NCBI GenBank assembly: GCA_021738405.1
Contig: JAIPCC010000006.1
Span: 1 to 55,638 of the forward strand
Origin: Crocinitomicaceae bacterium
Lineage (GTDB): Bacteria > Bacteroidota > Bacteroidia > Flavobacteriales_D > Crocinitomicaceae
Reading direction: 5' to 3'
DNA length: 55,638 nt
The notes under the pieces: generated by a model
What the model was told of the DNA's origin: nothing
The model's input: only the letters and a program-made list of their open reading frames with translations
Databases searched by the model: none
Position numbers and translations under genes: made by a program
Part shown: positions 1-55,638 of the stretch, piece after piece
Position numbering within the stretch: position 1 is the stretch's first letter
Layout of the letters: each line of letters opens with the position of its first letter

Positions 1-1
1 C

Positions 2-1897
2 TCCGAGAACCAACAACAACAACTCGGCCACATCACCGGCATCTCGCGCATTGCCCCCGATCACTATATGTGGCTCGACCGCTTTACCGTTCGCAACCTC
101 GAACTCATTCATTCTCCGCACGACAACGCCATTACGCTTTCACAAGTCCTAGACCAAACCAAAACGCCAATGGGCGGACGCTTGCTCAAGCGCTGGTTGG
201 TTTTGCCGCTCAAAGACCGCAAGCCCATAGAAGAAAGGCATCAGGTTGTTGCTGCCCTTAAGCAGGAGCAAGCGCTCCACGATGAACTCGACGACCGCTT
301 GCGCGAAATCGGCGACCTCGAGCGGCTCATTTCAAAAGTTGCCGTCGGGAAAATCAATCCGAGAGAAGTTCAGCACCTCAAGCGCACGCTCCAACAAATC
401 GACCCGATTCACGGCTTGCTGCAGCCTATTCAGAACAAAAGCTTGCAAGCGCTCCTCGCCAACCTAGACGCTTGTCAGGCACTCATTAACCTCATTGAAA
501 CCAACCTCAGCTCAGAACCCGCTGTGCAAATCGGCAAAGGGCCTGTAATCAAAGAAGGGCGAGATGAACAACTCGACGAGCTGCGCGCGATCTCTACCAA
601 CGGCAAAGATTTCCTAGAACAAATTCAGCAAAGAGAAAGCCAAGCAACTGGTATCTCTAGCCTCAAGATTGCCTTCAATAACGTCTTTGGATATTACATA
701 GAGGTGCGCAACACCCACAAAGACAAAGTTCCAGAGACCTGGATCCGCAAACAAACGTTGGTGTCAGCCGAACGCTACATCACCGAAGAACTCAAAGAAT
801 ACGAACAAAAAATACTCGGCGCAGAAGAGAAAATACTCAAAATAGAACAACAAATCTACCAAGAGCTCCTTTTTGCCATGGCCGACTTCATTGGTCCTAT
901 TCAAAAAAATGCGCAGCTCCTCGCGCAACTCGATTGCCATTTCTCCTTTGCCAAAGTTGCCTGCGCTCAAAATTACTGTTTACCTACCCTCACTGATGGC
1001 TTTGAACTCGACATCAAAGAAGGCAGGCATCCGGTTATCGAGCAACGCTTGCCAATAGGCGAAAGCTATATTGCCAACGATATTTTCTTGGACAACAACA
1101 GCCAGCAAATCATCATGATCACCGGGCCCAACATGAGCGGTAAAAGTGCTATTTTGCGCCAAACTGCGCTCATTGTACTCATGGCGCAGATCGGTTCTTT
1201 TGTGCCGGCGCGTGAGGCTAATATCGGTTTGGTAGACAAAATCTTTACACGCGTTGGCGCTTCAGACAACATCTCTTCAGGGGAGTCTACATTTATGGTG
1301 GAAATGAACGAAACAGCGAGCATTCTCAATAATATTTCGGAACGCAGCCTTATTTTACTCGACGAAATTGGCCGAGGCACGAGCACTTATGACGGCATCT
1401 CTATAGCCTGGGCGATTGCCGAATTCTTACACGAAAACCCCAAAGCCAAAGCCAAAACACTCTTTGCTACGCACTACCACGAACTCAATGAAATGGCCAA
1501 TCGTTTTGAGCGCATTCATAATTTCAATGTCAGTGTCAAAGAATTGGGTGCGCAAGTACTGTTTTTGCGCAAATTAGTAGCGGGCGGCTCTGCACACTCA
1601 TTCGGTATACACGTAGCCAAGCTTGCAGGCATGCCCGCACAAGTCGTCAAGCGCGCCGAAAACGTACTCAAGGACCTCGAGGCGAGCCATGCCAACGTGG
1701 GTAGCGGATCAAAAGCCAAAGCGAGTAAGCCCGCGGTGCAAGCTATTGCGCAAGACGTCCAACTGAGTTTCTTTGCACTCAACGACCCTGTTTTACAACA
1801 AATCCACGACGAACTCGTCTCTACGGACATCAATTCACTCACGCCCGTAGAAGCCCTACTCAAACTCAACGACATCAAAAAACTGACTGGTGCGTAG
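2..1897 (+). CDS. mutS: DNA mismatch repair protein MutS (5' end outside window)
   Basis: The reading frame is open from base 2, so the N-terminal mismatch-recognition part lies upstream of the window; about 631 residues are visible against roughly 870 for a full MutS. MutS binds mismatches as a dimer and uses ATP to license repair. Visible parts are the lever/clamp domains followed by the ABC-type ATPase: Walker A GPNMSGKS near base 1128, the signature region STFMVEMNE near 1290, Walker [11 protein letters not shown] near 1355 and the ATHYHELNE switch near 1470. The C-terminal tail carries a short low-complexity linker ([10 protein letters not shown]) before the terminal helical segment. The stop (TAG, 1895-1897) lies inside the next gene, which starts at 1890, suggesting translational coupling. 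Identification is secure; only the start is missing. Confidence 0.97.
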
Positions 1898-2693
1898 CTA
1901 TTTATCCCTCCTACTGATTTTACTACTCGCTGGCTGTGCGCTTAAAAATGCACAACCCGAGACCCATCAAGAATTGGCTATTGCTCAGAACTTCATGAGT
2001 GCTGCGCAAAAACACATCTTTCAGAAAATAGCCAAGCGCAAGCACTTCAAACTCACCATCCTCGAGCTAAGTGCAGGAGCCATTCGAAAAGCGATTCAAA
2101 CCAATCCCTGGGACCCCGGATTTGACCTCATTTTGATCGATGGCTTGTCGGAACAACGCCATTTGAAAAAATTGCATTTTGCGCACCACGAACCCTATTT
2201 TGCAAGCATTCCTATCGGGATCTCCTATGTGCCAGACTCGGTGGTCAAGGTGCGGGCATTTGAAGATTTGTCAAAGCTTTATCTCTGGGCTGCTGCCGAC
2301 AAAAAAGCCGAGCCTATTTTGAAAGCGCACCTTGCCTATGCTTACCGCAAACGCAATGAAAACGCTGACCTGCAACAAAACTACAGACAACTCCTGCAGG
2401 GCTACAAAGACCACGAACTCGCTTTAGAGGCTGATTTTGAACGCAAAAAAACGCTCTACCTTTGCCGCTACGACACCCATTTACAACACTTAAAGCCATT
2501 TTTCAAAAACAGACAATTTACTTTTGCGCGCAAACCCAATCAAGCATTTTATGCCGACTACCTCTGTTTGGCTATTGTCCAACAAAGTTCGCAGCACGCA
2601 CTAGCCATGCATTTTGTCGAGCTACTTCAACAAAAAAGAGATCAAAACAAAGCTTTTCAAAAGGCATTTGGCATCGTTGCCCAACGAAAATGA
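1890..2693 (+). CDS. Lipoprotein resembling iron(III)-type periplasmic binding protein
   Basis: A 267-residue exported lipoprotein. The N-terminus has a hydrophobic stretch ending in the lipobox LLAGC (Cys16), so it should be lipid-anchored in the envelope. The start must be GTG at 1890 because no ATG precedes the signal sequence; it overlaps the end of mutS by 8 bases. The body resembles type 1 extracellular solute-binding proteins of the Fe(III) class: an opening segment predicting domain I, the [12 protein letters not shown] strand-turn region, a hinge-like [10 protein letters not shown] and a late [26 protein letters not shown] segment region. No permease or ATPase gene is adjacent, so ligand and partners are unknown. 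The binding-protein assignment is an inference from overall pattern; lipoprotein status is well supported. Confidence 0.7.
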
Positions 2694-2702
2694 CACCTAA
2701 AT

Positions 2703-2721
2703 GACACTGTGTCTGACAGAC
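2703..2721. promoter_or_regulatory. Two overlapping palindromes upstream of bacilliredoxin
   Basis: GACACTGTGTC (2703-2713) and GTCTGACAGAC (2711-2721) are each perfect inverted repeats around one central base, and they overlap by three bases. A further TGACAC copy lies at 2691-2696. They end six bases before the -7 element of the bacilliredoxin gene, where a -33 element is missing, so they may be a regulator binding site. No T-run follows, which argues against a terminator. Confidence 0.35.
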
Positions 2722-2726
2722 TTCGC

Positions 2727-2734
2727 TAATTTTG
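2727..2734 (+). promoter_or_regulatory. Bacteroidota -7 promoter element (TAATTTTG)
   Basis: Exact match to the TAnnTTTG -7 consensus, 15 bases before the ATG of the bacilliredoxin gene. No clear TTTG -33 element lies 19 bases upstream. Confidence 0.6.
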
Positions 2735-2749
2735 TAAAAAACTATTGAT

Positions 2750-3163
2750 ATGTATCCAGCAGAACTCGTTCAACCCATGAAAGAAGACCTTACCAAAGTA
2801 GGGTTTGAAGAATTACTCGATGCTGCAGCTGTAGATGCTGCCATCGCCAACAGCACCGACACCATGTTGGTTGTTGTCAACTCTGTATGCGGCTGTGCTG
2901 CAGGCAATATGCGCCCTGGTGTGAAGCTCTCCATACAACAGGATAAAATGCCAGCCAAATTAATGACAGTTTTTGCCGGTGTAGACCAAGACGCGGTTGC
3001 ACAAGCCAGAAAATACTTCTTGCCTTATCCGCCGTCATCACCGTCAATTGCTTTGTTCAAAGGTGGTAAATTGGTGCACTTTCTCGAAAGACACCACATC
3101 GAAGGCGGAAGTGCCCAAATGATCGCGGCAAACCTCCAAGCAGCCTACGACGAATTCTGTTAG
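2750..3163 (+). CDS. Bacilliredoxin, BrxA/BrxB (YphP/YqiW) family
   Basis: A 137-residue cytoplasmic protein of the usual family length. It carries the family's CGC active-site motif at Cys47-Gly48-Cys49 within NSVCGCAAG, and the conserved FLERHHIEG segment near residue 105. Members reduce mixed disulfides of proteins with low-molecular-weight thiols (bacillithiol in Firmicutes and in several Bacteroidota) using a thioredoxin fold. The ATG at 2750 follows a good -7 promoter element and a pair of palindromes, so it is probably transcribed alone. Its TAG stop overlaps the stop of convergent hemW by four bases (3160-3163). The family is certain; the physiological thiol partner is inferred. Confidence 0.93.
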   Translation: MYPAELVQPMKEDLTKVGFEELLDAAAVDAAIANSTDTMLVVVNSVCGCAAGNMRPGVKLSIQQDKMPAKLMTVFAGVDQDAVAQARKYFLPYPPSSPSIALFKGGKLVHFLERHHIEGGSAQMIAANLQAAYDEFC

Positions 3164-4278
3164 TCTACCCGAAAAAGCGCTGCTGCGATGCCATCTGCAT
3201 GCAGTTTGCCTTGTTCTGTAAGCACTATCTTTTCATTTGAAATAGTCAACCAACTCAAGCGTGCAAATTCAGTAATTTGCGCGCTTTCTTTTGGGGTCCA
3301 GTCGGTAGTAAGTGTGCTTACATCTAAGCCCCAAATCGTGCGCAAACCCAATAATATTTGTTCATTCCGGCGCTCATTAGCACTCAAGTGCTCGGTCTCA
3401 AACCATTTATCGTTTTTACCGACCTGATTGGTGTATTGCGTGTTGTTACGCACATTCCAGCGCCTGACTTTGCCATCAAATGAATGCGCCGAAGGGCCAA
3501 TGCCCAAATAAGGCTGAAACTTCCAATAAGAACTATTATGTCTTGAATGAAAACCAGCCAAGCCAAAATTAGAAATCTCGTATTGCTCAAAACCATGCAT
3601 ACTGGCTTTTTGTACCAACCACAAAAACTGTTCGCTCTGCAAAACCTCATCGGCGGGCTGAAGCTTTTTTTGACGCACCAAATGATTGAGGGCTGTTTTG
3701 GGTTCAATGGTCAGGCAATAGGCCGAAAGGTGCTGCACGCCAAGCTTGAAAACGGCTTGCAAACTTGCATCCCAAGCCGCTAAAGATTGTCCGGGGAGGC
3801 CATAGATGAGGTCAACGCTAATGTTGTCAAAGCCACATTGCTGGGCAAGTTGTATGCCTGCTAATCCGTCATTGACGTGGTGTGCTCTGTTCATCCAAAG
3901 TAAATCTTCATCAGAAAAAGTCTGTAGGCCAATGCTCAGTCTATTGATGCCGAGTCCTTTCCAGTACAATAAATTGGCTTCATTGATGTCTTCGGGATTC
4001 ACCTCAAAAGTAATTTCACAATCCGGAGCCGTTGGATAGTGCGCATGGATTGTATTGAATATAAGATCCAGCTCTGAGAAATTCAGAATACTCGGCGTGC
4101 CACCGCCAAAATAAATGGTCTGAATGGGTAAGTCGAGTTCTGTTGCGCGCAAAGCCAATTCGCTGGCGATGGCTTGTACTAAACTTGTGCGGTAATTTTC
4201 AAATGTCGTAGAAAAATGAAAATCGCAATAAGTGCAGCGCTTGCGACAAAACGGGATGTGCAAGTAAAGCCCACTCAT
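3160..4278 (-). CDS. hemW: HemW-like radical SAM protein (haem chaperone)
   Basis: A 372-residue radical SAM protein. The cluster motif CRKRCTYC has cysteines at residues 11, 15 and 18 and is followed by DF, lacking the fourth cysteine found in true coproporphyrinogen dehydrogenase HemN (CxxxCxxCxC). With the HNSSYW motif around residue 260 this marks it as HemW, a haem-binding chaperone that inserts haem into respiratory proteins, rather than a haem-biosynthetic enzyme. The FGGGTPS motif near residue 57 is the SAM-binding glycine region. It begins 11 bases after the stop of the protease gene upstream on the same strand, so the two may be co-transcribed although functionally unrelated. Older annotations often name this family oxygen-independent coproporphyrinogen III oxidase. 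Confidence 0.92.
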   Translation of the reverse strand: MSGLYLHIPFCRKRCTYCDFHFSTTFENYRTSLVQAIASELALRATELDLPIQTIYFGGGTPSILNFSELDLIFNTIHAHYPTAPDCEITFEVNPEDINEANLLYWKGLGINRLSIGLQTFSDEDLLWMNRAHHVNDGLAGIQLAQQCGFDNISVDLIYGLPGQSLAAWDASLQAVFKLGVQHLSAYCLTIEPKTALNHLVRQKKLQPADEVLQSEQFLWLVQKASMHGFEQYEISNFGLAGFHSRHNSSYWKFQPYLGIGPSAHSFDGKVRRWNVRNNTQYTNQVGKNDKWFETEHLSANERRNEQILLGLRTIWGLDVSTLTTDWTPKESAQITEFARLSWLTISNEKIVLTEQGKLHADGIAAALFRVD

Positions 4279-4289
4279 CGAAAGACTCC

Positions 4290-6623
4290 TTACTGCTTAA
4301 CGAATTTCTTCTTCACCACCTGACCACTTGCATCAGTGAGCTGCAACAAATAAGTGCCGGCACTTAGCCCTTGTATGTCGAGGGTTGTGGCACTAGCCTC
4401 TTGCTGGAGCGAAAGAAGTTGTTTGCCACAAACATCAAATAACTGAATGTGCATTTGTGCATCGTTGTACCAATTGATGAAAAGCTCAGCACTAGCAGGA
4501 TTGGGTGCAATTGTCAAATTGAATGCTGCCTCGTCAATGCTGACGTCGTCGATATGGCGCACTACAGCAGCAGAACTATCGCCAAAATCAGCAGATGGCA
4601 AAGTATAAATTGTGACGGCATTGTTGTCTGCTAAAGTCAAAGCGCCATCGGTGCCGCCCCACTGAGACGCACCCATGCCATCGCCGTAAAAGTCATAGAT
4701 CACAAAAGTATAGCACTCAAATGCAGTGAGTGGGATATCGTAATTGTAAGTAGTATTGTTTTGTAGCGGAGTGGTTGGGTCTGTTGGAGCAGGGAAAGCG
4801 CCTGTTCCGAAGTTGCCCGAGACAGCCTCATTGCCTTCTGACCAAATAATGGCACCTGCAGCATTGCGCACCTCTAAATAGGTTTCATCGGCGTAGTCAT
4901 CGGTGACAAGCGTAACTTTCAAGATGTCAATAGTTTCTGGAACCGCTGTTACGGCAAGATTTGCGACAGACTGATTGTTGCTGGCATTTTCATCGAGCGC
5001 TTGGTTAGGATTGCTCACTGTAGCGCTAAAAGTGTGGTTGCCCGCAGCAAGTTGAATGAGCGGCAATGAGATTGATTGTGCTTGCCACTGATTGAGTGTC
5101 CCCGACCAATTGTATTGTTGCAAGGCGCCGTTGTCTATTTGATAACTGATTTGCGCACTTGTGAGTACTGTAGTACCGACATTCATGAGTGAAACAGAAG
5201 GCAAGTAATTGGCGCCACATATAGCCTGAGCAGTGAGTTGGGCTGCAGAAAGTGCTGCGTCAAGCGCCACAACGGTTGTGTTGTTTGGATCAAAGCCGTC
5301 GATGAAAGCTGCGCCAGAATTAGAAGGGTCTAGCCAGAACTTGAGTTGGTTGGTGCTGTTGCTTCCTGCGGGCTCCCAAGAATTGGCCACACGACCATAG
5401 TAGTCGGGTGCACTTAAATTCTGACAAGATGCGCCGCCGCCCCACAACTGACCAATAATACGGTGATTTTGATCAAATAAAGGTGAGCCAGAAGAGCCTC
5501 CTTCGGTGGTGGTATTTCGGTCCCATTCTACAGTCCAAGTTGAATTCGCTTCAGAGGACCCCATGCCTTGAGAGATCGATGGCGCTGCATCGTCAAAAGA
5601 GATTTTCTTGATGTCGCCGGAAGGATGGTGGATACTCACGCTCGATGTTGGGATATTACCGGAGTTGTCCCAGCCAGAAAAATATGGATTGTAATCTAGT
5701 GGAACCGTACCGTTCACCAAACCGCCGGTAATTTCTACCAAACAGAAATCGGAAGGGGTGCGGCGAGCACGCAATACAGCACCACTCAAAGATTGAAAGG
5801 TTGGTGAAGCACCTGGATTAGGACAATCTATAGCTTGCCAATTGAAACGAAAAACCCAAGTAGCTGGATTGCTGTAGCAATGGTTGGCGGTGAGTACGTA
5901 AGGTTTGCCGTCGTTTTGAGTGTTGTTGACGAGCGCGCCTGAACAGAAGCCGCTGCTTCCCGAAACTAACATAACAGCGCTGTTGCGTTGAGGTGTCCAC
6001 GGCATACCATCTGGGCAATTGACGTTCATGTTGCAAGAACCTGAGCTGCCAAACGCTTTTTCAAGGAATTCATTCGCCGTGCGGTAACCATGGGTCACTG
6101 TTGCCAATTGAACAAAACCTTGATTGTTTTTTGGTGCAACATAATATTCAATAATGGCTTCATCTCCTGGGATCAGTTCAGTACCGAGTTGACCATCGTA
6201 GATGTGTTCTTGCGTGAAAGCACCAAGGATAAAATCTTTGGCTGCATTGTAAACAAATAATTTATTGCCGTTTGGAATACTGGTTTGCTCAAATGTGAGA
6301 TTGACAGTGAGCGCACCTTCACACTTGACTTTTGCCAACCACAAGCGCGCGCCATTTGGTAAATCAAACCAAGAACCAGCATTGGTGGTGTTCAAATTAG
6401 TGTAGTTGTTGAAACCAAAGCGCCATGGAGCGGTACCTTGTTCATCAACGACTGCATCTTCAGCTGCTAGGGCTTGTAAATCAGGCTGCGCATAAACCCA
6501 TTGTTGGATCACTTTGTCATTTAAAACCATCTTGCTTGAGGTAGGAACACCTCCATTGCCTTGAATTTGGGCAAACAAAGAACTGCTTAAAAGCAGAAGC
6601 GAAAGGGTATAAAGTGTTTTCAT
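4290..6623 (-). CDS. Secreted lysyl-endopeptidase-like serine protease with T9SS tag
   Basis: A 777-residue secreted protein. Residues 1-19 are a signal peptide ending FAQ. A trypsin-fold catalytic domain follows, with a visible triad: His248 in LTANHC, Asp292 in PSDFCLVEI and Ser378 in GGSSGSPLF, matching the Achromobacter lysyl endopeptidase (S1-type) pattern. Residues 453-557 look like a CARDB-type beta sandwich, residues 566-675 form a second module with a YGDG motif, and residues 700-777 are a type A T9SS sorting domain (APNPASAELFINW, ending in VKKKFVKQ). It should be exported by Sec, crossed by the T9SS and anchored or released at the surface to degrade proteins. The last two modules recur in the secreted thioredoxin-fold protein at 19265-20788. 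Lys specificity is inferred from family resemblance only. Confidence 0.9.
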   Translation of the reverse strand: MKTLYTLSLLLLSSSLFAQIQGNGGVPTSSKMVLNDKVIQQWVYAQPDLQALAAEDAVVDEQGTAPWRFGFNNYTNLNTTNAGSWFDLPNGARLWLAKVKCEGALTVNLTFEQTSIPNGNKLFVYNAAKDFILGAFTQEHIYDGQLGTELIPGDEAIIEYYVAPKNNQGFVQLATVTHGYRTANEFLEKAFGSSGSCNMNVNCPDGMPWTPQRNSAVMLVSGSSGFCSGALVNNTQNDGKPYVLTANHCYSNPATWVFRFNWQAIDCPNPGASPTFQSLSGAVLRARRTPSDFCLVEITGGLVNGTVPLDYNPYFSGWDNSGNIPTSSVSIHHPSGDIKKISFDDAAPSISQGMGSSEANSTWTVEWDRNTTTEGGSSGSPLFDQNHRIIGQLWGGGASCQNLSAPDYYGRVANSWEPAGSNSTNQLKFWLDPSNSGAAFIDGFDPNNTTVVALDAALSAAQLTAQAICGANYLPSVSLMNVGTTVLTSAQISYQIDNGALQQYNWSGTLNQWQAQSISLPLIQLAAGNHTFSATVSNPNQALDENASNNQSVANLAVTAVPETIDILKVTLVTDDYADETYLEVRNAAGAIIWSEGNEAVSGNFGTGAFPAPTDPTTPLQNNTTYNYDIPLTAFECYTFVIYDFYGDGMGASQWGGTDGALTLADNNAVTIYTLPSADFGDSSAAVVRHIDDVSIDEAAFNLTIAPNPASAELFINWYNDAQMHIQLFDVCGKQLLSLQQEASATTLDIQGLSAGTYLLQLTDASGQVVKKKFVKQ

Positions 6624-6715
6624 GGAGAGGTCATTACATGGTTAGGTATGCCGAAAATAGTGATTTTTGCGCCAAGTCAGGCGGAGTCAAGACGAAAAAA
6701 GTAGCCAACAAGTTG

Positions 6716-6723
6716 TATCTTTG
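6716..6723 (+). promoter_or_regulatory. Bacteroidota -7 promoter element (TATCTTTG)
   Basis: Exact TAnnTTTG match ending only four bases before the ATG at 6728. If used, transcription would begin at or next to the start codon, giving a leaderless or near-leaderless mRNA for the uridine kinase gene. Confidence 0.55.
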
Positions 6724-6727
6724 CTTC

Positions 6728-7357
6728 ATGTCGAAGCCATTTGTTGTGGGTATTTGTGGAGGAAGCGGTGCGGGTAAAACCACCCTTCTCAAACGTTTAT
6801 CCGAAACTTTTCAGAATGCAAGCACTGCTGTATTCTCCATGGACAACTATTATTTGCCCATTGACCAACAAACCAAAGACGCCAACGGCATTGTCAATTT
6901 TGATCTCCCCACTGCGCTAGACCACCAAAAATTAAGCGCCGATCTTCAAATACTGATTTCAGGGCAACCAATTGAAGTTCGCGAGTATTTTTTCAATGTG
7001 CAAGGGAGCAAGAGCGTGCTTTTAACCATCCAACCAAGCGACCTCATCATTGTTGAAGGCTTGTTTACGCTGCACTACCCTAACGTGTTCTCACAACTCG
7101 ACTTCAGTATTTTTGTCGATGTAGATCATGCCACCCAACTAGACCGCCGCATCTACCGCGACCAAGAAACCCGCGGCTACAAGCGCTCAGAAATCATCTA
7201 CCAATGGGAAAACCACGTCTTGCCCTGCTATGAGCAATTTATTGAGCCCTACAGAAATAACGCGCACTTTGTCTTCTGCAATGATCACCGCGCCGATCGT
7301 GATTTCTTGCGTTTAAGCGAACAACTGCGTACCTTGGTACCAGATCGCTTTTTGTAA
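6728..7357 (+). CDS. udk: Uridine kinase family protein
   Basis: A 209-residue P-loop kinase. The phosphate-binding loop GGSGAGKTT begins near residue 11, followed by FSMDNYYL (substrate-site DNYY) and FDLPTALDH, the arrangement of uridine/cytidine kinases, which phosphorylate uridine and cytidine to UMP and CMP in pyrimidine salvage. The open frame extends upstream to 6614, but the ATG at 6728 gives the canonical N-terminus just before the P-loop and sits directly after a -7 promoter element. The stop codon shares one base with the ATG of the following histidine kinase (TAATG at 7355-7359). Length agrees with the family (about 200-210). Confidence 0.9.
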   Translation: MSKPFVVGICGGSGAGKTTLLKRLSETFQNASTAVFSMDNYYLPIDQQTKDANGIVNFDLPTALDHQKLSADLQILISGQPIEVREYFFNVQGSKSVLLTIQPSDLIIVEGLFTLHYPNVFSQLDFSIFVDVDHATQLDRRIYRDQETRGYKRSEIIYQWENHVLPCYEQFIEPYRNNAHFVFCNDHRADRDFLRLSEQLRTLVPDRFL

Positions 7358-10300
7358 TGCAAACTATTCTTCCCTTCTTGCGCACCTGGAAATTCAGCCT
7401 TTTAGGCTTAATTTTTCTTGTTTTGGGGCTATCCTTTTATTTCTCTAATCAAGAGAGACAGTTCTCTGTTCCAGACATCCAAGCACAATTTACCGAACTT
7501 GAAAAAGAAAGTAAAAGCTTTGCCCAATTGCTTTTAAAAAATATAGAAGCGGGGAAAGCATTGCCAAAATCCAAAACCCTCAACTACCATTTATACGATA
7601 AAGACGTGCTTTTTGGCTGGAGCAGCAACCAATTGCCAGTTGGCCGCTACAAAACAGATCTATTTCCTGCGAGCGGTATTGTCAAACTCAATAACGGATA
7701 TTATTACAACCAGACCTACCAACAAAATGAGGTCACATGTTGTGTGAGCTTTTGCCTGCTCAAAGCTTATGAATTCAGCAATTCATATTTAAATGCTGCC
7801 AACCCCGGTTTTTGGAAACAGCCTTTTGCCATTAGCCTCAACGGGAAAAGTAAAAATGCCATCAAGGATAGCGCACAAAACATCATTTTCTATGCCAGCC
7901 CCTTGCCTGTAGAAACACTTCCTGCTAGTAGCAATTGGGGGCCTTTTTTCTTGCTGATTGCCCTGTTTTTGATTTGCTATCAGCTGCAATCCATTCTCGA
8001 AAAAAGTTGGTGGGGAAGCTTATTGCTTTTATTAGGCCTTCTGGTGCTGCGCGTAGTGATGTACGAGCTAACCTGGCCTGCAGAGTGGCAAGCAAGCGAT
8101 TGGTTTTCTGCCGGATTTTTTGCTTACAACGAATGGTACCCAGACTTTTTTGCCTACGCCATTAATGGCCTTTTCTTGATGTTTGGCTTTCGAATTGTGC
8201 TGTCTTTGCTCCGTTCAGTTGAGCGCTGGTGGGCCAATGCCCTAGCGCTTTTCTTGCCTTTACTGCTCTGGCTTTTGATCCTGCATTTACTAGAAATCAT
8301 TATTGCGCACTCCAATATTCCCTTGAGTTTTGAGCATCTGTTTGACTTGCGCTTGAGCTCCTATTTCTTTTTCGCTCTATTAGGGTTTTTCCTGTACAGC
8401 TTTCAAAAAACGGTATTTCTTTCGCTTTATCTCAATAAAGAAGAACGATGGTTTAAGAACCCGGTCCGTAAAATAGGCCTTGTTGTGCTCCCGTTTGTGC
8501 TGTTGTTTTTGCAGGACCAAAACTGGATCAATATTTTACCGCTTTTGGTCATACTGATCCATCTTGTTTTTGAACGCAAGACAAAGACTTCTTGGCAGCA
8601 ACTGAGCAGTCAATTATTGATCCTGACCATTAACGCGGCCATTATTACCTTTTATTTACAATCTCTTCAAGTACAAAAAGACCTTGAAAACCGGAAGCTT
8701 TTTGGCCAACAACTCGCCATTGAACGCAATATCAATTTAGAATTGGCCTACGCGCAAGTAGCGCCAAATTTGAGCGAAGAAAACTGGCTACAAACTTCTT
8801 TTGATTCACTCCGAAAGCAATTTTCGAAAGTCGGTTTTGAGCACACCCTCACCCAGAAATTTTTCACGGGGGTTTGGGACGGTTTTGACATCCAAGCGGA
8901 TTTATATGATACGACCGACCAGCCCTGCTTTGGTACAGATACCCTGAAGCTCAAAAGACTCAAAACACTTGTAAAACAACACGGGCAGGCCTCTGATATT
9001 CAAGATGGCTTGTTTTTCATGCCCCACGAAGAAGAGGGGCTCAGTTATGTCATTCTGCTGCAACTACAGGCAGAAAAATCATTGGCTATCACTTTGGTTT
9101 CTAAAAGAATTCCTGAAGAAATTGGTTTTCCGAGGTTACTTATTTCTGACCAAGCCGGTATTTCAAATAGCCTTGAAGGCTATGCCATCGGAAAATATGC
9201 CGAGGGAAGGCTCATCCATCAAACGGGCGCATTCAATTACCCGAACTTGCTTTCCTCATTTCGCAACCGAGAGGCCCAGCAAGACCATTTTGAATTGGCT
9301 GGCTACACGCATGTCATGGTTCAAAAGCATGCCGGCTCTGCTATTATCATTTCGTCTGTGACAAATAGTTGGTTTACGAATGTCACTAGTTTTGCTTTTA
9401 TGTTTGTTTTTTGGGGCGTCTTGCTGCTCTCCAATCAGCTGTTTAAAACCTTATTTCAGAATAAAACGGCGAACTGGTCCCTGTCTTTTAAAGTGCAACT
9501 AGCCTTTTTACTGATCCTAGCGCTTTCCTTATTCTTATATGGTTTAGGAAGCTCTATTTTTATTGGCCGACAATTTGACAATTACGCACAAGAAGCGCTG
9601 CGCGAAAAGCTCGCCGCTGTTCAAGCCGAATTGAAGTCGCAAACAGCAACGCTAGACACGCTAGATATCAATGCTGTTGGCAAGCCGTTAGAAAGCAAGT
9701 TGGCTAAGCTCTCTACAGTCTTTAAAACGGATCTTTTTGTATTTGACAGCGATGGTTTTCTCATCGCCTCTTCTCGACCCAAACTTTTTGCCTATGGCTT
9801 AATTGGCGAACACATGAACGCCCAAGCGATGGATGCCCTGCTCGGCAAAAACCAAAGTTATTTTTCGCATCAAGATCAAATTGGTAAACTCAACTACCGC
9901 AGTGCTTATCTGCCCATTACCAATGAAGCGCTCAAACAAATCGGATTCATCAACCTGCAGCTTTTTGGTCAGCAAGAAGCCTATGAACAACAAATCGAGA
10001 GTTTTTTCAAGGCGGCCATTAATGTCTTTGTATTGCTGCTCGCTATTTCTGTTTTCATTGCCTTGGTTGTGAGCAATTGGCTCATTGGGCCCTTGCAAGT
10101 TGTGGCTCGGTCTGTGCGCAATTTGGAGCTCGGTAAAAACAATCAAAAAATCAGTTACCAAAACGACGACGAAATTGGTGCGCTCGTGAAAGCTTACAAT
10201 GAAAAATTGGCAGAACTCGAACAGGCCGCCCAACAAATTGCGCGCAGTGAACGCGAAAGCGCGTGGCGCGACCTCGCCCAACAAATTGCACATGAGATCA

Positions 10301-10926
10301 AGAATCCCTTGACCCCCATGAAACTCAATATCCAGCATTTATTGCGCAAAATGGAAGCCGAAGACGCCAACGCCAAAGACCTTGCTCAAAAATCCTTGCC
10401 TTCGCTCATCGAACAAATCGATGCATTGGCCAGAATGGCGAACGAATTTGCGCGCTTTGCCAAGCTGCCCGAACCAAATTTTGAGAGGCTTGAGCTCAAT
10501 GGGTTTTTAGACCAAGCTACCACCCTTTTTGACGAAGACCAGACAAAAATTCATTTTCAGCCCAACAATACATTACTTTGGGTGAGTGCCGACAAAGACA
10601 TGCTCAATCAGGTCTTCCACAATTTGCTGCTCAATGCCAAACAAGCCACCGACAATACACCTGAGGCCCAAATTAGTGTAAAAGCCAGTGTTGAAGAAGC
10701 CAGCGTTGAAATCGCTATTCAAGACAATGGAATTGGTATAGACGCCGAACAACAAGCGCGCATCTTTACTCCCTATTTCACCACCAAATCTTCGGGGTCA
10801 GGCATTGGCTTGAGTGTAGTGCGCCAAATCATCGAAAAACACAACGGCAGCATTCGTTTTGAAAGTATTCCCAACAAGGGCACTACTTTTTACATCCGTT
10901 TGAAACTACTTTCTGAACGGTCGTAA
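7357..10926 (+). CDS. Large NtrY-like membrane sensor histidine kinase
   Basis: A 1189-residue multi-pass kinase. TM segments are visible near residues 12-28, a dense cluster at about 196-420, one at 678-696 and another at 712-735. An extracytoplasmic sensor-like stretch of about 150 residues follows, then a final TM near 886-905 leading into a HAMP linker (LIGPLQ from residue 909). The dimerisation/phosphoacceptor box AHEIKNPLTPMKL has His979, the form typical of NtrY. The ATP-binding domain shows the N-box NLLLNAKQA near 1091, G1 box DNGIGID near 1125 and G2 box GSGIGLS near 1147. No response regulator is next to it, so it is an orphan kinase. It is coupled to udk by TAATG and its 3' end overlaps convergent gene 10906-12489 by 21 bases. 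The signal sensed is unknown. Confidence 0.9.
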   Translation: MQTILPFLRTWKFSLLGLIFLVLGLSFYFSNQERQFSVPDIQAQFTELEKESKSFAQLLLKNIEAGKALPKSKTLNYHLYDKDVLFGWSSNQLPVGRYKTDLFPASGIVKLNNGYYYNQTYQQNEVTCCVSFCLLKAYEFSNSYLNAANPGFWKQPFAISLNGKSKNAIKDSAQNIIFYASPLPVETLPASSNWGPFFLLIALFLICYQLQSILEKSWWGSLLLLLGLLVLRVVMYELTWPAEWQASDWFSAGFFAYNEWYPDFFAYAINGLFLMFGFRIVLSLLRSVERWWANALALFLPLLLWLLILHLLEIIIAHSNIPLSFEHLFDLRLSSYFFFALLGFFLYSFQKTVFLSLYLNKEERWFKNPVRKIGLVVLPFVLLFLQDQNWINILPLLVILIHLVFERKTKTSWQQLSSQLLILTINAAIITFYLQSLQVQKDLENRKLFGQQLAIERNINLELAYAQVAPNLSEENWLQTSFDSLRKQFSKVGFEHTLTQKFFTGVWDGFDIQADLYDTTDQPCFGTDTLKLKRLKTLVKQHGQASDIQDGLFFMPHEEEGLSYVILLQLQAEKSLAITLVSKRIPEEIGFPRLLISDQAGISNSLEGYAIGKYAEGRLIHQTGAFNYPNLLSSFRNREAQQDHFELAGYTHVMVQKHAGSAIIISSVTNSWFTNVTSFAFMFVFWGVLLLSNQLFKTLFQNKTANWSLSFKVQLAFLLILALSLFLYGLGSSIFIGRQFDNYAQEALREKLAAVQAELKSQTATLDTLDINAVGKPLESKLAKLSTVFKTDLFVFDSDGFLIASSRPKLFAYGLIGEHMNAQAMDALLGKNQSYFSHQDQIGKLNYRSAYLPITNEALKQIGFINLQLFGQQEAYEQQIESFFKAAINVFVLLLAISVFIALVVSNWLIGPLQVVARSVRNLELGKNNQKISYQNDDEIGALVKAYNEKLAELEQAAQQIARSERESAWRDLAQQIAHEIKNPLTPMKLNIQHLLRKMEAEDANAKDLAQKSLPSLIEQIDALARMANEFARFAKLPEPNFERLELNGFLDQATTLFDEDQTKIHFQPNNTLLWVSADKDMLNQVFHNLLLNAKQATDNTPEAQISVKASVEEASVEIAIQDNGIGIDAEQQARIFTPYFTTKSSGSGIGLSVVRQIIEKHNGSIRFESIPNKGTTFYIRLKLLSERS

Positions 10927-12489
10927 GTCGTAAATAAACACTTTATTTTGATGGTACAGCTGATGTGTTAGGTAAGGCTTTATCAAAGGATTAGCGGTAT
11001 CGGCCTGCAGCAACAACAATTTGGAAGCGCCCATGCCAATCCAGCGACGGATCATCGCAGAGTTGCTGATATAACTCCTATAACCATATCCACTAAAACC
11101 AACACGATCAATTGTACTAAGGTGCACATTTGGATAGGGGTCTGAAAAACAAAAAACGGTGTCTGAGGATTTAATCACACGTTGAATTTCAGTGCTTTGT
11201 TCTTGTATTTGCTGCAGCCCCTCTTGGTGATTGAAATAAAACCAGCTCCAAATATCTTTGAGTATTTTTGAAGTTAAAAAAGTTTCCTTGACGATGCTAT
11301 TTTGATTTCCAGCGGCCACTTGGGTAAACGAAACTGTATTTAAAAAGATGTATGTGAGCCCGGTAGCCAAAATCCACTTGCCAATGCTTTGAGTTTGTAA
11401 ATAGGTCCTGGCGTTTTGAAAAATCAGTGCAACTATTGTCAACGGAAAGAAGAGGACCTCAATAAAATAGTAATCGTGTACTTCAAAAACCCAAAACCAA
11501 AGAATAAAATAGGCCGCCAAACCAACGAACGCCACAGGAATCCAATAGCGAAAAAAGAGTGAGATTTTCCCTTTGATTGCAAATGCGCCTATTACCAATA
11601 ATAGACCCACGAATAAGATTGGGTGCATTACTTCTTTGAGGTGTTCCTGGCAAATTAAACGAATAATTCGCCAACGATCGACTGCGTCTACTTCCCAAAT
11701 AGGGCGAATAGTAGTAGAAAAAATATGCGCGTGGTGCTTGTTGTTATAGGCAATAGCGTAGCGGTACCACCAAAATGTCAAAACGAGCACCAAAAATAAA
11801 GCCAAATAGCCCATCCAAGTGCGGCGATCTTGCCAATGTGCGCGGTTTGGTTGGTGCAAACTATAAAAGAAAAACGCCCCTACATAAGAAAGTACTGCAA
11901 CTAGGGCCGTGATTTTTATTAGAATGGCAATTGCTAAAAAGAAAGTAAAAACCAACCAATAGCTTAACTTGCGGGTTTGAACATAGCGATAAAAATAACT
12001 TGCACTCAGCAAAAGGCTGGCAAATGAAAAAACATCTGGCAGCAGGGTATCTGCATAATAAATAAGCACCGGAGAACTGAATATGATGCCACTAAAAATA
12101 ATGGTGATCCTTTCAGAATTAAAATACCAAAGCAAGACCTTTCTAAATGAAATGAGTGCCGCAAACAGGTAGCCTAAACTGAACAATTTGGCTATCCAAA
12201 GATGAAACCCTACCAAGCGCCAAATTTGCCCAACCACATAATAAATAATGGGAAATTCAGCAGCGGCTTCTTGCCGTCCAAAGTTAGAAATCGAATGCGT
12301 TTTAGGCTGCAACAAATTGCCGCCTTTCATGAATTGCATGGCTTGCGACAGCGAATCAGCCTTGCGACACTCATGAATAGGCTGAATCGGATCGAGAAAA
12401 TGCTGCCAATATCCATACAGAAAACTCAATAAAAGAAGTAGGCCAAACAGGCGCCATTTGAGGTCTATGTGTGCTAAAATTCGTTTCAT
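10906..12489 (-). CDS. GT-C fold (GT39/ArnT-like) membrane glycosyltransferase
   Basis: A 527-residue integral membrane protein with about ten hydrophobic segments. After the first TM (residues 14-28) comes a periplasmic loop with HECRKAD, the position of the acidic residues that bind a lipid-phosphate sugar donor in GT-C enzymes, and further on ISNFGRQEAAAEFPIIYY, the arrangement of the dolichyl-phosphate-mannosyltransferase-like (PMT_2/ArnT) family. Such enzymes move a sugar from a polyprenyl-phosphate carrier onto proteins, lipid A or other glycans on the periplasmic side. It is divergent from the MBOAT gene, with 74 bases between them, consistent with a shared role in envelope glycan modification. 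Donor and acceptor cannot be told from the sequence. Confidence 0.8.
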   Translation of the reverse strand: MKRILAHIDLKWRLFGLLLLLSFLYGYWQHFLDPIQPIHECRKADSLSQAMQFMKGGNLLQPKTHSISNFGRQEAAAEFPIIYYVVGQIWRLVGFHLWIAKLFSLGYLFAALISFRKVLLWYFNSERITIIFSGIIFSSPVLIYYADTLLPDVFSFASLLLSASYFYRYVQTRKLSYWLVFTFFLAIAILIKITALVAVLSYVGAFFFYSLHQPNRAHWQDRRTWMGYLALFLVLVLTFWWYRYAIAYNNKHHAHIFSTTIRPIWEVDAVDRWRIIRLICQEHLKEVMHPILFVGLLLVIGAFAIKGKISLFFRYWIPVAFVGLAAYFILWFWVFEVHDYYFIEVLFFPLTIVALIFQNARTYLQTQSIGKWILATGLTYIFLNTVSFTQVAAGNQNSIVKETFLTSKILKDIWSWFYFNHQEGLQQIQEQSTEIQRVIKSSDTVFCFSDPYPNVHLSTIDRVGFSGYGYRSYISNSAMIRRWIGMGASKLLLLQADTANPLIKPYLTHQLYHQNKVFIYDLRPFRK

Positions 12490-12563
12490 TACTCGAGGTA
12501 AAGATACAGAAGCTTTGATTAGTTTTCGACTTTTTGACTTATCTTTCGACTGCTTAAATTACT

Positions 12564-13928
12564 ATGCTTTTTAACTCCATCGAATTCCTGTTTTTTCTTC
12601 CTGTGGTGGTGGCACTCTTCTACTTGTTGCCGCAACGCTTTCGATGGCTGCTCATTTTTGCAAGCAGTTGTTACTTCTATATGGCATTTATCCCCAAATA
12701 TATTTTGGTGCTTTTTGCCATCATCTTGATAGACTACTCTGCTGCCATTTGGATGGAAAAACTTGAAGGAAAACCGAGAAAAAGACTGCTCTTACTCAGT
12801 TTGACCGCAAATATTGGCATACTTGCTTTCTTCAAGTATTTTGGTTTTGCCAACCAAACACTCATTGACTTTTTTGCCTTGTTCGGAAAAGAATTCAAAA
12901 ACTACGATCTCGGTATCATTCTCCCGATTGGTCTTTCTTTTCACACTTTTCAATCCATGAGCTACACAATTGAGGTCTATCGAGGGCAGCAAAAAGCTGA
13001 AAAACATTTAGGCTATTTTGCGAATTATGTCTTGTTTTTTCCACAAATGGTCGCGGGGCCAATAGAACGTTATGCCACCTTAGGAGAAGAATTGCGCAAA
13101 GAACAACGACTCCAATTTGAAAACATCAGCGCTGGCTTTCGTTTGCTCTTGCTCGGTTTTGTCATCAAAATGGTGGTGGCAGATCAGCTAGCACCCTTTG
13201 TCAATGAAATCTATGCTGCGCCTAGCAACTATGCTCCGTTACAAATTGCACTCGCGCTTGTCTTTTTTTCATTTCAAATCTATGCTGACTTCTTTGGCTA
13301 TTCGCTCATTGCACAAGGCAGTGCGCGTTTGCTCGGAATTCACATTATGGATAATTTCAAAACGCCCTATTTTGCAGCTAGCATCGGGGAGTTCTGGCGC
13401 CGTTGGCATATTTCTTTGAGTACTTGGTTCAGAGATTACCTGTACATTCCCCTCGGCGGAAACCGTGTGGGTAAATGGCGCTGGGTATTCAATACGCTCG
13501 TCGTTTTTGGCGTCAGCGGCTTATGGCATGGCGCCAGCTGGACCTTCCTGGTTTGGGGGCTGTTACATGGCCTTTTCCTCATCTTAGAAAAACCACTGAA
13601 GCCATTCGCCAATATCATCAGTACTTTTATTTTAGTCACCTTAGCTTGGGTATTCTTTAGGGCGCCAGACTTCACAAGCGCAATTGAAATTTTAAAAGGT
13701 CTTTTTATAGCACAATCTGAAGGGCCAAAATGGATGGATATCTGGACCCCACTCAGCGCACTAGGGCTCTTACTCCTGCTAGACTTCGCTTACCGCAAAC
13801 AAAGATTTGATGTGCTACTCAATCGTTTGCCATTAGTTGGGCGTTGGAGCTTATACTTTGTGTTGATTTTTGCACTTATGGCTTTCTCAGGAACTCAAAA
13901 ATTTACCTTTATTTATTTTCAGTTCTGA
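12564..13928 (+). CDS. MBOAT family O-acyltransferase (AlgI/DltB-like)
   Basis: A 454-residue polytopic membrane protein. The conserved MBOAT motif GLWHGASWTFLVWGLLHG is present with the catalytic histidine at residue 322, preceded by the EFWRRWHISLSTWFRDYLY region that lines the acyl tunnel. Members such as AlgI, PatA and DltB carry acyl groups across the membrane to decorate secreted polysaccharides or teichoic acids. It overlaps the next gene as TGATG (13926-13930), so the two products are probably made together as an acylation pair. A weak promoter-like TATCTTTC lies about 25 bases upstream of the ATG. The acylated target is unknown. Confidence 0.93.
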   Translation: MLFNSIEFLFFLPVVVALFYLLPQRFRWLLIFASSCYFYMAFIPKYILVLFAIILIDYSAAIWMEKLEGKPRKRLLLLSLTANIGILAFFKYFGFANQTLIDFFALFGKEFKNYDLGIILPIGLSFHTFQSMSYTIEVYRGQQKAEKHLGYFANYVLFFPQMVAGPIERYATLGEELRKEQRLQFENISAGFRLLLLGFVIKMVVADQLAPFVNEIYAAPSNYAPLQIALALVFFSFQIYADFFGYSLIAQGSARLLGIHIMDNFKTPYFAASIGEFWRRWHISLSTWFRDYLYIPLGGNRVGKWRWVFNTLVVFGVSGLWHGASWTFLVWGLLHGLFLILEKPLKPFANIISTFILVTLAWVFFRAPDFTSAIEILKGLFIAQSEGPKWMDIWTPLSALGLLLLLDFAYRKQRFDVLLNRLPLVGRWSLYFVLIFALMAFSGTQKFTFIYFQF

Positions 13929-14941
13929 TGGTCAAAAAACTTTTCATCCGGTTTTTGGTGCTCTCGGCAGGGCTTGTCGTTATGAATAATGTCTATCGCT
14001 TTTTCTTTTATGAAAACGACCTCCGAAAACATAGCCCTGAAATGCTAGAAGTGTGGAAACAACAACGCAAGTCAGATGTACTCTATTTTGCGGAATCATC
14101 TAACATGAATGTCCGCGATACAGATGTCGTTAAAAAATCGATTTCAGAACTCACCGATGATTTATTACCACACTTACACTTCAAAATTGGTGCAGTGAAT
14201 AAGCCTGCTACCCACGCCGGTATTTACAAAGAATGGATCAAAAATATGCGTGCACCATTTCCAAAAGCTGTTATCGTAACCATGAACCTGAGGTCTTTTG
14301 GCGCTGATTGGCGGCATTCAGAATTAGAAAGTGTGCTGCAAGCTGGAGTGGTAATGCTCAAGCCCTATCCAGTATTGGCAAATCGGTTTTTGCTCGCACT
14401 GAATGCTTTTGACAACAAAACGCCAGAACAGCGTGAGCAAGAAATGCTCAGAGAATGGGAAGAAGTCAAATTCGACTTTCCATTTAAAGTTCCTCACAGC
14501 ACCGTTCGGCTCTGGGACAACGCAATAGCCAACGGTGGTTTTCTACTCCCAGACGGCTCCTGGGACATGGAAAAAATTGCTTTGGCGTGTCATTACGTCA
14601 AGTCTTATGCCTTTCAAATTAAGCCAGACAACCCGCGCCTGAATGATTTTGATGAAATAGTTGCTTTTTGTCAGCAACACAAAATAAAGCTGATTTTCAA
14701 TTTATTAGCTGAAAACACAGAATATGCCCAACATTACGTAGGCAAAGAACTCGTGCAAATCATGCGCTACAACCGCAATTTGTTGGTACGCCGATATAGC
14801 AAAAAGCACGGCGTAACAGTAGTAGACAATCTAGAGCTTTTAGAAGGGCTTGATTTCAGCGACCAAAACTGGACCACCGAACACTACGGCTACAACGGAA
14901 GACTGCAAATTGCCAAACAGCTCGCTAAATCACTCCATTAA
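13928..14941 (+). CDS. SGNH/GDSL-like hydrolase-fold partner of the MBOAT protein
   Basis: A 337-residue protein with an N-terminal membrane anchor (residues 5-22) and a periplasmic body. FAESSN (residues 54-59) sits after the first beta strand where SGNH enzymes have their nucleophile serine, and WTTEHYGYNG near the C-terminus places His319 where the catalytic histidine of DltD/AlgX-like proteins lies. The open frame reaches back to 13844, but the ATG at 13928, overlapping the MBOAT stop, gives the anchor directly and fits coupled expression. MBOAT proteins commonly work with such a partner that completes acyl transfer to the substrate. Sequence identity to named families cannot be assessed by eye, so the fold call is an inference from motif placement and context. 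Its stop overlaps that of the convergent gene by four bases. Confidence 0.65.
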   Translation: MVKKLFIRFLVLSAGLVVMNNVYRFFFYENDLRKHSPEMLEVWKQQRKSDVLYFAESSNMNVRDTDVVKKSISELTDDLLPHLHFKIGAVNKPATHAGIYKEWIKNMRAPFPKAVIVTMNLRSFGADWRHSELESVLQAGVVMLKPYPVLANRFLLALNAFDNKTPEQREQEMLREWEEVKFDFPFKVPHSTVRLWDNAIANGGFLLPDGSWDMEKIALACHYVKSYAFQIKPDNPRLNDFDEIVAFCQQHKIKLIFNLLAENTEYAQHYVGKELVQIMRYNRNLLVRRYSKKHGVTVVDNLELLEGLDFSDQNWTTEHYGYNGRLQIAKQLAKSLH

Positions 14942-15582
14942 TCAAATTGAATCCGAAAAGGGAAGATGAACTCAGACACTACACTTTGACCATTTTCTTC
15001 TTTTGCCGGCGACCAATTGGGCATGGAGCGCAGTGCAGTGTTTAGGCCATTCTTCAAAATTTCTAGTTCTTTATCGCTAAACTTTAAAAAGGACACATCC
15101 CTAACTTTACCCTTTGCGTCTATAAGTATGCGAATGTAAATTTTACCCTCTATACCCAACTCCTTGAGGTAAGACCATTCCATGCTATTTGCAATTTTGT
15201 AGTCAATATACTTCATCAAGTCATCAATTGAAATACCAAAAGAAGCTTGCATAGTAGGGAAATTAACGATGCTGTCTCGAATGGTTTTCGGCAGGGGGTC
15301 TGGTGGGCCTACACATGTAATCACAGGGTCCGAAATATAACCAGGAGGGTCAATCGGGTAAGGATCAGGCAGAAAACCCGGGCCAGGATCAGGTGGGATG
15401 ATTACTGGTAATATTTTCGTTTGAGCGATAGGAACATTATTTGAAGTTGTTTGCTTTGGCGTACCTTCTTTACTAGCCGTTATAGATTTTTTCTGTAACT
15501 GGCATTTAGGTGGTTTTGACGCTTCTTCACAAGCAAAAAGAAATGCGATTGCAACTAAAAACACGTAGCTATTCTTGATCAC
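14938..15582 (-). CDS. TonB C-terminal-domain lipoprotein
   Basis: About 214 residues. The N-terminal hydrophobic stretch ends with LFAC followed by two glutamates, so it looks like a lipoprotein signal sequence. A proline-rich stretch (PPDPGPGFLPDPYPIDPP) follows, then a TonB-type C-terminal domain containing GKIYIRILIDAKGKVRDV and NWSPAKENG-like NWSPAKEENGQ. The frame opens with TTG at 15612; the GTG at 15582 gives a compact signal peptide (MIKNSYVFLVAIAF) and is preferred. TonB proteins usually span the inner membrane; a lipid-anchored TonB domain is unusual, and the acidic residues after the cysteine resemble surface-export signals of Bacteroidota lipoproteins. Function beyond domain recognition is unknown. 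The stop overlaps that of the SGNH gene. Confidence 0.75.
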   Translation of the reverse strand: MIKNSYVFLVAIAFLFACEEASKPPKCQLQKKSITASKEGTPKQTTSNNVPIAQTKILPVIIPPDPGPGFLPDPYPIDPPGYISDPVITCVGPPDPLPKTIRDSIVNFPTMQASFGISIDDLMKYIDYKIANSMEWSYLKELGIEGKIYIRILIDAKGKVRDVSFLKFSDKELEILKNGLNTALRSMPNWSPAKEENGQSVVSEFIFPFRIQFD

Positions 15583-15625
15583 TTTAAATCGTTTACAACA
15601 AAGAACGCACAAACAATTGATTCCT

Positions 15626-15633
15626 TACCTTTG
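15626..15633 (+). promoter_or_regulatory. Bacteroidota -7 promoter element (TACCTTTG)
   Basis: Exact TAnnTTTG match, 18 bases before the ispG ATG. Confidence 0.6.
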
Positions 15634-15651
15634 TTAGACTAAAAAAACCAA

Positions 15652-17562
15652 ATGCAACGCTACTGTCTCGATCCTTGGAAACGCACCCGCGTCACCACCA
15701 AAGAAGTTCAAATTGGAACCTTACGCTTGGGCGGGGAGAACCCTATTCGGGTGCAGTCCATGACCACCACCGACACCATGGACACCGAAGGTTCGGTTGC
15801 ACAATCTATCCGCATGATCGACGCCGGCTGTGAACTTGTTCGCCTGACCGCGCCGAGCAAAAACGAAGCGGAGAATCTACAAAAAATCAAAGAGGCACTT
15901 GTAGAAAAGGGCTACAACACGCCCCTAGTTGCCGATATCCACTTCACGCCAAATGCCGCTGAAATTGCTGCCAAAATTGTCGAAAAAGTGCGCGTCAATC
16001 CGGGCAACTACGCCGACAAAAAGAAATTCGAAGAAATCGATTACACCGATGACAGCTACCAAGCAGAGCTAGACCGCATCGAAGAAAAATTCACTCCGCT
16101 CGTGCTGCTTTGCAAAGCAAACGGCACCGCCATGCGCATCGGCACCAACCACGGGTCGCTTTCTGACCGCATCCTGAGCCGTTATGGCGACACCCCTGAA
16201 GGCATGGTAGAGTCTGCTTTCGAATTCATCCGTATTTGTGAAAAACACGATTTCGACCAACTCGTGATCTCCATGAAGGCGAGCAATACGCTGGTCATGG
16301 TTCAGGCTTATCGCTTACTCATGGCTAAAATGCTCGAAAATGGTGTTGTTTACCCATTGCATCTTGGTGTAACCGAAGCTGGCGACGGTGAAGATGGCCG
16401 CATCAAGTCTGCGGTCGGCATTGGCGCACTTTTAGAAGACGGCTTGGGTGATACCATCCGTGTTTCGCTCACCGAAGCACCAGAAGCCGAAATCCCTGTA
16501 GCGCAGAAACTGATTGCCAAATACGATGCATACAACTCATTTGATTTTGAGAGCCCTCAAAATGAACTCAGCTATTCACCCTACTTTTACAACAAAAGAG
16601 AAAGCAATGCCTTTCATAATATTGGAGGCAAAAATGCACCAATCGTCTTAGCCGACCTTTCTGATATTGAAGAGATCAAGCCTGCTCATTTCTTTGGGTT
16701 TGGCTACCAATACAGCATTCCGCTCGACAAATGGAATATCCAAGACCAAGCGGCAGATTACGTCTATATCGGCAGCAATGAAATCGAATTTGAGGTGCCC
16801 GGCACACTTGGCATCATCCTAGATTTTGAACTATGGAATGCAAAATATAGCGATAAGTCAGGGTATTATCCCTTGGTTTTAAAAGAGGAATTACAAGACC
16901 TTTCTTCCGAACAAATTTGCTTTTTACCCCTTGAGGCAGAAGATGAGCTTCCAAAAGAATTGAGCGCTCACCCCAATGCTGTCATTATTCTCAATACGGC
17001 ATTCGACAACAAAACGCAGCTCTATCGCAAATTCTTTCTTGAGCTACAAGAGAACGGTTTGCAAAACCCTGTCATCCTCTCTTACCAATATGAAACTGCG
17101 GAGCTTGAAACCTTTCAACTTTTTGCCGGTTCTGATGCGGGTGCATTGCTTATAGATGGTTTTGGTGACGGCATTTGGCTCAATGCCGACCTTGGGGCGC
17201 AATACATCAATTCTACTTCTTTTGGCATCTTGCAGGCAACGCGTACGCGCATCTCCAAAACAGAGTATATTTCTTGCCCTTCTTGCGGCCGAACACTTTT
17301 TGACCTCCAAGAAACAACCGCAAAAATTCGCCAACGCACTGCACACCTCAAAGGCCTCAAAATCGGAATTATGGGTTGTATTGTGAACGGACCTGGCGAA
17401 ATGGCCGATGCCGACTACGGATATGTAGGTACTGGGCCCGGCAAAATCAATTTGTACAAAGAAAAAACGATTGTCAAGCGCAATATTGAAGAGCAACAAG
17501 CTGTGGAGGCACTTGTAGACCTGATCAAAGAGTACGGCGATTGGCAAGAGCCGAAAATCTAA
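15652..17562 (+). CDS. ispG: 4-hydroxy-3-methylbut-2-enyl-diphosphate synthase, long form
   Basis: A 636-residue enzyme of the MEP isoprenoid pathway that converts methylerythritol cyclodiphosphate into HMBPP using a [4Fe-4S] cluster. The N-terminal TIM barrel begins with the family pattern GGENPIRVQSMTTTDT. The C-terminal cluster domain supplies Cys542 and Cys545 (CPSCG), Cys576 (GCIVNGPGE) and the fourth ligand Glu583. Ordinary bacterial IspG is about 370-400 residues; the extra stretch of about 250 residues between barrel and cluster domain (roughly residues 300-535) is the inserted domain known from Bacteroidota, Chlamydiae and plants. ispD, an earlier enzyme of the same pathway, lies at 49952. 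The TAA stop overlaps the stop of the convergent gene by four bases. Confidence 0.97.
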   Translation: MQRYCLDPWKRTRVTTKEVQIGTLRLGGENPIRVQSMTTTDTMDTEGSVAQSIRMIDAGCELVRLTAPSKNEAENLQKIKEALVEKGYNTPLVADIHFTPNAAEIAAKIVEKVRVNPGNYADKKKFEEIDYTDDSYQAELDRIEEKFTPLVLLCKANGTAMRIGTNHGSLSDRILSRYGDTPEGMVESAFEFIRICEKHDFDQLVISMKASNTLVMVQAYRLLMAKMLENGVVYPLHLGVTEAGDGEDGRIKSAVGIGALLEDGLGDTIRVSLTEAPEAEIPVAQKLIAKYDAYNSFDFESPQNELSYSPYFYNKRESNAFHNIGGKNAPIVLADLSDIEEIKPAHFFGFGYQYSIPLDKWNIQDQAADYVYIGSNEIEFEVPGTLGIILDFELWNAKYSDKSGYYPLVLKEELQDLSSEQICFLPLEAEDELPKELSAHPNAVIILNTAFDNKTQLYRKFFLELQENGLQNPVILSYQYETAELETFQLFAGSDAGALLIDGFGDGIWLNADLGAQYINSTSFGILQATRTRISKTEYISCPSCGRTLFDLQETTAKIRQRTAHLKGLKIGIMGCIVNGPGEMADADYGYVGTGPGKINLYKEKTIVKRNIEEQQAVEALVDLIKEYGDWQEPKI

Positions 17563-19202
17563 AAAGCGGGTGGGCAGTTGAGCTCCATCCATTCATTAGA
17601 ATGCGGATGATAAAACCCCAGTTTGGCTGCGTGCAAATACAAGCGATCTGCTTTTTGGCCATATAAATCGTCACCCTTCATTGGGCAATTCAACCCCAAA
17701 TGGTGTGCAGCATGTACCCGAAGCTGATGCGTTCTGCCAGTGTGGGGAAACAAAGCAATCCTTGTTTCATTATCTTGAATGGCAAGCACCTTGTACGATG
17801 TATGCGCATAACTGCCATGTTCATAACAAACCAACTGCCTTGGGCGGTCATCTAGGTCAACGCGCAAGGGTAATTTGATCTCTCCCTGCTGAGCAGCCGG
17901 CACACCAACCAATACCGCGACGTATTCTTTTTGAACCTTTCTCAAGACAAACTGACGCTGCAAGCGCTGGTGCATCAGTTTAGACTTTGCGGCAAGCATG
18001 ATGCCAGACGTAGACATATCCAAGCGGTGTACAAGGAGAGGGCCATCGGCGTTCGGATATTTTTTCTTCAAGTCATCTAAGGAATTCGGCATCGGGTTTT
18101 TACCGGGTACCGACAAATATTCCGGTGCTTTGTTGATCGCGACAATCCACTCATCTTCAAAAATAACCTCTAGCGGCTGCGCCGGATGAATCGCCGTAAT
18201 TGGATTTTCATCTACATGAAGCCCCTTGAGCATGTGGCCTAAAATTGGTTCACACTTGCTTTTACAGGAAGGATAAAAATGACCGTGGATGCGCACTTCT
18301 GAATCGGGCGCCATTCCCCACCAAAACTCAGCCATGCAGATGGGCTTGTAGGCATTTTCATATGCATATTGCAATAACTTTGGCGCAGCGCATTCACCCG
18401 CACCTGCTGGAGGAGAATCGACAAATAAATTCAAGACATTGTCCGTCTGGCCGGCAGCGTTTAAAAACGTGTAACGCTCAAAAATACGGCGTTGCAAATC
18501 GGCAGAATGAGCCGCACGGCGCGCTTTTAAGTCGTCTATTTTGTGTTGGTATTCAAAAGCGGTCTGTTGTATTTCTTGAATAGCGGTTTGCGCTTCGCGC
18601 TTGAGTGCTTTGAGTTCCCGACTTTCCTGCATACTTTCAAAACGCAAGGTTTCTAAGTCTTTTAAAAAATCTAAATCTGACTCAATTATTGTTTTTCTTT
18701 TCTCGTCACGAAGCGCTTTGGCTCTTTTATTTTGTTGTTGGAACGCCTGGATTCTTGAAGCCCATTGCTGTTTTATATTCAATTCTTCGTCCTTCAGTCT
18801 TTTTAATTCCTGTGAATTTTCTAAGTCTTCGAGTTGCAGCGTCAGTTGATGGATTTCTTGCTCTTCGCGGCGAAAAAACCCTTGGGTTTCCAGTAAGTCG
18901 AAAACGGGGGGTACGAATCCTTCATGCGCATTTGAATTGCCCAGTTTGCCCGAAAATGCAGCCAAATAGCCTAATTCACCTGAAGTACTTTGAACGACTA
19001 ATACACCGAACATTTTGCCAATTGCGCCTAAACGCTCTTGGCGATCCAAACCAAAATCATGACCAAAATCTGCAGTTGCCAGAAGCTCCTGCAAGAGCGC
19101 TGCCGCTTGTTTGGCCAGAGGGTGAGCCTCGTAGTAAAATGGAAAGGTAAAACGTTCAGGAAGCACATGCGTTTGAAATTCCTGAGAGAAGGGGATAAAC
19201 AT
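17559..19202 (-). CDS. RluA-family pseudouridine synthase with long N-terminal extension
   Basis: A 547-residue protein. The C-terminal 220 residues are a pseudouridine synthase with the catalytic motif HRLDMSTSG (Asp395), and PHTGRTHQLRVH further on; such enzymes isomerise uridine in rRNA or tRNA. No S4 domain is evident. The N-terminal 330 residues comprise an opening globular segment, a charged coiled-coil stretch (about residues 100-230, rich in Glu, Lys, Gln) and a cysteine-containing part (PSCKSKCEPILG) just before the catalytic domain. Family members of this length occur in Bacteroidota and Vibrio; the target base cannot be told. It is preceded by a strong terminator belonging to the upstream gene and so is likely expressed from its own promoter, for which no clear -7 element was found. 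Confidence 0.88.
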   Translation of the reverse strand: MFIPFSQEFQTHVLPERFTFPFYYEAHPLAKQAAALLQELLATADFGHDFGLDRQERLGAIGKMFGVLVVQSTSGELGYLAAFSGKLGNSNAHEGFVPPVFDLLETQGFFRREEQEIHQLTLQLEDLENSQELKRLKDEELNIKQQWASRIQAFQQQNKRAKALRDEKRKTIIESDLDFLKDLETLRFESMQESRELKALKREAQTAIQEIQQTAFEYQHKIDDLKARRAAHSADLQRRIFERYTFLNAAGQTDNVLNLFVDSPPAGAGECAAPKLLQYAYENAYKPICMAEFWWGMAPDSEVRIHGHFYPSCKSKCEPILGHMLKGLHVDENPITAIHPAQPLEVIFEDEWIVAINKAPEYLSVPGKNPMPNSLDDLKKKYPNADGPLLVHRLDMSTSGIMLAAKSKLMHQRLQRQFVLRKVQKEYVAVLVGVPAAQQGEIKLPLRVDLDDRPRQLVCYEHGSYAHTSYKVLAIQDNETRIALFPHTGRTHQLRVHAAHHLGLNCPMKGDDLYGQKADRLYLHAAKLGFYHPHSNEWMELNCPPAF

Positions 19203-19220
19203 AAAACAAAGGTCAAAAAA

Positions 19221-19244
19221 AAACGCCCTCGTTGGAGGGCGTTT
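19221..19244 (-). terminator. Rho-independent terminator after the secreted thioredoxin-fold gene
   Basis: A perfect 10-base-pair stem AAACGCCCTC/GAGGGCGTTT with a four-base loop (GTTG on the plus strand). Read on the minus strand it continues into nine T residues (plus-strand A run 19215-19223), and it lies 20 bases after the stop of gene 19265-20788. Confidence 0.9.
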
Positions 19245-19264
19245 CTCATTTCTTTAGAAGAAAA

Positions 19265-20788
19265 TTATTTGATCACAACATTTTTAGTTGTTGTAAGACC
19301 TTCTACTGTAACAGAAACGATGTAGCTTCCTTTTGCAACATTTTCAGTTGAGAAAGAAACAACTTGTGTTCCGTTAAGGTTAGTCATGTTTTTAGCAGCA
19401 ATAACGCGACCTTGAAGATCCATTAAAGAAACTGCGTAATCGTTGTTTGTAGCTTCGAAAGAAACGTTTACTTCAGAAGATGCAGGGTTAGGGTATACAT
19501 TCATTGCGATTGTAGCCAACTCATCCATTCCAAGAGCACCTGTTTTGAAAGCACGTGTGTCAGAAGAAGCAAAAGAAGCACCTGAAGCGATTGTAGTACC
19601 GTTAGCATCTACTAAAGAGTATGCACCGTTACCGTAAGAACAGCAGATACCATCACCGTAAGAGTCAAGGATTTCGAAAGTGTAACATTGGCTAGGGTTC
19701 AAGGTAACCAATTGTGGAGCTTGTACAGTTTGACCAGCAGCACCTGTTGTCATGTCTGCCCAGTTACCACCACCTTGTGCTACAGTTGCGCCAGTGCTGT
19801 TTTTGATTGTCCAAGAAGTTTCAGAAGCGTAGTAGTCTGTAGTAATGTTTACAGTTACATACTGAGAAACAGCATTTGAAGCAGCAGCAACAGTACTGTT
19901 CATAGAATTGTTTGCAGCTGAAGCATCACCAGCAGTTGTAACTGTACAAACAAGTGCACCACCTGTAAAGTTAGCGATTGGCGAACAAACAACGTTTGCA
20001 ACACCATAAGTAGCTAAGCTACCGCTGTAAGTACCTGTAGAAACTGTAGTACCACCTTGTGTAATGGTTACAGTTGCTGAAGTAAGTGCAGATGTTCCGT
20101 TGTTTTGAATGTTAACGGATGGGGTGTAAGCACCTTCACAATGTACAGCAGCACCAGTGTAGTTCAAAGCAGCAACGTCTGCAGGAGCAGATGCTGGTGG
20201 AGGACAAGCACTTACAGTAGCGTACAATTCTGTAGCATCCATTTGACCAACTTCTTCGATGATGCGGTTAGGGCAAATACGGTAGATTGTTGGGAAGTAT
20301 GCGATGTTGTAATCGTTGTTGATTTGGTTAGCACTAGCAGATGCTGGGTTAGCCATTGGGAATTGGATTTGGTTACCTGCAGCAGGCTCAATCCAGTTAC
20401 CGATAGAACCAGAACCGTCTAACATTGTTGCGTCAGCAGTTGTTCCGTCACCTTCGATCCAGATCACCATAACGTCGTCAGTAGTGGAAGCAGATACACC
20501 AGCAGCGCCAGCAGGGCCGTGTGTTGCATAAACATCTTCTAGAGCACCAGAAAGGTGGTAGTTCCAGCATGGACCACACCAAGTTGCAGATACATCTAAG
20601 AATACGGTGTATCCTTGGTCTAGGTAGTCATAAAGGGTATAAGACCCGTTATTAGTTGTTCCTGCAGTTGCCAACCAAGACTGGTAAGCAGTAACAGTGA
20701 AGTTTGGAGCAACGCTACCTGGGGCTAGCTGCGCATTCGCACTAACACCTGCAAGTAACATAGCAGCTGAGAATAATAGTTTTTTCAT
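19265..20788 (-). CDS. Secreted thioredoxin-fold protein with T9SS type A tag
   Basis: A 507-residue secreted protein. Signal peptide residues 1-20 (ending ANAQ). Residues 22-195 form a TlpA/AhpC-like thioredoxin domain with the redox pair Cys71-Cys74 in ATWCGPCW. Residues 205-300 look like a CARDB-type beta domain (CEGAYTPSVNIQNNGTSALT), 308-416 form a module with DSYGDGICC, and 425-507 are the T9SS sorting domain (VYPNPASSEVNVSF, ending TTKNVVIK). It is therefore predicted to act as a thiol-disulfide protein at or beyond the outer membrane. Codons are unusually biased to a narrow set ending in T or A, different from its neighbours and suggestive of high expression. A strong terminator follows. 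A promoter-like TATATTTA (minus strand, 20810-20817) lies 21 bases upstream. Substrate unknown. Confidence 0.9.
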   Translation of the reverse strand: MKKLLFSAAMLLAGVSANAQLAPGSVAPNFTVTAYQSWLATAGTTNNGSYTLYDYLDQGYTVFLDVSATWCGPCWNYHLSGALEDVYATHGPAGAAGVSASTTDDVMVIWIEGDGTTADATMLDGSGSIGNWIEPAAGNQIQFPMANPASASANQINNDYNIAYFPTIYRICPNRIIEEVGQMDATELYATVSACPPPASAPADVAALNYTGAAVHCEGAYTPSVNIQNNGTSALTSATVTITQGGTTVSTGTYSGSLATYGVANVVCSPIANFTGGALVCTVTTAGDASAANNSMNSTVAAASNAVSQYVTVNITTDYYASETSWTIKNSTGATVAQGGGNWADMTTGAAGQTVQAPQLVTLNPSQCYTFEILDSYGDGICCSYGNGAYSLVDANGTTIASGASFASSDTRAFKTGALGMDELATIAMNVYPNPASSEVNVSFEATNNDYAVSLMDLQGRVIAAKNMTNLNGTQVVSFSTENVAKGSYIVSVTVEGLTTTKNVVIK

Positions 20789-20869
20789 GCGTTAAATTTT
20801 AAGTTTGCGTAAATATAAAGAATTTCCGGTGAAGGAAAAAAACAATGCAATAAAATCGTAAAAGGAGGA

Positions 20870-21619
20870 TTATTTTTTCTTGAGTTGCTCTTTGATGAAG
20901 AGCTCAATTGCACCAACCATTGAAGGTGCTTTTGGATGTGGCGCATGGACGTCTAGGCGCAAGTTGTTCTTCAAGACGGCATTGGCAGTTGTAGGCCCAA
21001 ACGCAGCAATAGCTGTGGTGTTCTGCTTGAAGTCAGGGAAGTTCTTGAATAAAGATTCGATACCGCCCGGACTAAAAAACACTAACATATCGTAATAAAC
21101 GTCTTCTAAATCGGAGAGGTCGGCAGCAACTGTTCTGTATAAAATCGCTTTTGAAAAAGGAATGTTATATTTTTCAAGCGTTAATGGAATGTTGTCACGT
21201 AAGATATCGGTACAAGGCAATAAGAATTTTTCGCCTTTTTGTTTTTTCATGAGTTCGGCCAACTCGTCAATCGTTTGCTTGCCAAAAAATATTTTGCGCT
21301 TGCGATAAGTGACATATTTCTGTAAGTAAAGTGCGACCGCTTCCGTGATACAAAAATATTTCATGGTGTCTGGCACTTCAAAACGAACGGCTTCGGCCAT
21401 TCTAAAGAAATGATCTACAGCAACTTTAGAAGTGAGGATAACAGCGGTGTGTGTTGAGATATCGACTTTCTGCGTGCGGAAGTCTTTGGGGTCAACGCCC
21501 TCCACTTTGATAAACGGACGAAAATCAATTTTGAGCTTGTATTTTTCAGCTAAATCGAAATAAGGTGATTTATCTCCTTCTGGTTTCGGCTGGGAAACTA
21601 AAATGGTCTTAATAGCCAA
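20870..21619 (-). CDS. hemD: Uroporphyrinogen-III synthase
   Basis: About 249 residues. HemD closes hydroxymethylbilane to uroporphyrinogen III in haem synthesis. The Bacteroidota form is recognisable from KTILVSQPKPEGDKSPYFDL at the N-terminus, FTS-type LTSKVAVDHFF near residue 75 and FFSPGGIESLF and AAFGPTTANAVL in the C-terminal half, the two-lobed HemD pattern. The frame is open upstream to 21769, but most of that overlaps the DUF4271 gene. A TTG at 21619 gives the family N-terminus and follows the DUF4271 stop by 14 bases; an in-frame ATG at 21664 is the alternative and would overlap by 31 bases. The neighbour DUF4271 membrane protein commonly accompanies hemD in this phylum. Confidence 0.88.
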   Translation of the reverse strand: MAIKTILVSQPKPEGDKSPYFDLAEKYKLKIDFRPFIKVEGVDPKDFRTQKVDISTHTAVILTSKVAVDHFFRMAEAVRFEVPDTMKYFCITEAVALYLQKYVTYRKRKIFFGKQTIDELAELMKKQKGEKFLLPCTDILRDNIPLTLEKYNIPFSKAILYRTVAADLSDLEDVYYDMLVFFSPGGIESLFKNFPDFKQNTTAIAAFGPTTANAVLKNNLRLDVHAPHPKAPSMVGAIELFIKEQLKKK

Positions 21620-21633
21620 AGTTGTCGTTTTAA

Positions 21634-22257
21634 TTAAATGTATTCGCCCGAAAGCCAACGCCATACAAACAGGATGGGGAGGATTTCCAAGGCGCAAAGG
21701 TACAAAATTAAATAATACCATTCCAAATTTGCTTGAAGACAGGCTCTCCAAGCCTTGATCAAGCGCCAAACATAGCCAGACAAACCCACTATTATAAACG
21801 CTTGTTGGAGCAAACTATTTGCTTGGCCGTATATCAACCACAAAAAAGAAAGGCCCAAATAAACAAGCCCCACAAAAGACCAAACCTGTTTATTGATTTC
21901 GGCAATATGGCTCACGAGTTTCCAATTGTCAGTGACAAACAAGGCCAAGCGGAAATTGAGCAACTGAAAAATTAAAAAGAAGCAGACGAACGCAAATGCC
22001 AAGCCAAGGGCATCGAGCCGTTCAAAATAAGTTAATAGAAAAAGATAAGTGCTGAGCGAAAAGGAGACAAAAGCATTGCCTAAAAATAAGGATTGCGTTT
22101 CGGGCCTGATCTTCTCGTCGTCAAAACCAAAGCTTTCCATTTTACTGAGTTTCCAAAAGCGTTTCCAGGATAAAGTCAAGGCGTCTGGGGTGCTGATTCG
22201 CGCATACGCAATGAAGGTCAAAGAAAGCAGGGACACAAATAGCAAATAGCTATTCAT
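21634..22257 (-). CDS. DUF4271 family membrane protein
   Basis: About 207 residues and six hydrophobic segments, with the conserved inner stretch NFRLALFVTDNWKL-like and a C-terminal LEILPILFVWRWL. Family DUF4271 is known from Bacteroidota and found immediately upstream of hemD, as here, but has no established function. The frame reaches GTG at 22293, but the ATG at 22257 begins cleanly before the first TM and fits a minus-strand -7 element at 22311-22318. Co-transcription with hemD is very likely; a role in haem or tetrapyrrole handling is only suggested by context. Confidence 0.8.
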   Translation of the reverse strand: MNSYLLFVSLLSLTFIAYARISTPDALTLSWKRFWKLSKMESFGFDDEKIRPETQSLFLGNAFVSFSLSTYLFLLTYFERLDALGLAFAFVCFFLIFQLLNFRLALFVTDNWKLVSHIAEINKQVWSFVGLVYLGLSFLWLIYGQANSLLQQAFIIVGLSGYVWRLIKAWRACLQANLEWYYLILYLCALEILPILFVWRWLSGEYI

Positions 22258-22310
22258 CTGGGAGGCTCTTTCTATGAGTTCGAATCTTGGCACTGAATGA
22301 ATTTTGACTA

Positions 22311-22318
22311 CAAAAATA
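22311..22318 (-). promoter_or_regulatory. Bacteroidota -7 promoter element (TATTTTTG, minus strand)
   Basis: Exact TAnnTTTG match on the minus strand, 53 bases before the DUF4271 ATG at 22257. It is back-to-back with the promoter of the acyl-CoA dehydrogenase gene. Confidence 0.5.
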
Positions 22319-22356
22319 ATTCAAATTTGCATGCTACAGCTGCACAGAATATTACG

Positions 22357-22364
22357 TACTTTTG
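22357..22364 (+). promoter_or_regulatory. Bacteroidota -7 promoter element (TACTTTTG)
   Basis: Exact TAnnTTTG match, 18 bases before the ATG at 22383. It covers an in-frame TTG (22362) that could be mistaken for an earlier start codon. Confidence 0.6.
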
Positions 22365-22382
22365 TCGCTCAAATCAACCATC

Positions 22383-23579
22383 ATGAAAACCGATTTATAC
22401 CAGCACCCAGACTACTTCAACATGGACGACCTGCTCTCAGAAGAGCACAAACTAGTTCGCGATGCTGCAAGAGCATGGGTTAAAAAAGAAGTCTCACCGA
22501 TTATTGATGAGCACTATGAAAAAGCAACTTTCCCAATGCACATTCTTGGTGGGCTCGGAGAAATCGGTGCTTTTGGCCCTTACATTCCTGAAGAATACGG
22601 CGGCCCTGGGCTCGACCATATTTCTTACGGGCTCATTATGCAAGAACTCGAGCGCTGTGACTCCGGTCTGCGTTCTACAGCATCTGTACAGTCTTCTTTA
22701 GTCATGTACCCTATCTGGAAATACGGATCTGAGGCCCACAAACAAAAATACCTTCCCAAACTTGCCTCTGGCGAAATGATGGGTTGTTTTGGTCTTACTG
22801 AGCCCGATTACGGTTCAAACCCTGGTGGCATGATCACCAATTTCAAAGATGCTGGGGACCACGTCATTTTGAATGGTGCCAAAATGTGGATTTCAAATGC
22901 CCCATTTGCAGATATCGCTGTTGTTTGGGCCAAAGACGAAACCGGACGCATCTACGGAATCATCGTAGAACGCGGCATGGAAGGCTTCTCAACCCCAGAA
23001 ATGCACGGTAAACTTTCACTGCGCGCTTCTGCAACCGGTGAACTTATTTTTGACAACGTCAAAGTACCAAAAGAAAATATCCTGCCTGGCCGTTCAGGTC
23101 TTGGTGCGCCACTTAGCTGCCTAGACTCCGCACGTTTCGGTATTGCTTGGGGTGCTTTAGGAGCTGCCATGGATTGCTACGACCAAGCTTTGCGTTACTC
23201 CAAAGAGCGCACTCAATTCAACGTGCCAATTGGTGCATTTCAGTTGATCCAGAAAAAATTAGCTGAAATGATCACAGAAATTACAAAAGCACAACTGCTT
23301 ACGCTTCGCTTAGGCCAATTGCGCAACGAAGGCCGTGCTACATCCGCACAAATCTCAATGGCCAAGCGCAACAACGTTGAAATTGCACTCAACATTGCCC
23401 GCGAAGCACGTCAAATTCACGGCGGCATGGGTATCACTAGTGAATATTCAATGATGCGCCACATGGCCAACCTTGAGTCTGTAGTGACCTACGAAGGAAC
23501 CCACGACATTCACTTACTCATTACAGGTATGGATGTAACTGGCATTCCTTCTTTCACAAGAGAAATGCCCAATCTATAA
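22383..23579 (+). CDS. gcdH: Acyl-CoA dehydrogenase, glutaryl-CoA dehydrogenase type
   Basis: A 398-residue flavoprotein. CFGLTEPDYGSNPGG (FAD/substrate loop), RTQFNVPIGAFQLIQ and the C-terminal TYEGTHDIHLLI are the signature stretches, with the catalytic base in the glutaryl-CoA dehydrogenase position (Glu371). These enzymes oxidise and decarboxylate glutaryl-CoA to crotonyl-CoA in lysine and tryptophan breakdown, passing electrons to ETF. The frame opens at a TTG at 22362, but that codon lies inside the -7 promoter element, so the ATG at 22383 is chosen. Its stop is three bases from that of the convergent TPR gene. Assignment to the GCDH subgroup rests on the YEGTHDIH pattern; other acyl-CoA substrates are possible. 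Confidence 0.87.
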   Translation: MKTDLYQHPDYFNMDDLLSEEHKLVRDAARAWVKKEVSPIIDEHYEKATFPMHILGGLGEIGAFGPYIPEEYGGPGLDHISYGLIMQELERCDSGLRSTASVQSSLVMYPIWKYGSEAHKQKYLPKLASGEMMGCFGLTEPDYGSNPGGMITNFKDAGDHVILNGAKMWISNAPFADIAVVWAKDETGRIYGIIVERGMEGFSTPEMHGKLSLRASATGELIFDNVKVPKENILPGRSGLGAPLSCLDSARFGIAWGALGAAMDCYDQALRYSKERTQFNVPIGAFQLIQKKLAEMITEITKAQLLTLRLGQLRNEGRATSAQISMAKRNNVEIALNIAREARQIHGGMGITSEYSMMRHMANLESVVTYEGTHDIHLLITGMDVTGIPSFTREMPNL

Positions 23580-23582
23580 AGA

Positions 23583-25418
23583 TCAAATATCTTCGCTTTC
23601 CGAAAGCGCATCTCCTCGCAAGAGGCGGATGCGCTTTCTTGCTTCTGCACCAAATAAACTGGCCTTGTATTCCATCAAAAGCCTTTTGTAAAGCGCCTCT
23701 GCTGCGCTTTTATCTAGCAGGCGCAGCTCATTGATTTCGGCCATGCGAAAGAGTGCGTCATCGGCTAAAATGTCTTTTGAGTGTAGCTTAAGCAAGTCTT
23801 CATAATAACCCAGCGCGCGCTGCCACTCGCCTCGTTGTTCCATGGCCTGTCCTTTTCTGTACAGAATTTCATCGGCCAAAGCATGGTACGGAAAAGCGCT
23901 TTGGATGCTGTCAAACAAAACAAAAGCGGAGTCTAGTTTTTGTTGGGCAATCATGCGGTCTGCATTGGCAAACCAAAGCATCACTTGATAATTACTGTCC
24001 AAACCATAGTTGTCGGTGATGAAAACAGAAAGTTGGATGGCGTCATTGGAAATAAAACGCGAAGTGCCTTCTTTCAGGACATCGAGTTGCGACTGCGCAA
24101 ATTCAAATTCACCATCGTAATAGAATATTTTAGCGTTTTTAAATTTGGCTTCTGCACCAATGGTTTCAAACTTAAAGTCGCTGTCAATTTGCATATAAAT
24201 CAAAGAGGCTTCCCAAATATCACCGCCGAGCACCTGTACGTCTGCCAACAGCATTTTGGCTTGGGCACGCTGCATATCGGTGAGCCCTGGCATGCGAATG
24301 ATTTGTTGTAATTCATCTATAGCAACAGATACCTGCTGGGCATAAAAAGCCCTGATTTCTGCAAGTTGCAAAGACACTTGGAAGGTAACGCGGCTCTTGC
24401 CCAAACGCGTCAGTGCTTGTTCAAAATCAGTAATACACAACTTGATTTCTTCGGCATTGAAATTTCTAAACTGCGTTACCTGAATAAATCTTGCGTTCAA
24501 CAACGACAGCTGTGCTTCGTAAAAGTTAGGCTGTTCAGGGCCTAAATCGATGACATACTGAAAACACTTATTTGCTTGATCAAAAACGGCATTTTCGACA
24601 CAAATTTGCCCGAGCTCCAACACTTCTCTGCCATCGCTTTTGGTGCGCTTATCTAGGGCAATAACTTGGGCTGCAGCGCCTGAGAAATCGCGGCTTTGCA
24701 CAAACAACCAAATGAGCATTTGATTAAATACAATTGGTGCGCCTGCTTGCTGAACTCGTTGTAAGAGCACTTCTTTGGCCAATAAAAAATCTGGTGCAGT
24801 GGCTACGGTGAGGTCCATTCGAGAACCAATTGCTTGCTGAATGGGCTCGAGAATGCCAGGTTGTTGTGCTAAATAATCTAGGTAGGCGCCCAACATAGCG
24901 CGCTTGTCGCCAACGATTGCGTAATAATCGGCATACTGGAAATTAAACGGATAGTTCGGACTCATTTTCTGACCTGCATCCAAAGCACGCTTGGCATAAT
25001 CAAATTTACCTTTTGCCGCAAACGCTTGGTAGATAGAAATGGCCTGACCTGGATTAGGGCCGATATCTCCGAGCAACTCCTCAAATATTTTTTTTGCCTT
25101 GGTTGGGTCGTTTTGTTCTTCGTAAAACTGGCCCGCCATTAAGCGTACTTCGTAGTCTTGTTTGTTCAGCGCAATTTGCTTGCGCAGCAATTTCTCTGCG
25201 GTTTTGAAATCCTTTTGGGCAAGTAGACATTCGTAATACGGTAAGAAAATGGCTTTGCTCTGATCTAGCGCGTACACTTTTTCAAAATAACCAACGGCTT
25301 TGTCTAATTCAGAATTGTTGTAATAATACTGCGCCAATTGCAAGTCGCTAGCTGTTTGAGCATTTGTGTGCCAAGCACCTAGCAGCAAAAAAAGCAGAAC
25401 AAGGATTTTGCCGCTCAT
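23583..25418 (-). CDS. Periplasmic TPR-repeat protein
   Basis: A 611-residue protein with a signal peptide (residues 1-20, ending TNAQ) followed by repeated helical pairs of TPR type, e.g. AQYYYNNSELDKAVGYFEKV near residue 29 and ALGYYEDLLKLHSKDILADDALFRMAE near 545. TPR arrays bind peptides or scaffold complexes; no enzymatic motif is seen. It is the last gene of a seven-gene minus-strand operon and overlaps the preceding lipoprotein gene by one base (TAATG). The final codons contain a strong hairpin (23602-23638) described separately. The partner is unknown; location is inferred to be periplasmic. Confidence 0.82.
   Translation of the reverse strand: MSGKILVLLFLLLGAWHTNAQTASDLQLAQYYYNNSELDKAVGYFEKVYALDQSKAIFLPYYECLLAQKDFKTAEKLLRKQIALNKQDYEVRLMAGQFYEEQNDPTKAKKIFEELLGDIGPNPGQAISIYQAFAAKGKFDYAKRALDAGQKMSPNYPFNFQYADYYAIVGDKRAMLGAYLDYLAQQPGILEPIQQAIGSRMDLTVATAPDFLLAKEVLLQRVQQAGAPIVFNQMLIWLFVQSRDFSGAAAQVIALDKRTKSDGREVLELGQICVENAVFDQANKCFQYVIDLGPEQPNFYEAQLSLLNARFIQVTQFRNFNAEEIKLCITDFEQALTRLGKSRVTFQVSLQLAEIRAFYAQQVSVAIDELQQIIRMPGLTDMQRAQAKMLLADVQVLGGDIWEASLIYMQIDSDFKFETIGAEAKFKNAKIFYYDGEFEFAQSQLDVLKEGTSRFISNDAIQLSVFITDNYGLDSNYQVMLWFANADRMIAQQKLDSAFVLFDSIQSAFPYHALADEILYRKGQAMEQRGEWQRALGYYEDLLKLHSKDILADDALFRMAEINELRLLDKSAAEALYKRLLMEYKASLFGAEARKRIRLLRGDALSESEDI
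23602..23638. terminator. GNRA-capped hairpin at the ACAD/TPR convergent junction
   Basis: GAAAGCGCATC (23602-23612) and GATGCGCTTTC (23628-23638) are perfect 11-base complements enclosing CCTC/GAGG and a GCAA tetraloop, with one wobble and one bulge between. It starts 22 bases after the acyl-CoA dehydrogenase stop and lies wholly within the last codons of the TPR gene. It could end plus-strand transcription, although the following T-run is interrupted (TTGCTTCTGC). Confidence 0.5.
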
Positions 25419-25969
25419 TAGTTGCGCTGTTTTTTGAGAAGCAAAGTTTGTGAAAAAGCCTCTACCGAAGGGTATAAACGCGCATATTCAGAAAAGAATG
25501 TTGCTTTTGCACGCAAATAATCCGCGCTCAATTCGGAGAGTTGCTTCACCTTCTGGCGCTCAAAGCGAATATAACTTGCATAACGCTGACGTTCTCCGCG
25601 ACCATCTTGAATATCTTGATGTAAACGCTTCAACACGGCTTTTTCTTCTTTGATACCGTCTCGTACTTTCATGAATTGCTGCATCATGGGTTTGATGCTT
25701 TTTCTCATGAGTTTATACGCATCTAGTTTTTTAGCTAGCGCCATATCGATGGTATCTAGCTGCAGATTTTGCTTGATCCGCAATTCAGTTTGCATCGTTT
25801 TAACTTTGATGCTCGAGATGTCTGATAGTCTTGAATCGGGCAGGGTATTTTCGATTTCGAGCAACTTTTCTTGGAGCGCACCGATTTGTTTTAAATAGGA
25901 TTCTCGCTGTAAATCAGCACAAGAAGTAAACAAAAGGATACCAAAAAAAACAAAAAACCACTTTTTCAT
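25418..25969 (-). CDS. Coiled-coil lipoprotein
   Basis: A 183-residue lipoprotein: signal sequence with lipobox LFTSC (Cys17), then a mostly helical, charged body (LQEKLLEIENTL, KVKTMQTELRIKQ, IRFERQKVKQLSEL) with heptad-like spacing over about 120 residues. The frame extends upstream into the PAP2 gene, but the ATG at 25969 is five bases after the PAP2 stop and places the signal peptide at the N-terminus. Fifth... sixth position in the operon, coupled to the TPR gene by TAATG. No family was recognised; an envelope structural or tethering role with the TPR protein is plausible but unproven. Confidence 0.78.
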   Translation of the reverse strand: MKKWFFVFFGILLFTSCADLQRESYLKQIGALQEKLLEIENTLPDSRLSDISSIKVKTMQTELRIKQNLQLDTIDMALAKKLDAYKLMRKSIKPMMQQFMKVRDGIKEEKAVLKRLHQDIQDGRGERQRYASYIRFERQKVKQLSELSADYLRAKATFFSEYARLYPSVEAFSQTLLLKKQRN

Positions 25970-25974
25970 AACGT

Positions 25975-26619
25975 TCAAGACAAATATTGATGGATACCAG
26001 CCGTCAGGAGCAATGCCAGCGTAAAGCCTGCATAAATCTCTAAGGGCGTGTGCTTTCTTAGATAAAGTCTGGAGGCCATGGTAAGGCCTGCTGCCAATAA
26101 CGCTGCAATTAACCACCACAAACTGAAATGATCTTGCGCTCTTGTAAATACAGCTAAAAACCCAACTAAAATACCTGCTCCCGCACCGTGCAGCGAAATT
26201 TTAATCCAACGATTGATCACTAAAAAAATACTAGTGACCGCAACGCCAGAAAGTGGTAGCGCGTAAAAATAGCGTGGTAAAGTTCCTGCGCCAGCTTTGT
26301 AAACGAGCAGAAAAAACAAGACCAATGAATAGACCAACATGATGATCAATGGCAAACTGCGTTCGCGCTGGCGTTCGATATCAATAGTGCTGATCACTTT
26401 GAAGCGGTGCAAGAGGATAAAAGAGACGCCTGGCGCCACCACGCTAAATAAAAAGAAGATGGTAAAAAGCGCCCATTTACTTTCTAAGGGTGCAAAATAC
26501 AAACTCGTCATCTCGACATCTGAACTGTATGCCGGTACAAAAAGGCTGATCAAAATGCCGTACGTTGGCATAAAGAGGGGTAAAAATACCCAGGAAAATA
26601 GATGAGATAGAATTTTCAT
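25975..26619 (-). CDS. PAP2-like membrane phosphatase
   Basis: A 214-residue protein with about six TM segments. The family motifs are present in reduced form: RQRERSLPL (first motif), SLHGAGAG (second, with the conserved histidine) and ASRLYLRKHTPLEIYAG (third, with the SR-H triad that forms the phosphohistidine site). PAP2 enzymes remove phosphate from lipid phosphates such as undecaprenyl pyrophosphate or phosphatidate at the membrane. The start codon overlaps the rpoN stop as ATGA (26616-26619). The first motif departs from the KxxxxxxRP consensus, so activity is likely but not assured. Confidence 0.8.
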   Translation of the reverse strand: MKILSHLFSWVFLPLFMPTYGILISLFVPAYSSDVEMTSLYFAPLESKWALFTIFFLFSVVAPGVSFILLHRFKVISTIDIERQRERSLPLIIMLVYSLVLFFLLVYKAGAGTLPRYFYALPLSGVAVTSIFLVINRWIKISLHGAGAGILVGFLAVFTRAQDHFSLWWLIAALLAAGLTMASRLYLRKHTPLEIYAGFTLALLLTAGIHQYLS

Positions 26620-28064
26620 AGTTCTTTGCGCATTCGAGCCACCGGAATTTGAAGTTGTTCACGGTATTTGGCTACCGTGCGTCTGGCAATATTGTATCCT
26701 TTTTCTTTGAGTAAGTCCATTAGTTTCTCATCGGTAAGCGGGCTGTGTTTGTCTTCGGCAGCAATCGCGTCTGAAAGTATTTTCTTGACTTCTCTCGTAG
26801 ATACCTCTTCTCCGCTGTCGGTCGATAAAGACTCTGAGAAGAAATATTTCAAGGAAAAAATACCATAATTGGTTTGAACATATTTAGAATTGGCAACCCG
26901 TGAAACCGTCGAAATATCGAGCTCCACTATATCGGCAATATCTTTTAAAATCATGGGTTTGAGCTTGGTTTCATCGCCGCTCAAAAAATAAGCTTCTTGA
27001 TACTCGAGTATCGCACCCATGGTGAGCAGCAAGGTTTGTTGTCTTTGGCGGATGGCATCAATAAACCACTTCGCGCCATCGAGTTTTTGCTTCACAAACT
27101 GGAAAGCTTCTTTGTCGGCCTTTGAGCTCTTGGCACCCTCCGCATAACTGCGCAACATGTTTTCATAATCGCGGTTCACCTTAAGATCTGGCGCATTTCT
27201 GCTGTTCAAACTCAACTCGATGCTGCCTTCGTGCTCAAAAAGCGTGAAGTCTGGAATGATTTGCTGGTGGTTCTTAGCCGCCTCGCGCATAGAGCCGCCC
27301 GGCTTTGGGTTGCAGCGTAAAATCTCGTCGATAGCCTCTTTGAGGTCTTGGTCTTCGATTTCTAATTTTTTGGCAATCCGCTCGTAGTGTTTCTTGGTAA
27401 ATTCTTCAAAAAAATTCTCTACAATTTTAAGAGCAGTGAACCGAACGATATCTCCATCTTGTTTTCTGCGCAACTGTAAAAGCAAGCACTCTTTAAGGTT
27501 TCTGGCTCCTACTCCTGCGGGTTCCAATTCTTGAACCAATGCCAATACAGCTCCTACTTCTTGTTCCGTTGCGTCGATATTCATCGAAAAGGCCAAATCA
27601 TCGACGATCGCTTCTATAGATCGATTGAGGTAGCCAGATTCGTCTAGGTTGCCAATAATGATGTCGGCAATGACAAATTGTTTTTCGTCGAGATAAAGCA
27701 AATGGAGTTGCTCTGTGAGTCTTTCCTGAAAAGTTTGCTCTCCCGACAGGGGAATAACGCGCTCTTCGTCGTCTTTAGATTGGTTATTTGCCTGCGTTTT
27801 GTAATCGGCAACGTCGTCGTCTAGGTAGTCTGAGATGTCAAAATCGTTGTCGTCGTCGGAGTCATCGGCATCGTAATCGTCTTGGTTGTCAAAATCGTCT
27901 TCTTCTATTTCTTGACCTTCTTCGAGCGCTGGATTTTCCTCTAGCTCTTGCTTGATGCGTTGGTCGAGCTCCATGGTTGGGACCTGCAACAATTTCATGA
28001 GCTGAATTTGCTGCGGAGAGAGCCGCTGCTCTAGTTTTTGAATAAGCTGTTGACGCAATGCCAT
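26616..28064 (-). CDS. rpoN: RNA polymerase sigma-54 factor
   Basis: A 482-residue sigma-54. Region I is glutamine- and leucine-rich (RLSPQQIQLMKLLQVPTMEL, residues 14-33), followed by a strongly acidic region II of about 45 residues (47-90, mostly Asp and Glu), the core-binding domain, and the DNA-binding end with the RpoN box ARRTVAKYRE at residues 460-469. It directs transcription from -24/-12 promoters and needs AAA+ activators, none of which are in this window. It sits inside an operon of envelope genes, overlapping both neighbours by one to four bases, unlike the usual position beside yhbH/ptsN. Confidence 0.97.
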   Translation of the reverse strand: MALRQQLIQKLEQRLSPQQIQLMKLLQVPTMELDQRIKQELEENPALEEGQEIEEDDFDNQDDYDADDSDDDNDFDISDYLDDDVADYKTQANNQSKDDEERVIPLSGEQTFQERLTEQLHLLYLDEKQFVIADIIIGNLDESGYLNRSIEAIVDDLAFSMNIDATEQEVGAVLALVQELEPAGVGARNLKECLLLQLRRKQDGDIVRFTALKIVENFFEEFTKKHYERIAKKLEIEDQDLKEAIDEILRCNPKPGGSMREAAKNHQQIIPDFTLFEHEGSIELSLNSRNAPDLKVNRDYENMLRSYAEGAKSSKADKEAFQFVKQKLDGAKWFIDAIRQRQQTLLLTMGAILEYQEAYFLSGDETKLKPMILKDIADIVELDISTVSRVANSKYVQTNYGIFSLKYFFSESLSTDSGEEVSTREVKKILSDAIAAEDKHSPLTDEKLMDLLKEKGYNIARRTVAKYREQLQIPVARMRKEL

Positions 28065-29005
28065 TATTCGATTTTCTGCTTGATGACCTGATAAATTTCT
28101 AAGGTGGTCATGTCGTAAACATAAACCAAGACATGCATATTTTCGGCGTTAAAAGCGCCATCGAGCTGATTGGGTACCAAAAAGCTGTAATTGACATAAT
28201 ACTTGCTATTATTGAGGTCGGCAGCAGTTAACTGACGGCCAAACGGCATGTTGTTGAGGTTTTTGCGGTGGATATCGCGGTGAACGTAGTTGTGATTGTG
28301 AGAGTTATCAGACATTTTCTGATCGCCGACCAACGAATCTTCGAGCAAATAAGCCACAATGCCTAGCTCATTGGTGAGCGTTGGATCGATTTTATCGACC
28401 TCTACGTGTAAGAAAGCGCCTTTGGTACTCGGGTAATAGTTCAAGTGAGACTGCAGATTGACTCTCAAATTATTTTCAGAGAGCAGCGTGCTGGTAATCG
28501 AAGACCACTGACCTGGCCCTTGAAAGATATTGCCTCCTACATTCACTCGGCTGATCGGCCCGCGCGGGTTACCCACAAAACCTGGGTCATTTTGGCCAAA
28601 CCAAGTGCCGATAAATAAACCATCCGGGTTTGTAAAATCAAGTGTATATTCCGCATCGACAGACTGAAAATCGCCTATGCCGTCGACACCAGCGTGAATA
28701 GAGGTCGTGAAAACACGGCCGGGATTGGCCATGTGTAATTGATGTGCTAAATCGGCCGCTGCCGGACAAAAGATACATTTGTGTCCCGTAAAATCTTCGA
28801 TCAAAATATTGCGATCCGTGTTGGTGTTGGTCGCAAAAGTTGGCCATTCGTTGGCCACGTAATCGGCCCAATTGCCCGGATAGAGTGTGGTGTCCAATTC
28901 TAAATTGACCACTGGCGGATACGGGTTGGTAATGCGGTCACAAGAAGGCAGCAAGTAAAGCCCAAAGATGGCGGCAAAAGCAGCAAAGAGAAGCGTTTGT
29001 TTCAT
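28064..29005 (-). CDS. Omp28-related outer-membrane lipoprotein
   Basis: A 313-residue lipoprotein, with signal sequence and lipobox LLPSC (Cys22). The family feature is the thioredoxin-like opening ILIEDFTGHKCIFCPAA, with a CxxC pair at Cys77 and Cys80. Omp28 was described as a Porphyromonas outer-membrane/surface protein; related proteins are widespread in Bacteroidota and their function is not settled. The intact CxxC suggests thiol redox chemistry, in keeping with the TlpA-like protein two genes upstream. It shares one base with rpoN (TAATG) and lies one base after the DUF6029 gene. Confidence 0.87.
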   Translation of the reverse strand: MKQTLLFAAFAAIFGLYLLPSCDRITNPYPPVVNLELDTTLYPGNWADYVANEWPTFATNTNTDRNILIEDFTGHKCIFCPAAADLAHQLHMANPGRVFTTSIHAGVDGIGDFQSVDAEYTLDFTNPDGLFIGTWFGQNDPGFVGNPRGPISRVNVGGNIFQGPGQWSSITSTLLSENNLRVNLQSHLNYYPSTKGAFLHVEVDKIDPTLTNELGIVAYLLEDSLVGDQKMSDNSHNHNYVHRDIHRKNLNNMPFGRQLTAADLNNSKYYVNYSFLVPNQLDGAFNAENMHVLVYVYDMTTLEIYQVIKQKIE

Positions 29006-29006
29006 G

Positions 29007-30668
29007 TTAAAAACTGTGCGTTAAGTTGATCATGAGTCCGTTGTTGGCTGGTACAGGGCGACAAACGCCTCCTACACAAAATAAGCCAGCGCGCTGACGG
29101 CCATAAGATACGGTAAGGCGTGTTGCGTCTTTGATATAACCGCAAGTGATGATCGGATAATTCACGCGCTTACTGGCGTCTGCGTTTCCGTAGTTGTATT
29201 GGTTCATGGCAGAGAAAAACCATCCTGGAGAAATGGTGTACTCCACAAGCGCTGTAGCCCAATTGCCTTTGTCGTTGATGCCAGCCGCATTTTTTTGAAC
29301 CCACATGCCTTGTAGTTCCCAACGGACAGCATGGTGCGTATTGATTTTATAAGTGCCCTCTAAAACTGCAATTCTGGCGTGAATGATGCCTTGTGCATCG
29401 CTTACCTTCACAACATCGTTATTGATTTTGATGTCATAAAAGCTTAAAATTCCACTCCATTGTTTGTTGAATTTCTTTGTGATGTTGAAGTTGATGTCTT
29501 GCCAATAAAGGCTGTCACTCAAACCAAACGGACGTGTGTGATACACCACTCTTGAAGAATCGTTGAGGTCAATTCCGTTGAGGGTTTGTTCAGGGCGATA
29601 CGTCGTGGAGTAATTGAGCCCGAGTGTAGTGCCGTACTTTCCGCCGAGCTTGGTGCCTTTTTTGAATGTATAAAGTACGTCTGCCTGATACGCAACCTCT
29701 CCCATTGGTTGTGTTGCATACGGGTAAAGTGTCGCGACCAAATTGTAAGTGTGAGTTTTGTTGAGCGAGGGCAAAAAGTTGATCAGTAAGTCTTGTAAAT
29801 CTTTGGTGCGGTCGGAACGGAAACTCATGTTGTCGACGGACTTCCCTGACAATAAAATCCCTAAGCCTTTTTTAGTATAGCGCAGATTGAAAATCGCCGC
29901 ATGGCCATTGTTGTAAATGTATTGGTTGTCAGAGGAAGGGTCTTGGCCTTTCTGAATGAACTCTGCATCGGCGTAAAAATTGTCATAGGTGAGCTTGAGT
30001 CGGCCGCCGTATGACGCTACGTTTTGCGGTAAAATCCATTCTGGGTTGTCGTCTTCTTGAAACTTACTCACCAAAGATGCGCCCAAAACAACATCTAGTT
30101 TTTTGTCTTTCAAGATGGCTAAGCCCTCGTTGAGGTGCCACTCGGCGTCTGTTCCGCGAACAAGCCCTGCACCATGGACAATTTGCCCTTGTTGAAAAGA
30201 CAAGCGTTGGGTGCCATATACACCTTTGAGCACAACCCCTTTACCTGGTCTGAGCACAATGCGCATGCCGTCTAGTAAGTTGTCGTAACCTAAATTGCGG
30301 TCTTCGTAGGTCCGGAGTGCCAAACCGCTGCCAAATTGCTCGTAAAATGTACCGAGTGTGACATCTACAAAATCATTCTGATAGCCAACATAACGCATCC
30401 CGATACCCGTGCCGTCGAAGCGATTTGGATAGCCCTGAATGCGCGGCAAATAGGACTCAAAACGCATGCCTGCCTTGAAATTTCCTTGCGTGTAAAAGAC
30501 ATTCATGTAAGAATTGAGCAAGCCTTTTTGAATGGGTTGCTTGGCGTTGATAATGCTGTCTTCGTTGAGGTATTGAAAGACGGTTTCCATATTACCGGTG
30601 ATGTTGCCCTGCGCAAAGGAAACCTGACTCAGCAATAAAATGACAAGGAGTGTGCGTGCGTTTTTCAT
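29007..30668 (-). CDS. DUF6029-like outer-membrane beta-barrel protein
   Basis: A 553-residue protein with signal peptide (residues 1-19, ending SFAQ). The body shows alternating hydrophobic/polar strands typical of a beta barrel, ends in an aromatic residue (LMINLTHSF), and has conserved stretches such as GTFYEQFGSGLALRTYEDRN near residue 105 and LDGMRIVLRPGKGV. These match the Bacteroidota family DUF6029, for which no function is established. It sits between the TlpA-like and Omp28 genes with gaps of one to three bases, implying joint expression. Family number given from memory; barrel and export calls are better supported. Confidence 0.78.
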   Translation of the reverse strand: MKNARTLLVILLLSQVSFAQGNITGNMETVFQYLNEDSIINAKQPIQKGLLNSYMNVFYTQGNFKAGMRFESYLPRIQGYPNRFDGTGIGMRYVGYQNDFVDVTLGTFYEQFGSGLALRTYEDRNLGYDNLLDGMRIVLRPGKGVVLKGVYGTQRLSFQQGQIVHGAGLVRGTDAEWHLNEGLAILKDKKLDVVLGASLVSKFQEDDNPEWILPQNVASYGGRLKLTYDNFYADAEFIQKGQDPSSDNQYIYNNGHAAIFNLRYTKKGLGILLSGKSVDNMSFRSDRTKDLQDLLINFLPSLNKTHTYNLVATLYPYATQPMGEVAYQADVLYTFKKGTKLGGKYGTTLGLNYSTTYRPEQTLNGIDLNDSSRVVYHTRPFGLSDSLYWQDINFNITKKFNKQWSGILSFYDIKINNDVVKVSDAQGIIHARIAVLEGTYKINTHHAVRWELQGMWVQKNAAGINDKGNWATALVEYTISPGWFFSAMNQYNYGNADASKRVNYPIITCGYIKDATRLTVSYGRQRAGLFCVGGVCRPVPANNGLMINLTHSF

Positions 30669-30671
30669 GTA

Positions 30672-31190
30672 TTATTTTTCGCTCAATTTGAGCAATTCTT
30701 GGTAGAGTTTTTCTTCGTCGCCAGGTGCGTAATTGTTGTGTGAGTAGACAATAAAGCCATTTTTATCGACTAAAAAAGTATGCGGTACGTTATTGACGCC
30801 CATGGCGCGCTTGAAATCCCAGTTGGGATCCATCAAGACAGTGTAGTCCCAGGCTTTGCCATTTACATAAACAGGAACCTGACTTTTTGTTTTTTCGTCG
30901 TCGATGGCAATTGCCACCAAAGTAACACCCGTTTCGGCAACCCAATCTTCATAGACTTCGTGGATGGTGTTCAATTCTTTTTTGCAAGGCGCACACCAAG
31001 TTGCCCAAAAACTAATGATAACTGGGCCGTTGGCCGTTAATTCAGCGGTATTGATAGCCTTGCCTTTCATATCGACCAGCTTCACAGATGGCACTTGTTT
31101 TTGATTGAGTGCTGTTTCTGCATTGCCTTCTTGAGCAAGAAGTGTTAGAGAAAAAGTGCCAGCGAGTAGGAGTAAAAATAATTTTTTCAT
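30672..31190 (-). CDS. TlpA/ResA-like thiol-disulfide protein
   Basis: A 172-residue exported thioredoxin-fold protein. Signal peptide residues 1-20 (ending LLAQ), then the redox motif ATWCAPCKKEL with Cys66 and Cys69, and the cis-proline region NNVPHTFLVD near residue 140. Such proteins reduce or oxidise thiols of periplasmic proteins. The frame opens at 31259, but the ATG at 31190 fits the signal peptide and the -33/-7 promoter at 31232-31260. It is the first gene of the operon that runs to the TPR gene at 23583, and its likely partners are the Omp28 protein and other disulfide-containing envelope proteins of the same operon. Confidence 0.92.
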   Translation of the reverse strand: MKKLFLLLLAGTFSLTLLAQEGNAETALNQKQVPSVKLVDMKGKAINTAELTANGPVIISFWATWCAPCKKELNTIHEVYEDWVAETGVTLVAIAIDDEKTKSQVPVYVNGKAWDYTVLMDPNWDFKRAMGVNNVPHTFLVDKNGFIVYSHNNYAPGDEEKLYQELLKLSEK

Positions 31191-31231
31191 GATTTGAATT
31201 TTTCTGGGCGAGTCAAAAACCTTGCCGAATT

Positions 31232-31260
31232 CAAAAGTAAGAAAAAAGCAGCGATGCAAA
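31232..31260 (-). promoter_or_regulatory. Promoter of the TlpA-rpoN-TPR operon (minus strand)
   Basis: On the minus strand TTTG (31257-31260) is followed after 17 bases by TACTTTTG (31232-31239), matching both Bacteroidota promoter elements. It lies 41 bases before the TlpA ATG and is the only clear promoter found for the seven-gene operon. Confidence 0.65.
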
Positions 31261-31273
31261 AAATGGCTTAGAT

Positions 31274-31304
31274 TTTGATAAGTGCGGTGAAAAGCTTATT
31301 TTTG
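31274..31304 (+). promoter_or_regulatory. Promoter of T9SS protein/rnr operon
   Basis: TTTG (31274-31277), exactly 19 bases, then TATTTTTG (31297-31304): both Bacteroidota promoter elements at consensus spacing, 16 bases before the ATG at 31321. Divergent from the TlpA operon promoter. Confidence 0.72.
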
Positions 31305-31320
31305 AACAAAGTGTATTTTC

Positions 31321-32073
31321 ATGAAAACCTTATTTCTTTCTCTCTTTTGCCTTTTGAGTGTCGTCATCAACGCACAAAACAATATTGTCATTCACCTCGA
31401 CGGCCAAACTGCTGATATCTCTGGTCAAACCCATACAATGCTTGCGCCTTCCTCCGCTTCATTCGATGTGCCGTTTGATATCGTCAACAACACCGGTTCT
31501 GCAGCACAATGGCGCATTACCCGCAAACAACTAAATATCCCCACCGGCTGGACCGACGCACTTTGCTGGGGCCACTCCACAGATCCATTTGGTGGTACTT
31601 GCTATTCTTCTAGTCAAATGAATACCAATCCTTGGACAACACCAGGCACACAAACTGTGCTGTTCAACATCAACGATGGTGAGTACGGCAAAATGAAAGT
31701 ATCTGTCGATCCAGAAGACAACACCTTCGGACAAGCTCATTACCGATACTATGTCACTACCAACGGGCTCACAATGCTAGATTCCGTTGACCTCGTGGTC
31801 GACTACCTTGCAGCTGTCAAGCCAGTTGTCAAAGAAGAAATCAGCATTACAGTTTCTCCAAACCCAAGCACAGAATACGTCAACATTCAGTTTACCGGTG
31901 TAGAGCAAATGCAACTCAAAATGGTAGATGCCTTAGGAAACGTCATCACCCGCGAACTCCTCACTTCTAACCGCAAAATCAACGTGAGCGACCTCAATAG
32001 CGGCATCTACTTCCTCGTATTTGAAGCGCCTGGTTCCAAGAGCATTACGCGTAAATTGGTTGTCAGACACTAA
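31321..32073 (+). CDS. Small secreted protein with T9SS type A sorting domain
   Basis: A 250-residue exported protein: signal peptide residues 1-18 (ending INAQ), a single beta-rich domain of about 145 residues with two cysteines (LCWGH and GTCYSSS) and patterns such as FDIVNNTGSAAQW that resemble an Ig-like fold, then a T9SS sorting domain from about residue 176 (TVSPNPSTEYVNIQF, ending SITRKLVVRH). It should be delivered to the cell surface. Function unknown. It has a consensus promoter of its own and its stop overlaps the start of rnr (TAATG), an odd pairing of a surface protein with an exoribonuclease. Confidence 0.83.
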   Translation: MKTLFLSLFCLLSVVINAQNNIVIHLDGQTADISGQTHTMLAPSSASFDVPFDIVNNTGSAAQWRITRKQLNIPTGWTDALCWGHSTDPFGGTCYSSSQMNTNPWTTPGTQTVLFNINDGEYGKMKVSVDPEDNTFGQAHYRYYVTTNGLTMLDSVDLVVDYLAAVKPVVKEEISITVSPNPSTEYVNIQFTGVEQMQLKMVDALGNVITRELLTSNRKINVSDLNSGIYFLVFEAPGSKSITRKLVVRH

Positions 32074-34220
32074 TGTCCAAGCGCAAACCCAAAGCACCCG
32101 CAGCTCAAGCTCCTAGAAAAAAAGCAGGCATTACCACTTTGGTGATGCGTATCTTCGAACAAAACCCTGGCGTTGAGCTCACACACAAACAAGTTTGTAC
32201 CCTACTCGATGCCCGAGATGCGCGTGCGCGTCAAGTCGTTTTCGATTCCTTGAGCGTACTGACCAACAAAAAAGCCGTTCAACGCATCAACCATCACACT
32301 TATAAATTAGCAGGAGAAACCACGCTATTAGAAGGGACCATCTCCATTACCCAGCGCGGTGCCGGTTTTGTAACTGTTCAAGGTTATGAAAAAGACATCT
32401 ATATCGGAAATTCTAATGTAGGGCAAGCCCTTCATGGAGATACCGTCAAGGTGCGGGTTTTCAAGCAAGGAGCTAAGCGAGACGAAGGCGCTGTTACAGA
32501 AGTGACTGAACGCGATCGCATTCAATTTGTTGGTACCATTCAAATTCGCAACAACGATGCACTGATGGTTCCGGACAACGCGCGCTCAGGTGTAGAAATC
32601 AAAATACCACTCGACAAACTCAACGGTGCGCTCCATGGCGAGAAAGCACTTGTCAAGATTACCGTTTGGCCAAAAAGTGCCGAAAGGCCTTATGGCGAAG
32701 TCTTGGTGCGCTTAGGTAAATCTGGAAGCAACGAAACAGAAATGCTGTCTATCCTTTACAACCAAGGCATCAATCCTGTTTTTCCAGATGCTGTCATGGC
32801 CGAGGCAGAACTCATCGGTATAGACCTCGATCCAAAAGAAGTTGCACAAAGACGCGACTTCAGACCGATCCTTACTTTTACAATTGACCCCTTCGATGCC
32901 AAAGACTTCGACGATGCCATTTCTTATCAAGAATTAGAAAATGGTCATTTCGAAATAGGTGTGCACATTGCAGACGTCAGTCATTACGTGCGGCCAGGGT
33001 CGGCCATGGACCAAGAAGCACTCTTGCGCTCCAATTCGGTTTATCTCGTAGACCGCGTCATTCCCATGCTTCCAGAGCAGCTCAGCAACCTCGCTTGCTC
33101 ACTAAGGCCTCACGAAGACAAATTTGCTTTTTCTGCCGTATTTGAACTCGACGACACCGGCAAAATTTACAAAGAATGGTATGGCAAAAGCGTCATTCAC
33201 TCAGACCGCCGTTATACCTACGAAGAAGCACAAGAAATTTTAGAAGGAACCCCCGGCGACCACGATACCATTTTGCGCAAAATCGACGCGTTGGCCAAAA
33301 TATACCGCAACCAACGACTCAAAAATGGCGCGCTGAGCATAGAATCAGAAGAAATGCGCTTTAAGCTTGACAACGATGGAAATCCTGATGGTGTTGTCAT
33401 TAAAACCTCTAAAGACGCGCATAAACTCATTGAAGAATTCATGCTACTCGCCAACCGCAAAGTGACCGAGTATCTTTCTCCAAAAAAGAAAGGGCAAGAA
33501 AACTTCCCCATGATTTACCGTGTCCACGATGTTCCGGACCCTTCCAAAATGGAGCTCTTTGCTGTCTTTATCGAAAAATTTGGGCACAAAGTAGACATCA
33601 ACGATCCGCTCAATATTGCCAAAAACCTCAACGCACTCTTTGAAGAAATTCGCAGTGAAAACGAGTTCTCATTGGTGCAGTCCATGGCCATCCGCTCCAT
33701 GGCCAAAGCAAGCTACGACACCCAAAACATCGGGCACTACGGTTTGGCTTTCAAACACTACTCACATTTTACCTCGCCCATCAGACGCTACGCCGATTTA
33801 GTGGTGCATCGCATACTTCAAGAAGAACTCACCACCAAAAAACACAAATATGGCGGTGAATTAGGTGCAATCTGCCAACGCATCTCTAAAAATGAACGCA
33901 AAGCAGCTGAAGCCGAACGCGAATCGACGAAGTTTTTTCAGTCGCTCTACGCCATGGAATTTGTAGGCGAAGTATTCGAGGGTACAATTTCCGGAATTGC
34001 AGACCACGGTATGTTTGTTCGGATGGATGAAAACTGCTGCGAAGGAATGGTACAGATGATGGCTATCCCCGGAGACCGTTTCTACTTTGATCAAGAGAAG
34101 TTTCAGCTAGTTGGTTCCAAAACCAAAAAGACGTATCAATTCGGAGACCGCGTCAAGGTGCGCATCGATCAAGTGAGCACTAAAAAAAGACAAATAGATC
34201 TAGAATTGGTTGTCTCTTAA
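32073..34220 (+). CDS. rnr: Ribonuclease R
   Basis: A 715-residue 3'-5' exoribonuclease that degrades structured RNA. An N-terminal winged-helix segment (residues 15-75) and cold-shock-type RNA-binding domains precede the RNB catalytic domain, marked by DPFDAKDFDDAIS (metal-binding aspartates, near residue 272) and HYTSPIRRYADL-like HFTSPIRRYADLVVHR near residue 565. A C-terminal S1 domain (FEGTISGIADHGMFVRM) ends the protein at IDLELVVS without the long basic tail of the E. coli enzyme. Translationally coupled to the T9SS gene upstream; its stop is ten bases from that of convergent hflX. Confidence 0.96.
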   Translation: MSKRKPKAPAAQAPRKKAGITTLVMRIFEQNPGVELTHKQVCTLLDARDARARQVVFDSLSVLTNKKAVQRINHHTYKLAGETTLLEGTISITQRGAGFVTVQGYEKDIYIGNSNVGQALHGDTVKVRVFKQGAKRDEGAVTEVTERDRIQFVGTIQIRNNDALMVPDNARSGVEIKIPLDKLNGALHGEKALVKITVWPKSAERPYGEVLVRLGKSGSNETEMLSILYNQGINPVFPDAVMAEAELIGIDLDPKEVAQRRDFRPILTFTIDPFDAKDFDDAISYQELENGHFEIGVHIADVSHYVRPGSAMDQEALLRSNSVYLVDRVIPMLPEQLSNLACSLRPHEDKFAFSAVFELDDTGKIYKEWYGKSVIHSDRRYTYEEAQEILEGTPGDHDTILRKIDALAKIYRNQRLKNGALSIESEEMRFKLDNDGNPDGVVIKTSKDAHKLIEEFMLLANRKVTEYLSPKKKGQENFPMIYRVHDVPDPSKMELFAVFIEKFGHKVDINDPLNIAKNLNALFEEIRSENEFSLVQSMAIRSMAKASYDTQNIGHYGLAFKHYSHFTSPIRRYADLVVHRILQEELTTKKHKYGGELGAICQRISKNERKAAEAERESTKFFQSLYAMEFVGEVFEGTISGIADHGMFVRMDENCCEGMVQMMAIPGDRFYFDQEKFQLVGSKTKKTYQFGDRVKVRIDQVSTKKRQIDLELVVS

Positions 34221-34230
34221 GCCTTCGCTT

Positions 34231-35418
34231 TTAATACAAGAAATTGTTATAGGGGTACCTGACCTTAAAGATAGCTTTCACTTCTTTGTACAATACTTCT
34301 TTGAGCTCTTCGACATTTTCTTTGTTAGTGGCAGAAATAAAAACACAGTTAGTTTTACCCATTCTTGACATCCAGGACTTCTTGAGTGAGTCTAGTGTGC
34401 GAATATCTTCTTCAGGCTCGTTGAGGTCGGCGAGTGGTGGTTGGTAGGCATCAATTTTATTGAAAACGATAATAGTTGGTTTCTCGGTGTTATCGATTTC
34501 ATTGAGCGTTTCATTGACTACTTCAAACTGCTCCTCAAAATTGGGATGAGCGATATCCAAAACATGAATGAGTAAATCCGCCTCACGCACCTCATCAAGT
34601 GTAGACTTGAAAGATTCCATGAGCTGCTGTGGTAATTTACGGATGAAACCAACGGTGTCTGTTAACAATAGGGGCATGTTGTCAATGACTACCTTGCGCA
34701 CTGTGGTATCGAGTGTGGCAAAAAGTTTGTTTTCTGCAAATACATCAGATTTAGAAAGCAAGTTCATGATGGTGCTCTTGCCAACGTTGGTATAACCCAC
34801 AAGTGCGACCCGAACGAGTTGCCCACGGTTGCTGCGTTGCACGGTCATTTGTTTGTCTATCTCGCGCAAGCGTTCTTTCATGAGTGAAATACGCTGCTGA
34901 ATGATGCGTCGGTCGGTCTCGATTTGAGATTCACCTGGCCCACGCAAGCCTATTCCTCCTTTTTGACGTTCCAAGTGCGTCCACATGCGGGTAAGACGCG
35001 GGAGCATATACTGCAATTGAGCTAACTCAACCTGCGTTTTGGCATGGAAACTGCGCGCCCTACTGGCAAAAATATCGAGAATTAAGATGGTTCTGTCGAG
35101 GACCTTACATTCGAGTTCGCGCTCGATGTTGCGCAATTGCGAAGGGCTGAGTTCGTCGTCAAAAATAATGAGTTCGATATCTAACGCCTTCATGTATTGC
35201 TTGATTTCTTCTAGCTTTCCCGTGCCGACGTATGTGCGCGGATTCGGATAAGGCAGTTTTTGAAAGAACTTCTCGACGGTGATGGCGCCCGCCGTTTCGG
35301 CTAAGAATTCGAGTTCATCGAGGTGTTCTTGCGCAACCTCTTCAGAAGTTTCGGAGGTGATGACACCCACAAGTACGCAGCGTTCTTCAACGGCATCTAC
35401 GGTGACGTGTCCTTGCAT
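34231..35418 (-). CDS. hflX: GTPase HflX
   Basis: A 395-residue ribosome-associated GTPase that splits stalled or hibernating 70S ribosomes. The N-terminal subdomain (TYVGTGKLEEIK, FDDELSPSQLRNIE) and the basic helix with GGIGLRGPGESQIETDRR are followed by the G domain: GYTNVGKST (G1), DTVGFI (G3) and NKID (G4). It is the last gene of the group lepA?-cytochromes-hflX on the minus strand; its ATG shares a base with the stop of the cytochrome c gene (TAATG at 35416-35420), so it is likely co-translated with respiratory-type proteins. Confidence 0.96.
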   Translation of the reverse strand: MQGHVTVDAVEERCVLVGVITSETSEEVAQEHLDELEFLAETAGAITVEKFFQKLPYPNPRTYVGTGKLEEIKQYMKALDIELIIFDDELSPSQLRNIERELECKVLDRTILILDIFASRARSFHAKTQVELAQLQYMLPRLTRMWTHLERQKGGIGLRGPGESQIETDRRIIQQRISLMKERLREIDKQMTVQRSNRGQLVRVALVGYTNVGKSTIMNLLSKSDVFAENKLFATLDTTVRKVVIDNMPLLLTDTVGFIRKLPQQLMESFKSTLDEVREADLLIHVLDIAHPNFEEQFEVVNETLNEIDNTEKPTIIVFNKIDAYQPPLADLNEPEEDIRTLDSLKKSWMSRMGKTNCVFISATNKENVEELKEVLYKEVKAIFKVRYPYNNFLY

Positions 35419-35747
35419 TATTTACGGAGTGCTTTGATATGACTCAGCACAAGTTGGATATTGGTATCGGTTTCTAACAAAGCTTTCATTGGTGGCATTG
35501 CGCCCTTTCCGTTTTTGATGATGTGCAGCATTTTTTGATCGGATAGCTTTGATATACTGAGGTCTTTAGCGCCGCTAGAGCCCAGCTTTCCGTCCTCGCC
35601 GTGGCATTGCGCGCAGTGCATGGTATACAAACTTGCGCCTTGTTCAGCAGGTGTTTGTTGCGTGACTTCTTTGGTGTTTTCTGAGCCGGTCTGACAAGAA
35701 AAAAACAAAAGAAGAAAAGGTAAAATTTGTATGCTTTTTAGAACCAT
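35418..35747 (-). CDS. Lipoprotein cytochrome c
   Basis: A 109-residue monohaem c-type cytochrome. Lipobox LFFSC places the lipidated cysteine at residue 18; the haem motif CAQCH has Cys45, Cys48 and axial His49; the sixth ligand is probably Met84 or Met87 in GAMPPMKAL. It carries electrons on the periplasmic face or inner outer-membrane leaflet. The frame extends upstream to 35819 but the ATG at 35747 gives the correct signal peptide and overlaps the preceding gene by 10 bases. The adjacent cytochrome-b-like protein is a natural electron partner. Confidence 0.88.
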   Translation of the reverse strand: MVLKSIQILPFLLLFFSCQTGSENTKEVTQQTPAEQGASLYTMHCAQCHGEDGKLGSSGAKDLSISKLSDQKMLHIIKNGKGAMPPMKALLETDTNIQLVLSHIKALRK

Positions 35748-36166
35748 CCTGCTCCTAATTCTGTGCGGAAAGGCCAAGGAATGAATGCCAATACTAAGAT
35801 GAGTGCGAGTACATACCACACTTTGATCGCTTTAAATTTGGCAACTGCATCGGTGCCTTTTTTAGATTTGCTGTGGCCGATGGTGATCGCGATGATCGCC
35901 AATAACATCCCGGCCAAATGCTCCATTCCGTAAAAACGATACTGTGCAATTTTCATCCAGCCTTCTACAAATTTTACTTTATCAGAAGAAAAATAAAGGA
36001 TCAAGCCCAACAATAATTGGGTGTGAAAGGTAATCATGGTGAAGAGGTTGACCAAACGGTGCTTTTTTTCGTAATCTTTAGCTGTAAAGGCATTGAAAAT
36101 AGCCAAAAGCAACAGGAGTAGAGCGATCCAACGCAATCCGGAGTGTGCAGAAATCAGAGCTTGCAT
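35738..36166 (-). CDS. Four-helix cytochrome-b-like membrane protein
   Basis: A 142-residue membrane protein with four TM segments (about residues 10-29, 40-59, 84-99 and 112-130). Histidines are placed near the helix ends (His8, His36, His48, His83, His98), a spacing able to hold two b-type haems. Similar short Bacteroidota proteins are called cytochrome B. It overlaps the gene for the lipoprotein cytochrome c by 10 bases, suggesting the two form a small electron-transfer pair. Haem binding is inferred from histidine placement. lepA ends 22 bases upstream, so read-through from the lepA promoter is likely. Confidence 0.65.
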   Translation of the reverse strand: MQALISAHSGLRWIALLLLLLAIFNAFTAKDYEKKHRLVNLFTMITFHTQLLLGLILYFSSDKVKFVEGWMKIAQYRFYGMEHLAGMLLAIIAITIGHSKSKKGTDAVAKFKAIKVWYVLALILVLAFIPWPFRTELGAGWF

Positions 36167-36188
36167 ATGATTTAAATTTAAGGGGTTT

Positions 36189-37985
36189 TTAATCGTTGAG
36201 TTTGAGGACAGCCAAGAAAGCTTCTTGCGGAACTTCTACGCGGCCAACTTGGCGCATGCGCTTTTTACCTGCCTTTTGTTTTTCGAGCAATTTGCGTTTA
36301 CGGCTGATGTCACCACCGTAACATTTGGCTGTAACGTCTTTGCGCAAGGCTTTGATGGTCTCGCGGGCAATAACTTTTGCGCCAATTGCTGCTTGAATAG
36401 GGATTTCGAATTGCTGACGCGGGATGAGCTCGCGCAGTTTGAGGCAAATTCTTTTACCGAGATCAAAGGCATTGCTGCGGTGAACCAAAGCAGAAAGTGC
36501 ATCGACCTGCTCGCCGTTGAGCAGGAGGTCCATTTTGACCAAATCAGACTCTTTGTAGCCAATTGGATGATAATCAAAGGAGGCGTAACCGCGAGACACC
36601 GACTTGAGGCGATCGTAGAAATCAAATACGATTTCGGCCAGTGGCATTTCAAAAGTGATTTCGACGCGATCTTGGGTAAGGTATACTTGGTTTTGCAACT
36701 CGCCGCGCTTTTCAATGCAAAGTGTCATGATCGAACCAACATATTCGGTTTTGGTAATGACTTGTGCTTTGATGTATGGTTCTTCGATGCGGTCCATGCC
36801 CGACGGGTCTGGCAATTCGGAAGGGTTGTTGACAATAAAGACTTCGTCTGGGTCTTTTTTCATGTAAGACTTGTACGAAACGTTCGGAACCGTTGTAATG
36901 ACGGTCATGTTGAACTCGCGCTCTAGGCGCTCTTGGATAATTTCCATGTGGAGCATGCCCAAAAAGCCACAGCGAAAACCAAAGCCAAGGGCGGCAGATG
37001 ATTCGGGTTCAAAAACCAAAGAAGAGTCGTTGAGCTGGAGTTTTTCCATGGAATAACGCAACTCTTCGTAATCTTCGGTGTCTACGGGATAAATGCCCGC
37101 AAATACCATTGGCTTGACGTCTTCAAAACCTTTGATAGGCACCTCGCAAGGATTGTCAGAGGCGGTGATGGTGTCACCTACTTTGACTTCGTTAGCTGCC
37201 TTGATGCCCGAAATGATGTAGCCGACATCGCCAGCGCGCACTTCATTTTTGGGTGAGAGGTCCATTTTGAGAATACCGATCTCGTCGGCGTTGTAGTCGC
37301 GGCCGGTATTTAAAAATCGTACTTTCTGGCCTTTCTTCAAGACGCCGTTCCTGACGCGGTAATAAGCAATAATGCCGCGAAACGGATTGAAAACGGAGTC
37401 AAAGATCATGGCTTGTAAGGGCGCAGATTCGTCTCCTTTAGGTGCAGGAATGCGCTTGATGACCGCTTCCAATATTTTATCGACGCCTAAGCCGGTTTTA
37501 CCCGATGCTTGGATGATGTCTTCGATGTCGCAACCGATGAGCTCCATGATTTGATCGGAAACTTCTTCTGGCATGGCGCCCGGTAAATCCATCTTGTTGA
37601 GGATCGGAATGATTTCGAGATCGTGCTCGAGGGCGAGGTATAAATTTGAAATAGTTTGTGCTTCAATTCCTTGAGAGGCATCGACAATTAACAAGGCGCC
37701 TTCGCATGCGGCGATAGAACGCGAAACTTCGTAAGAGAAATCGACGTGTCCGGGGGTGTCAATGAGGTTGAGGATGTAATCTTGGCCTTCGTGCTTGTAG
37801 CTCATTTGAATGGCGTGCGACTTGATGGTGATGCCGCGCTCGCGCTCGAGATCCATGTCGTCGAGGGCTTGGGCTTGCATCTCGCGATCGGAGATGGTGC
37901 CGGTGGTTTGGAGCAAGCGATCTGCTAAGGTGCTTTTACCGTGGTCAATGTGGGCAATAATACAAAAATTGCGGATGTGCTTCAT
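36189..37985 (-). CDS. lepA: Elongation factor 4 (LepA)
   Basis: A 598-residue translational GTPase that acts on the ribosome during elongation and assembly. The G domain shows AHIDHGKST (G1), DTPGHVDF (G3) and NKMDLP (G4); the LepA-specific C-terminal domain ends with [21 protein letters not shown] and FLAVLKL. The frame starts at 38021, but the ATG at 37985 matches the family N-terminus ([16 protein letters not shown]) and lies six bases after the -7 promoter element, implying a very short or absent leader. Length is the family norm. Confidence 0.97.
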
Positions 37986-37991
37986 AGGTTG

Positions 37992-38021
37992 CAAAAATAC
38001 GGAATCTAAGCCACATAACAA
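37992..38021 (-). promoter_or_regulatory. lepA promoter (minus strand)
   Basis: On the minus strand TTG (38019-38021), 19 bases, then TATTTTTG (37992-37999). Only six bases separate the -7 element from the lepA ATG, so the mRNA should have almost no leader. Confidence 0.65.
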
Positions 38022-38029
38022 GGCGTAAA

Positions 38030-39079
38030 TTATCGGGTTCTGTCCGCAAATCTACTGATGTTCGTTTCCGAATGCAGGGGTTTGTTTTCCAGCATATAAG
38101 CCACAAGTTCTCGTGCCAAAGTTGGCGCCATCATATAGCCCTTAGTGCCCAAGCCATTGAAAACATAAACACCTTGGTGAATTGGGTGCTGACCCATCAG
38201 TGGTCTTCGGTCTAAAACAGTTGGCCTGATGCCCGCTGACTGCTCAACTACAACTGGTTCATAAGCCCCAAGTGACGCTAAATTTTGCAGCAACATCTCC
38301 TTGCCCGCTTCCGTCACATGAAGTGTTGGGTTGTTGAATTCATATGTGGCGCCAACGCGAAAACGGCCGTTTCCATAAGGCAACACAAAACACTTTCTGT
38401 TCAGCGACTCAGTTTCGCTGAGTTGTGCGCTTTCAATGAGAAGTGTTTGTCCTTTAGTTTGTTGCAACGGCAAGTAGGAGAACGTCTGCTCTTCTTTTTG
38501 TCGATAACCCATGCAAAAAACCACAAAGTCATAAGTTTCGCCGTCGTATTTTCGGAGCTGTGGTTCCCACAACTGTGCAGAGAACTCCTTTTGCTCCAAC
38601 ACACCTCGTTCGTTGAAATAAGCCATGTGCTGAGCGACCCATTTAGCTGCATCTACCCAAAAAGCATTTTTTACGCGGCCGCTGCCAAAAGTATTGAGCG
38701 CTGCGGTGTGCGCGAGGTCTGAAGCCGTTAGTTTTGCTAAATAGGGTTCGTAGGCCTCCTCTTCGGACCTGCTCTGCCAGCTTTCTCGCTCCTCATCGGA
38801 AGAAAAAAAGCGGCGAATTACAATTGGATGATAAAATTGCGTTCGGAGCTCGCGCTCCATTTCTAGATAAAAAGCTTGCGCTTCTGGCAGGAATTCGTCG
38901 AGACGCCAAGATTTATTCATGCGGCGAAAAACCATTGGATTGACCATTCCGGCAGCCACAGCACTAGAATAATTACTGCCTTGATCCAGTATTTTTACCT
39001 CAATGCCGTTAGAAAGCAAGCGGTGAGCCAAGCAAGTGCCCGCCAAGCCGGCACCAAAAATGAGCGCTTTTTTTGCCAT
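38030..39079 (-). CDS. FAD-dependent oxidoreductase, DAO family
   Basis: A 349-residue flavoprotein of the D-amino-acid-oxidase/glycine-oxidase superfamily. The dinucleotide-binding loop [11 protein letters not shown] (residues 8-18) is at the extreme N-terminus, [12 protein letters not shown] is the second conserved stretch, and the C-terminal part has [14 protein letters not shown] and [13 protein letters not shown], the FAD-contacting glycines. The GMVNPM and RPTVLDRRP arrangement also resembles the oxidase half of MnmC (tRNA mnm5s2U synthesis), so a role in tRNA modification is a real alternative to amine oxidation. It follows comF after three bases. Confidence 0.8.
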
Positions 39080-39082
39080 AAT

Positions 39083-39805
39083 CTATTTCGTGAAAGCGAA
39101 GCTAAGCAAACTAATTTGAACATTGGGGTCTGCCGCTTTGATTGCCCGCGCCAAAGACTCCAAAGTGGCGCCAGTTGTGATGACGTCGTCGACAATTAAA
39201 ACGTGGCGATAGCTTGTGAATTGCGCGGAGGCGCGAAACATATTTTGAACGTTATCCCAGCGGCCAAAACGGTCGTTTGTGGTCTGGCTCAAGGTGTGTT
39301 TTCGTTTGTGAACACTGCTTTTCAAGAGGGGAACGCCCCATTGTTTAGAAAGTCCTCGCGCCAATAATTCACTCTGATTGTAGCCTCTAGCAAACTTCTT
39401 CTTGGGGTGTATCGGCACCGGAATAATCGCTTCTATCTTACTGATGGGATGAGCGCTTAGTGCGGTAGCCATGTGCTCTCCCAAATAAATGCCGAGCGGT
39501 GCTTTGAAGTCGTATTTTAGGGCGCGGATCAAAGACTGACTCACGCTTCCTTTTCCATAAAAATACAGCGCACAAGTATGCTCAATTTTTACGCGACTCC
39601 AAAACATTTGATCGAGTTTTGTAGGTCCGTGTTGCAGTTCAAAATAGGTGCGTTCCAAGCCTTCCCAACAGATCCAACAGAGATAGCGCTCCTGTGCAAT
39701 CAGTTCTTTGTTGCAGTGCAAACACACATTTGTAAAAACCAAATGACCCAAGCCATCTGAATAATTTTTGAGGACCAATCCCAGTCGTTGGATATATGTT
39801 GCCAT
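39083..39805 (-). CDS. comF: ComF family phosphoribosyltransferase-like protein
   Basis: A 240-residue protein. A zinc-ribbon-like pair (CLHCNKE and CWIC) lies at the N-terminus, and the PRPP-binding motif VLIVDDVITTGATL lies near residue 200. RGYNQSELLARGL near 145 is the conserved ComF stretch. ComF proteins are needed for DNA uptake during natural transformation in several bacteria, and some take part in other DNA processing; the enzymatic reaction is not established. Encoded just upstream of, and probably in one transcript with, the FAD oxidoreductase. A near-consensus -7 element (CACTTTTG) lies about 30 bases upstream on the minus strand. Confidence 0.9.
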   Translation of the reverse strand: MATYIQRLGLVLKNYSDGLGHLVFTNVCLHCNKELIAQERYLCWICWEGLERTYFELQHGPTKLDQMFWSRVKIEHTCALYFYGKGSVSQSLIRALKYDFKAPLGIYLGEHMATALSAHPISKIEAIIPVPIHPKKKFARGYNQSELLARGLSKQWGVPLLKSSVHKRKHTLSQTTNDRFGRWDNVQNMFRASAQFTSYRHVLIVDDVITTGATLESLARAIKAADPNVQISLLSFAFTK

Positions 39806-40144
39806 TGTGCGAGAAGATTTAACAATTCAGTGTTCAAAAGTGACTTTTGATTTTTAAACTATTCCAACGTGAATGTGTTAATTTTATTGAGGTTTCCTTT
39901 CATACAAAAATTATCCTTTCGAGCGCACAAATTTCTTCGGAAAAATTATCAAAACACAACCAAAAAGCATGTGAATATCTTTCTTGGGCATGTTGAAATC
40001 CGCTGAAGGGTTTGTCCATGAAAGGTTTGCGGTTATTGGTGTTGAAAACCGCAAGTAAATGTTAATTTCTTTAATTGATTCGAGCCCGAATTTTAACAAA
40101 TTTTGTAACCCTGACTTATTTTAAGGTCTGCAACCCAAAAAGCC
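39806..40144. other. 339-base intergenic region upstream of nrdB
   Basis: The only long gene-free stretch in the window. It contains a hairpin (40025-40056) with arms TTGCGGTT and AACCGCAA, and a promoter-like TTG (40075-40077), 20 bases, AAATTTTG (40098-40105) with one mismatch to the -7 consensus. Two GGTTTG-type repeats lie near 40009 and 40024. No convincing NrdR box, cobalamin riboswitch or RNA gene was recognised. A 62-codon minus-strand frame here looks random. Confidence 0.5.
40025..40056. promoter_or_regulatory. Hairpin upstream of nrdB
   Basis: Perfect 8-base arms TTGCGGTT (40027-40034) and AACCGCAA (40047-40054), extendable by two wobble pairs, with a 12-base loop. It has no T-run, so it is more likely an operator or leader structure than a terminator. 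Confidence 0.35.
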
Positions 40145-41128
40145 ATGACACAACCACTACACGAACCGATTCTTGAAGAAAATAAAAGCCGTTTCGTACT
40201 GTTCCCGATCCAGCACGACGACATCTGGAGCTTTTACAAAAAAGCGGAGGCGAGCTTTTGGACTGCAGAAGAAATCGACCTCTCACCAGACCTCATCGAC
40301 TGGGAAAACAAACTCAACGACGACGAGCGCCATTTCGTCAAACACGTTCTCGCCTTTTTTGCAGCGTCTGACGGCATCGTCAACGAAAACTTAGCCGAGC
40401 ACTTCCTCAACGAAGTACAATACACCGAAGCTAAATTCTTCTACGGCTTTCAGGTCACGATGGAAAACATCCACTCCGAAACCTATTCGTTGCTCATCGA
40501 CACCTACATCAAAGACACACAAGAAAAAAACTATCTTTTCAACGCCATCGATACCGTAGATTGCGTTCGTAAAAAAGCAGATTGGGCACTTCGTTGGATC
40601 GACAAAGGTTCTTACGCTGAGCGCTTAGTGGCATTTGCTGCGGTAGAAGGCATCTTCTTCTCTGGCTCATTTTGCTCTATTTTTTGGCTCAAGAAGCGCG
40701 GCTTGATGCCAGGTCTTTCTTTCTCTAACGAACTCATTTCTAGAGACGAAGGCCTCCACTGCGACTTCGCTTGCTTGCTCTACACCAAGCACTTAGTGAA
40801 TAAATTATCCAAAGAAAAAGTAGAAGAAATCATCACCAACGCGGTTGAAATCGAAAAGGAATTCGTTACAGACGCCCTACCGGTTAAACTCATCGGCATG
40901 AACAGCGACCTCATGGGTCAGTACATCGAATTCGTTGCAGACCGCCTTTTGGTAGAACTCGGAAACGAGCGCGTTTACAACGCAACCAACCCCTTCGATT
41001 TCATGGACATGATTTCTATTCAAGGTAAAACCAACTTCTTTGAAAAGCGCGTTGGTGAATACCAAAAAGCAGGCGTTCTCGCCGGCAAAGACAACAATCA
41101 CGGCTTTAGTCTTGATGAAGATTTTTAA
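40145..41128 (+). CDS. nrdB: Class I ribonucleotide reductase, small subunit
   Basis: A 327-residue R2 protein that houses the di-iron centre and tyrosyl radical used by NrdA to make deoxynucleotides. The sequence is strikingly like eukaryotic R2: [30 protein letters not shown] and [19 protein letters not shown]. Iron ligands Glu107 and His110 and the radical Tyr114 are seen in ENIHSETY, and the second ExxH in [11 protein letters not shown]. The radical tyrosine is therefore retained, unlike the Tyr-less Chlamydia-type enzymes. nrdA follows after 29 bases, giving the nrdB-nrdA order usual in Bacteroidota. Confidence 0.97.
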
Positions 41129-41148
41129 CCAACCTAAACTATTAATAT

Positions 41149-41154
41149 AAGGAG
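41149..41154 (+). promoter_or_regulatory. Shine-Dalgarno-like AAGGAG before nrdA
   Basis: AAGGAG three bases before the nrdA ATG. Such sites are rare in this window; the ECF sigma gene has another at 47641-47646. It supports the start at 41158. Confidence 0.5.
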
Positions 41155-41157
41155 CAT

Positions 41158-43521
41158 ATGTACGTTGTAAAAAGAGACAGTAAACAAGAGGCTGTCAAAT
41201 TCGATAAAATCACCGCTCGCATCGTCAAGATGTGTTACGGCTTAGATCCGCTAGTATCACCAGAAATTGTTGCCATGAAAGTCATTGAAGGACTTTTTGA
41301 TGGCGTTACCACTACCGAACTAGACAACCTCGCGGCAGAGGTTGCTGCAGCCAAAACCATTGATCATCCAGATTACGCACTTTTGGCATCTCGCATTGCG
41401 GTATCCAATCTTCATAAAGAGACCAAAAAGACTTTCTCCGAAGTCATGTACGATCTTTACCATTACGTTGATTCCAAGACAAACGAACCTGCTTCGCTCC
41501 TAGCAGAAGACGTCTATGAAATCATCATGGCCAACAAAGAAGCACTAGACTCCAGCATCATCTACGACCGCGACTTCCGCTACGATTACTTTGGCTTCAA
41601 GACCCTGACACGCTCCTACCTCATGCGCTTGAATGGCAAAATTGCTGAGCGTCCGCAACAAATGCTCATGCGCGTTGCCGTCGGTATCCACAAAGACGAT
41701 ATCCAAGCTGCCATCAAGACGTATAACTTAATGTCAGAAGGCTGGTTTACACACGCAACGCCAACACTTTTCAATTCAGGTACACCTAAACCACAAATGT
41801 CTTCTTGTTTCTTGCTCACCATGAAAGAAGATAGCATTAGCGGTATTTACGACACCCTCAAGTCTTGTGCGCAAATTTCGCAATCGGCTGGCGGTATCGG
41901 TTTGTCTATCCACGACATTCGCGCAACGGGTTCATACATCAAAGGTACCAACGGCGCATCTAACGGAATTGTCCCGATGCTTCGTGTGTTCAACGACACC
42001 GCTCGCTACGTAGACCAAGGTGGAGGCAAAAGAAAAGGATCATTTGCTATTTACATTGAGCCTTGGCATGCAGACGTCTTCGACTTCCTAGACCTCAAGA
42101 AAAACCACGGTAAAGAAGAACAACGTGCTCGCGACCTCTTCTACGCACTCTGGATTCCAGATCTTTTCATGAAACGCGTTAAAGAAAATGGCGACTGGAC
42201 CCTCATGTGTCCGCACGAATGTCCAGGTCTTTCCGACACACACAGCGCTGAATTCGAAGCACTCTACACCAAATACGAGGATGCTGGAAAAGGCCGCAAA
42301 ACCATTAAAGCACAAGATCTTTGGTTCAAGATCCTCGAGTCTCAAATCGAGACCGGAACACCATACATGCTTTACAAAGATGCCGCTAACGCGAAATCTA
42401 ATCAGCAAAACCTCGGTACCATTAAGTCTTCCAACTTATGTACTGAAATCATCGAGTACACCGCTCCAGACGAAGTTGCTGTATGTAACTTGGCTTCATT
42501 GGCGCTTCCTAAATTCGTTACCGAAGCAGGCACCTTTGACCACGACAAACTTTTCGAAGTTACTTACCAAGCTACAATCAACCTCAACCGCATCATCGAC
42601 AACAATTTCTATCCTGTAGAAGAAGCACGCAACTCCAACATGCGCCACCGTCCAATCGGTTTAGGTGTTCAAGGTTTGGCAGACGCCTTCATTATGCTTG
42701 GGTTCCCATTTGAGTCTGAAGAAGCACGCGCACTCAACCGCGAAGTATTTGAGACCATTTACTTTGCTTCCATGACCGCATCCAAAGACCTCGCAAAAGT
42801 AGAAGGTCCTTACCAATCAATTGCAGGTTCACCAGTTTCAAAAGGTGTGTTCCAGTTCGATATGTGGGGCGTGACTCCAACCAGTCGTTGGGAATGGGAT
42901 TTACTCAAAGAAGAAGTCAAACAACACGGCGTTCGCAACTCGCTCTTATTGGCGCCAATGCCAACAGCCTCTACAGCTCAAATCCTTGGCAACAACGAAT
43001 GTTTTGAGCCTTACACTTCCAACATCTACACGCGTCGTGTATTATCTGGCGAATTCATCATCGTCAATAAACACCTCCTCAAAGACCTCGTTAGAGAAGG
43101 TTTGTGGAACAAAGACATGCGTCAGAAAATCATGGCTGCAAACGGATCGGTTCAAAACATCCAAGAAGTACCTCAGCGCTTGAAAGACCTCTACAAAACG
43201 GCTTGGGAAATTTCTCAAAAAGCCATCATCGAACAAGCTGCTGACCGCGGAGCCTATATCTGCCAGAGCCAATCACTCAACATCTTCATGGAAAATGCCA
43301 ACTTCGGTAAGCTCACTTCCATGCACTTCTACGGTTGGGAAAAAGGACTCAAAACAGGTATGTACTACCTACGCACCAAAGCCGCAACCGACGCCATCAA
43401 ATTCACCGTTGACAAAACAGTCACCGAAGAACCTAAGGCAGCAAAAATCATCGAAGACGAACAAGCAGCCATCGCTTGCTCACTCGACGACCCAGACGGT
43501 TGTGAAATGTGTTCCGGATAG
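41158..43521 (+). CDS. nrdA: Class I ribonucleotide reductase, large subunit
   Basis: A 787-residue catalytic subunit that reduces ribonucleoside diphosphates. An N-terminal ATP-cone ([20 protein letters not shown]) gives allosteric control of activity. Catalytic-site elements are visible: the first redox cysteine in MSSCFLLTM near residue 219, NLCTEI with the thiyl-radical cysteine and active-site glutamate near 425, and the mobile C-terminal cysteine pair in CEMCSG at the very end, which is re-reduced by thioredoxin or glutaredoxin. Length and architecture are complete. A terminator follows at 43594. Confidence 0.97.
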
Positions 43522-43593
43522 AAGCGGCGCCAGCCGGTTATATGTGGAACGTAAATTCATATCGTTCATGAATTAAAAGTTTCCGGATTTTAG

Positions 43594-43622
43594 AAAAAGG
43601 CTCGCATTTTGCGGGCCTTTTT
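43594..43622 (+). terminator. Rho-independent terminator after nrdA
   Basis: AAAAAGGCTCGC and GCGGGCCTTTTT pair over 12 positions (one T-G wobble) around the loop ATTTT, followed by the T-rich end of the stem. It lies 72 bases after the nrdA stop and just before the purH promoter. Confidence 0.85.
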
Positions 43623-43634
43623 AATTATACCCCT

Positions 43635-43642
43635 TACCTTTG
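43635..43642 (+). promoter_or_regulatory. Bacteroidota -7 promoter element (TACCTTTG)
   Basis: Exact TAnnTTTG match, 15 bases before the purH ATG. It includes the TTG at 43640, which begins the longer open frame and is therefore not a start codon. Confidence 0.6.
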
Positions 43643-43657
43643 CACTTTCAAATCCAT

Positions 43658-45187
43658 ATGACAGTTCAAAAACCCATTCAACGCGCGCTCATTTCCGTAT
43701 TTTACAAAGATGGCCTGGCTCCAATCGTAGAAAAATTGCATGCCAACAACGTAGAAATCTTATCCACTGGTGGCACCCTTGCCTTTATTCAGGAGATGGG
43801 AATTCCCGTTACTGCCGTTGAAGACGTTACAAAATTTCCAGAAATTCTCGGCGGTCGCGTCAAAACGCTGCACCCAGCAATTTTTGGAGGCATCCTCAAT
43901 CGCCGCGATTTCGCGCCAGACCAAGCACACATGGCCGAACACGAACTCTCTTCTATAGATCTAGTTATTGTCGATTTATATCCATTTGAACAAACTGTTG
44001 CTTCCGACGCAAGCCATGAAGATATCATTGAAAAAATTGATATCGGTGGTATTTCACTCATTAGAGCTGCAGCCAAAAACTACAACGACGTCGTCATTAT
44101 TCCGAGTGTCAAACAATACGCAAGTTTATTAGACCTCCTCAACATCCAAGGCGCACAAACCACATTGGCACAACGCCACGCATTTGCGGCCGAAGCCTTT
44201 CATGTGTCTTCTCACTACGACACCATGATCCATCAGTATTTCATGGATCAAAACAGCGCTTATTTAAAAATAAGCGAAGAACAGCAAAGCCCTTTGCGCT
44301 ATGGTGAAAATCCGCATCAAAAAGGTGTTTTCTTCGGAGATCTCGACGCTTTATTCACAAAACTGCACGGCAAAGAGCTATCTTACAACAACTTACTAGA
44401 TGTTGACGCCGCAGTTCGCCTCATGCAAGAATTCAAAAACGATGGCCCAACATTTGCCATTCTCAAGCACAACAACGCTTGCGGACTCGCCACGCGCCCT
44501 ACGCTCCAAGAAGCTTATGAAGCAGCCCTCGCTGCCGATCCAGTTAGCGCATTTGGCGGTATCCTCATTGCCAATAAAGAAATCGATTTAGCAACTGCAA
44601 CGCTCGCTAACGATTTATTTTGCGAAGTACTCATTGCGCCTGCCTACAACGCCGAGGCCCTTACCTTGCTACAGTCCAAGAAAAACCGCATCATCCTCAT
44701 TCAAAATGAAGTTGAACTACCTCAAACTTTGGTGAGAAGCGCGCTCAACGGCTACCTCGTTCAAGATGCCGATATGGCGAGCGAAGGCCCTGAGCACTTG
44801 GTTGTCAAAACTGCACTTGCGCCTAGCGAACAAGAAATTCAAGATTTACTTTTTGCCAACAAATTGGTCAAGCATACCAAATCCAACACCATCATTTTAG
44901 CAAAAGACGGTCAGCTCCTCGCAAGTGGAACCGGCCAGACGTCCAGAGTAGATGCGCTCAAGCAAGCTATCCACAAGGCGAAGAGTTTTGGTTTTGATCT
45001 CAACGGAGCGGCAATGGCCAGCGATGCGTTTTTCCCTTTCCCCGATTGTGTAGAAATTGCACACCTCGAAGGCATCAATGCGGTCATCCAACCTGGCGGC
45101 TCTGTAAAAGACGATCTTTCGATTACCTATTGCGATGAAAATCAGATGAAAATGGTGTTCACAGGTGTTCGTCATTTCAAACATTAA
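43658..45187 (+). CDS. purH: Bifunctional AICAR formyltransferase / IMP cyclohydrolase
   Basis: A 509-residue enzyme performing the last two steps of purine synthesis. The N-terminal MGS-like cyclohydrolase domain shows ISVFYKDGLAP, LSTGGT and GGRVKTLHPAIFGGIL; the C-terminal formyltransferase shows LRYGENPHQKG, the catalytic KHNNACGLA (Lys-His pair) and DAFFPFPDCVEIA. Length is normal. ATG at 43658 is chosen because the upstream TTG of the open frame is part of the promoter. mreB begins 99 bases downstream; purH and mreB being neighbours is common in Bacteroidota. Confidence 0.97.
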   Translation: MTVQKPIQRALISVFYKDGLAPIVEKLHANNVEILSTGGTLAFIQEMGIPVTAVEDVTKFPEILGGRVKTLHPAIFGGILNRRDFAPDQAHMAEHELSSIDLVIVDLYPFEQTVASDASHEDIIEKIDIGGISLIRAAAKNYNDVVIIPSVKQYASLLDLLNIQGAQTTLAQRHAFAAEAFHVSSHYDTMIHQYFMDQNSAYLKISEEQQSPLRYGENPHQKGVFFGDLDALFTKLHGKELSYNNLLDVDAAVRLMQEFKNDGPTFAILKHNNACGLATRPTLQEAYEAALAADPVSAFGGILIANKEIDLATATLANDLFCEVLIAPAYNAEALTLLQSKKNRIILIQNEVELPQTLVRSALNGYLVQDADMASEGPEHLVVKTALAPSEQEIQDLLFANKLVKHTKSNTIILAKDGQLLASGTGQTSRVDALKQAIHKAKSFGFDLNGAAMASDAFFPFPDCVEIAHLEGINAVIQPGGSVKDDLSITYCDENQMKMVFTGVRHFKH

Positions 45188-45286
45188 GTACATTCTTGAA
45201 AAAAATCACAAATCTGAACGACAAACGTAACCTTTAAACGTATTGTACGAATAAGAAGAAATTACACAAACCAATAAGCGCTTAAA

Positions 45287-46312
45287 ATGGGCCTTTTTAA
45301 CTTTCTTACACAGGAAATTGCCATTGACCTCGGTACGGCAAATACCCTGATTATTTGGAACGACAAAGTTGTCGTCGACGAACCTTCAATTGTAGCCAAA
45401 GATATCCAAACGGGTAAGGTGGTTGCCATTGGAAGAAAGGCGCAACAAATGCATGGCAAGACACACAAACTCATCGAAACCGTGCGTCCGCTCAAAGACG
45501 GCGTAATTGCCGACTTCCAAAGTGCCGAACAAATGATCAAAGGCATGATCAAAATGATCAATCCAGGTCGCAGCTTATTTAATCCCTCACTCCGCATGGT
45601 CATCTGCATTCCATCGGGTATCACAGAAGTTGAAAAACGCGCGGTACAAGATTCAGCAGAGCACGCCGGAGCCAAAGAAGTTTACCTCATCCACGAACCA
45701 ATGGCCGCTGCAATTGGTATCGGCATCGACGTAGAAGAACCAATGGGCAACATGATCATCGATATAGGTGGCGGTACTTCAGAAATTGCCGTTATAGCCC
45801 TTGGTGGTATCGTTTGTGATAAATCTATCCGCATTGCCGGCGACGACTTCACCAATGACATCGAAGAATACATGCGTCGTCAGCACAATATCCTTGTCGG
45901 AGAACGCACCGCAGAACAAATTAAAATTGAAGTGGGTGCGGCCTTGCCAGAACTCGAAAATCCACCTGCCGATTTCGCTGTCCGCGGACGCGACCTCATG
46001 ACCGGTATTCCGAAAGAAATCATGGTTTCTTACCAAGAAATCGCCCACGCACTTGACAAAACTATTTCTAAAATTGAAGAAGCTATTTTAAGTGCGCTCG
46101 AAATGACACCCCCTGAGTTATCTGCCGATATTTACAAAACAGGTATCTACCTCGCTGGCGGTGGTTCTATGCTACGCGGTCTCGACAAACGTATTCAGGC
46201 CAAAACCAAATTGCCTGTTCATATCGCCGAAGATCCGCTCAGAGCAGTAGCTCGCGGCACCAGCATTGCACTCAAGAACATCGACAAGTACCCATTCTTA
46301 ATGGGTCGTTAA
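45287..46312 (+). CDS. mreB: Rod shape-determining protein MreB
   Basis: A 341-residue bacterial actin that guides lateral wall synthesis under the inner membrane. Nucleotide-binding motifs are in place: IDLGTANTLIIW (phosphate 1), DIGGGTSEIAVI (phosphate 2) and LAGGGSMLRGLDKRI (adenosine). The N-terminal MGLFNFLTQEIAI supplies the amphipathic membrane helix. Length is standard. Unlike the common mreBCD arrangement, no mreC follows; the next gene is convergent and its stop overlaps the mreB stop by four bases (46309-46312). Confidence 0.97.
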   Translation: MGLFNFLTQEIAIDLGTANTLIIWNDKVVVDEPSIVAKDIQTGKVVAIGRKAQQMHGKTHKLIETVRPLKDGVIADFQSAEQMIKGMIKMINPGRSLFNPSLRMVICIPSGITEVEKRAVQDSAEHAGAKEVYLIHEPMAAAIGIGIDVEEPMGNMIIDIGGGTSEIAVIALGGIVCDKSIRIAGDDFTNDIEEYMRRQHNILVGERTAEQIKIEVGAALPELENPPADFAVRGRDLMTGIPKEIMVSYQEIAHALDKTISKIEEAILSALEMTPPELSADIYKTGIYLAGGGSMLRGLDKRIQAKTKLPVHIAEDPLRAVARGTSIALKNIDKYPFLMGR

Positions 46313-47544
46313 TCGGCGTTTACGCCTTCGAGGGCGTTCTCAATTTCTTGCTTGTATTTTTTCACCAGTTCGGTATACGCCGCTCCTGTTGCCGGCCCGC
46401 TAAATCCGGTATGAATCGCAATGATTTTTCCTTGCTCATCCACTAAAATAGAGGTCGGAAAACTCATGATGCCATTGAGCATCGGAAAATAAGCTGCGGC
46501 TGCTTCTTTGCTAGAGGTACCAGCTAAGTAAACCGGATAATTCACCTGCAAATCCTTCACGAATCGCTTCAAGCGACTCCTTTGTTTTTTGGTGTCGGTC
46601 CCGACCTCGAAGCCAAGTGCAATAATTTCTAAGCCTTGTTTACCATAAGCAGCATGTAACTCTTTCAATAGATTGGCTTCATCGATGCAATTTGGACACC
46701 ATGTTCCCATGATTTGAATCAGCGTCAGCTTTCCGTTTTTCGATAAATCCAAATTCGTTTTTCTTCCGTTCAATTTGCTCAGGTTGTTGAGCACCACCCT
46801 TTCATCTCGTTTGATCAAATAGGTCAGTTCCGCTTCATCTCTTAATTGGACCGTTTCGTCTTTGATTGCCTTAAAAGGGGAGCTTGATTTTCCTCCGCTG
46901 TAGAATACACCGGTCATTTCCTTGCTGCCATTTAAATCTGCCTCCACCACAAAAGCCCAGTAACCAGTGTAGGTCTGTAAGTGCAATTTACCATCAGCTA
47001 CGTAGCCGTGCAAATATCGATAGTCGCCGGTTTCGCTGAGAAAACTTCCGAAAATGCGCCCATTCATTTCTTGCTGAAATACACCTACCAACACTTCTTC
47101 ATTTGGCGTGCCTGGCTCAAACAGTACTTTCCATCTACCGAACAATTCCGGAAAGATACTATCAGGTTTTGGTATCATTTCTGAAAGCGTCATGTACAAG
47201 TGAACTGGATAGCGAACAGGAACTTTTTTATTGTAATTGACCCACCAACCGCGGGCTTCGGAAAAATCTTCGCTAAATGCAATTCGCCATTCTGCATCTT
47301 GTGCAGGGAATTGATACACGATGGTGTCGCCTATCCGTTTATTTACGGACAACTGATAAACTTCCTTGCCATTATAAATGGTAATAGGTGATTTAGCATT
47401 TTTTTCGGCGAGTGAAGCTGTTACTTGTATTTGCAAGCGGTCATTGAGTTGTATTTCTGCAATAAAAGGGAATGTTATTGCGTTTTGTGCAAAAAGAAAA
47501 TTTGCATGGAGGAGGATGACATTTATTAAAATAAAAGATCTCAT
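46309..47544 (-). CDS. Exported TlpA-like thiol-disulfide protein with large N-terminal domain
   Basis: A 411-residue exported protein. Signal peptide residues 1-20 (ending LFAQ). Residues 22-250 form an unrecognised, mainly beta domain including FGRWKVLFEPGTPNEE and GVFQQEMNGRIFGSFLSETGDYR. The C-terminal 150 residues are a thioredoxin fold with the redox pair Cys283-Cys286 in GTWCPNCIDEA and cis-proline region SFPTSILVD near residue 368. Bacteroidota have many such multi-domain TlpA proteins in the periplasm, where they reduce cytochrome or other thiols; the substrate here is not known. Single-gene unit between convergent mreB and divergent ECF sigma. Confidence 0.88.
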   Translation of the reverse strand: MRSFILINVILLHANFLFAQNAITFPFIAEIQLNDRLQIQVTASLAEKNAKSPITIYNGKEVYQLSVNKRIGDTIVYQFPAQDAEWRIAFSEDFSEARGWWVNYNKKVPVRYPVHLYMTLSEMIPKPDSIFPELFGRWKVLFEPGTPNEEVLVGVFQQEMNGRIFGSFLSETGDYRYLHGYVADGKLHLQTYTGYWAFVVEADLNGSKEMTGVFYSGGKSSSPFKAIKDETVQLRDEAELTYLIKRDERVVLNNLSKLNGRKTNLDLSKNGKLTLIQIMGTWCPNCIDEANLLKELHAAYGKQGLEIIALGFEVGTDTKKQRSRLKRFVKDLQVNYPVYLAGTSSKEAAAAYFPMLNGIMSFPTSILVDEQGKIIAIHTGFSGPATGAAYTELVKKYKQEIENALEGVNAD

Positions 47545-47640
47545 GGCTTAAATCGACATTAGGTTGAACCACTAAATTAAAAGAAATAAACTATCTTGCT
47601 TTGCGCATGCAACTTTTTCAAATCAAAATACGTCAGTGCT

Positions 47641-47646
47641 AAGGAG
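47641..47646 (+). promoter_or_regulatory. Shine-Dalgarno-like AAGGAG before the ECF sigma gene
   Basis: AAGGAG with only two bases before the ATG at 47649, shorter spacing than usual. One of two such sites seen in the window. Confidence 0.35.
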
Positions 47647-47648
47647 TC

Positions 47649-48179
47649 ATGGAGGAACAAGAACTCATACAAGATTGTATTGCTGCTCGTCCGAAGGCTC
47701 AAAAAGCGTTGTTTGACATTTATGCCCCCAAGCTTTACGTCGTGTGTTTGCGTTACATGAAAGACCAAATGCGCGCACAAGACGTCTTGCAAGATGCCTT
47801 CGTTAAAATTTTTGCCCATATTGGCAATTACAAATCGGAGGGTGCTTTTGAAGGTTGGCTCAAAAAAATTGCAGTCAACACCTGCCTTGACCAACTCCGC
47901 AAAGACAAAAAACTGCTCACAGATGTCTCTTTAGACGACGTCTCGCACAAATTAGCACACCAAGACTACAGCGTAGAAAAACTCATGGCAGACGACCTGC
48001 TCAAATTGGTTCAGGCGCTGCCAGACGGTTACCGCACAGTCTTCAACCTTTTTGCCATCGAAGGCTATTCGCACCAAGAGATTTCCGTGCAACTCGGTAT
48101 CTCTGAAAGCACCTCCAAAACACAATACTTGCGCGCAAGGGCCTATTTGAAAGACCGTATAGAAAACATTGACAAATGA
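47649..48179 (+). CDS. ECF-type RNA polymerase sigma factor
   Basis: A 176-residue sigma-70 family protein with only regions 2 and 4. Region 2: CIAARPKAQKALFDIY, MKDQMRAQDVLQDAFVKIF and EGWLKKIAVNTCLDQLRK. Region 4: LVQALPDGYRTVFNLFAIEGYSHQEISVQLGISESTSKTQYLRAR, the helix-turn-helix that reads the -35 site (only described here by its ends and positions 115-165). It overlaps the next gene as ATGA (48176-48179), and that product has the layout of a membrane-anchored anti-sigma factor, so the pair probably forms an envelope-signal switch. The regulon is unknown. Confidence 0.93.
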   Translation: MEEQELIQDCIAARPKAQKALFDIYAPKLYVVCLRYMKDQMRAQDVLQDAFVKIFAHIGNYKSEGAFEGWLKKIAVNTCLDQLRKDKKLLTDVSLDDVSHKLAHQDYSVEKLMADDLLKLVQALPDGYRTVFNLFAIEGYSHQEISVQLGISESTSKTQYLRARAYLKDRIENIDK

Positions 48180-49003
48180 CAGAAAAAGACAACATCAAAG
48201 ATCTATTTGCCAAAGGCCTCCAGGACCACCAAGTCCAGGTAGACCCCGCGCTATGGACGTCAATTTCTTCGTCCATTGGTGCCGGTGCGGCAAAAACTGG
48301 CCTTGGCCTATTTGCCAAAACGCTTATCGGTGTTGCGGCTACAACAATTGTTGCGGGCACAGTCTATCTCTCGTTTGAAACAAAAAGTCAAGAAGTCAAA
48401 AAGCAAGTAGTTCAAACACCTCAACAAACCAGCAAGTCAAAAGAAGACAAAAAAATCACCCATACAGCACCAACTAAACCGACTTATCAAACTTTCTCTT
48501 ACGATCCGCCTGCACTAGGATGCTTTGAAATCAATGACGAGCTTTTTATTCCTGATTTTGACGCGCTATATAGTTCAGGTGCTCCTATAGAAGAGCCATC
48601 ATTAACGTCAGGTATCGAACCGCACGCCGTACCAGAAGTCATTCCAACCCAAGCCCCAGTAGTTCAACCAATTGTTGCGCCTACTCAACTTGACCCACAA
48701 CAAGAAGCGCAAGCCAAAAAGCCAACGCGCATTGCGCTACCCAATATTTTTACACCGAATGGAGACGGACAAAACGAGACACTACAAATAGATTGGGGTA
48801 GTAATGCCATTCAAGATTTTAGCATTGTTGTGCTCGACGCCAAAAACAACGTCGTTTTCAAAAGCGACAGGCCCGATTTCAACTGGGATGGCACTGATTT
48901 AGGAGGCGAAAAGCTGCCGCGTGCGCACTACATCTACTTTGTATCAGCACTTCTCGATGGCCAAAAATGGCAACAATCCAGTAGCTTACAAATCCAATAC
49001 TAA
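48176..49003 (+). CDS. Anti-sigma-like membrane protein with gliding-motility-type C-terminal domain
   Basis: A 275-residue protein. Residues 1-42 are cytoplasmic and contain LFAKGLQDHQVQVDPALWTSI, like the short N-terminal sigma-interaction segments of Bacteroidota anti-sigma-like proteins. Residues 45-66 are a single TM helix; there is no cleavable signal peptide. A proline/threonine/glutamine-rich linker (68-185) spans the periplasm. Residues 186-275 form a CHU_C/T9SS type B-like domain with LPNIFTPNGDGQNE and FNWDGTDLGGEKLP. That domain normally marks proteins exported by the T9SS, but here it is tethered to the inner membrane and coupled to an ECF sigma gene. Sensor/anti-sigma function is inferred from context and topology. 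Confidence 0.72.
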   Translation: MTEKDNIKDLFAKGLQDHQVQVDPALWTSISSSIGAGAAKTGLGLFAKTLIGVAATTIVAGTVYLSFETKSQEVKKQVVQTPQQTSKSKEDKKITHTAPTKPTYQTFSYDPPALGCFEINDELFIPDFDALYSSGAPIEEPSLTSGIEPHAVPEVIPTQAPVVQPIVAPTQLDPQQEAQAKKPTRIALPNIFTPNGDGQNETLQIDWGSNAIQDFSIVVLDAKNNVVFKSDRPDFNWDGTDLGGEKLPRAHYIYFVSALLDGQKWQQSSSLQIQY

Positions 49004-49024
49004 AATAATTGTGTAAATTGGCAG

Positions 49025-49930
49025 ATGCCGTTTATCTATTGCATCACCAACGGAAACAAGAAAATCCACCCAAGCAATCAGCTCATTTTAGCTGCCTTGA
49101 AGGAGCAATTCCGCGATGATTTTCAAATTTACAATAGCTCAGATACCGCTGCAGCCATTCAGCAAATTCATGCTTTAAAGCACACTTGCACCCACCTGAT
49201 TGGCGTGGGTGGCGACGGCACATTTAACGCGCTTGTCAATGGTATTTGTACGCATCCAGACCCCAACTTTCAGCCCATTCTAGGCGTGCTTCCCAATGGC
49301 ACCGGCAATGACTTTTACCGCTCCGCTGGTTTCCAAAACACTCATGATTTTTGTGAAAAAATCCAAAGTTGTGCCTTCGAATTATTTGATGTTGGCAAGG
49401 TTCAAACGGAAACAGAAACACGCTATTTCGCCAACATTACCGATATTGGTTTTGGAGGCGCGGTTGTGCTGGAGCTGCAAAATTTCCGCAAGCGTTTTGG
49501 GCCGAACTTCTCTTACGGATTGGCGATTATCAAAACCTTCTTAAAGTACAAACGGCCACTTGTTGAACTCACCACGCCCGACTACAGATACGACGGAGAA
49601 TTATTGCTCGCTGCCTTCTGTAATGGGAGTATTTTTGGCGATGGGTTGTATATTCATCCGGGAGCTCAAATTGACGACGGCCAACTCAAACTCACGCTAT
49701 TGGGCAAAGTTTCTTTATTTGATTATGTCAAAAATGTGCTGCGCGTGAAGCGGGGCAAAAAAATCAAGCACCCTGAGGCCCATTATTTAAACATCTCCTA
49801 CCCCGTTCAATTGAAATCGAATGCTGGCGTCTTGCATGCCGAAACAGATGGCGAATATATCAGCGGCCAAGCATTCACAATAGATTTAGATGTGCGCAAG
49901 TTAAAGCTGCTTCCTATAAAGAAGCGCTAG
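49025..49930 (+). CDS. Diacylglycerol kinase family lipid kinase
   Basis: A 301-residue kinase of the DAGK/YegS/BmrU family. GVGGDGTFNALVNG near residue 60 is the nucleotide-binding glycine motif and LPNGTGNDFYRS near residue 95 is the second conserved loop; the C-terminal part is a beta-sandwich with a GDGLYIHPGAQIDDG stretch. Members phosphorylate diacylglycerol or related lipids at the membrane and help recycle phospholipids. It starts 21 bases after the anti-sigma-like gene and ends 21 bases before ispD, which has its own -7 element. The exact lipid substrate is unknown. Confidence 0.88.
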   Translation: MPFIYCITNGNKKIHPSNQLILAALKEQFRDDFQIYNSSDTAAAIQQIHALKHTCTHLIGVGGDGTFNALVNGICTHPDPNFQPILGVLPNGTGNDFYRSAGFQNTHDFCEKIQSCAFELFDVGKVQTETETRYFANITDIGFGGAVVLELQNFRKRFGPNFSYGLAIIKTFLKYKRPLVELTTPDYRYDGELLLAAFCNGSIFGDGLYIHPGAQIDDGQLKLTLLGKVSLFDYVKNVLRVKRGKKIKHPEAHYLNISYPVQLKSNAGVLHAETDGEYISGQAFTIDLDVRKLKLLPIKKR

Positions 49931-49936
49931 ATTGCT

Positions 49937-49944
49937 TATCTTTG
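49937..49944 (+). promoter_or_regulatory. Bacteroidota -7 promoter element (TATCTTTG)
   Basis: Exact TAnnTTTG match, seven bases before the ispD ATG, implying a leader of only a few bases. Confidence 0.55.
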
Positions 49945-49951
49945 GACAACG

Positions 49952-50614
49952 ATGAAAAAAAGCATCATCATTACGGCAGGTGGTATCGGGAAACGCATGG
50001 AAAGCGACATTCCAAAACAATTTTTGTTGTTGGGTTCCAAACCAGTTTTGATCCACGCGCTCGAGCGTTTTTTTGAATTCGATCCTACTGCGCAACTCAT
50101 CGTTACCCTCCCCAAAGACTGGACTGCTCACTGGAATACACTCTTGCGCAAATACGACACCCACATTCCTCACGAATTAGTAGACGGTGGTAGCGAAAGA
50201 TTCCACTCCATTCAAAATGCGCTCGCTATTTGTACGGGTGAGCAAATTGCTATTCACGACGGCGTGAGGCCGCTGGTCAGCATGGAGACCATAGCGCGCT
50301 GTTTTGAAGGCCTCAACAATTCAAAAGCGGTTGTGCCGGTCCTGAATCTAAAAGATTCATTACGGATGGGGACTACTGAAAAATCTGAAAGTGTAGATAG
50401 ATCACAGTTTTATCTTGTGCATACACCGCAATGTTTTGAGGCAAGTACCCTGCAAAAAGCTTATTTACAAGGATACCAAGCGCACTTTACAGACGACGCC
50501 AGTGTTGTAGAAGCAATTGGCGTATCTCCACTCTTGGTTTTGAGCAATGAAGAAAATATCAAAATCACGAGCCCTACCGATTTAAAAATCCTCAACGCAC
50601 TTTTACAACCATGA
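49952..50614 (+). CDS. ispD: 2-C-methyl-D-erythritol 4-phosphate cytidylyltransferase
   Basis: A 220-residue cytidylyltransferase that makes CDP-methylerythritol in the MEP pathway. TAGGIGKRMESDIPKQFL (CTP-binding loop, residues 8-25, with the catalytic Arg and Lys), IHDGVRPLV near residue 107 and TDDASVVEA near 182 are the family motifs. Length is typical. The stop overlaps the ATG of the LD-carboxypeptidase gene (ATGA at 50611-50614). ispG of the same pathway is at 15652. Confidence 0.96.
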   Translation: MKKSIIITAGGIGKRMESDIPKQFLLLGSKPVLIHALERFFEFDPTAQLIVTLPKDWTAHWNTLLRKYDTHIPHELVDGGSERFHSIQNALAICTGEQIAIHDGVRPLVSMETIARCFEGLNNSKAVVPVLNLKDSLRMGTTEKSESVDRSQFYLVHTPQCFEASTLQKAYLQGYQAHFTDDASVVEAIGVSPLLVLSNEENIKITSPTDLKILNALLQP

Positions 50615-51513
50615 ATTTAGTTGCTCCGCCTTCGCTAAAGTCCAGCGACCTCGTTTATTTGTGTGCGCCAGCCAAAGCCATTGAAGAACACTATATCATT
50701 GAAGCTGAAAATTGGTTGCAAAGTATTGGTCTGCGCGCCATGAGAAGCCAAAATTTAACAGGCCGAAACCATTATTTTTCGGGTACTGAACTCGAGCGCT
50801 TAGCGGATTTACAAGCAGGTCTTGATCATCCGGAGGCCAAAGCGGTGTGGTGTGTAAGGGGTGGATACGGCTGCGTTCAAATTTTAGATGGTTTGCAATG
50901 GGCACAGTTTATCCGCGAGCCCAAATGGCTCATTGGCTTCTCTGATATTTGTGTACTGCACCACAAAATTCAGTCGCTGGGTTTTCAGAGTATCCATGGC
51001 ACCATGGCTTTGAATATCGAAAAAAATAGTGCCGAAGCTAAAGCACGCCTAAGCGAGCTACTTTATGGAGAAAAAGCACCTTTTGACTTTGAACCCAAAC
51101 CATTCAATCAACTAGGAAAGGCAAGCGGCACTTTGGTTGGCGGAAACTTGAGTATCATTTACAGCATGCTCGCGACGCCAGAATGCTATCCATTCAATGA
51201 TGCTATTTTATTTATTGAAGACCTCGCAGAACACCTTTACCATATTGACCGCATGTTCTTTGCGCTCCAAAAAAGTGGCGCATTAGCGCAAATTAATGGG
51301 CTCATTGTGGGCGGCATGACCGATTTAGAAGACACCGATGTGCCTTTTGGAAAAACGATTGAAGCACTCATATTGGCGCATTTCAAGTACCGTAAAATTC
51401 CGATTTGCTTTGATTTCCCCGCCGGGCACATCGACGATAATCAAGCATTGGCACTGGGCGCTGAGGTCGAATTAGAAGTGAATAGCGAGCAAGTTGTTTT
51501 GAGCTATCTATAA
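50611..51513 (+). CDS. ldcA: LD-carboxypeptidase (peptidase family S66)
   Basis: A 300-residue cytoplasmic serine peptidase that removes the terminal D-Ala from murein tetrapeptides during peptidoglycan recycling. CVRGGYGCVQILD near residue 91 and IGFSDICVLHH near 109 (nucleophile serine in GFSD) are the N-terminal motifs; LVGGNLSIIYSMLATP and FDFPAGHIDDNQALALG supply the C-terminal Glu/His region. Translationally coupled to ispD, linking isoprenoid-carrier supply and wall recycling only by position. Substrate specificity is inferred from the family. Confidence 0.92.
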   Translation: MNLVAPPSLKSSDLVYLCAPAKAIEEHYIIEAENWLQSIGLRAMRSQNLTGRNHYFSGTELERLADLQAGLDHPEAKAVWCVRGGYGCVQILDGLQWAQFIREPKWLIGFSDICVLHHKIQSLGFQSIHGTMALNIEKNSAEAKARLSELLYGEKAPFDFEPKPFNQLGKASGTLVGGNLSIIYSMLATPECYPFNDAILFIEDLAEHLYHIDRMFFALQKSGALAQINGLIVGGMTDLEDTDVPFGKTIEALILAHFKYRKIPICFDFPAGHIDDNQALALGAEVELEVNSEQVVLSYL

Positions 51514-51580
51514 TCGTTCTAAATAGCCCGAATTATCCGATTATCTTAGCAACTTTTGTTACACTTAAATGTTGTTCACG

Positions 51581-51588
51581 TAAATTTG
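51581..51588 (+). promoter_or_regulatory. Bacteroidota -7 promoter element (TAAATTTG) of sdhCAB
   Basis: Exact TAnnTTTG match, 24 bases before the sdhC ATG; a TTTTG (51554-51558) lies 22 bases upstream as a poorly spaced -33. A seven-codon frame (ATG at 51600, ending at the TAA three codons... overlapping the sdhC start) is present but probably meaningless. Confidence 0.55.
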
Positions 51589-51612
51589 CAACACTACAAA
51601 TGAAAGATTCTT

Positions 51613-52467
51613 ATGAGTAACTCAGTATTATTTAAATCTTCTATCGGCAAGAAGGTCTTTATGGCCCTCACCGGTCTTTTCTTGTGTACGTTTTTGGTTG
51701 GCCACTTGGCTGGCAACCTCCAACTGATCCTCAAAACAGGCGAAGAAGGCCGTCGGGCTTTCAACGAATACGCTTATTTCATGGGCCACAACCTCTTCAT
51801 CAAAATTCTTTCTTACGTCACCTACGCGGCTATCTTGATTCACGTGATTGACGGAATAGCGCTCACGATTCAAAACCGCAAGGCGCGTCCAGTGCGTTAC
51901 GCTTACAGCAAGCCAGGCTCAAACTCTAGCTCTGCGAGCCGCAGCATGGCGATCTTAGGAACCCTTATCTTGGTTTTCTTGGCCACGCACATGGCCAACT
52001 TCTGGTGGCAAATGAAAGTTAAAGAAGCCGTTCCACTTCATACCTACAAACTCGAAATGGACAACCCAATGATGGGCGCTGCCAACGCAGAATTATACTA
52101 CACACATGTTCCAGGTATTCAGCCCATTCCAAAAGACGGCAAAAATATCATTGAAAAAGGTACCGACCTCTACATCAAAGGCACGAACGTTAAAGTGGCA
52201 GAAGGCTACCGCGACCTCCACACCTTAGTCATGGACTTCTTCAGTAAGAGCAAAAACGACGGCGCTCTTTTCGCAGTGCTCTTTTATTTGATCTCCATGA
52301 TTGTCTTGGCCTACCATCTCTTGCATGGTTTCCAAAGTGCCTTCCAATCATTAGGTATCAATCATCCAAAATACACCCCACTGATCAAAATCATCGGAAC
52401 TGCCTTTGCTGTTGTTGTTCCGTTTTTGTTTGCGATCATTCCCGTTATTATTTACATGAACCACTAG
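51613..52467 (+). CDS. sdhC: Succinate dehydrogenase cytochrome b subunit
   Basis: A 284-residue membrane anchor of respiratory complex II, with five TM segments (about residues 15-38, 60-80, 113-133, 215-238 and 253-275) and histidines in them (GHLAGN, MGHN, HVIDG, THMANF, YHLLHGF) suited to binding two b haems, the single-subunit anchor type. It passes electrons from succinate to menaquinone. An insertion of about 50 residues between the third and fourth TM ([15 protein letters not shown] to VKVAEG, residues 150-200) makes it longer than the roughly 220-230 of many Bacteroidota homologues. First gene of sdhCAB. Confidence 0.93.
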
Positions 52468-52477
52468 GAATCAGGCT

Positions 52478-54490
52478 ATGTCAACACTAAATTCGCGCAT
52501 TCCAGAGGGTCCAATTTCAGAAAAATGGACCAACCACAAAAACCACATGAAGTTGGTTGCACCAAACAACCGTCCCAAAATCGATGTCATCGTTGTTGGA
52601 ACAGGTTTGGCCGGCGCATCTGCAGCAGCCTCACTTGGCGAGATGGGCTACAACGTTAAGGCGTTTTGTTTCCAAGATTCTCCGCGTAGAGCACACTCTA
52701 TTGCAGCCCAAGGTGGTATCAATGCAGCTAAAAACTACCAAAACGACGGCGACTCCGTTTACCGCCTCTTTTACGATACCATCAAAGGTGGTGACTACCG
52801 TGCCCGCGAAGCAAACGTATACCGTTTGGCCGAGGTGTCTGGTAACATCATCGACCAATGCGTAGCACAAGGTGTTCCGTTTGCACGTGAATACGGAGGT
52901 CTCCTAGACAACCGTTCATTTGGCGGCACGCAAGTTCAGCGCACATTCTACGCAGCCGGACAAACTGGCCAACAACTTTTACTTGGTGCTTATTCAGCAC
53001 TCTCTCGTCAAATTGGCTTGGGACGTGTCAAAATGTACCACCGTCACGAAATGATGGACCTCGTTAAAGTAGACGGCAAAGCGCGCGGAATCATCGCAAG
53101 AAATCTCGTTACTGGCGAGCTCGAGCGTCATTCAGCTCACGCCGTTGTCATTGCCTCAGGCGGTTACGGAAACGTTTACTTCCTCTCGACAAACGCCATG
53201 GGAAGCAACGTATCTGCCGCTTGGAAAGTCCACAAGAAAGGCGCGCATTTTGCCAATCCTTGCTTCGTGCAAATTCACCCTACCTGTATTCCAGTTCACG
53301 GAACCAACCAGTCCAAACTCACGCTTATGTCTGAGTCTTTGCGCAACTCTGGCCGAATTTGGGTACCTAAGAAAAAAGAAGATGCCCAAGCAATTCGCGA
53401 AGGAAATATGAAACCTACTCAAATTGCCGAAGAAGACCGCGACTACTTCTTAGAAAGACGCTACCCTGCTTTTGGTAACCTCGTCCCGCGCGACGTCGCT
53501 TCAAGAGCGGCCAAAGAAAGATGTGATGAAGGTTTTGGTATTGAAGCGAACGACACCAACGAAGGTGTTTACCTCGACTTCGCTACAGAAATCCGTAGCA
53601 AAGGTCGCCAATCTGCTTTTGCACAAGGAGACCACAACCCTACAGAAGAAAAAATCGTTGCACTCGGTAAAAAATGGATCGAAGAGAAATATGGTAACCT
53701 CTTTCAGATGTACCAAAAAATCACCGACGACAACCCTTACGAGACCCCAATGAAAATCTACCCTGCCGTTCACTACACAATGGGTGGTGTTTGGGTAGAC
53801 TACAACCTCCAAAGTAGCATCGAAGGTTGCTTCGTTACCGGAGAGGCAAACTTCTCCGATCACGGCGCCAACCGCCTCGGTGCGTCTGCACTCATGCAAG
53901 GTTTAGCCGATGGGTATTTTGTTTTGCCTTATACGATTTCAGACTACCTTGCCAATGACATCCGCACAGGCAAAATTGCTACAGATAGCCCTGAATTCGA
54001 ACAAGCTGAAGCAGAAGTTCAAGCAAGTATTGAGCGTTTCCTTCAAAACAAAGGCACAAAATCTGTGGATCACTTCCACAAACGCCTTGGTCTGATCATG
54101 TGGAACAAAGTGGGCATGGCACGCAACGAAGCGGGCTTGAATGAAGCCATCGAAGAAATTGCTGCTTTGCGCGAAGAATTCTACAAGGACGTATTTGTGC
54201 CTGGCGATGCCAACGAGATGAATACTGAGCTAGAAAAAGCCATGCGCGTAGCAGACTTTATCGAACTTGGTCAGCTCATGGCTGTTGATGCCTTGCAAAG
54301 ACTAGAGTCTTGTGGTGGTCATTTCCGCGAAGAATATCAAGATAGCGAAGGCGAAACCCTCCGCGACGACGAAAACTTCAAATACGTTGCTGCTTGGGAA
54401 TACCAAGACGGCGATGCCAAAAAAGCAGCGCTTCACAAAGAAGCCCTCAATTACGAATACATCAAAATTGCAGCACGCAACTATAAATAA
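52478..54490 (+). CDS. sdhA: Succinate dehydrogenase/fumarate reductase flavoprotein subunit
   Basis: A 670-residue flavoprotein that oxidises succinate to fumarate. [20 protein letters not shown] is the FAD Rossmann motif near residue 36; [15 protein letters not shown] holds the histidine that binds FAD covalently; HPTCIPVHG and [17 protein letters not shown] contain the substrate-binding residues and catalytic arginine; [23 protein letters not shown] completes the FAD site (described by ends near residues 432-454). The long form with the menaquinone-type arrangement agrees with a diheme SdhC. It starts 10 bases after sdhC and ends six before sdhB. Confidence 0.97.
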
Positions 54491-54496
54491 GTAGAT

Positions 54497-55264
54497 ATGG
54501 CTTCAAAATTTATCAATATTACGCTCAAAATCTGGAGACAAAAGAATAGCAATGCAAAAGGTGGTATTGAAACCTATAGCCTTGCAAACGTCTCCACAGA
54601 TAGTTCGTTTCTAGAAATGCTCGATCAACTCAATGAGCAACTCATCAACGAACAAAAAGAACCTGTAGCCTTCGATCACGACTGTCGTGAAGGTATCTGC
54701 GGTATGTGCTCTCTTTACATCAACGGACGCGCACACGGCCCTGAAACCGGCACTACTACATGTCAACTACACATGCGTAGTTTTACGGACGGAGACACCA
54801 TCTATGTAGAGCCATGGAGATCGCGTGCATTCCCGATTGTCAAAGACCTCGTCGTTGACCGCTCTGCTTTTGACCGCATTCAGCAAGCTGGTGGTTTTGT
54901 ATCTGTAAACACCTCAGGTCGTACCATGGATGCCAACGCTATTCCAATTCCAAAACACGACGCAGATAAAGCTTTCGAAGCTGCTGCTTGTATTGGTTGT
55001 GGTGCATGTGTTGCTACTTGCAAAAATGGTTCTGCCATGTTGTTTGTAGGTGCTAAAGTTTCACAATACGCCTTGTTGCCACAAGGAAAAGTTGAAGCCC
55101 AAGACCGCGTAATCAATATGGTTCGTCAGATGGACGAAGAAGGTTTTGGTAACTGTACCAACACCGGCGCATGTGAAGTAGAATGTCCAAAAGGCATATC
55201 CTTGGAAAACATTGCGCGCATGAATCGTGAGTTTTTAAGCGCGTCGCTTACAGCAGACAAATAA
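54497..55264 (+). CDS. sdhB: Succinate dehydrogenase iron-sulfur subunit
   Basis: A 255-residue electron-transfer subunit. Three clusters are accounted for: [2Fe-2S] by CREGICGMC and the later TTTCQLH, [4Fe-4S] by [11 protein letters not shown], and [3Fe-4S] by [16 protein letters not shown]. Electrons pass from FAD in SdhA through these to haem and quinone in SdhC. Final gene of the sdhCAB operon, followed by a bidirectional terminator. Confidence 0.97.
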
Positions 55265-55280
55265 GAAATACTAACACAAC

Positions 55281-55310
55281 AAAAAGGGCGGTCAATGACC
55301 GCCCTTTTTT
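55281..55310. terminator. Bidirectional rho-independent terminator after sdhB
   Basis: AAAAAGGGCGGT, loop CAATG, ACCGCCCTTTTTT: a G+C-rich seven-pair core flanked by A-run and T-run on both sides, so it can stop transcripts from sdhCAB (+) and from the small membrane protein gene (-). The only convergent junction of the window with a classical terminator. Confidence 0.92.
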
Positions 55311-55329
55311 ATTGCTATATAAACTGAAA

Positions 55330-55557
55330 TTACTTCAGTTTTTGTCCGTCTTTGTTGTACCAACCTTCGTTTTCTTTGATTTCTACAGGTACGTTTGATT
55401 GATCGCTCAAGCGCTTTTGGGTGCGCATCCAGAAATAAAAGCCAAAAAAGCCGAGTAGAATAAGTGCTGTATTAAAATAGTTCTGTACGTTTTCAAAAAA
55501 GCCAAAAGACCATTGAAATGCATCACCAACTTTGTATACGAAGTCTGTCCAAGCCAT
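55330..55557 (-). CDS. Small membrane protein of unknown function
   Basis: A 75-residue protein with one clear TM segment (about residues 28-45, TALILLGFFGFYFWM) preceded by an amphipathic N-terminus and followed by a charged tail ending DGQKLK. Small proteins of this shape are widespread in Flavobacteriales (it resembles DUF6341-type proteins, a guess). A full -33/-7 promoter upstream and a terminator downstream make it a well-defined single-gene unit, which supports it being real despite its size. Confidence 0.75.
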   Translation of the reverse strand: MAWTDFVYKVGDAFQWSFGFFENVQNYFNTALILLGFFGFYFWMRTQKRLSDQSNVPVEIKENEGWYNKDGQKLK

Positions 55558-55576
55558 GTGTAGTTCTTTTATAGGG

Positions 55577-55606
55577 CAAATGTACTACAAATTTTAATAA
55601 ATCAAA
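55577..55606 (-). promoter_or_regulatory. Promoter of the small membrane protein gene (minus strand)
   Basis: Minus-strand TTTG (55603-55606), 18 bases, TACATTTG (55577-55584); 19 bases from the -7 element to the ATG at 55557. Confidence 0.65.
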
Positions 55607-55638
55607 TGCTGACTTAAATTTCTCCCATCAAAGTAAGC

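Follow-up and report, generated by a model that had tools for sequence, protein, structure and literature searches.

A sigma factor operon of Crocinitomicaceae encodes a probable Dma-like anti-sigma factor with a T9SS cargo-like tail and has a predicted regulon of T9SS cargo genes

The window analysed here is the whole stretch of 55,638 nucleotides (positions 1 to 55,638 of contig JAIPCC010000006.1, assembly GCA_021738405.1) from a Crocinitomicaceae bacterium, whose genome (G000) comprises 2.16 Mb in 91 contigs. It carries an ECF sigma factor gene and, overlapping it by ATGA, the gene of a membrane protein, with the following features.

47608..47635, + strand: predicted autoregulatory ECF promoter, TGCAACTT-N16-GTCA, with -35-like TGCAAC and -10-like CGTC.
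47649..48179, + strand: ECF sigma factor gene, 176 aa (Pfam Sigma70_r2, 2.8e-16; Sigma70_r4_2, 1.7e-15).
48176..49003, + strand: predicted gene of a Dma-like membrane-tethered anti-sigma factor with a CHU_C tail, 275 aa.
48176..48304, + strand: putative cytoplasmic sigma-binding module, residues 1-43 (profiles A2/A3; beside sigma in 103/103 class loci).
48305..48373, + strand: transmembrane (TM) helix, about residues 44-66 (hydropathy scan).
48374..48733, + strand: low-complexity periplasmic tether, residues 67-186 (length kept, identity lost).
48734..49000, + strand: C-terminal CHU_C/type B CTD-like Ig domain, residues 187-275, lacking the R[WY]G turn of cargo (Pfam, cargo CTD alignment, AF2 and Foldseek).

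The architecture given in a preliminary description of this locus, namely an ATGA overlap followed by an N-terminal domain, one TM helix, a linker and a CHU_C tail, proved accurate by open reading frames, Pfam/NCBIfam and hydropathy. The best NCBIfam matches of the sigma factor are generic ECF models, under their equivalog cut-offs. In the membrane protein, CHU_C is essentially the sole Pfam domain found (residues 187-272, 53.3 bits against a cut-off of 27); the tail is also matched, barely over the cut-off of 35, by TIGR04131 of NCBIfam (36.5 bits), and it resembles FlgD_ig in Pfam as well. The protein has a single hydrophobic stretch, around residues 45-66, and the roughly 43 residues preceding it are unlike a Sec signal peptide. 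The residues P, E, Q, S, T, K, A, G, N and D make up 72% of the tether. No Pfam or NCBIfam family matched residues 1-43, no ASDI, zinc-finger or FecR domain was found in the protein with Pfam and NCBIfam at E values up to 1, no OMP beta-barrel was matched in Pfam, and the N-domain profile run against PDB sequences gave only a TM-driven match. An AF2 model of the L032 sigma factor fused to its N-domain (with TAA read as Gly) had a mean pLDDT of 34 and was uninformative on contact.

The sigma gene, the N-domain and the tail co-occur in 36/36 family-level loci with a complete match, well above chance. Among these loci, identity to the window is 47-98% for the N-domain and 44-85% for the tail, whereas the tether is only 6-20% identical in all except the closest relatives and nonetheless keeps a length of 115-149 aa (the tether comparison leaves aside two loci, one truncated at the end of its contig and one misread by regex). 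Because the ends are constant while the tether drifts at a fixed length, the protein would fit a tethered sensor.

The N-domain, with the core LF-x3-L ... E-x-x-V-x-P-x-L-W-x2-I, marks a Bacteroidota-wide family beside ECF sigma genes. Its profile matched in 110/295 Bacteroidia genomes and a broader profile in 167/199 Bacteroidales genomes; every one of the 103 loci fetched from the class search has an ECF sigma gene immediately upstream in the same orientation, and one strong match of a later set (L177) has no sigma gene in the stretch searched. CHU_C tails are present in 77/103 class loci, some with a PKD domain before CHU_C; among the other 26, those scanned bear outer-membrane beta-barrels (PF13505/PF13568) and others are short. 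A single N-domain profile thus recovers both proteins with CHU_C tails and proteins with barrels. No tether of the class set is shorter than 129 residues, the length of its shortest member. In addition, the N-module, about 35 aa long, occurs as two or three copies in tandem before the TM helix in one genus (g70; L065, L067, L078, L083, L099 and L100), which may provide several sigma-binding sites per anti-sigma factor.

This architecture has characterized counterparts. The Dma anti-sigma factors of Bacteroides thetaiotaomicron (Dma1/Das1 and Dma2/Das2) consist of an N-terminal anti-sigma domain, a TM helix, a disordered tether and a C-terminal barrel and lie beside an ECF21 sigma factor (PMC13088901), and EcfO-Reo of B. 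fragilis and Phocaeicola vulgatus has the same barrel-tailed architecture (PMC13114119, PMC9308784); deletion of the Dma or Reo anti-sigma genes activates their sigma factor (PMC13088901, PMC13114119, PMC9308784). These systems share with the present pair the upstream ECF sigma gene, one TM helix, a long tether and a beta-rich C-terminus, and the N-terminal anti-sigma domain is probably common to both, as judged from architecture and synteny. They differ in the tail, an outer-membrane beta-barrel in Dma and Reo but a CHU_C/type B CTD-like Ig domain here, and in the regulon, which comprises nigD, PUL or LPS genes there and predicted T9SS cargo here. With the ECF sigma neighbour, the TM helix and the long tether (its disorder judged by composition) present and the barrel absent, the protein of the window is a Dma-like variant without the defining barrel. 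It is very probably an anti-sigma factor: its N-domain has an ECF sigma gene as neighbour in nearly all cases, and the barrel-tailed relatives match the published Dma and Reo proteins. The preliminary description had likewise taken it for an anti-sigma factor and had suggested a search for the same fusion beside ECF sigma genes in other Bacteroidota; the linkage in all 103 class loci and the likeness of the barrel-tailed relatives to Dma and Reo bear out the former, the pair is conserved in relatives at both family and class level, and the fusion was found far beyond close relatives, in the CHU_C-tailed class loci counted above. Class I anti-sigma factors (ASDI) neighbour only 6% of Bacteroidetes ECFs (PMC7406223), and other anti-sigma classes are therefore to be expected. 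Among open-access papers we found no report of a CHU_C-tailed anti-sigma factor.

We then compared the tail with the cargo CTDs of the same genome. Type B CTD cargo, which works with PorP/SprF-like shuttles, has a homologous CHU_C domain at the extreme C-terminus, in the same genome and in the same predicted regulon; the sigma-linked tails differ in apparently lacking a Sec signal peptide, in lacking R[WY]G and in lying behind a TM helix and a predicted sigma-binding module. The cargo CTDs carry [NDS]-R-[WY]-G and a penultimate glycine in 20/20 cases, and with RWG in 5/6 further CHU_C matches, R-[WY]-G occurs in 25/26 other CHU_C proteins of the genome. The one without it (L231, G000:C54:31100-32100) is an 800-aa protein with a weak CHU_C match (32.5 bits) that reads as PorZ-like. 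In an alignment of 101 sigma-linked tails, R[WYF]G is found in 0/33 family and 0/68 class tails and the penultimate glycine in 0/33 and 45/68, respectively; the final R of cargo CTDs is kept in 40/68 class tails, and the PN-x-D-x-x-N, W-[DN]-G and G-x-Y features are retained. The AF2 model of the tail (pLDDT 79.5) has four strands and resembles the sheet, also four-stranded, that a study of Flavobacterium johnsoniae predicted for type B CTDs (PMC12618676); in the same study, mutating any one of five conserved motifs of the type B CTD of SprB abolished secretion, and R[WY]G may be one of these five. Foldseek searches with the tail returned PorZ, PorU, FlgD and RemZ among other Ig/Fn3-like folds, at modest scores. 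Because R[WY]G is absent, as is the penultimate glycine in the window's family, the tail is probably not exported, and we infer that such tails are probably non-working sorting signals.

Upstream of the sigma start, GCAAC-N18-GTC occurs at identical spacing in 35/35 family loci checked, at a distance of 36-61 nt, and looks like an autoregulated ECF promoter. By the logic of autoregulation, TGCAAC-N18-GTC would be read by this sigma factor, and another ECF sigma factor could read it. Class-wide, a looser motif was present in just 24/103 loci, mostly at other spacings, and the exact motif upstream of sigma is rare outside Crocinitomicaceae; because of this poor class-wide match, the regulon claim is confined to Crocinitomicaceae.

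A search for TGCAACYT-N16-GTCW in six genomes of the window's genus gave 31 sites, six of them sigma promoters. At 10 of the 25 others a CHU_C cargo gene follows within 3 kb on the same strand, at an 11th (L262) the cargo gene is cut by the contig end at its CTD, and two more precede type A cargo (Por_Secre_tail), so that 13/25 lead to T9SS cargo; four precede a LuxR-type gene, not cargo. The usual target operon consists of the promoter, a gene for a small secreted protein of 124-134 aa and a gene for an RWG cargo of 750-840 aa, and most of the predicted target cargo consists of type B CTD proteins that are 560-1750 aa long. The search was replicated in ten genomes of five other genera, where 12 of 19 non-sigma sites stand before an operon encoding a protein that ends in a type B CTD, RWG-positive in every case, and a 13th (L313) was cut by the fetched stretch. 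As a control, compared by hand, the six genomes of the genus were searched with wrong spacings of 12-15; of the 32 sites obtained, a single one has cargo within 3 kb, and it sits inside a coding ORF (10/25 vs 1/32, Fisher p = 6e-4). A rough model with a 2% chance per site gives 2e-11, a value that is indicative only, because related genomes do not contribute independent sites. Motif and position in six genera together predict a regulon that consists mostly of T9SS cargo operons.

This predicted regulon lends independent support to the link with the T9SS that had been proposed for the pair, and the link is the stronger because the anti-sigma factor's sensor and the regulon products share a domain family. 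As a functioning cargo signal, the role that such a C-terminal domain normally has, the tail is not supported: the R[WY]G of nearly all cargo CTDs is absent, and in the window's family the penultimate glycine too. The further proposals of the preliminary description, that the tail may contact the T9SS as a decoy or sensor and may free the sigma factor when secretion is blocked or overloaded, stay candidate mechanisms. New beyond the preliminary description are these tails without the R-[WY]-G turn and the ECF-type promoter before both the sigma gene and T9SS cargo operons.

Two systems in which ECF sigma factors are tied to the T9SS invite comparison. PorXY-SigP of Porphyromonas gingivalis, together with PorA, also has a CTD-bearing protein that feeds into sigma activity (PMC7712824); however, SigP works with PorX/PorY and drives T9SS machinery genes, whereas the present sites precede cargo genes, and PorA is a separate secreted CTD protein, whereas the present tail is fused to the anti-sigma factor. 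The SM6 ECF regulon of Flavobacterium psychrophilum likewise joins an ECF promoter class with T9SS genes (GldN, PorU and a homologue of a PorM/PorN-interacting protein) and holds one sigma/anti-sigma pair, THC0290_1774/1773; its listed targets are largely machinery, in contrast to the cargo predicted here (PMC9723704).

With somewhat more confidence than doubt, we favor a model whereby an autoregulated ECF sigma factor is controlled by a membrane-tethered Dma-like anti-sigma factor, in which the cargo-like tail, itself not exported, links the activity of the sigma factor to the handling of T9SS cargo. By family and synteny, residues 1-43 would hold the sigma factor at the inner membrane, and the TM helix and the flexible tether of about 120 residues would put the Ig-like domain, with its type B CTD fold and probably not exported, into the periplasm and perhaps within reach of the outer membrane. 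Free sigma factor is predicted to read TGCAAC-N18-GTC at its own promoter and at T9SS cargo operons, often with a small secreted partner gene. From the anti-sigma factor, the cargo-like tail and the predicted regulon, the most likely function would therefore be to couple synthesis of a T9SS cargo set to a periplasmic cue legible to a cargo-like domain. The state that the tail reads would be one of type B handling by the T9SS; the candidate cues include a shuttle, translocon or cargo in a free or occupied condition, and the cue may raise or lower sigma activity. A bolder extension, which we hold only tentatively and would not yet back, is that anti-sigma factors with a non-exported mimic of the type B signal are widespread in Bacteroidota and read the state of shuttle or translocon, with cargo transcription following secretion capacity as in flagellar/type III coupling.

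Genomes without a T9SS bear on this model. SprA is present in 286/295 Bacteroidia and 189/199 Bacteroidales genomes and in that of the window, and because it is near universal, a test on presence or absence of the T9SS has little power. None of 13 T9SS-less genomes has a CHU_C match over the cut-off, and 11 keep N-domain matches, the same profile matching barrel-tailed proteins beside ECF sigma genes there; because Bacteroidales are mostly barrel-tailed whether or not a T9SS is present, lineage may explain the missing CHU_C. The beta-barrel tail serves the same role in other lineages, and a T9SS-like fold is therefore not required of the family. Two candidates for SprA-less genomes, G256 and G377, were rejected as assembly gaps (86 and 32 CHU_C matches).

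The best-surviving alternative, which we nevertheless regard as unlikely, makes the tail an Ig-like domain that senses envelope stress in general from the periplasm and has no contact with the T9SS. Cargo genes would then belong to the regulon because the response is to remodel the surface, much as relatives with barrel tails alter O-antigen, NigD proteins or vesiculation. Published accounts give outer membrane stress or glycans as what Reo and Dma sense (PMC13088901, PMC13114119, PMC9308784), and the loss of R[WY]G, the FlgD_ig similarity and the several Ig/Fn3-like folds returned by Foldseek would all suit such a sensor; however, the tail is specifically CHU_C, follows a PKD domain in many relatives as in cargo, and is the same kind of domain that the regulon encodes, and truly T9SS-less genomes keep the N-domain without CHU_C tails. 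It is more improbable still that the T9SS or a PorP-like shuttle recognises the tail and inserts or holds it at the outer membrane or surface, so that the protein spans both membranes in a Dma-like manner, the T9SS replacing the barrel as outer anchor. PorP-like proteins do hold type B CTDs at the surface (PMC9143113), the tether is never under about 115 residues, with a class-set minimum well above that, and outside the window's family many tails keep the penultimate G and the final R, but R[WY]G is missing from all tails compared, the glycine is lost too in the window's family, and mutation of a single conserved motif in the SprB CTD was enough to abolish secretion (PMC12618676). Finally, that the membrane protein is ordinary T9SS cargo or a positive co-regulator, translationally coupled to sigma by chance, is hardly credible: although sigma binding by the N-domain is read from sequence and Pfam/NCBIfam hold no anti-sigma model for it, the sigma linkage is complete in the class loci, a cytoplasmic module of 40-odd residues before the TM helix is not a normal signal peptide, and the forms with barrels correspond to proven anti-sigma factors, the loss of which by deletion activates sigma.

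By our analysis, a common answer to the control of Bacteroidota ECF sigma factors may be a single compact module in the cytoplasm combined with interchangeable sensors (barrel, CHU_C, PKD-CHU_C and short tails), and the predicted regulon ties the CHU_C version to T9SS cargo. Many Bacteroidota seem to control certain surface-protein genes through a membrane switch that, at its outer end, looks like the export tag of the proteins concerned; this suggests that gene expression and protein secretion are linked by feedback. Now that the promoter, the target operons and the domain boundaries are defined, the coupling of T9SS secretion to cargo expression becomes testable outside Porphyromonas.

Several minor observations concern the predicted regulon and its relatives. 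In four genomes of the genus, the motif lies about 107 nt upstream of a LuxR-type regulator gene (L258 (G000:C80), L253 and L277). Small secreted proteins of 124-154 aa are encoded directly before the cargo gene in many predicted operons (L263 (G000:C50:107900-111300), L264 (G000:C77), L311, L320, L324 and L326); the two that were scanned have no Pfam match, and such a protein is possibly a cargo-specific periplasmic partner. The predicted-regulon cargo CTDs (L209, L229 and L308-L326) mostly have a final strand like EKHGFVVLKY or GHGFLHLVR, and many other type B cargos of the genome (L212, L215 and L220-L224) end in [ST]GH[VL]NL[LI]R; the two end types may mark different shuttle classes. G000 also holds a second sigma/N-domain pair (L107, G000:C86:5300-7619), the tail of which is CHU_C-like and strongly diverged, and several other proteins with similarly diverged tails have a sigma promoter composed of GGCAACC, a shorter spacer and CGTC.
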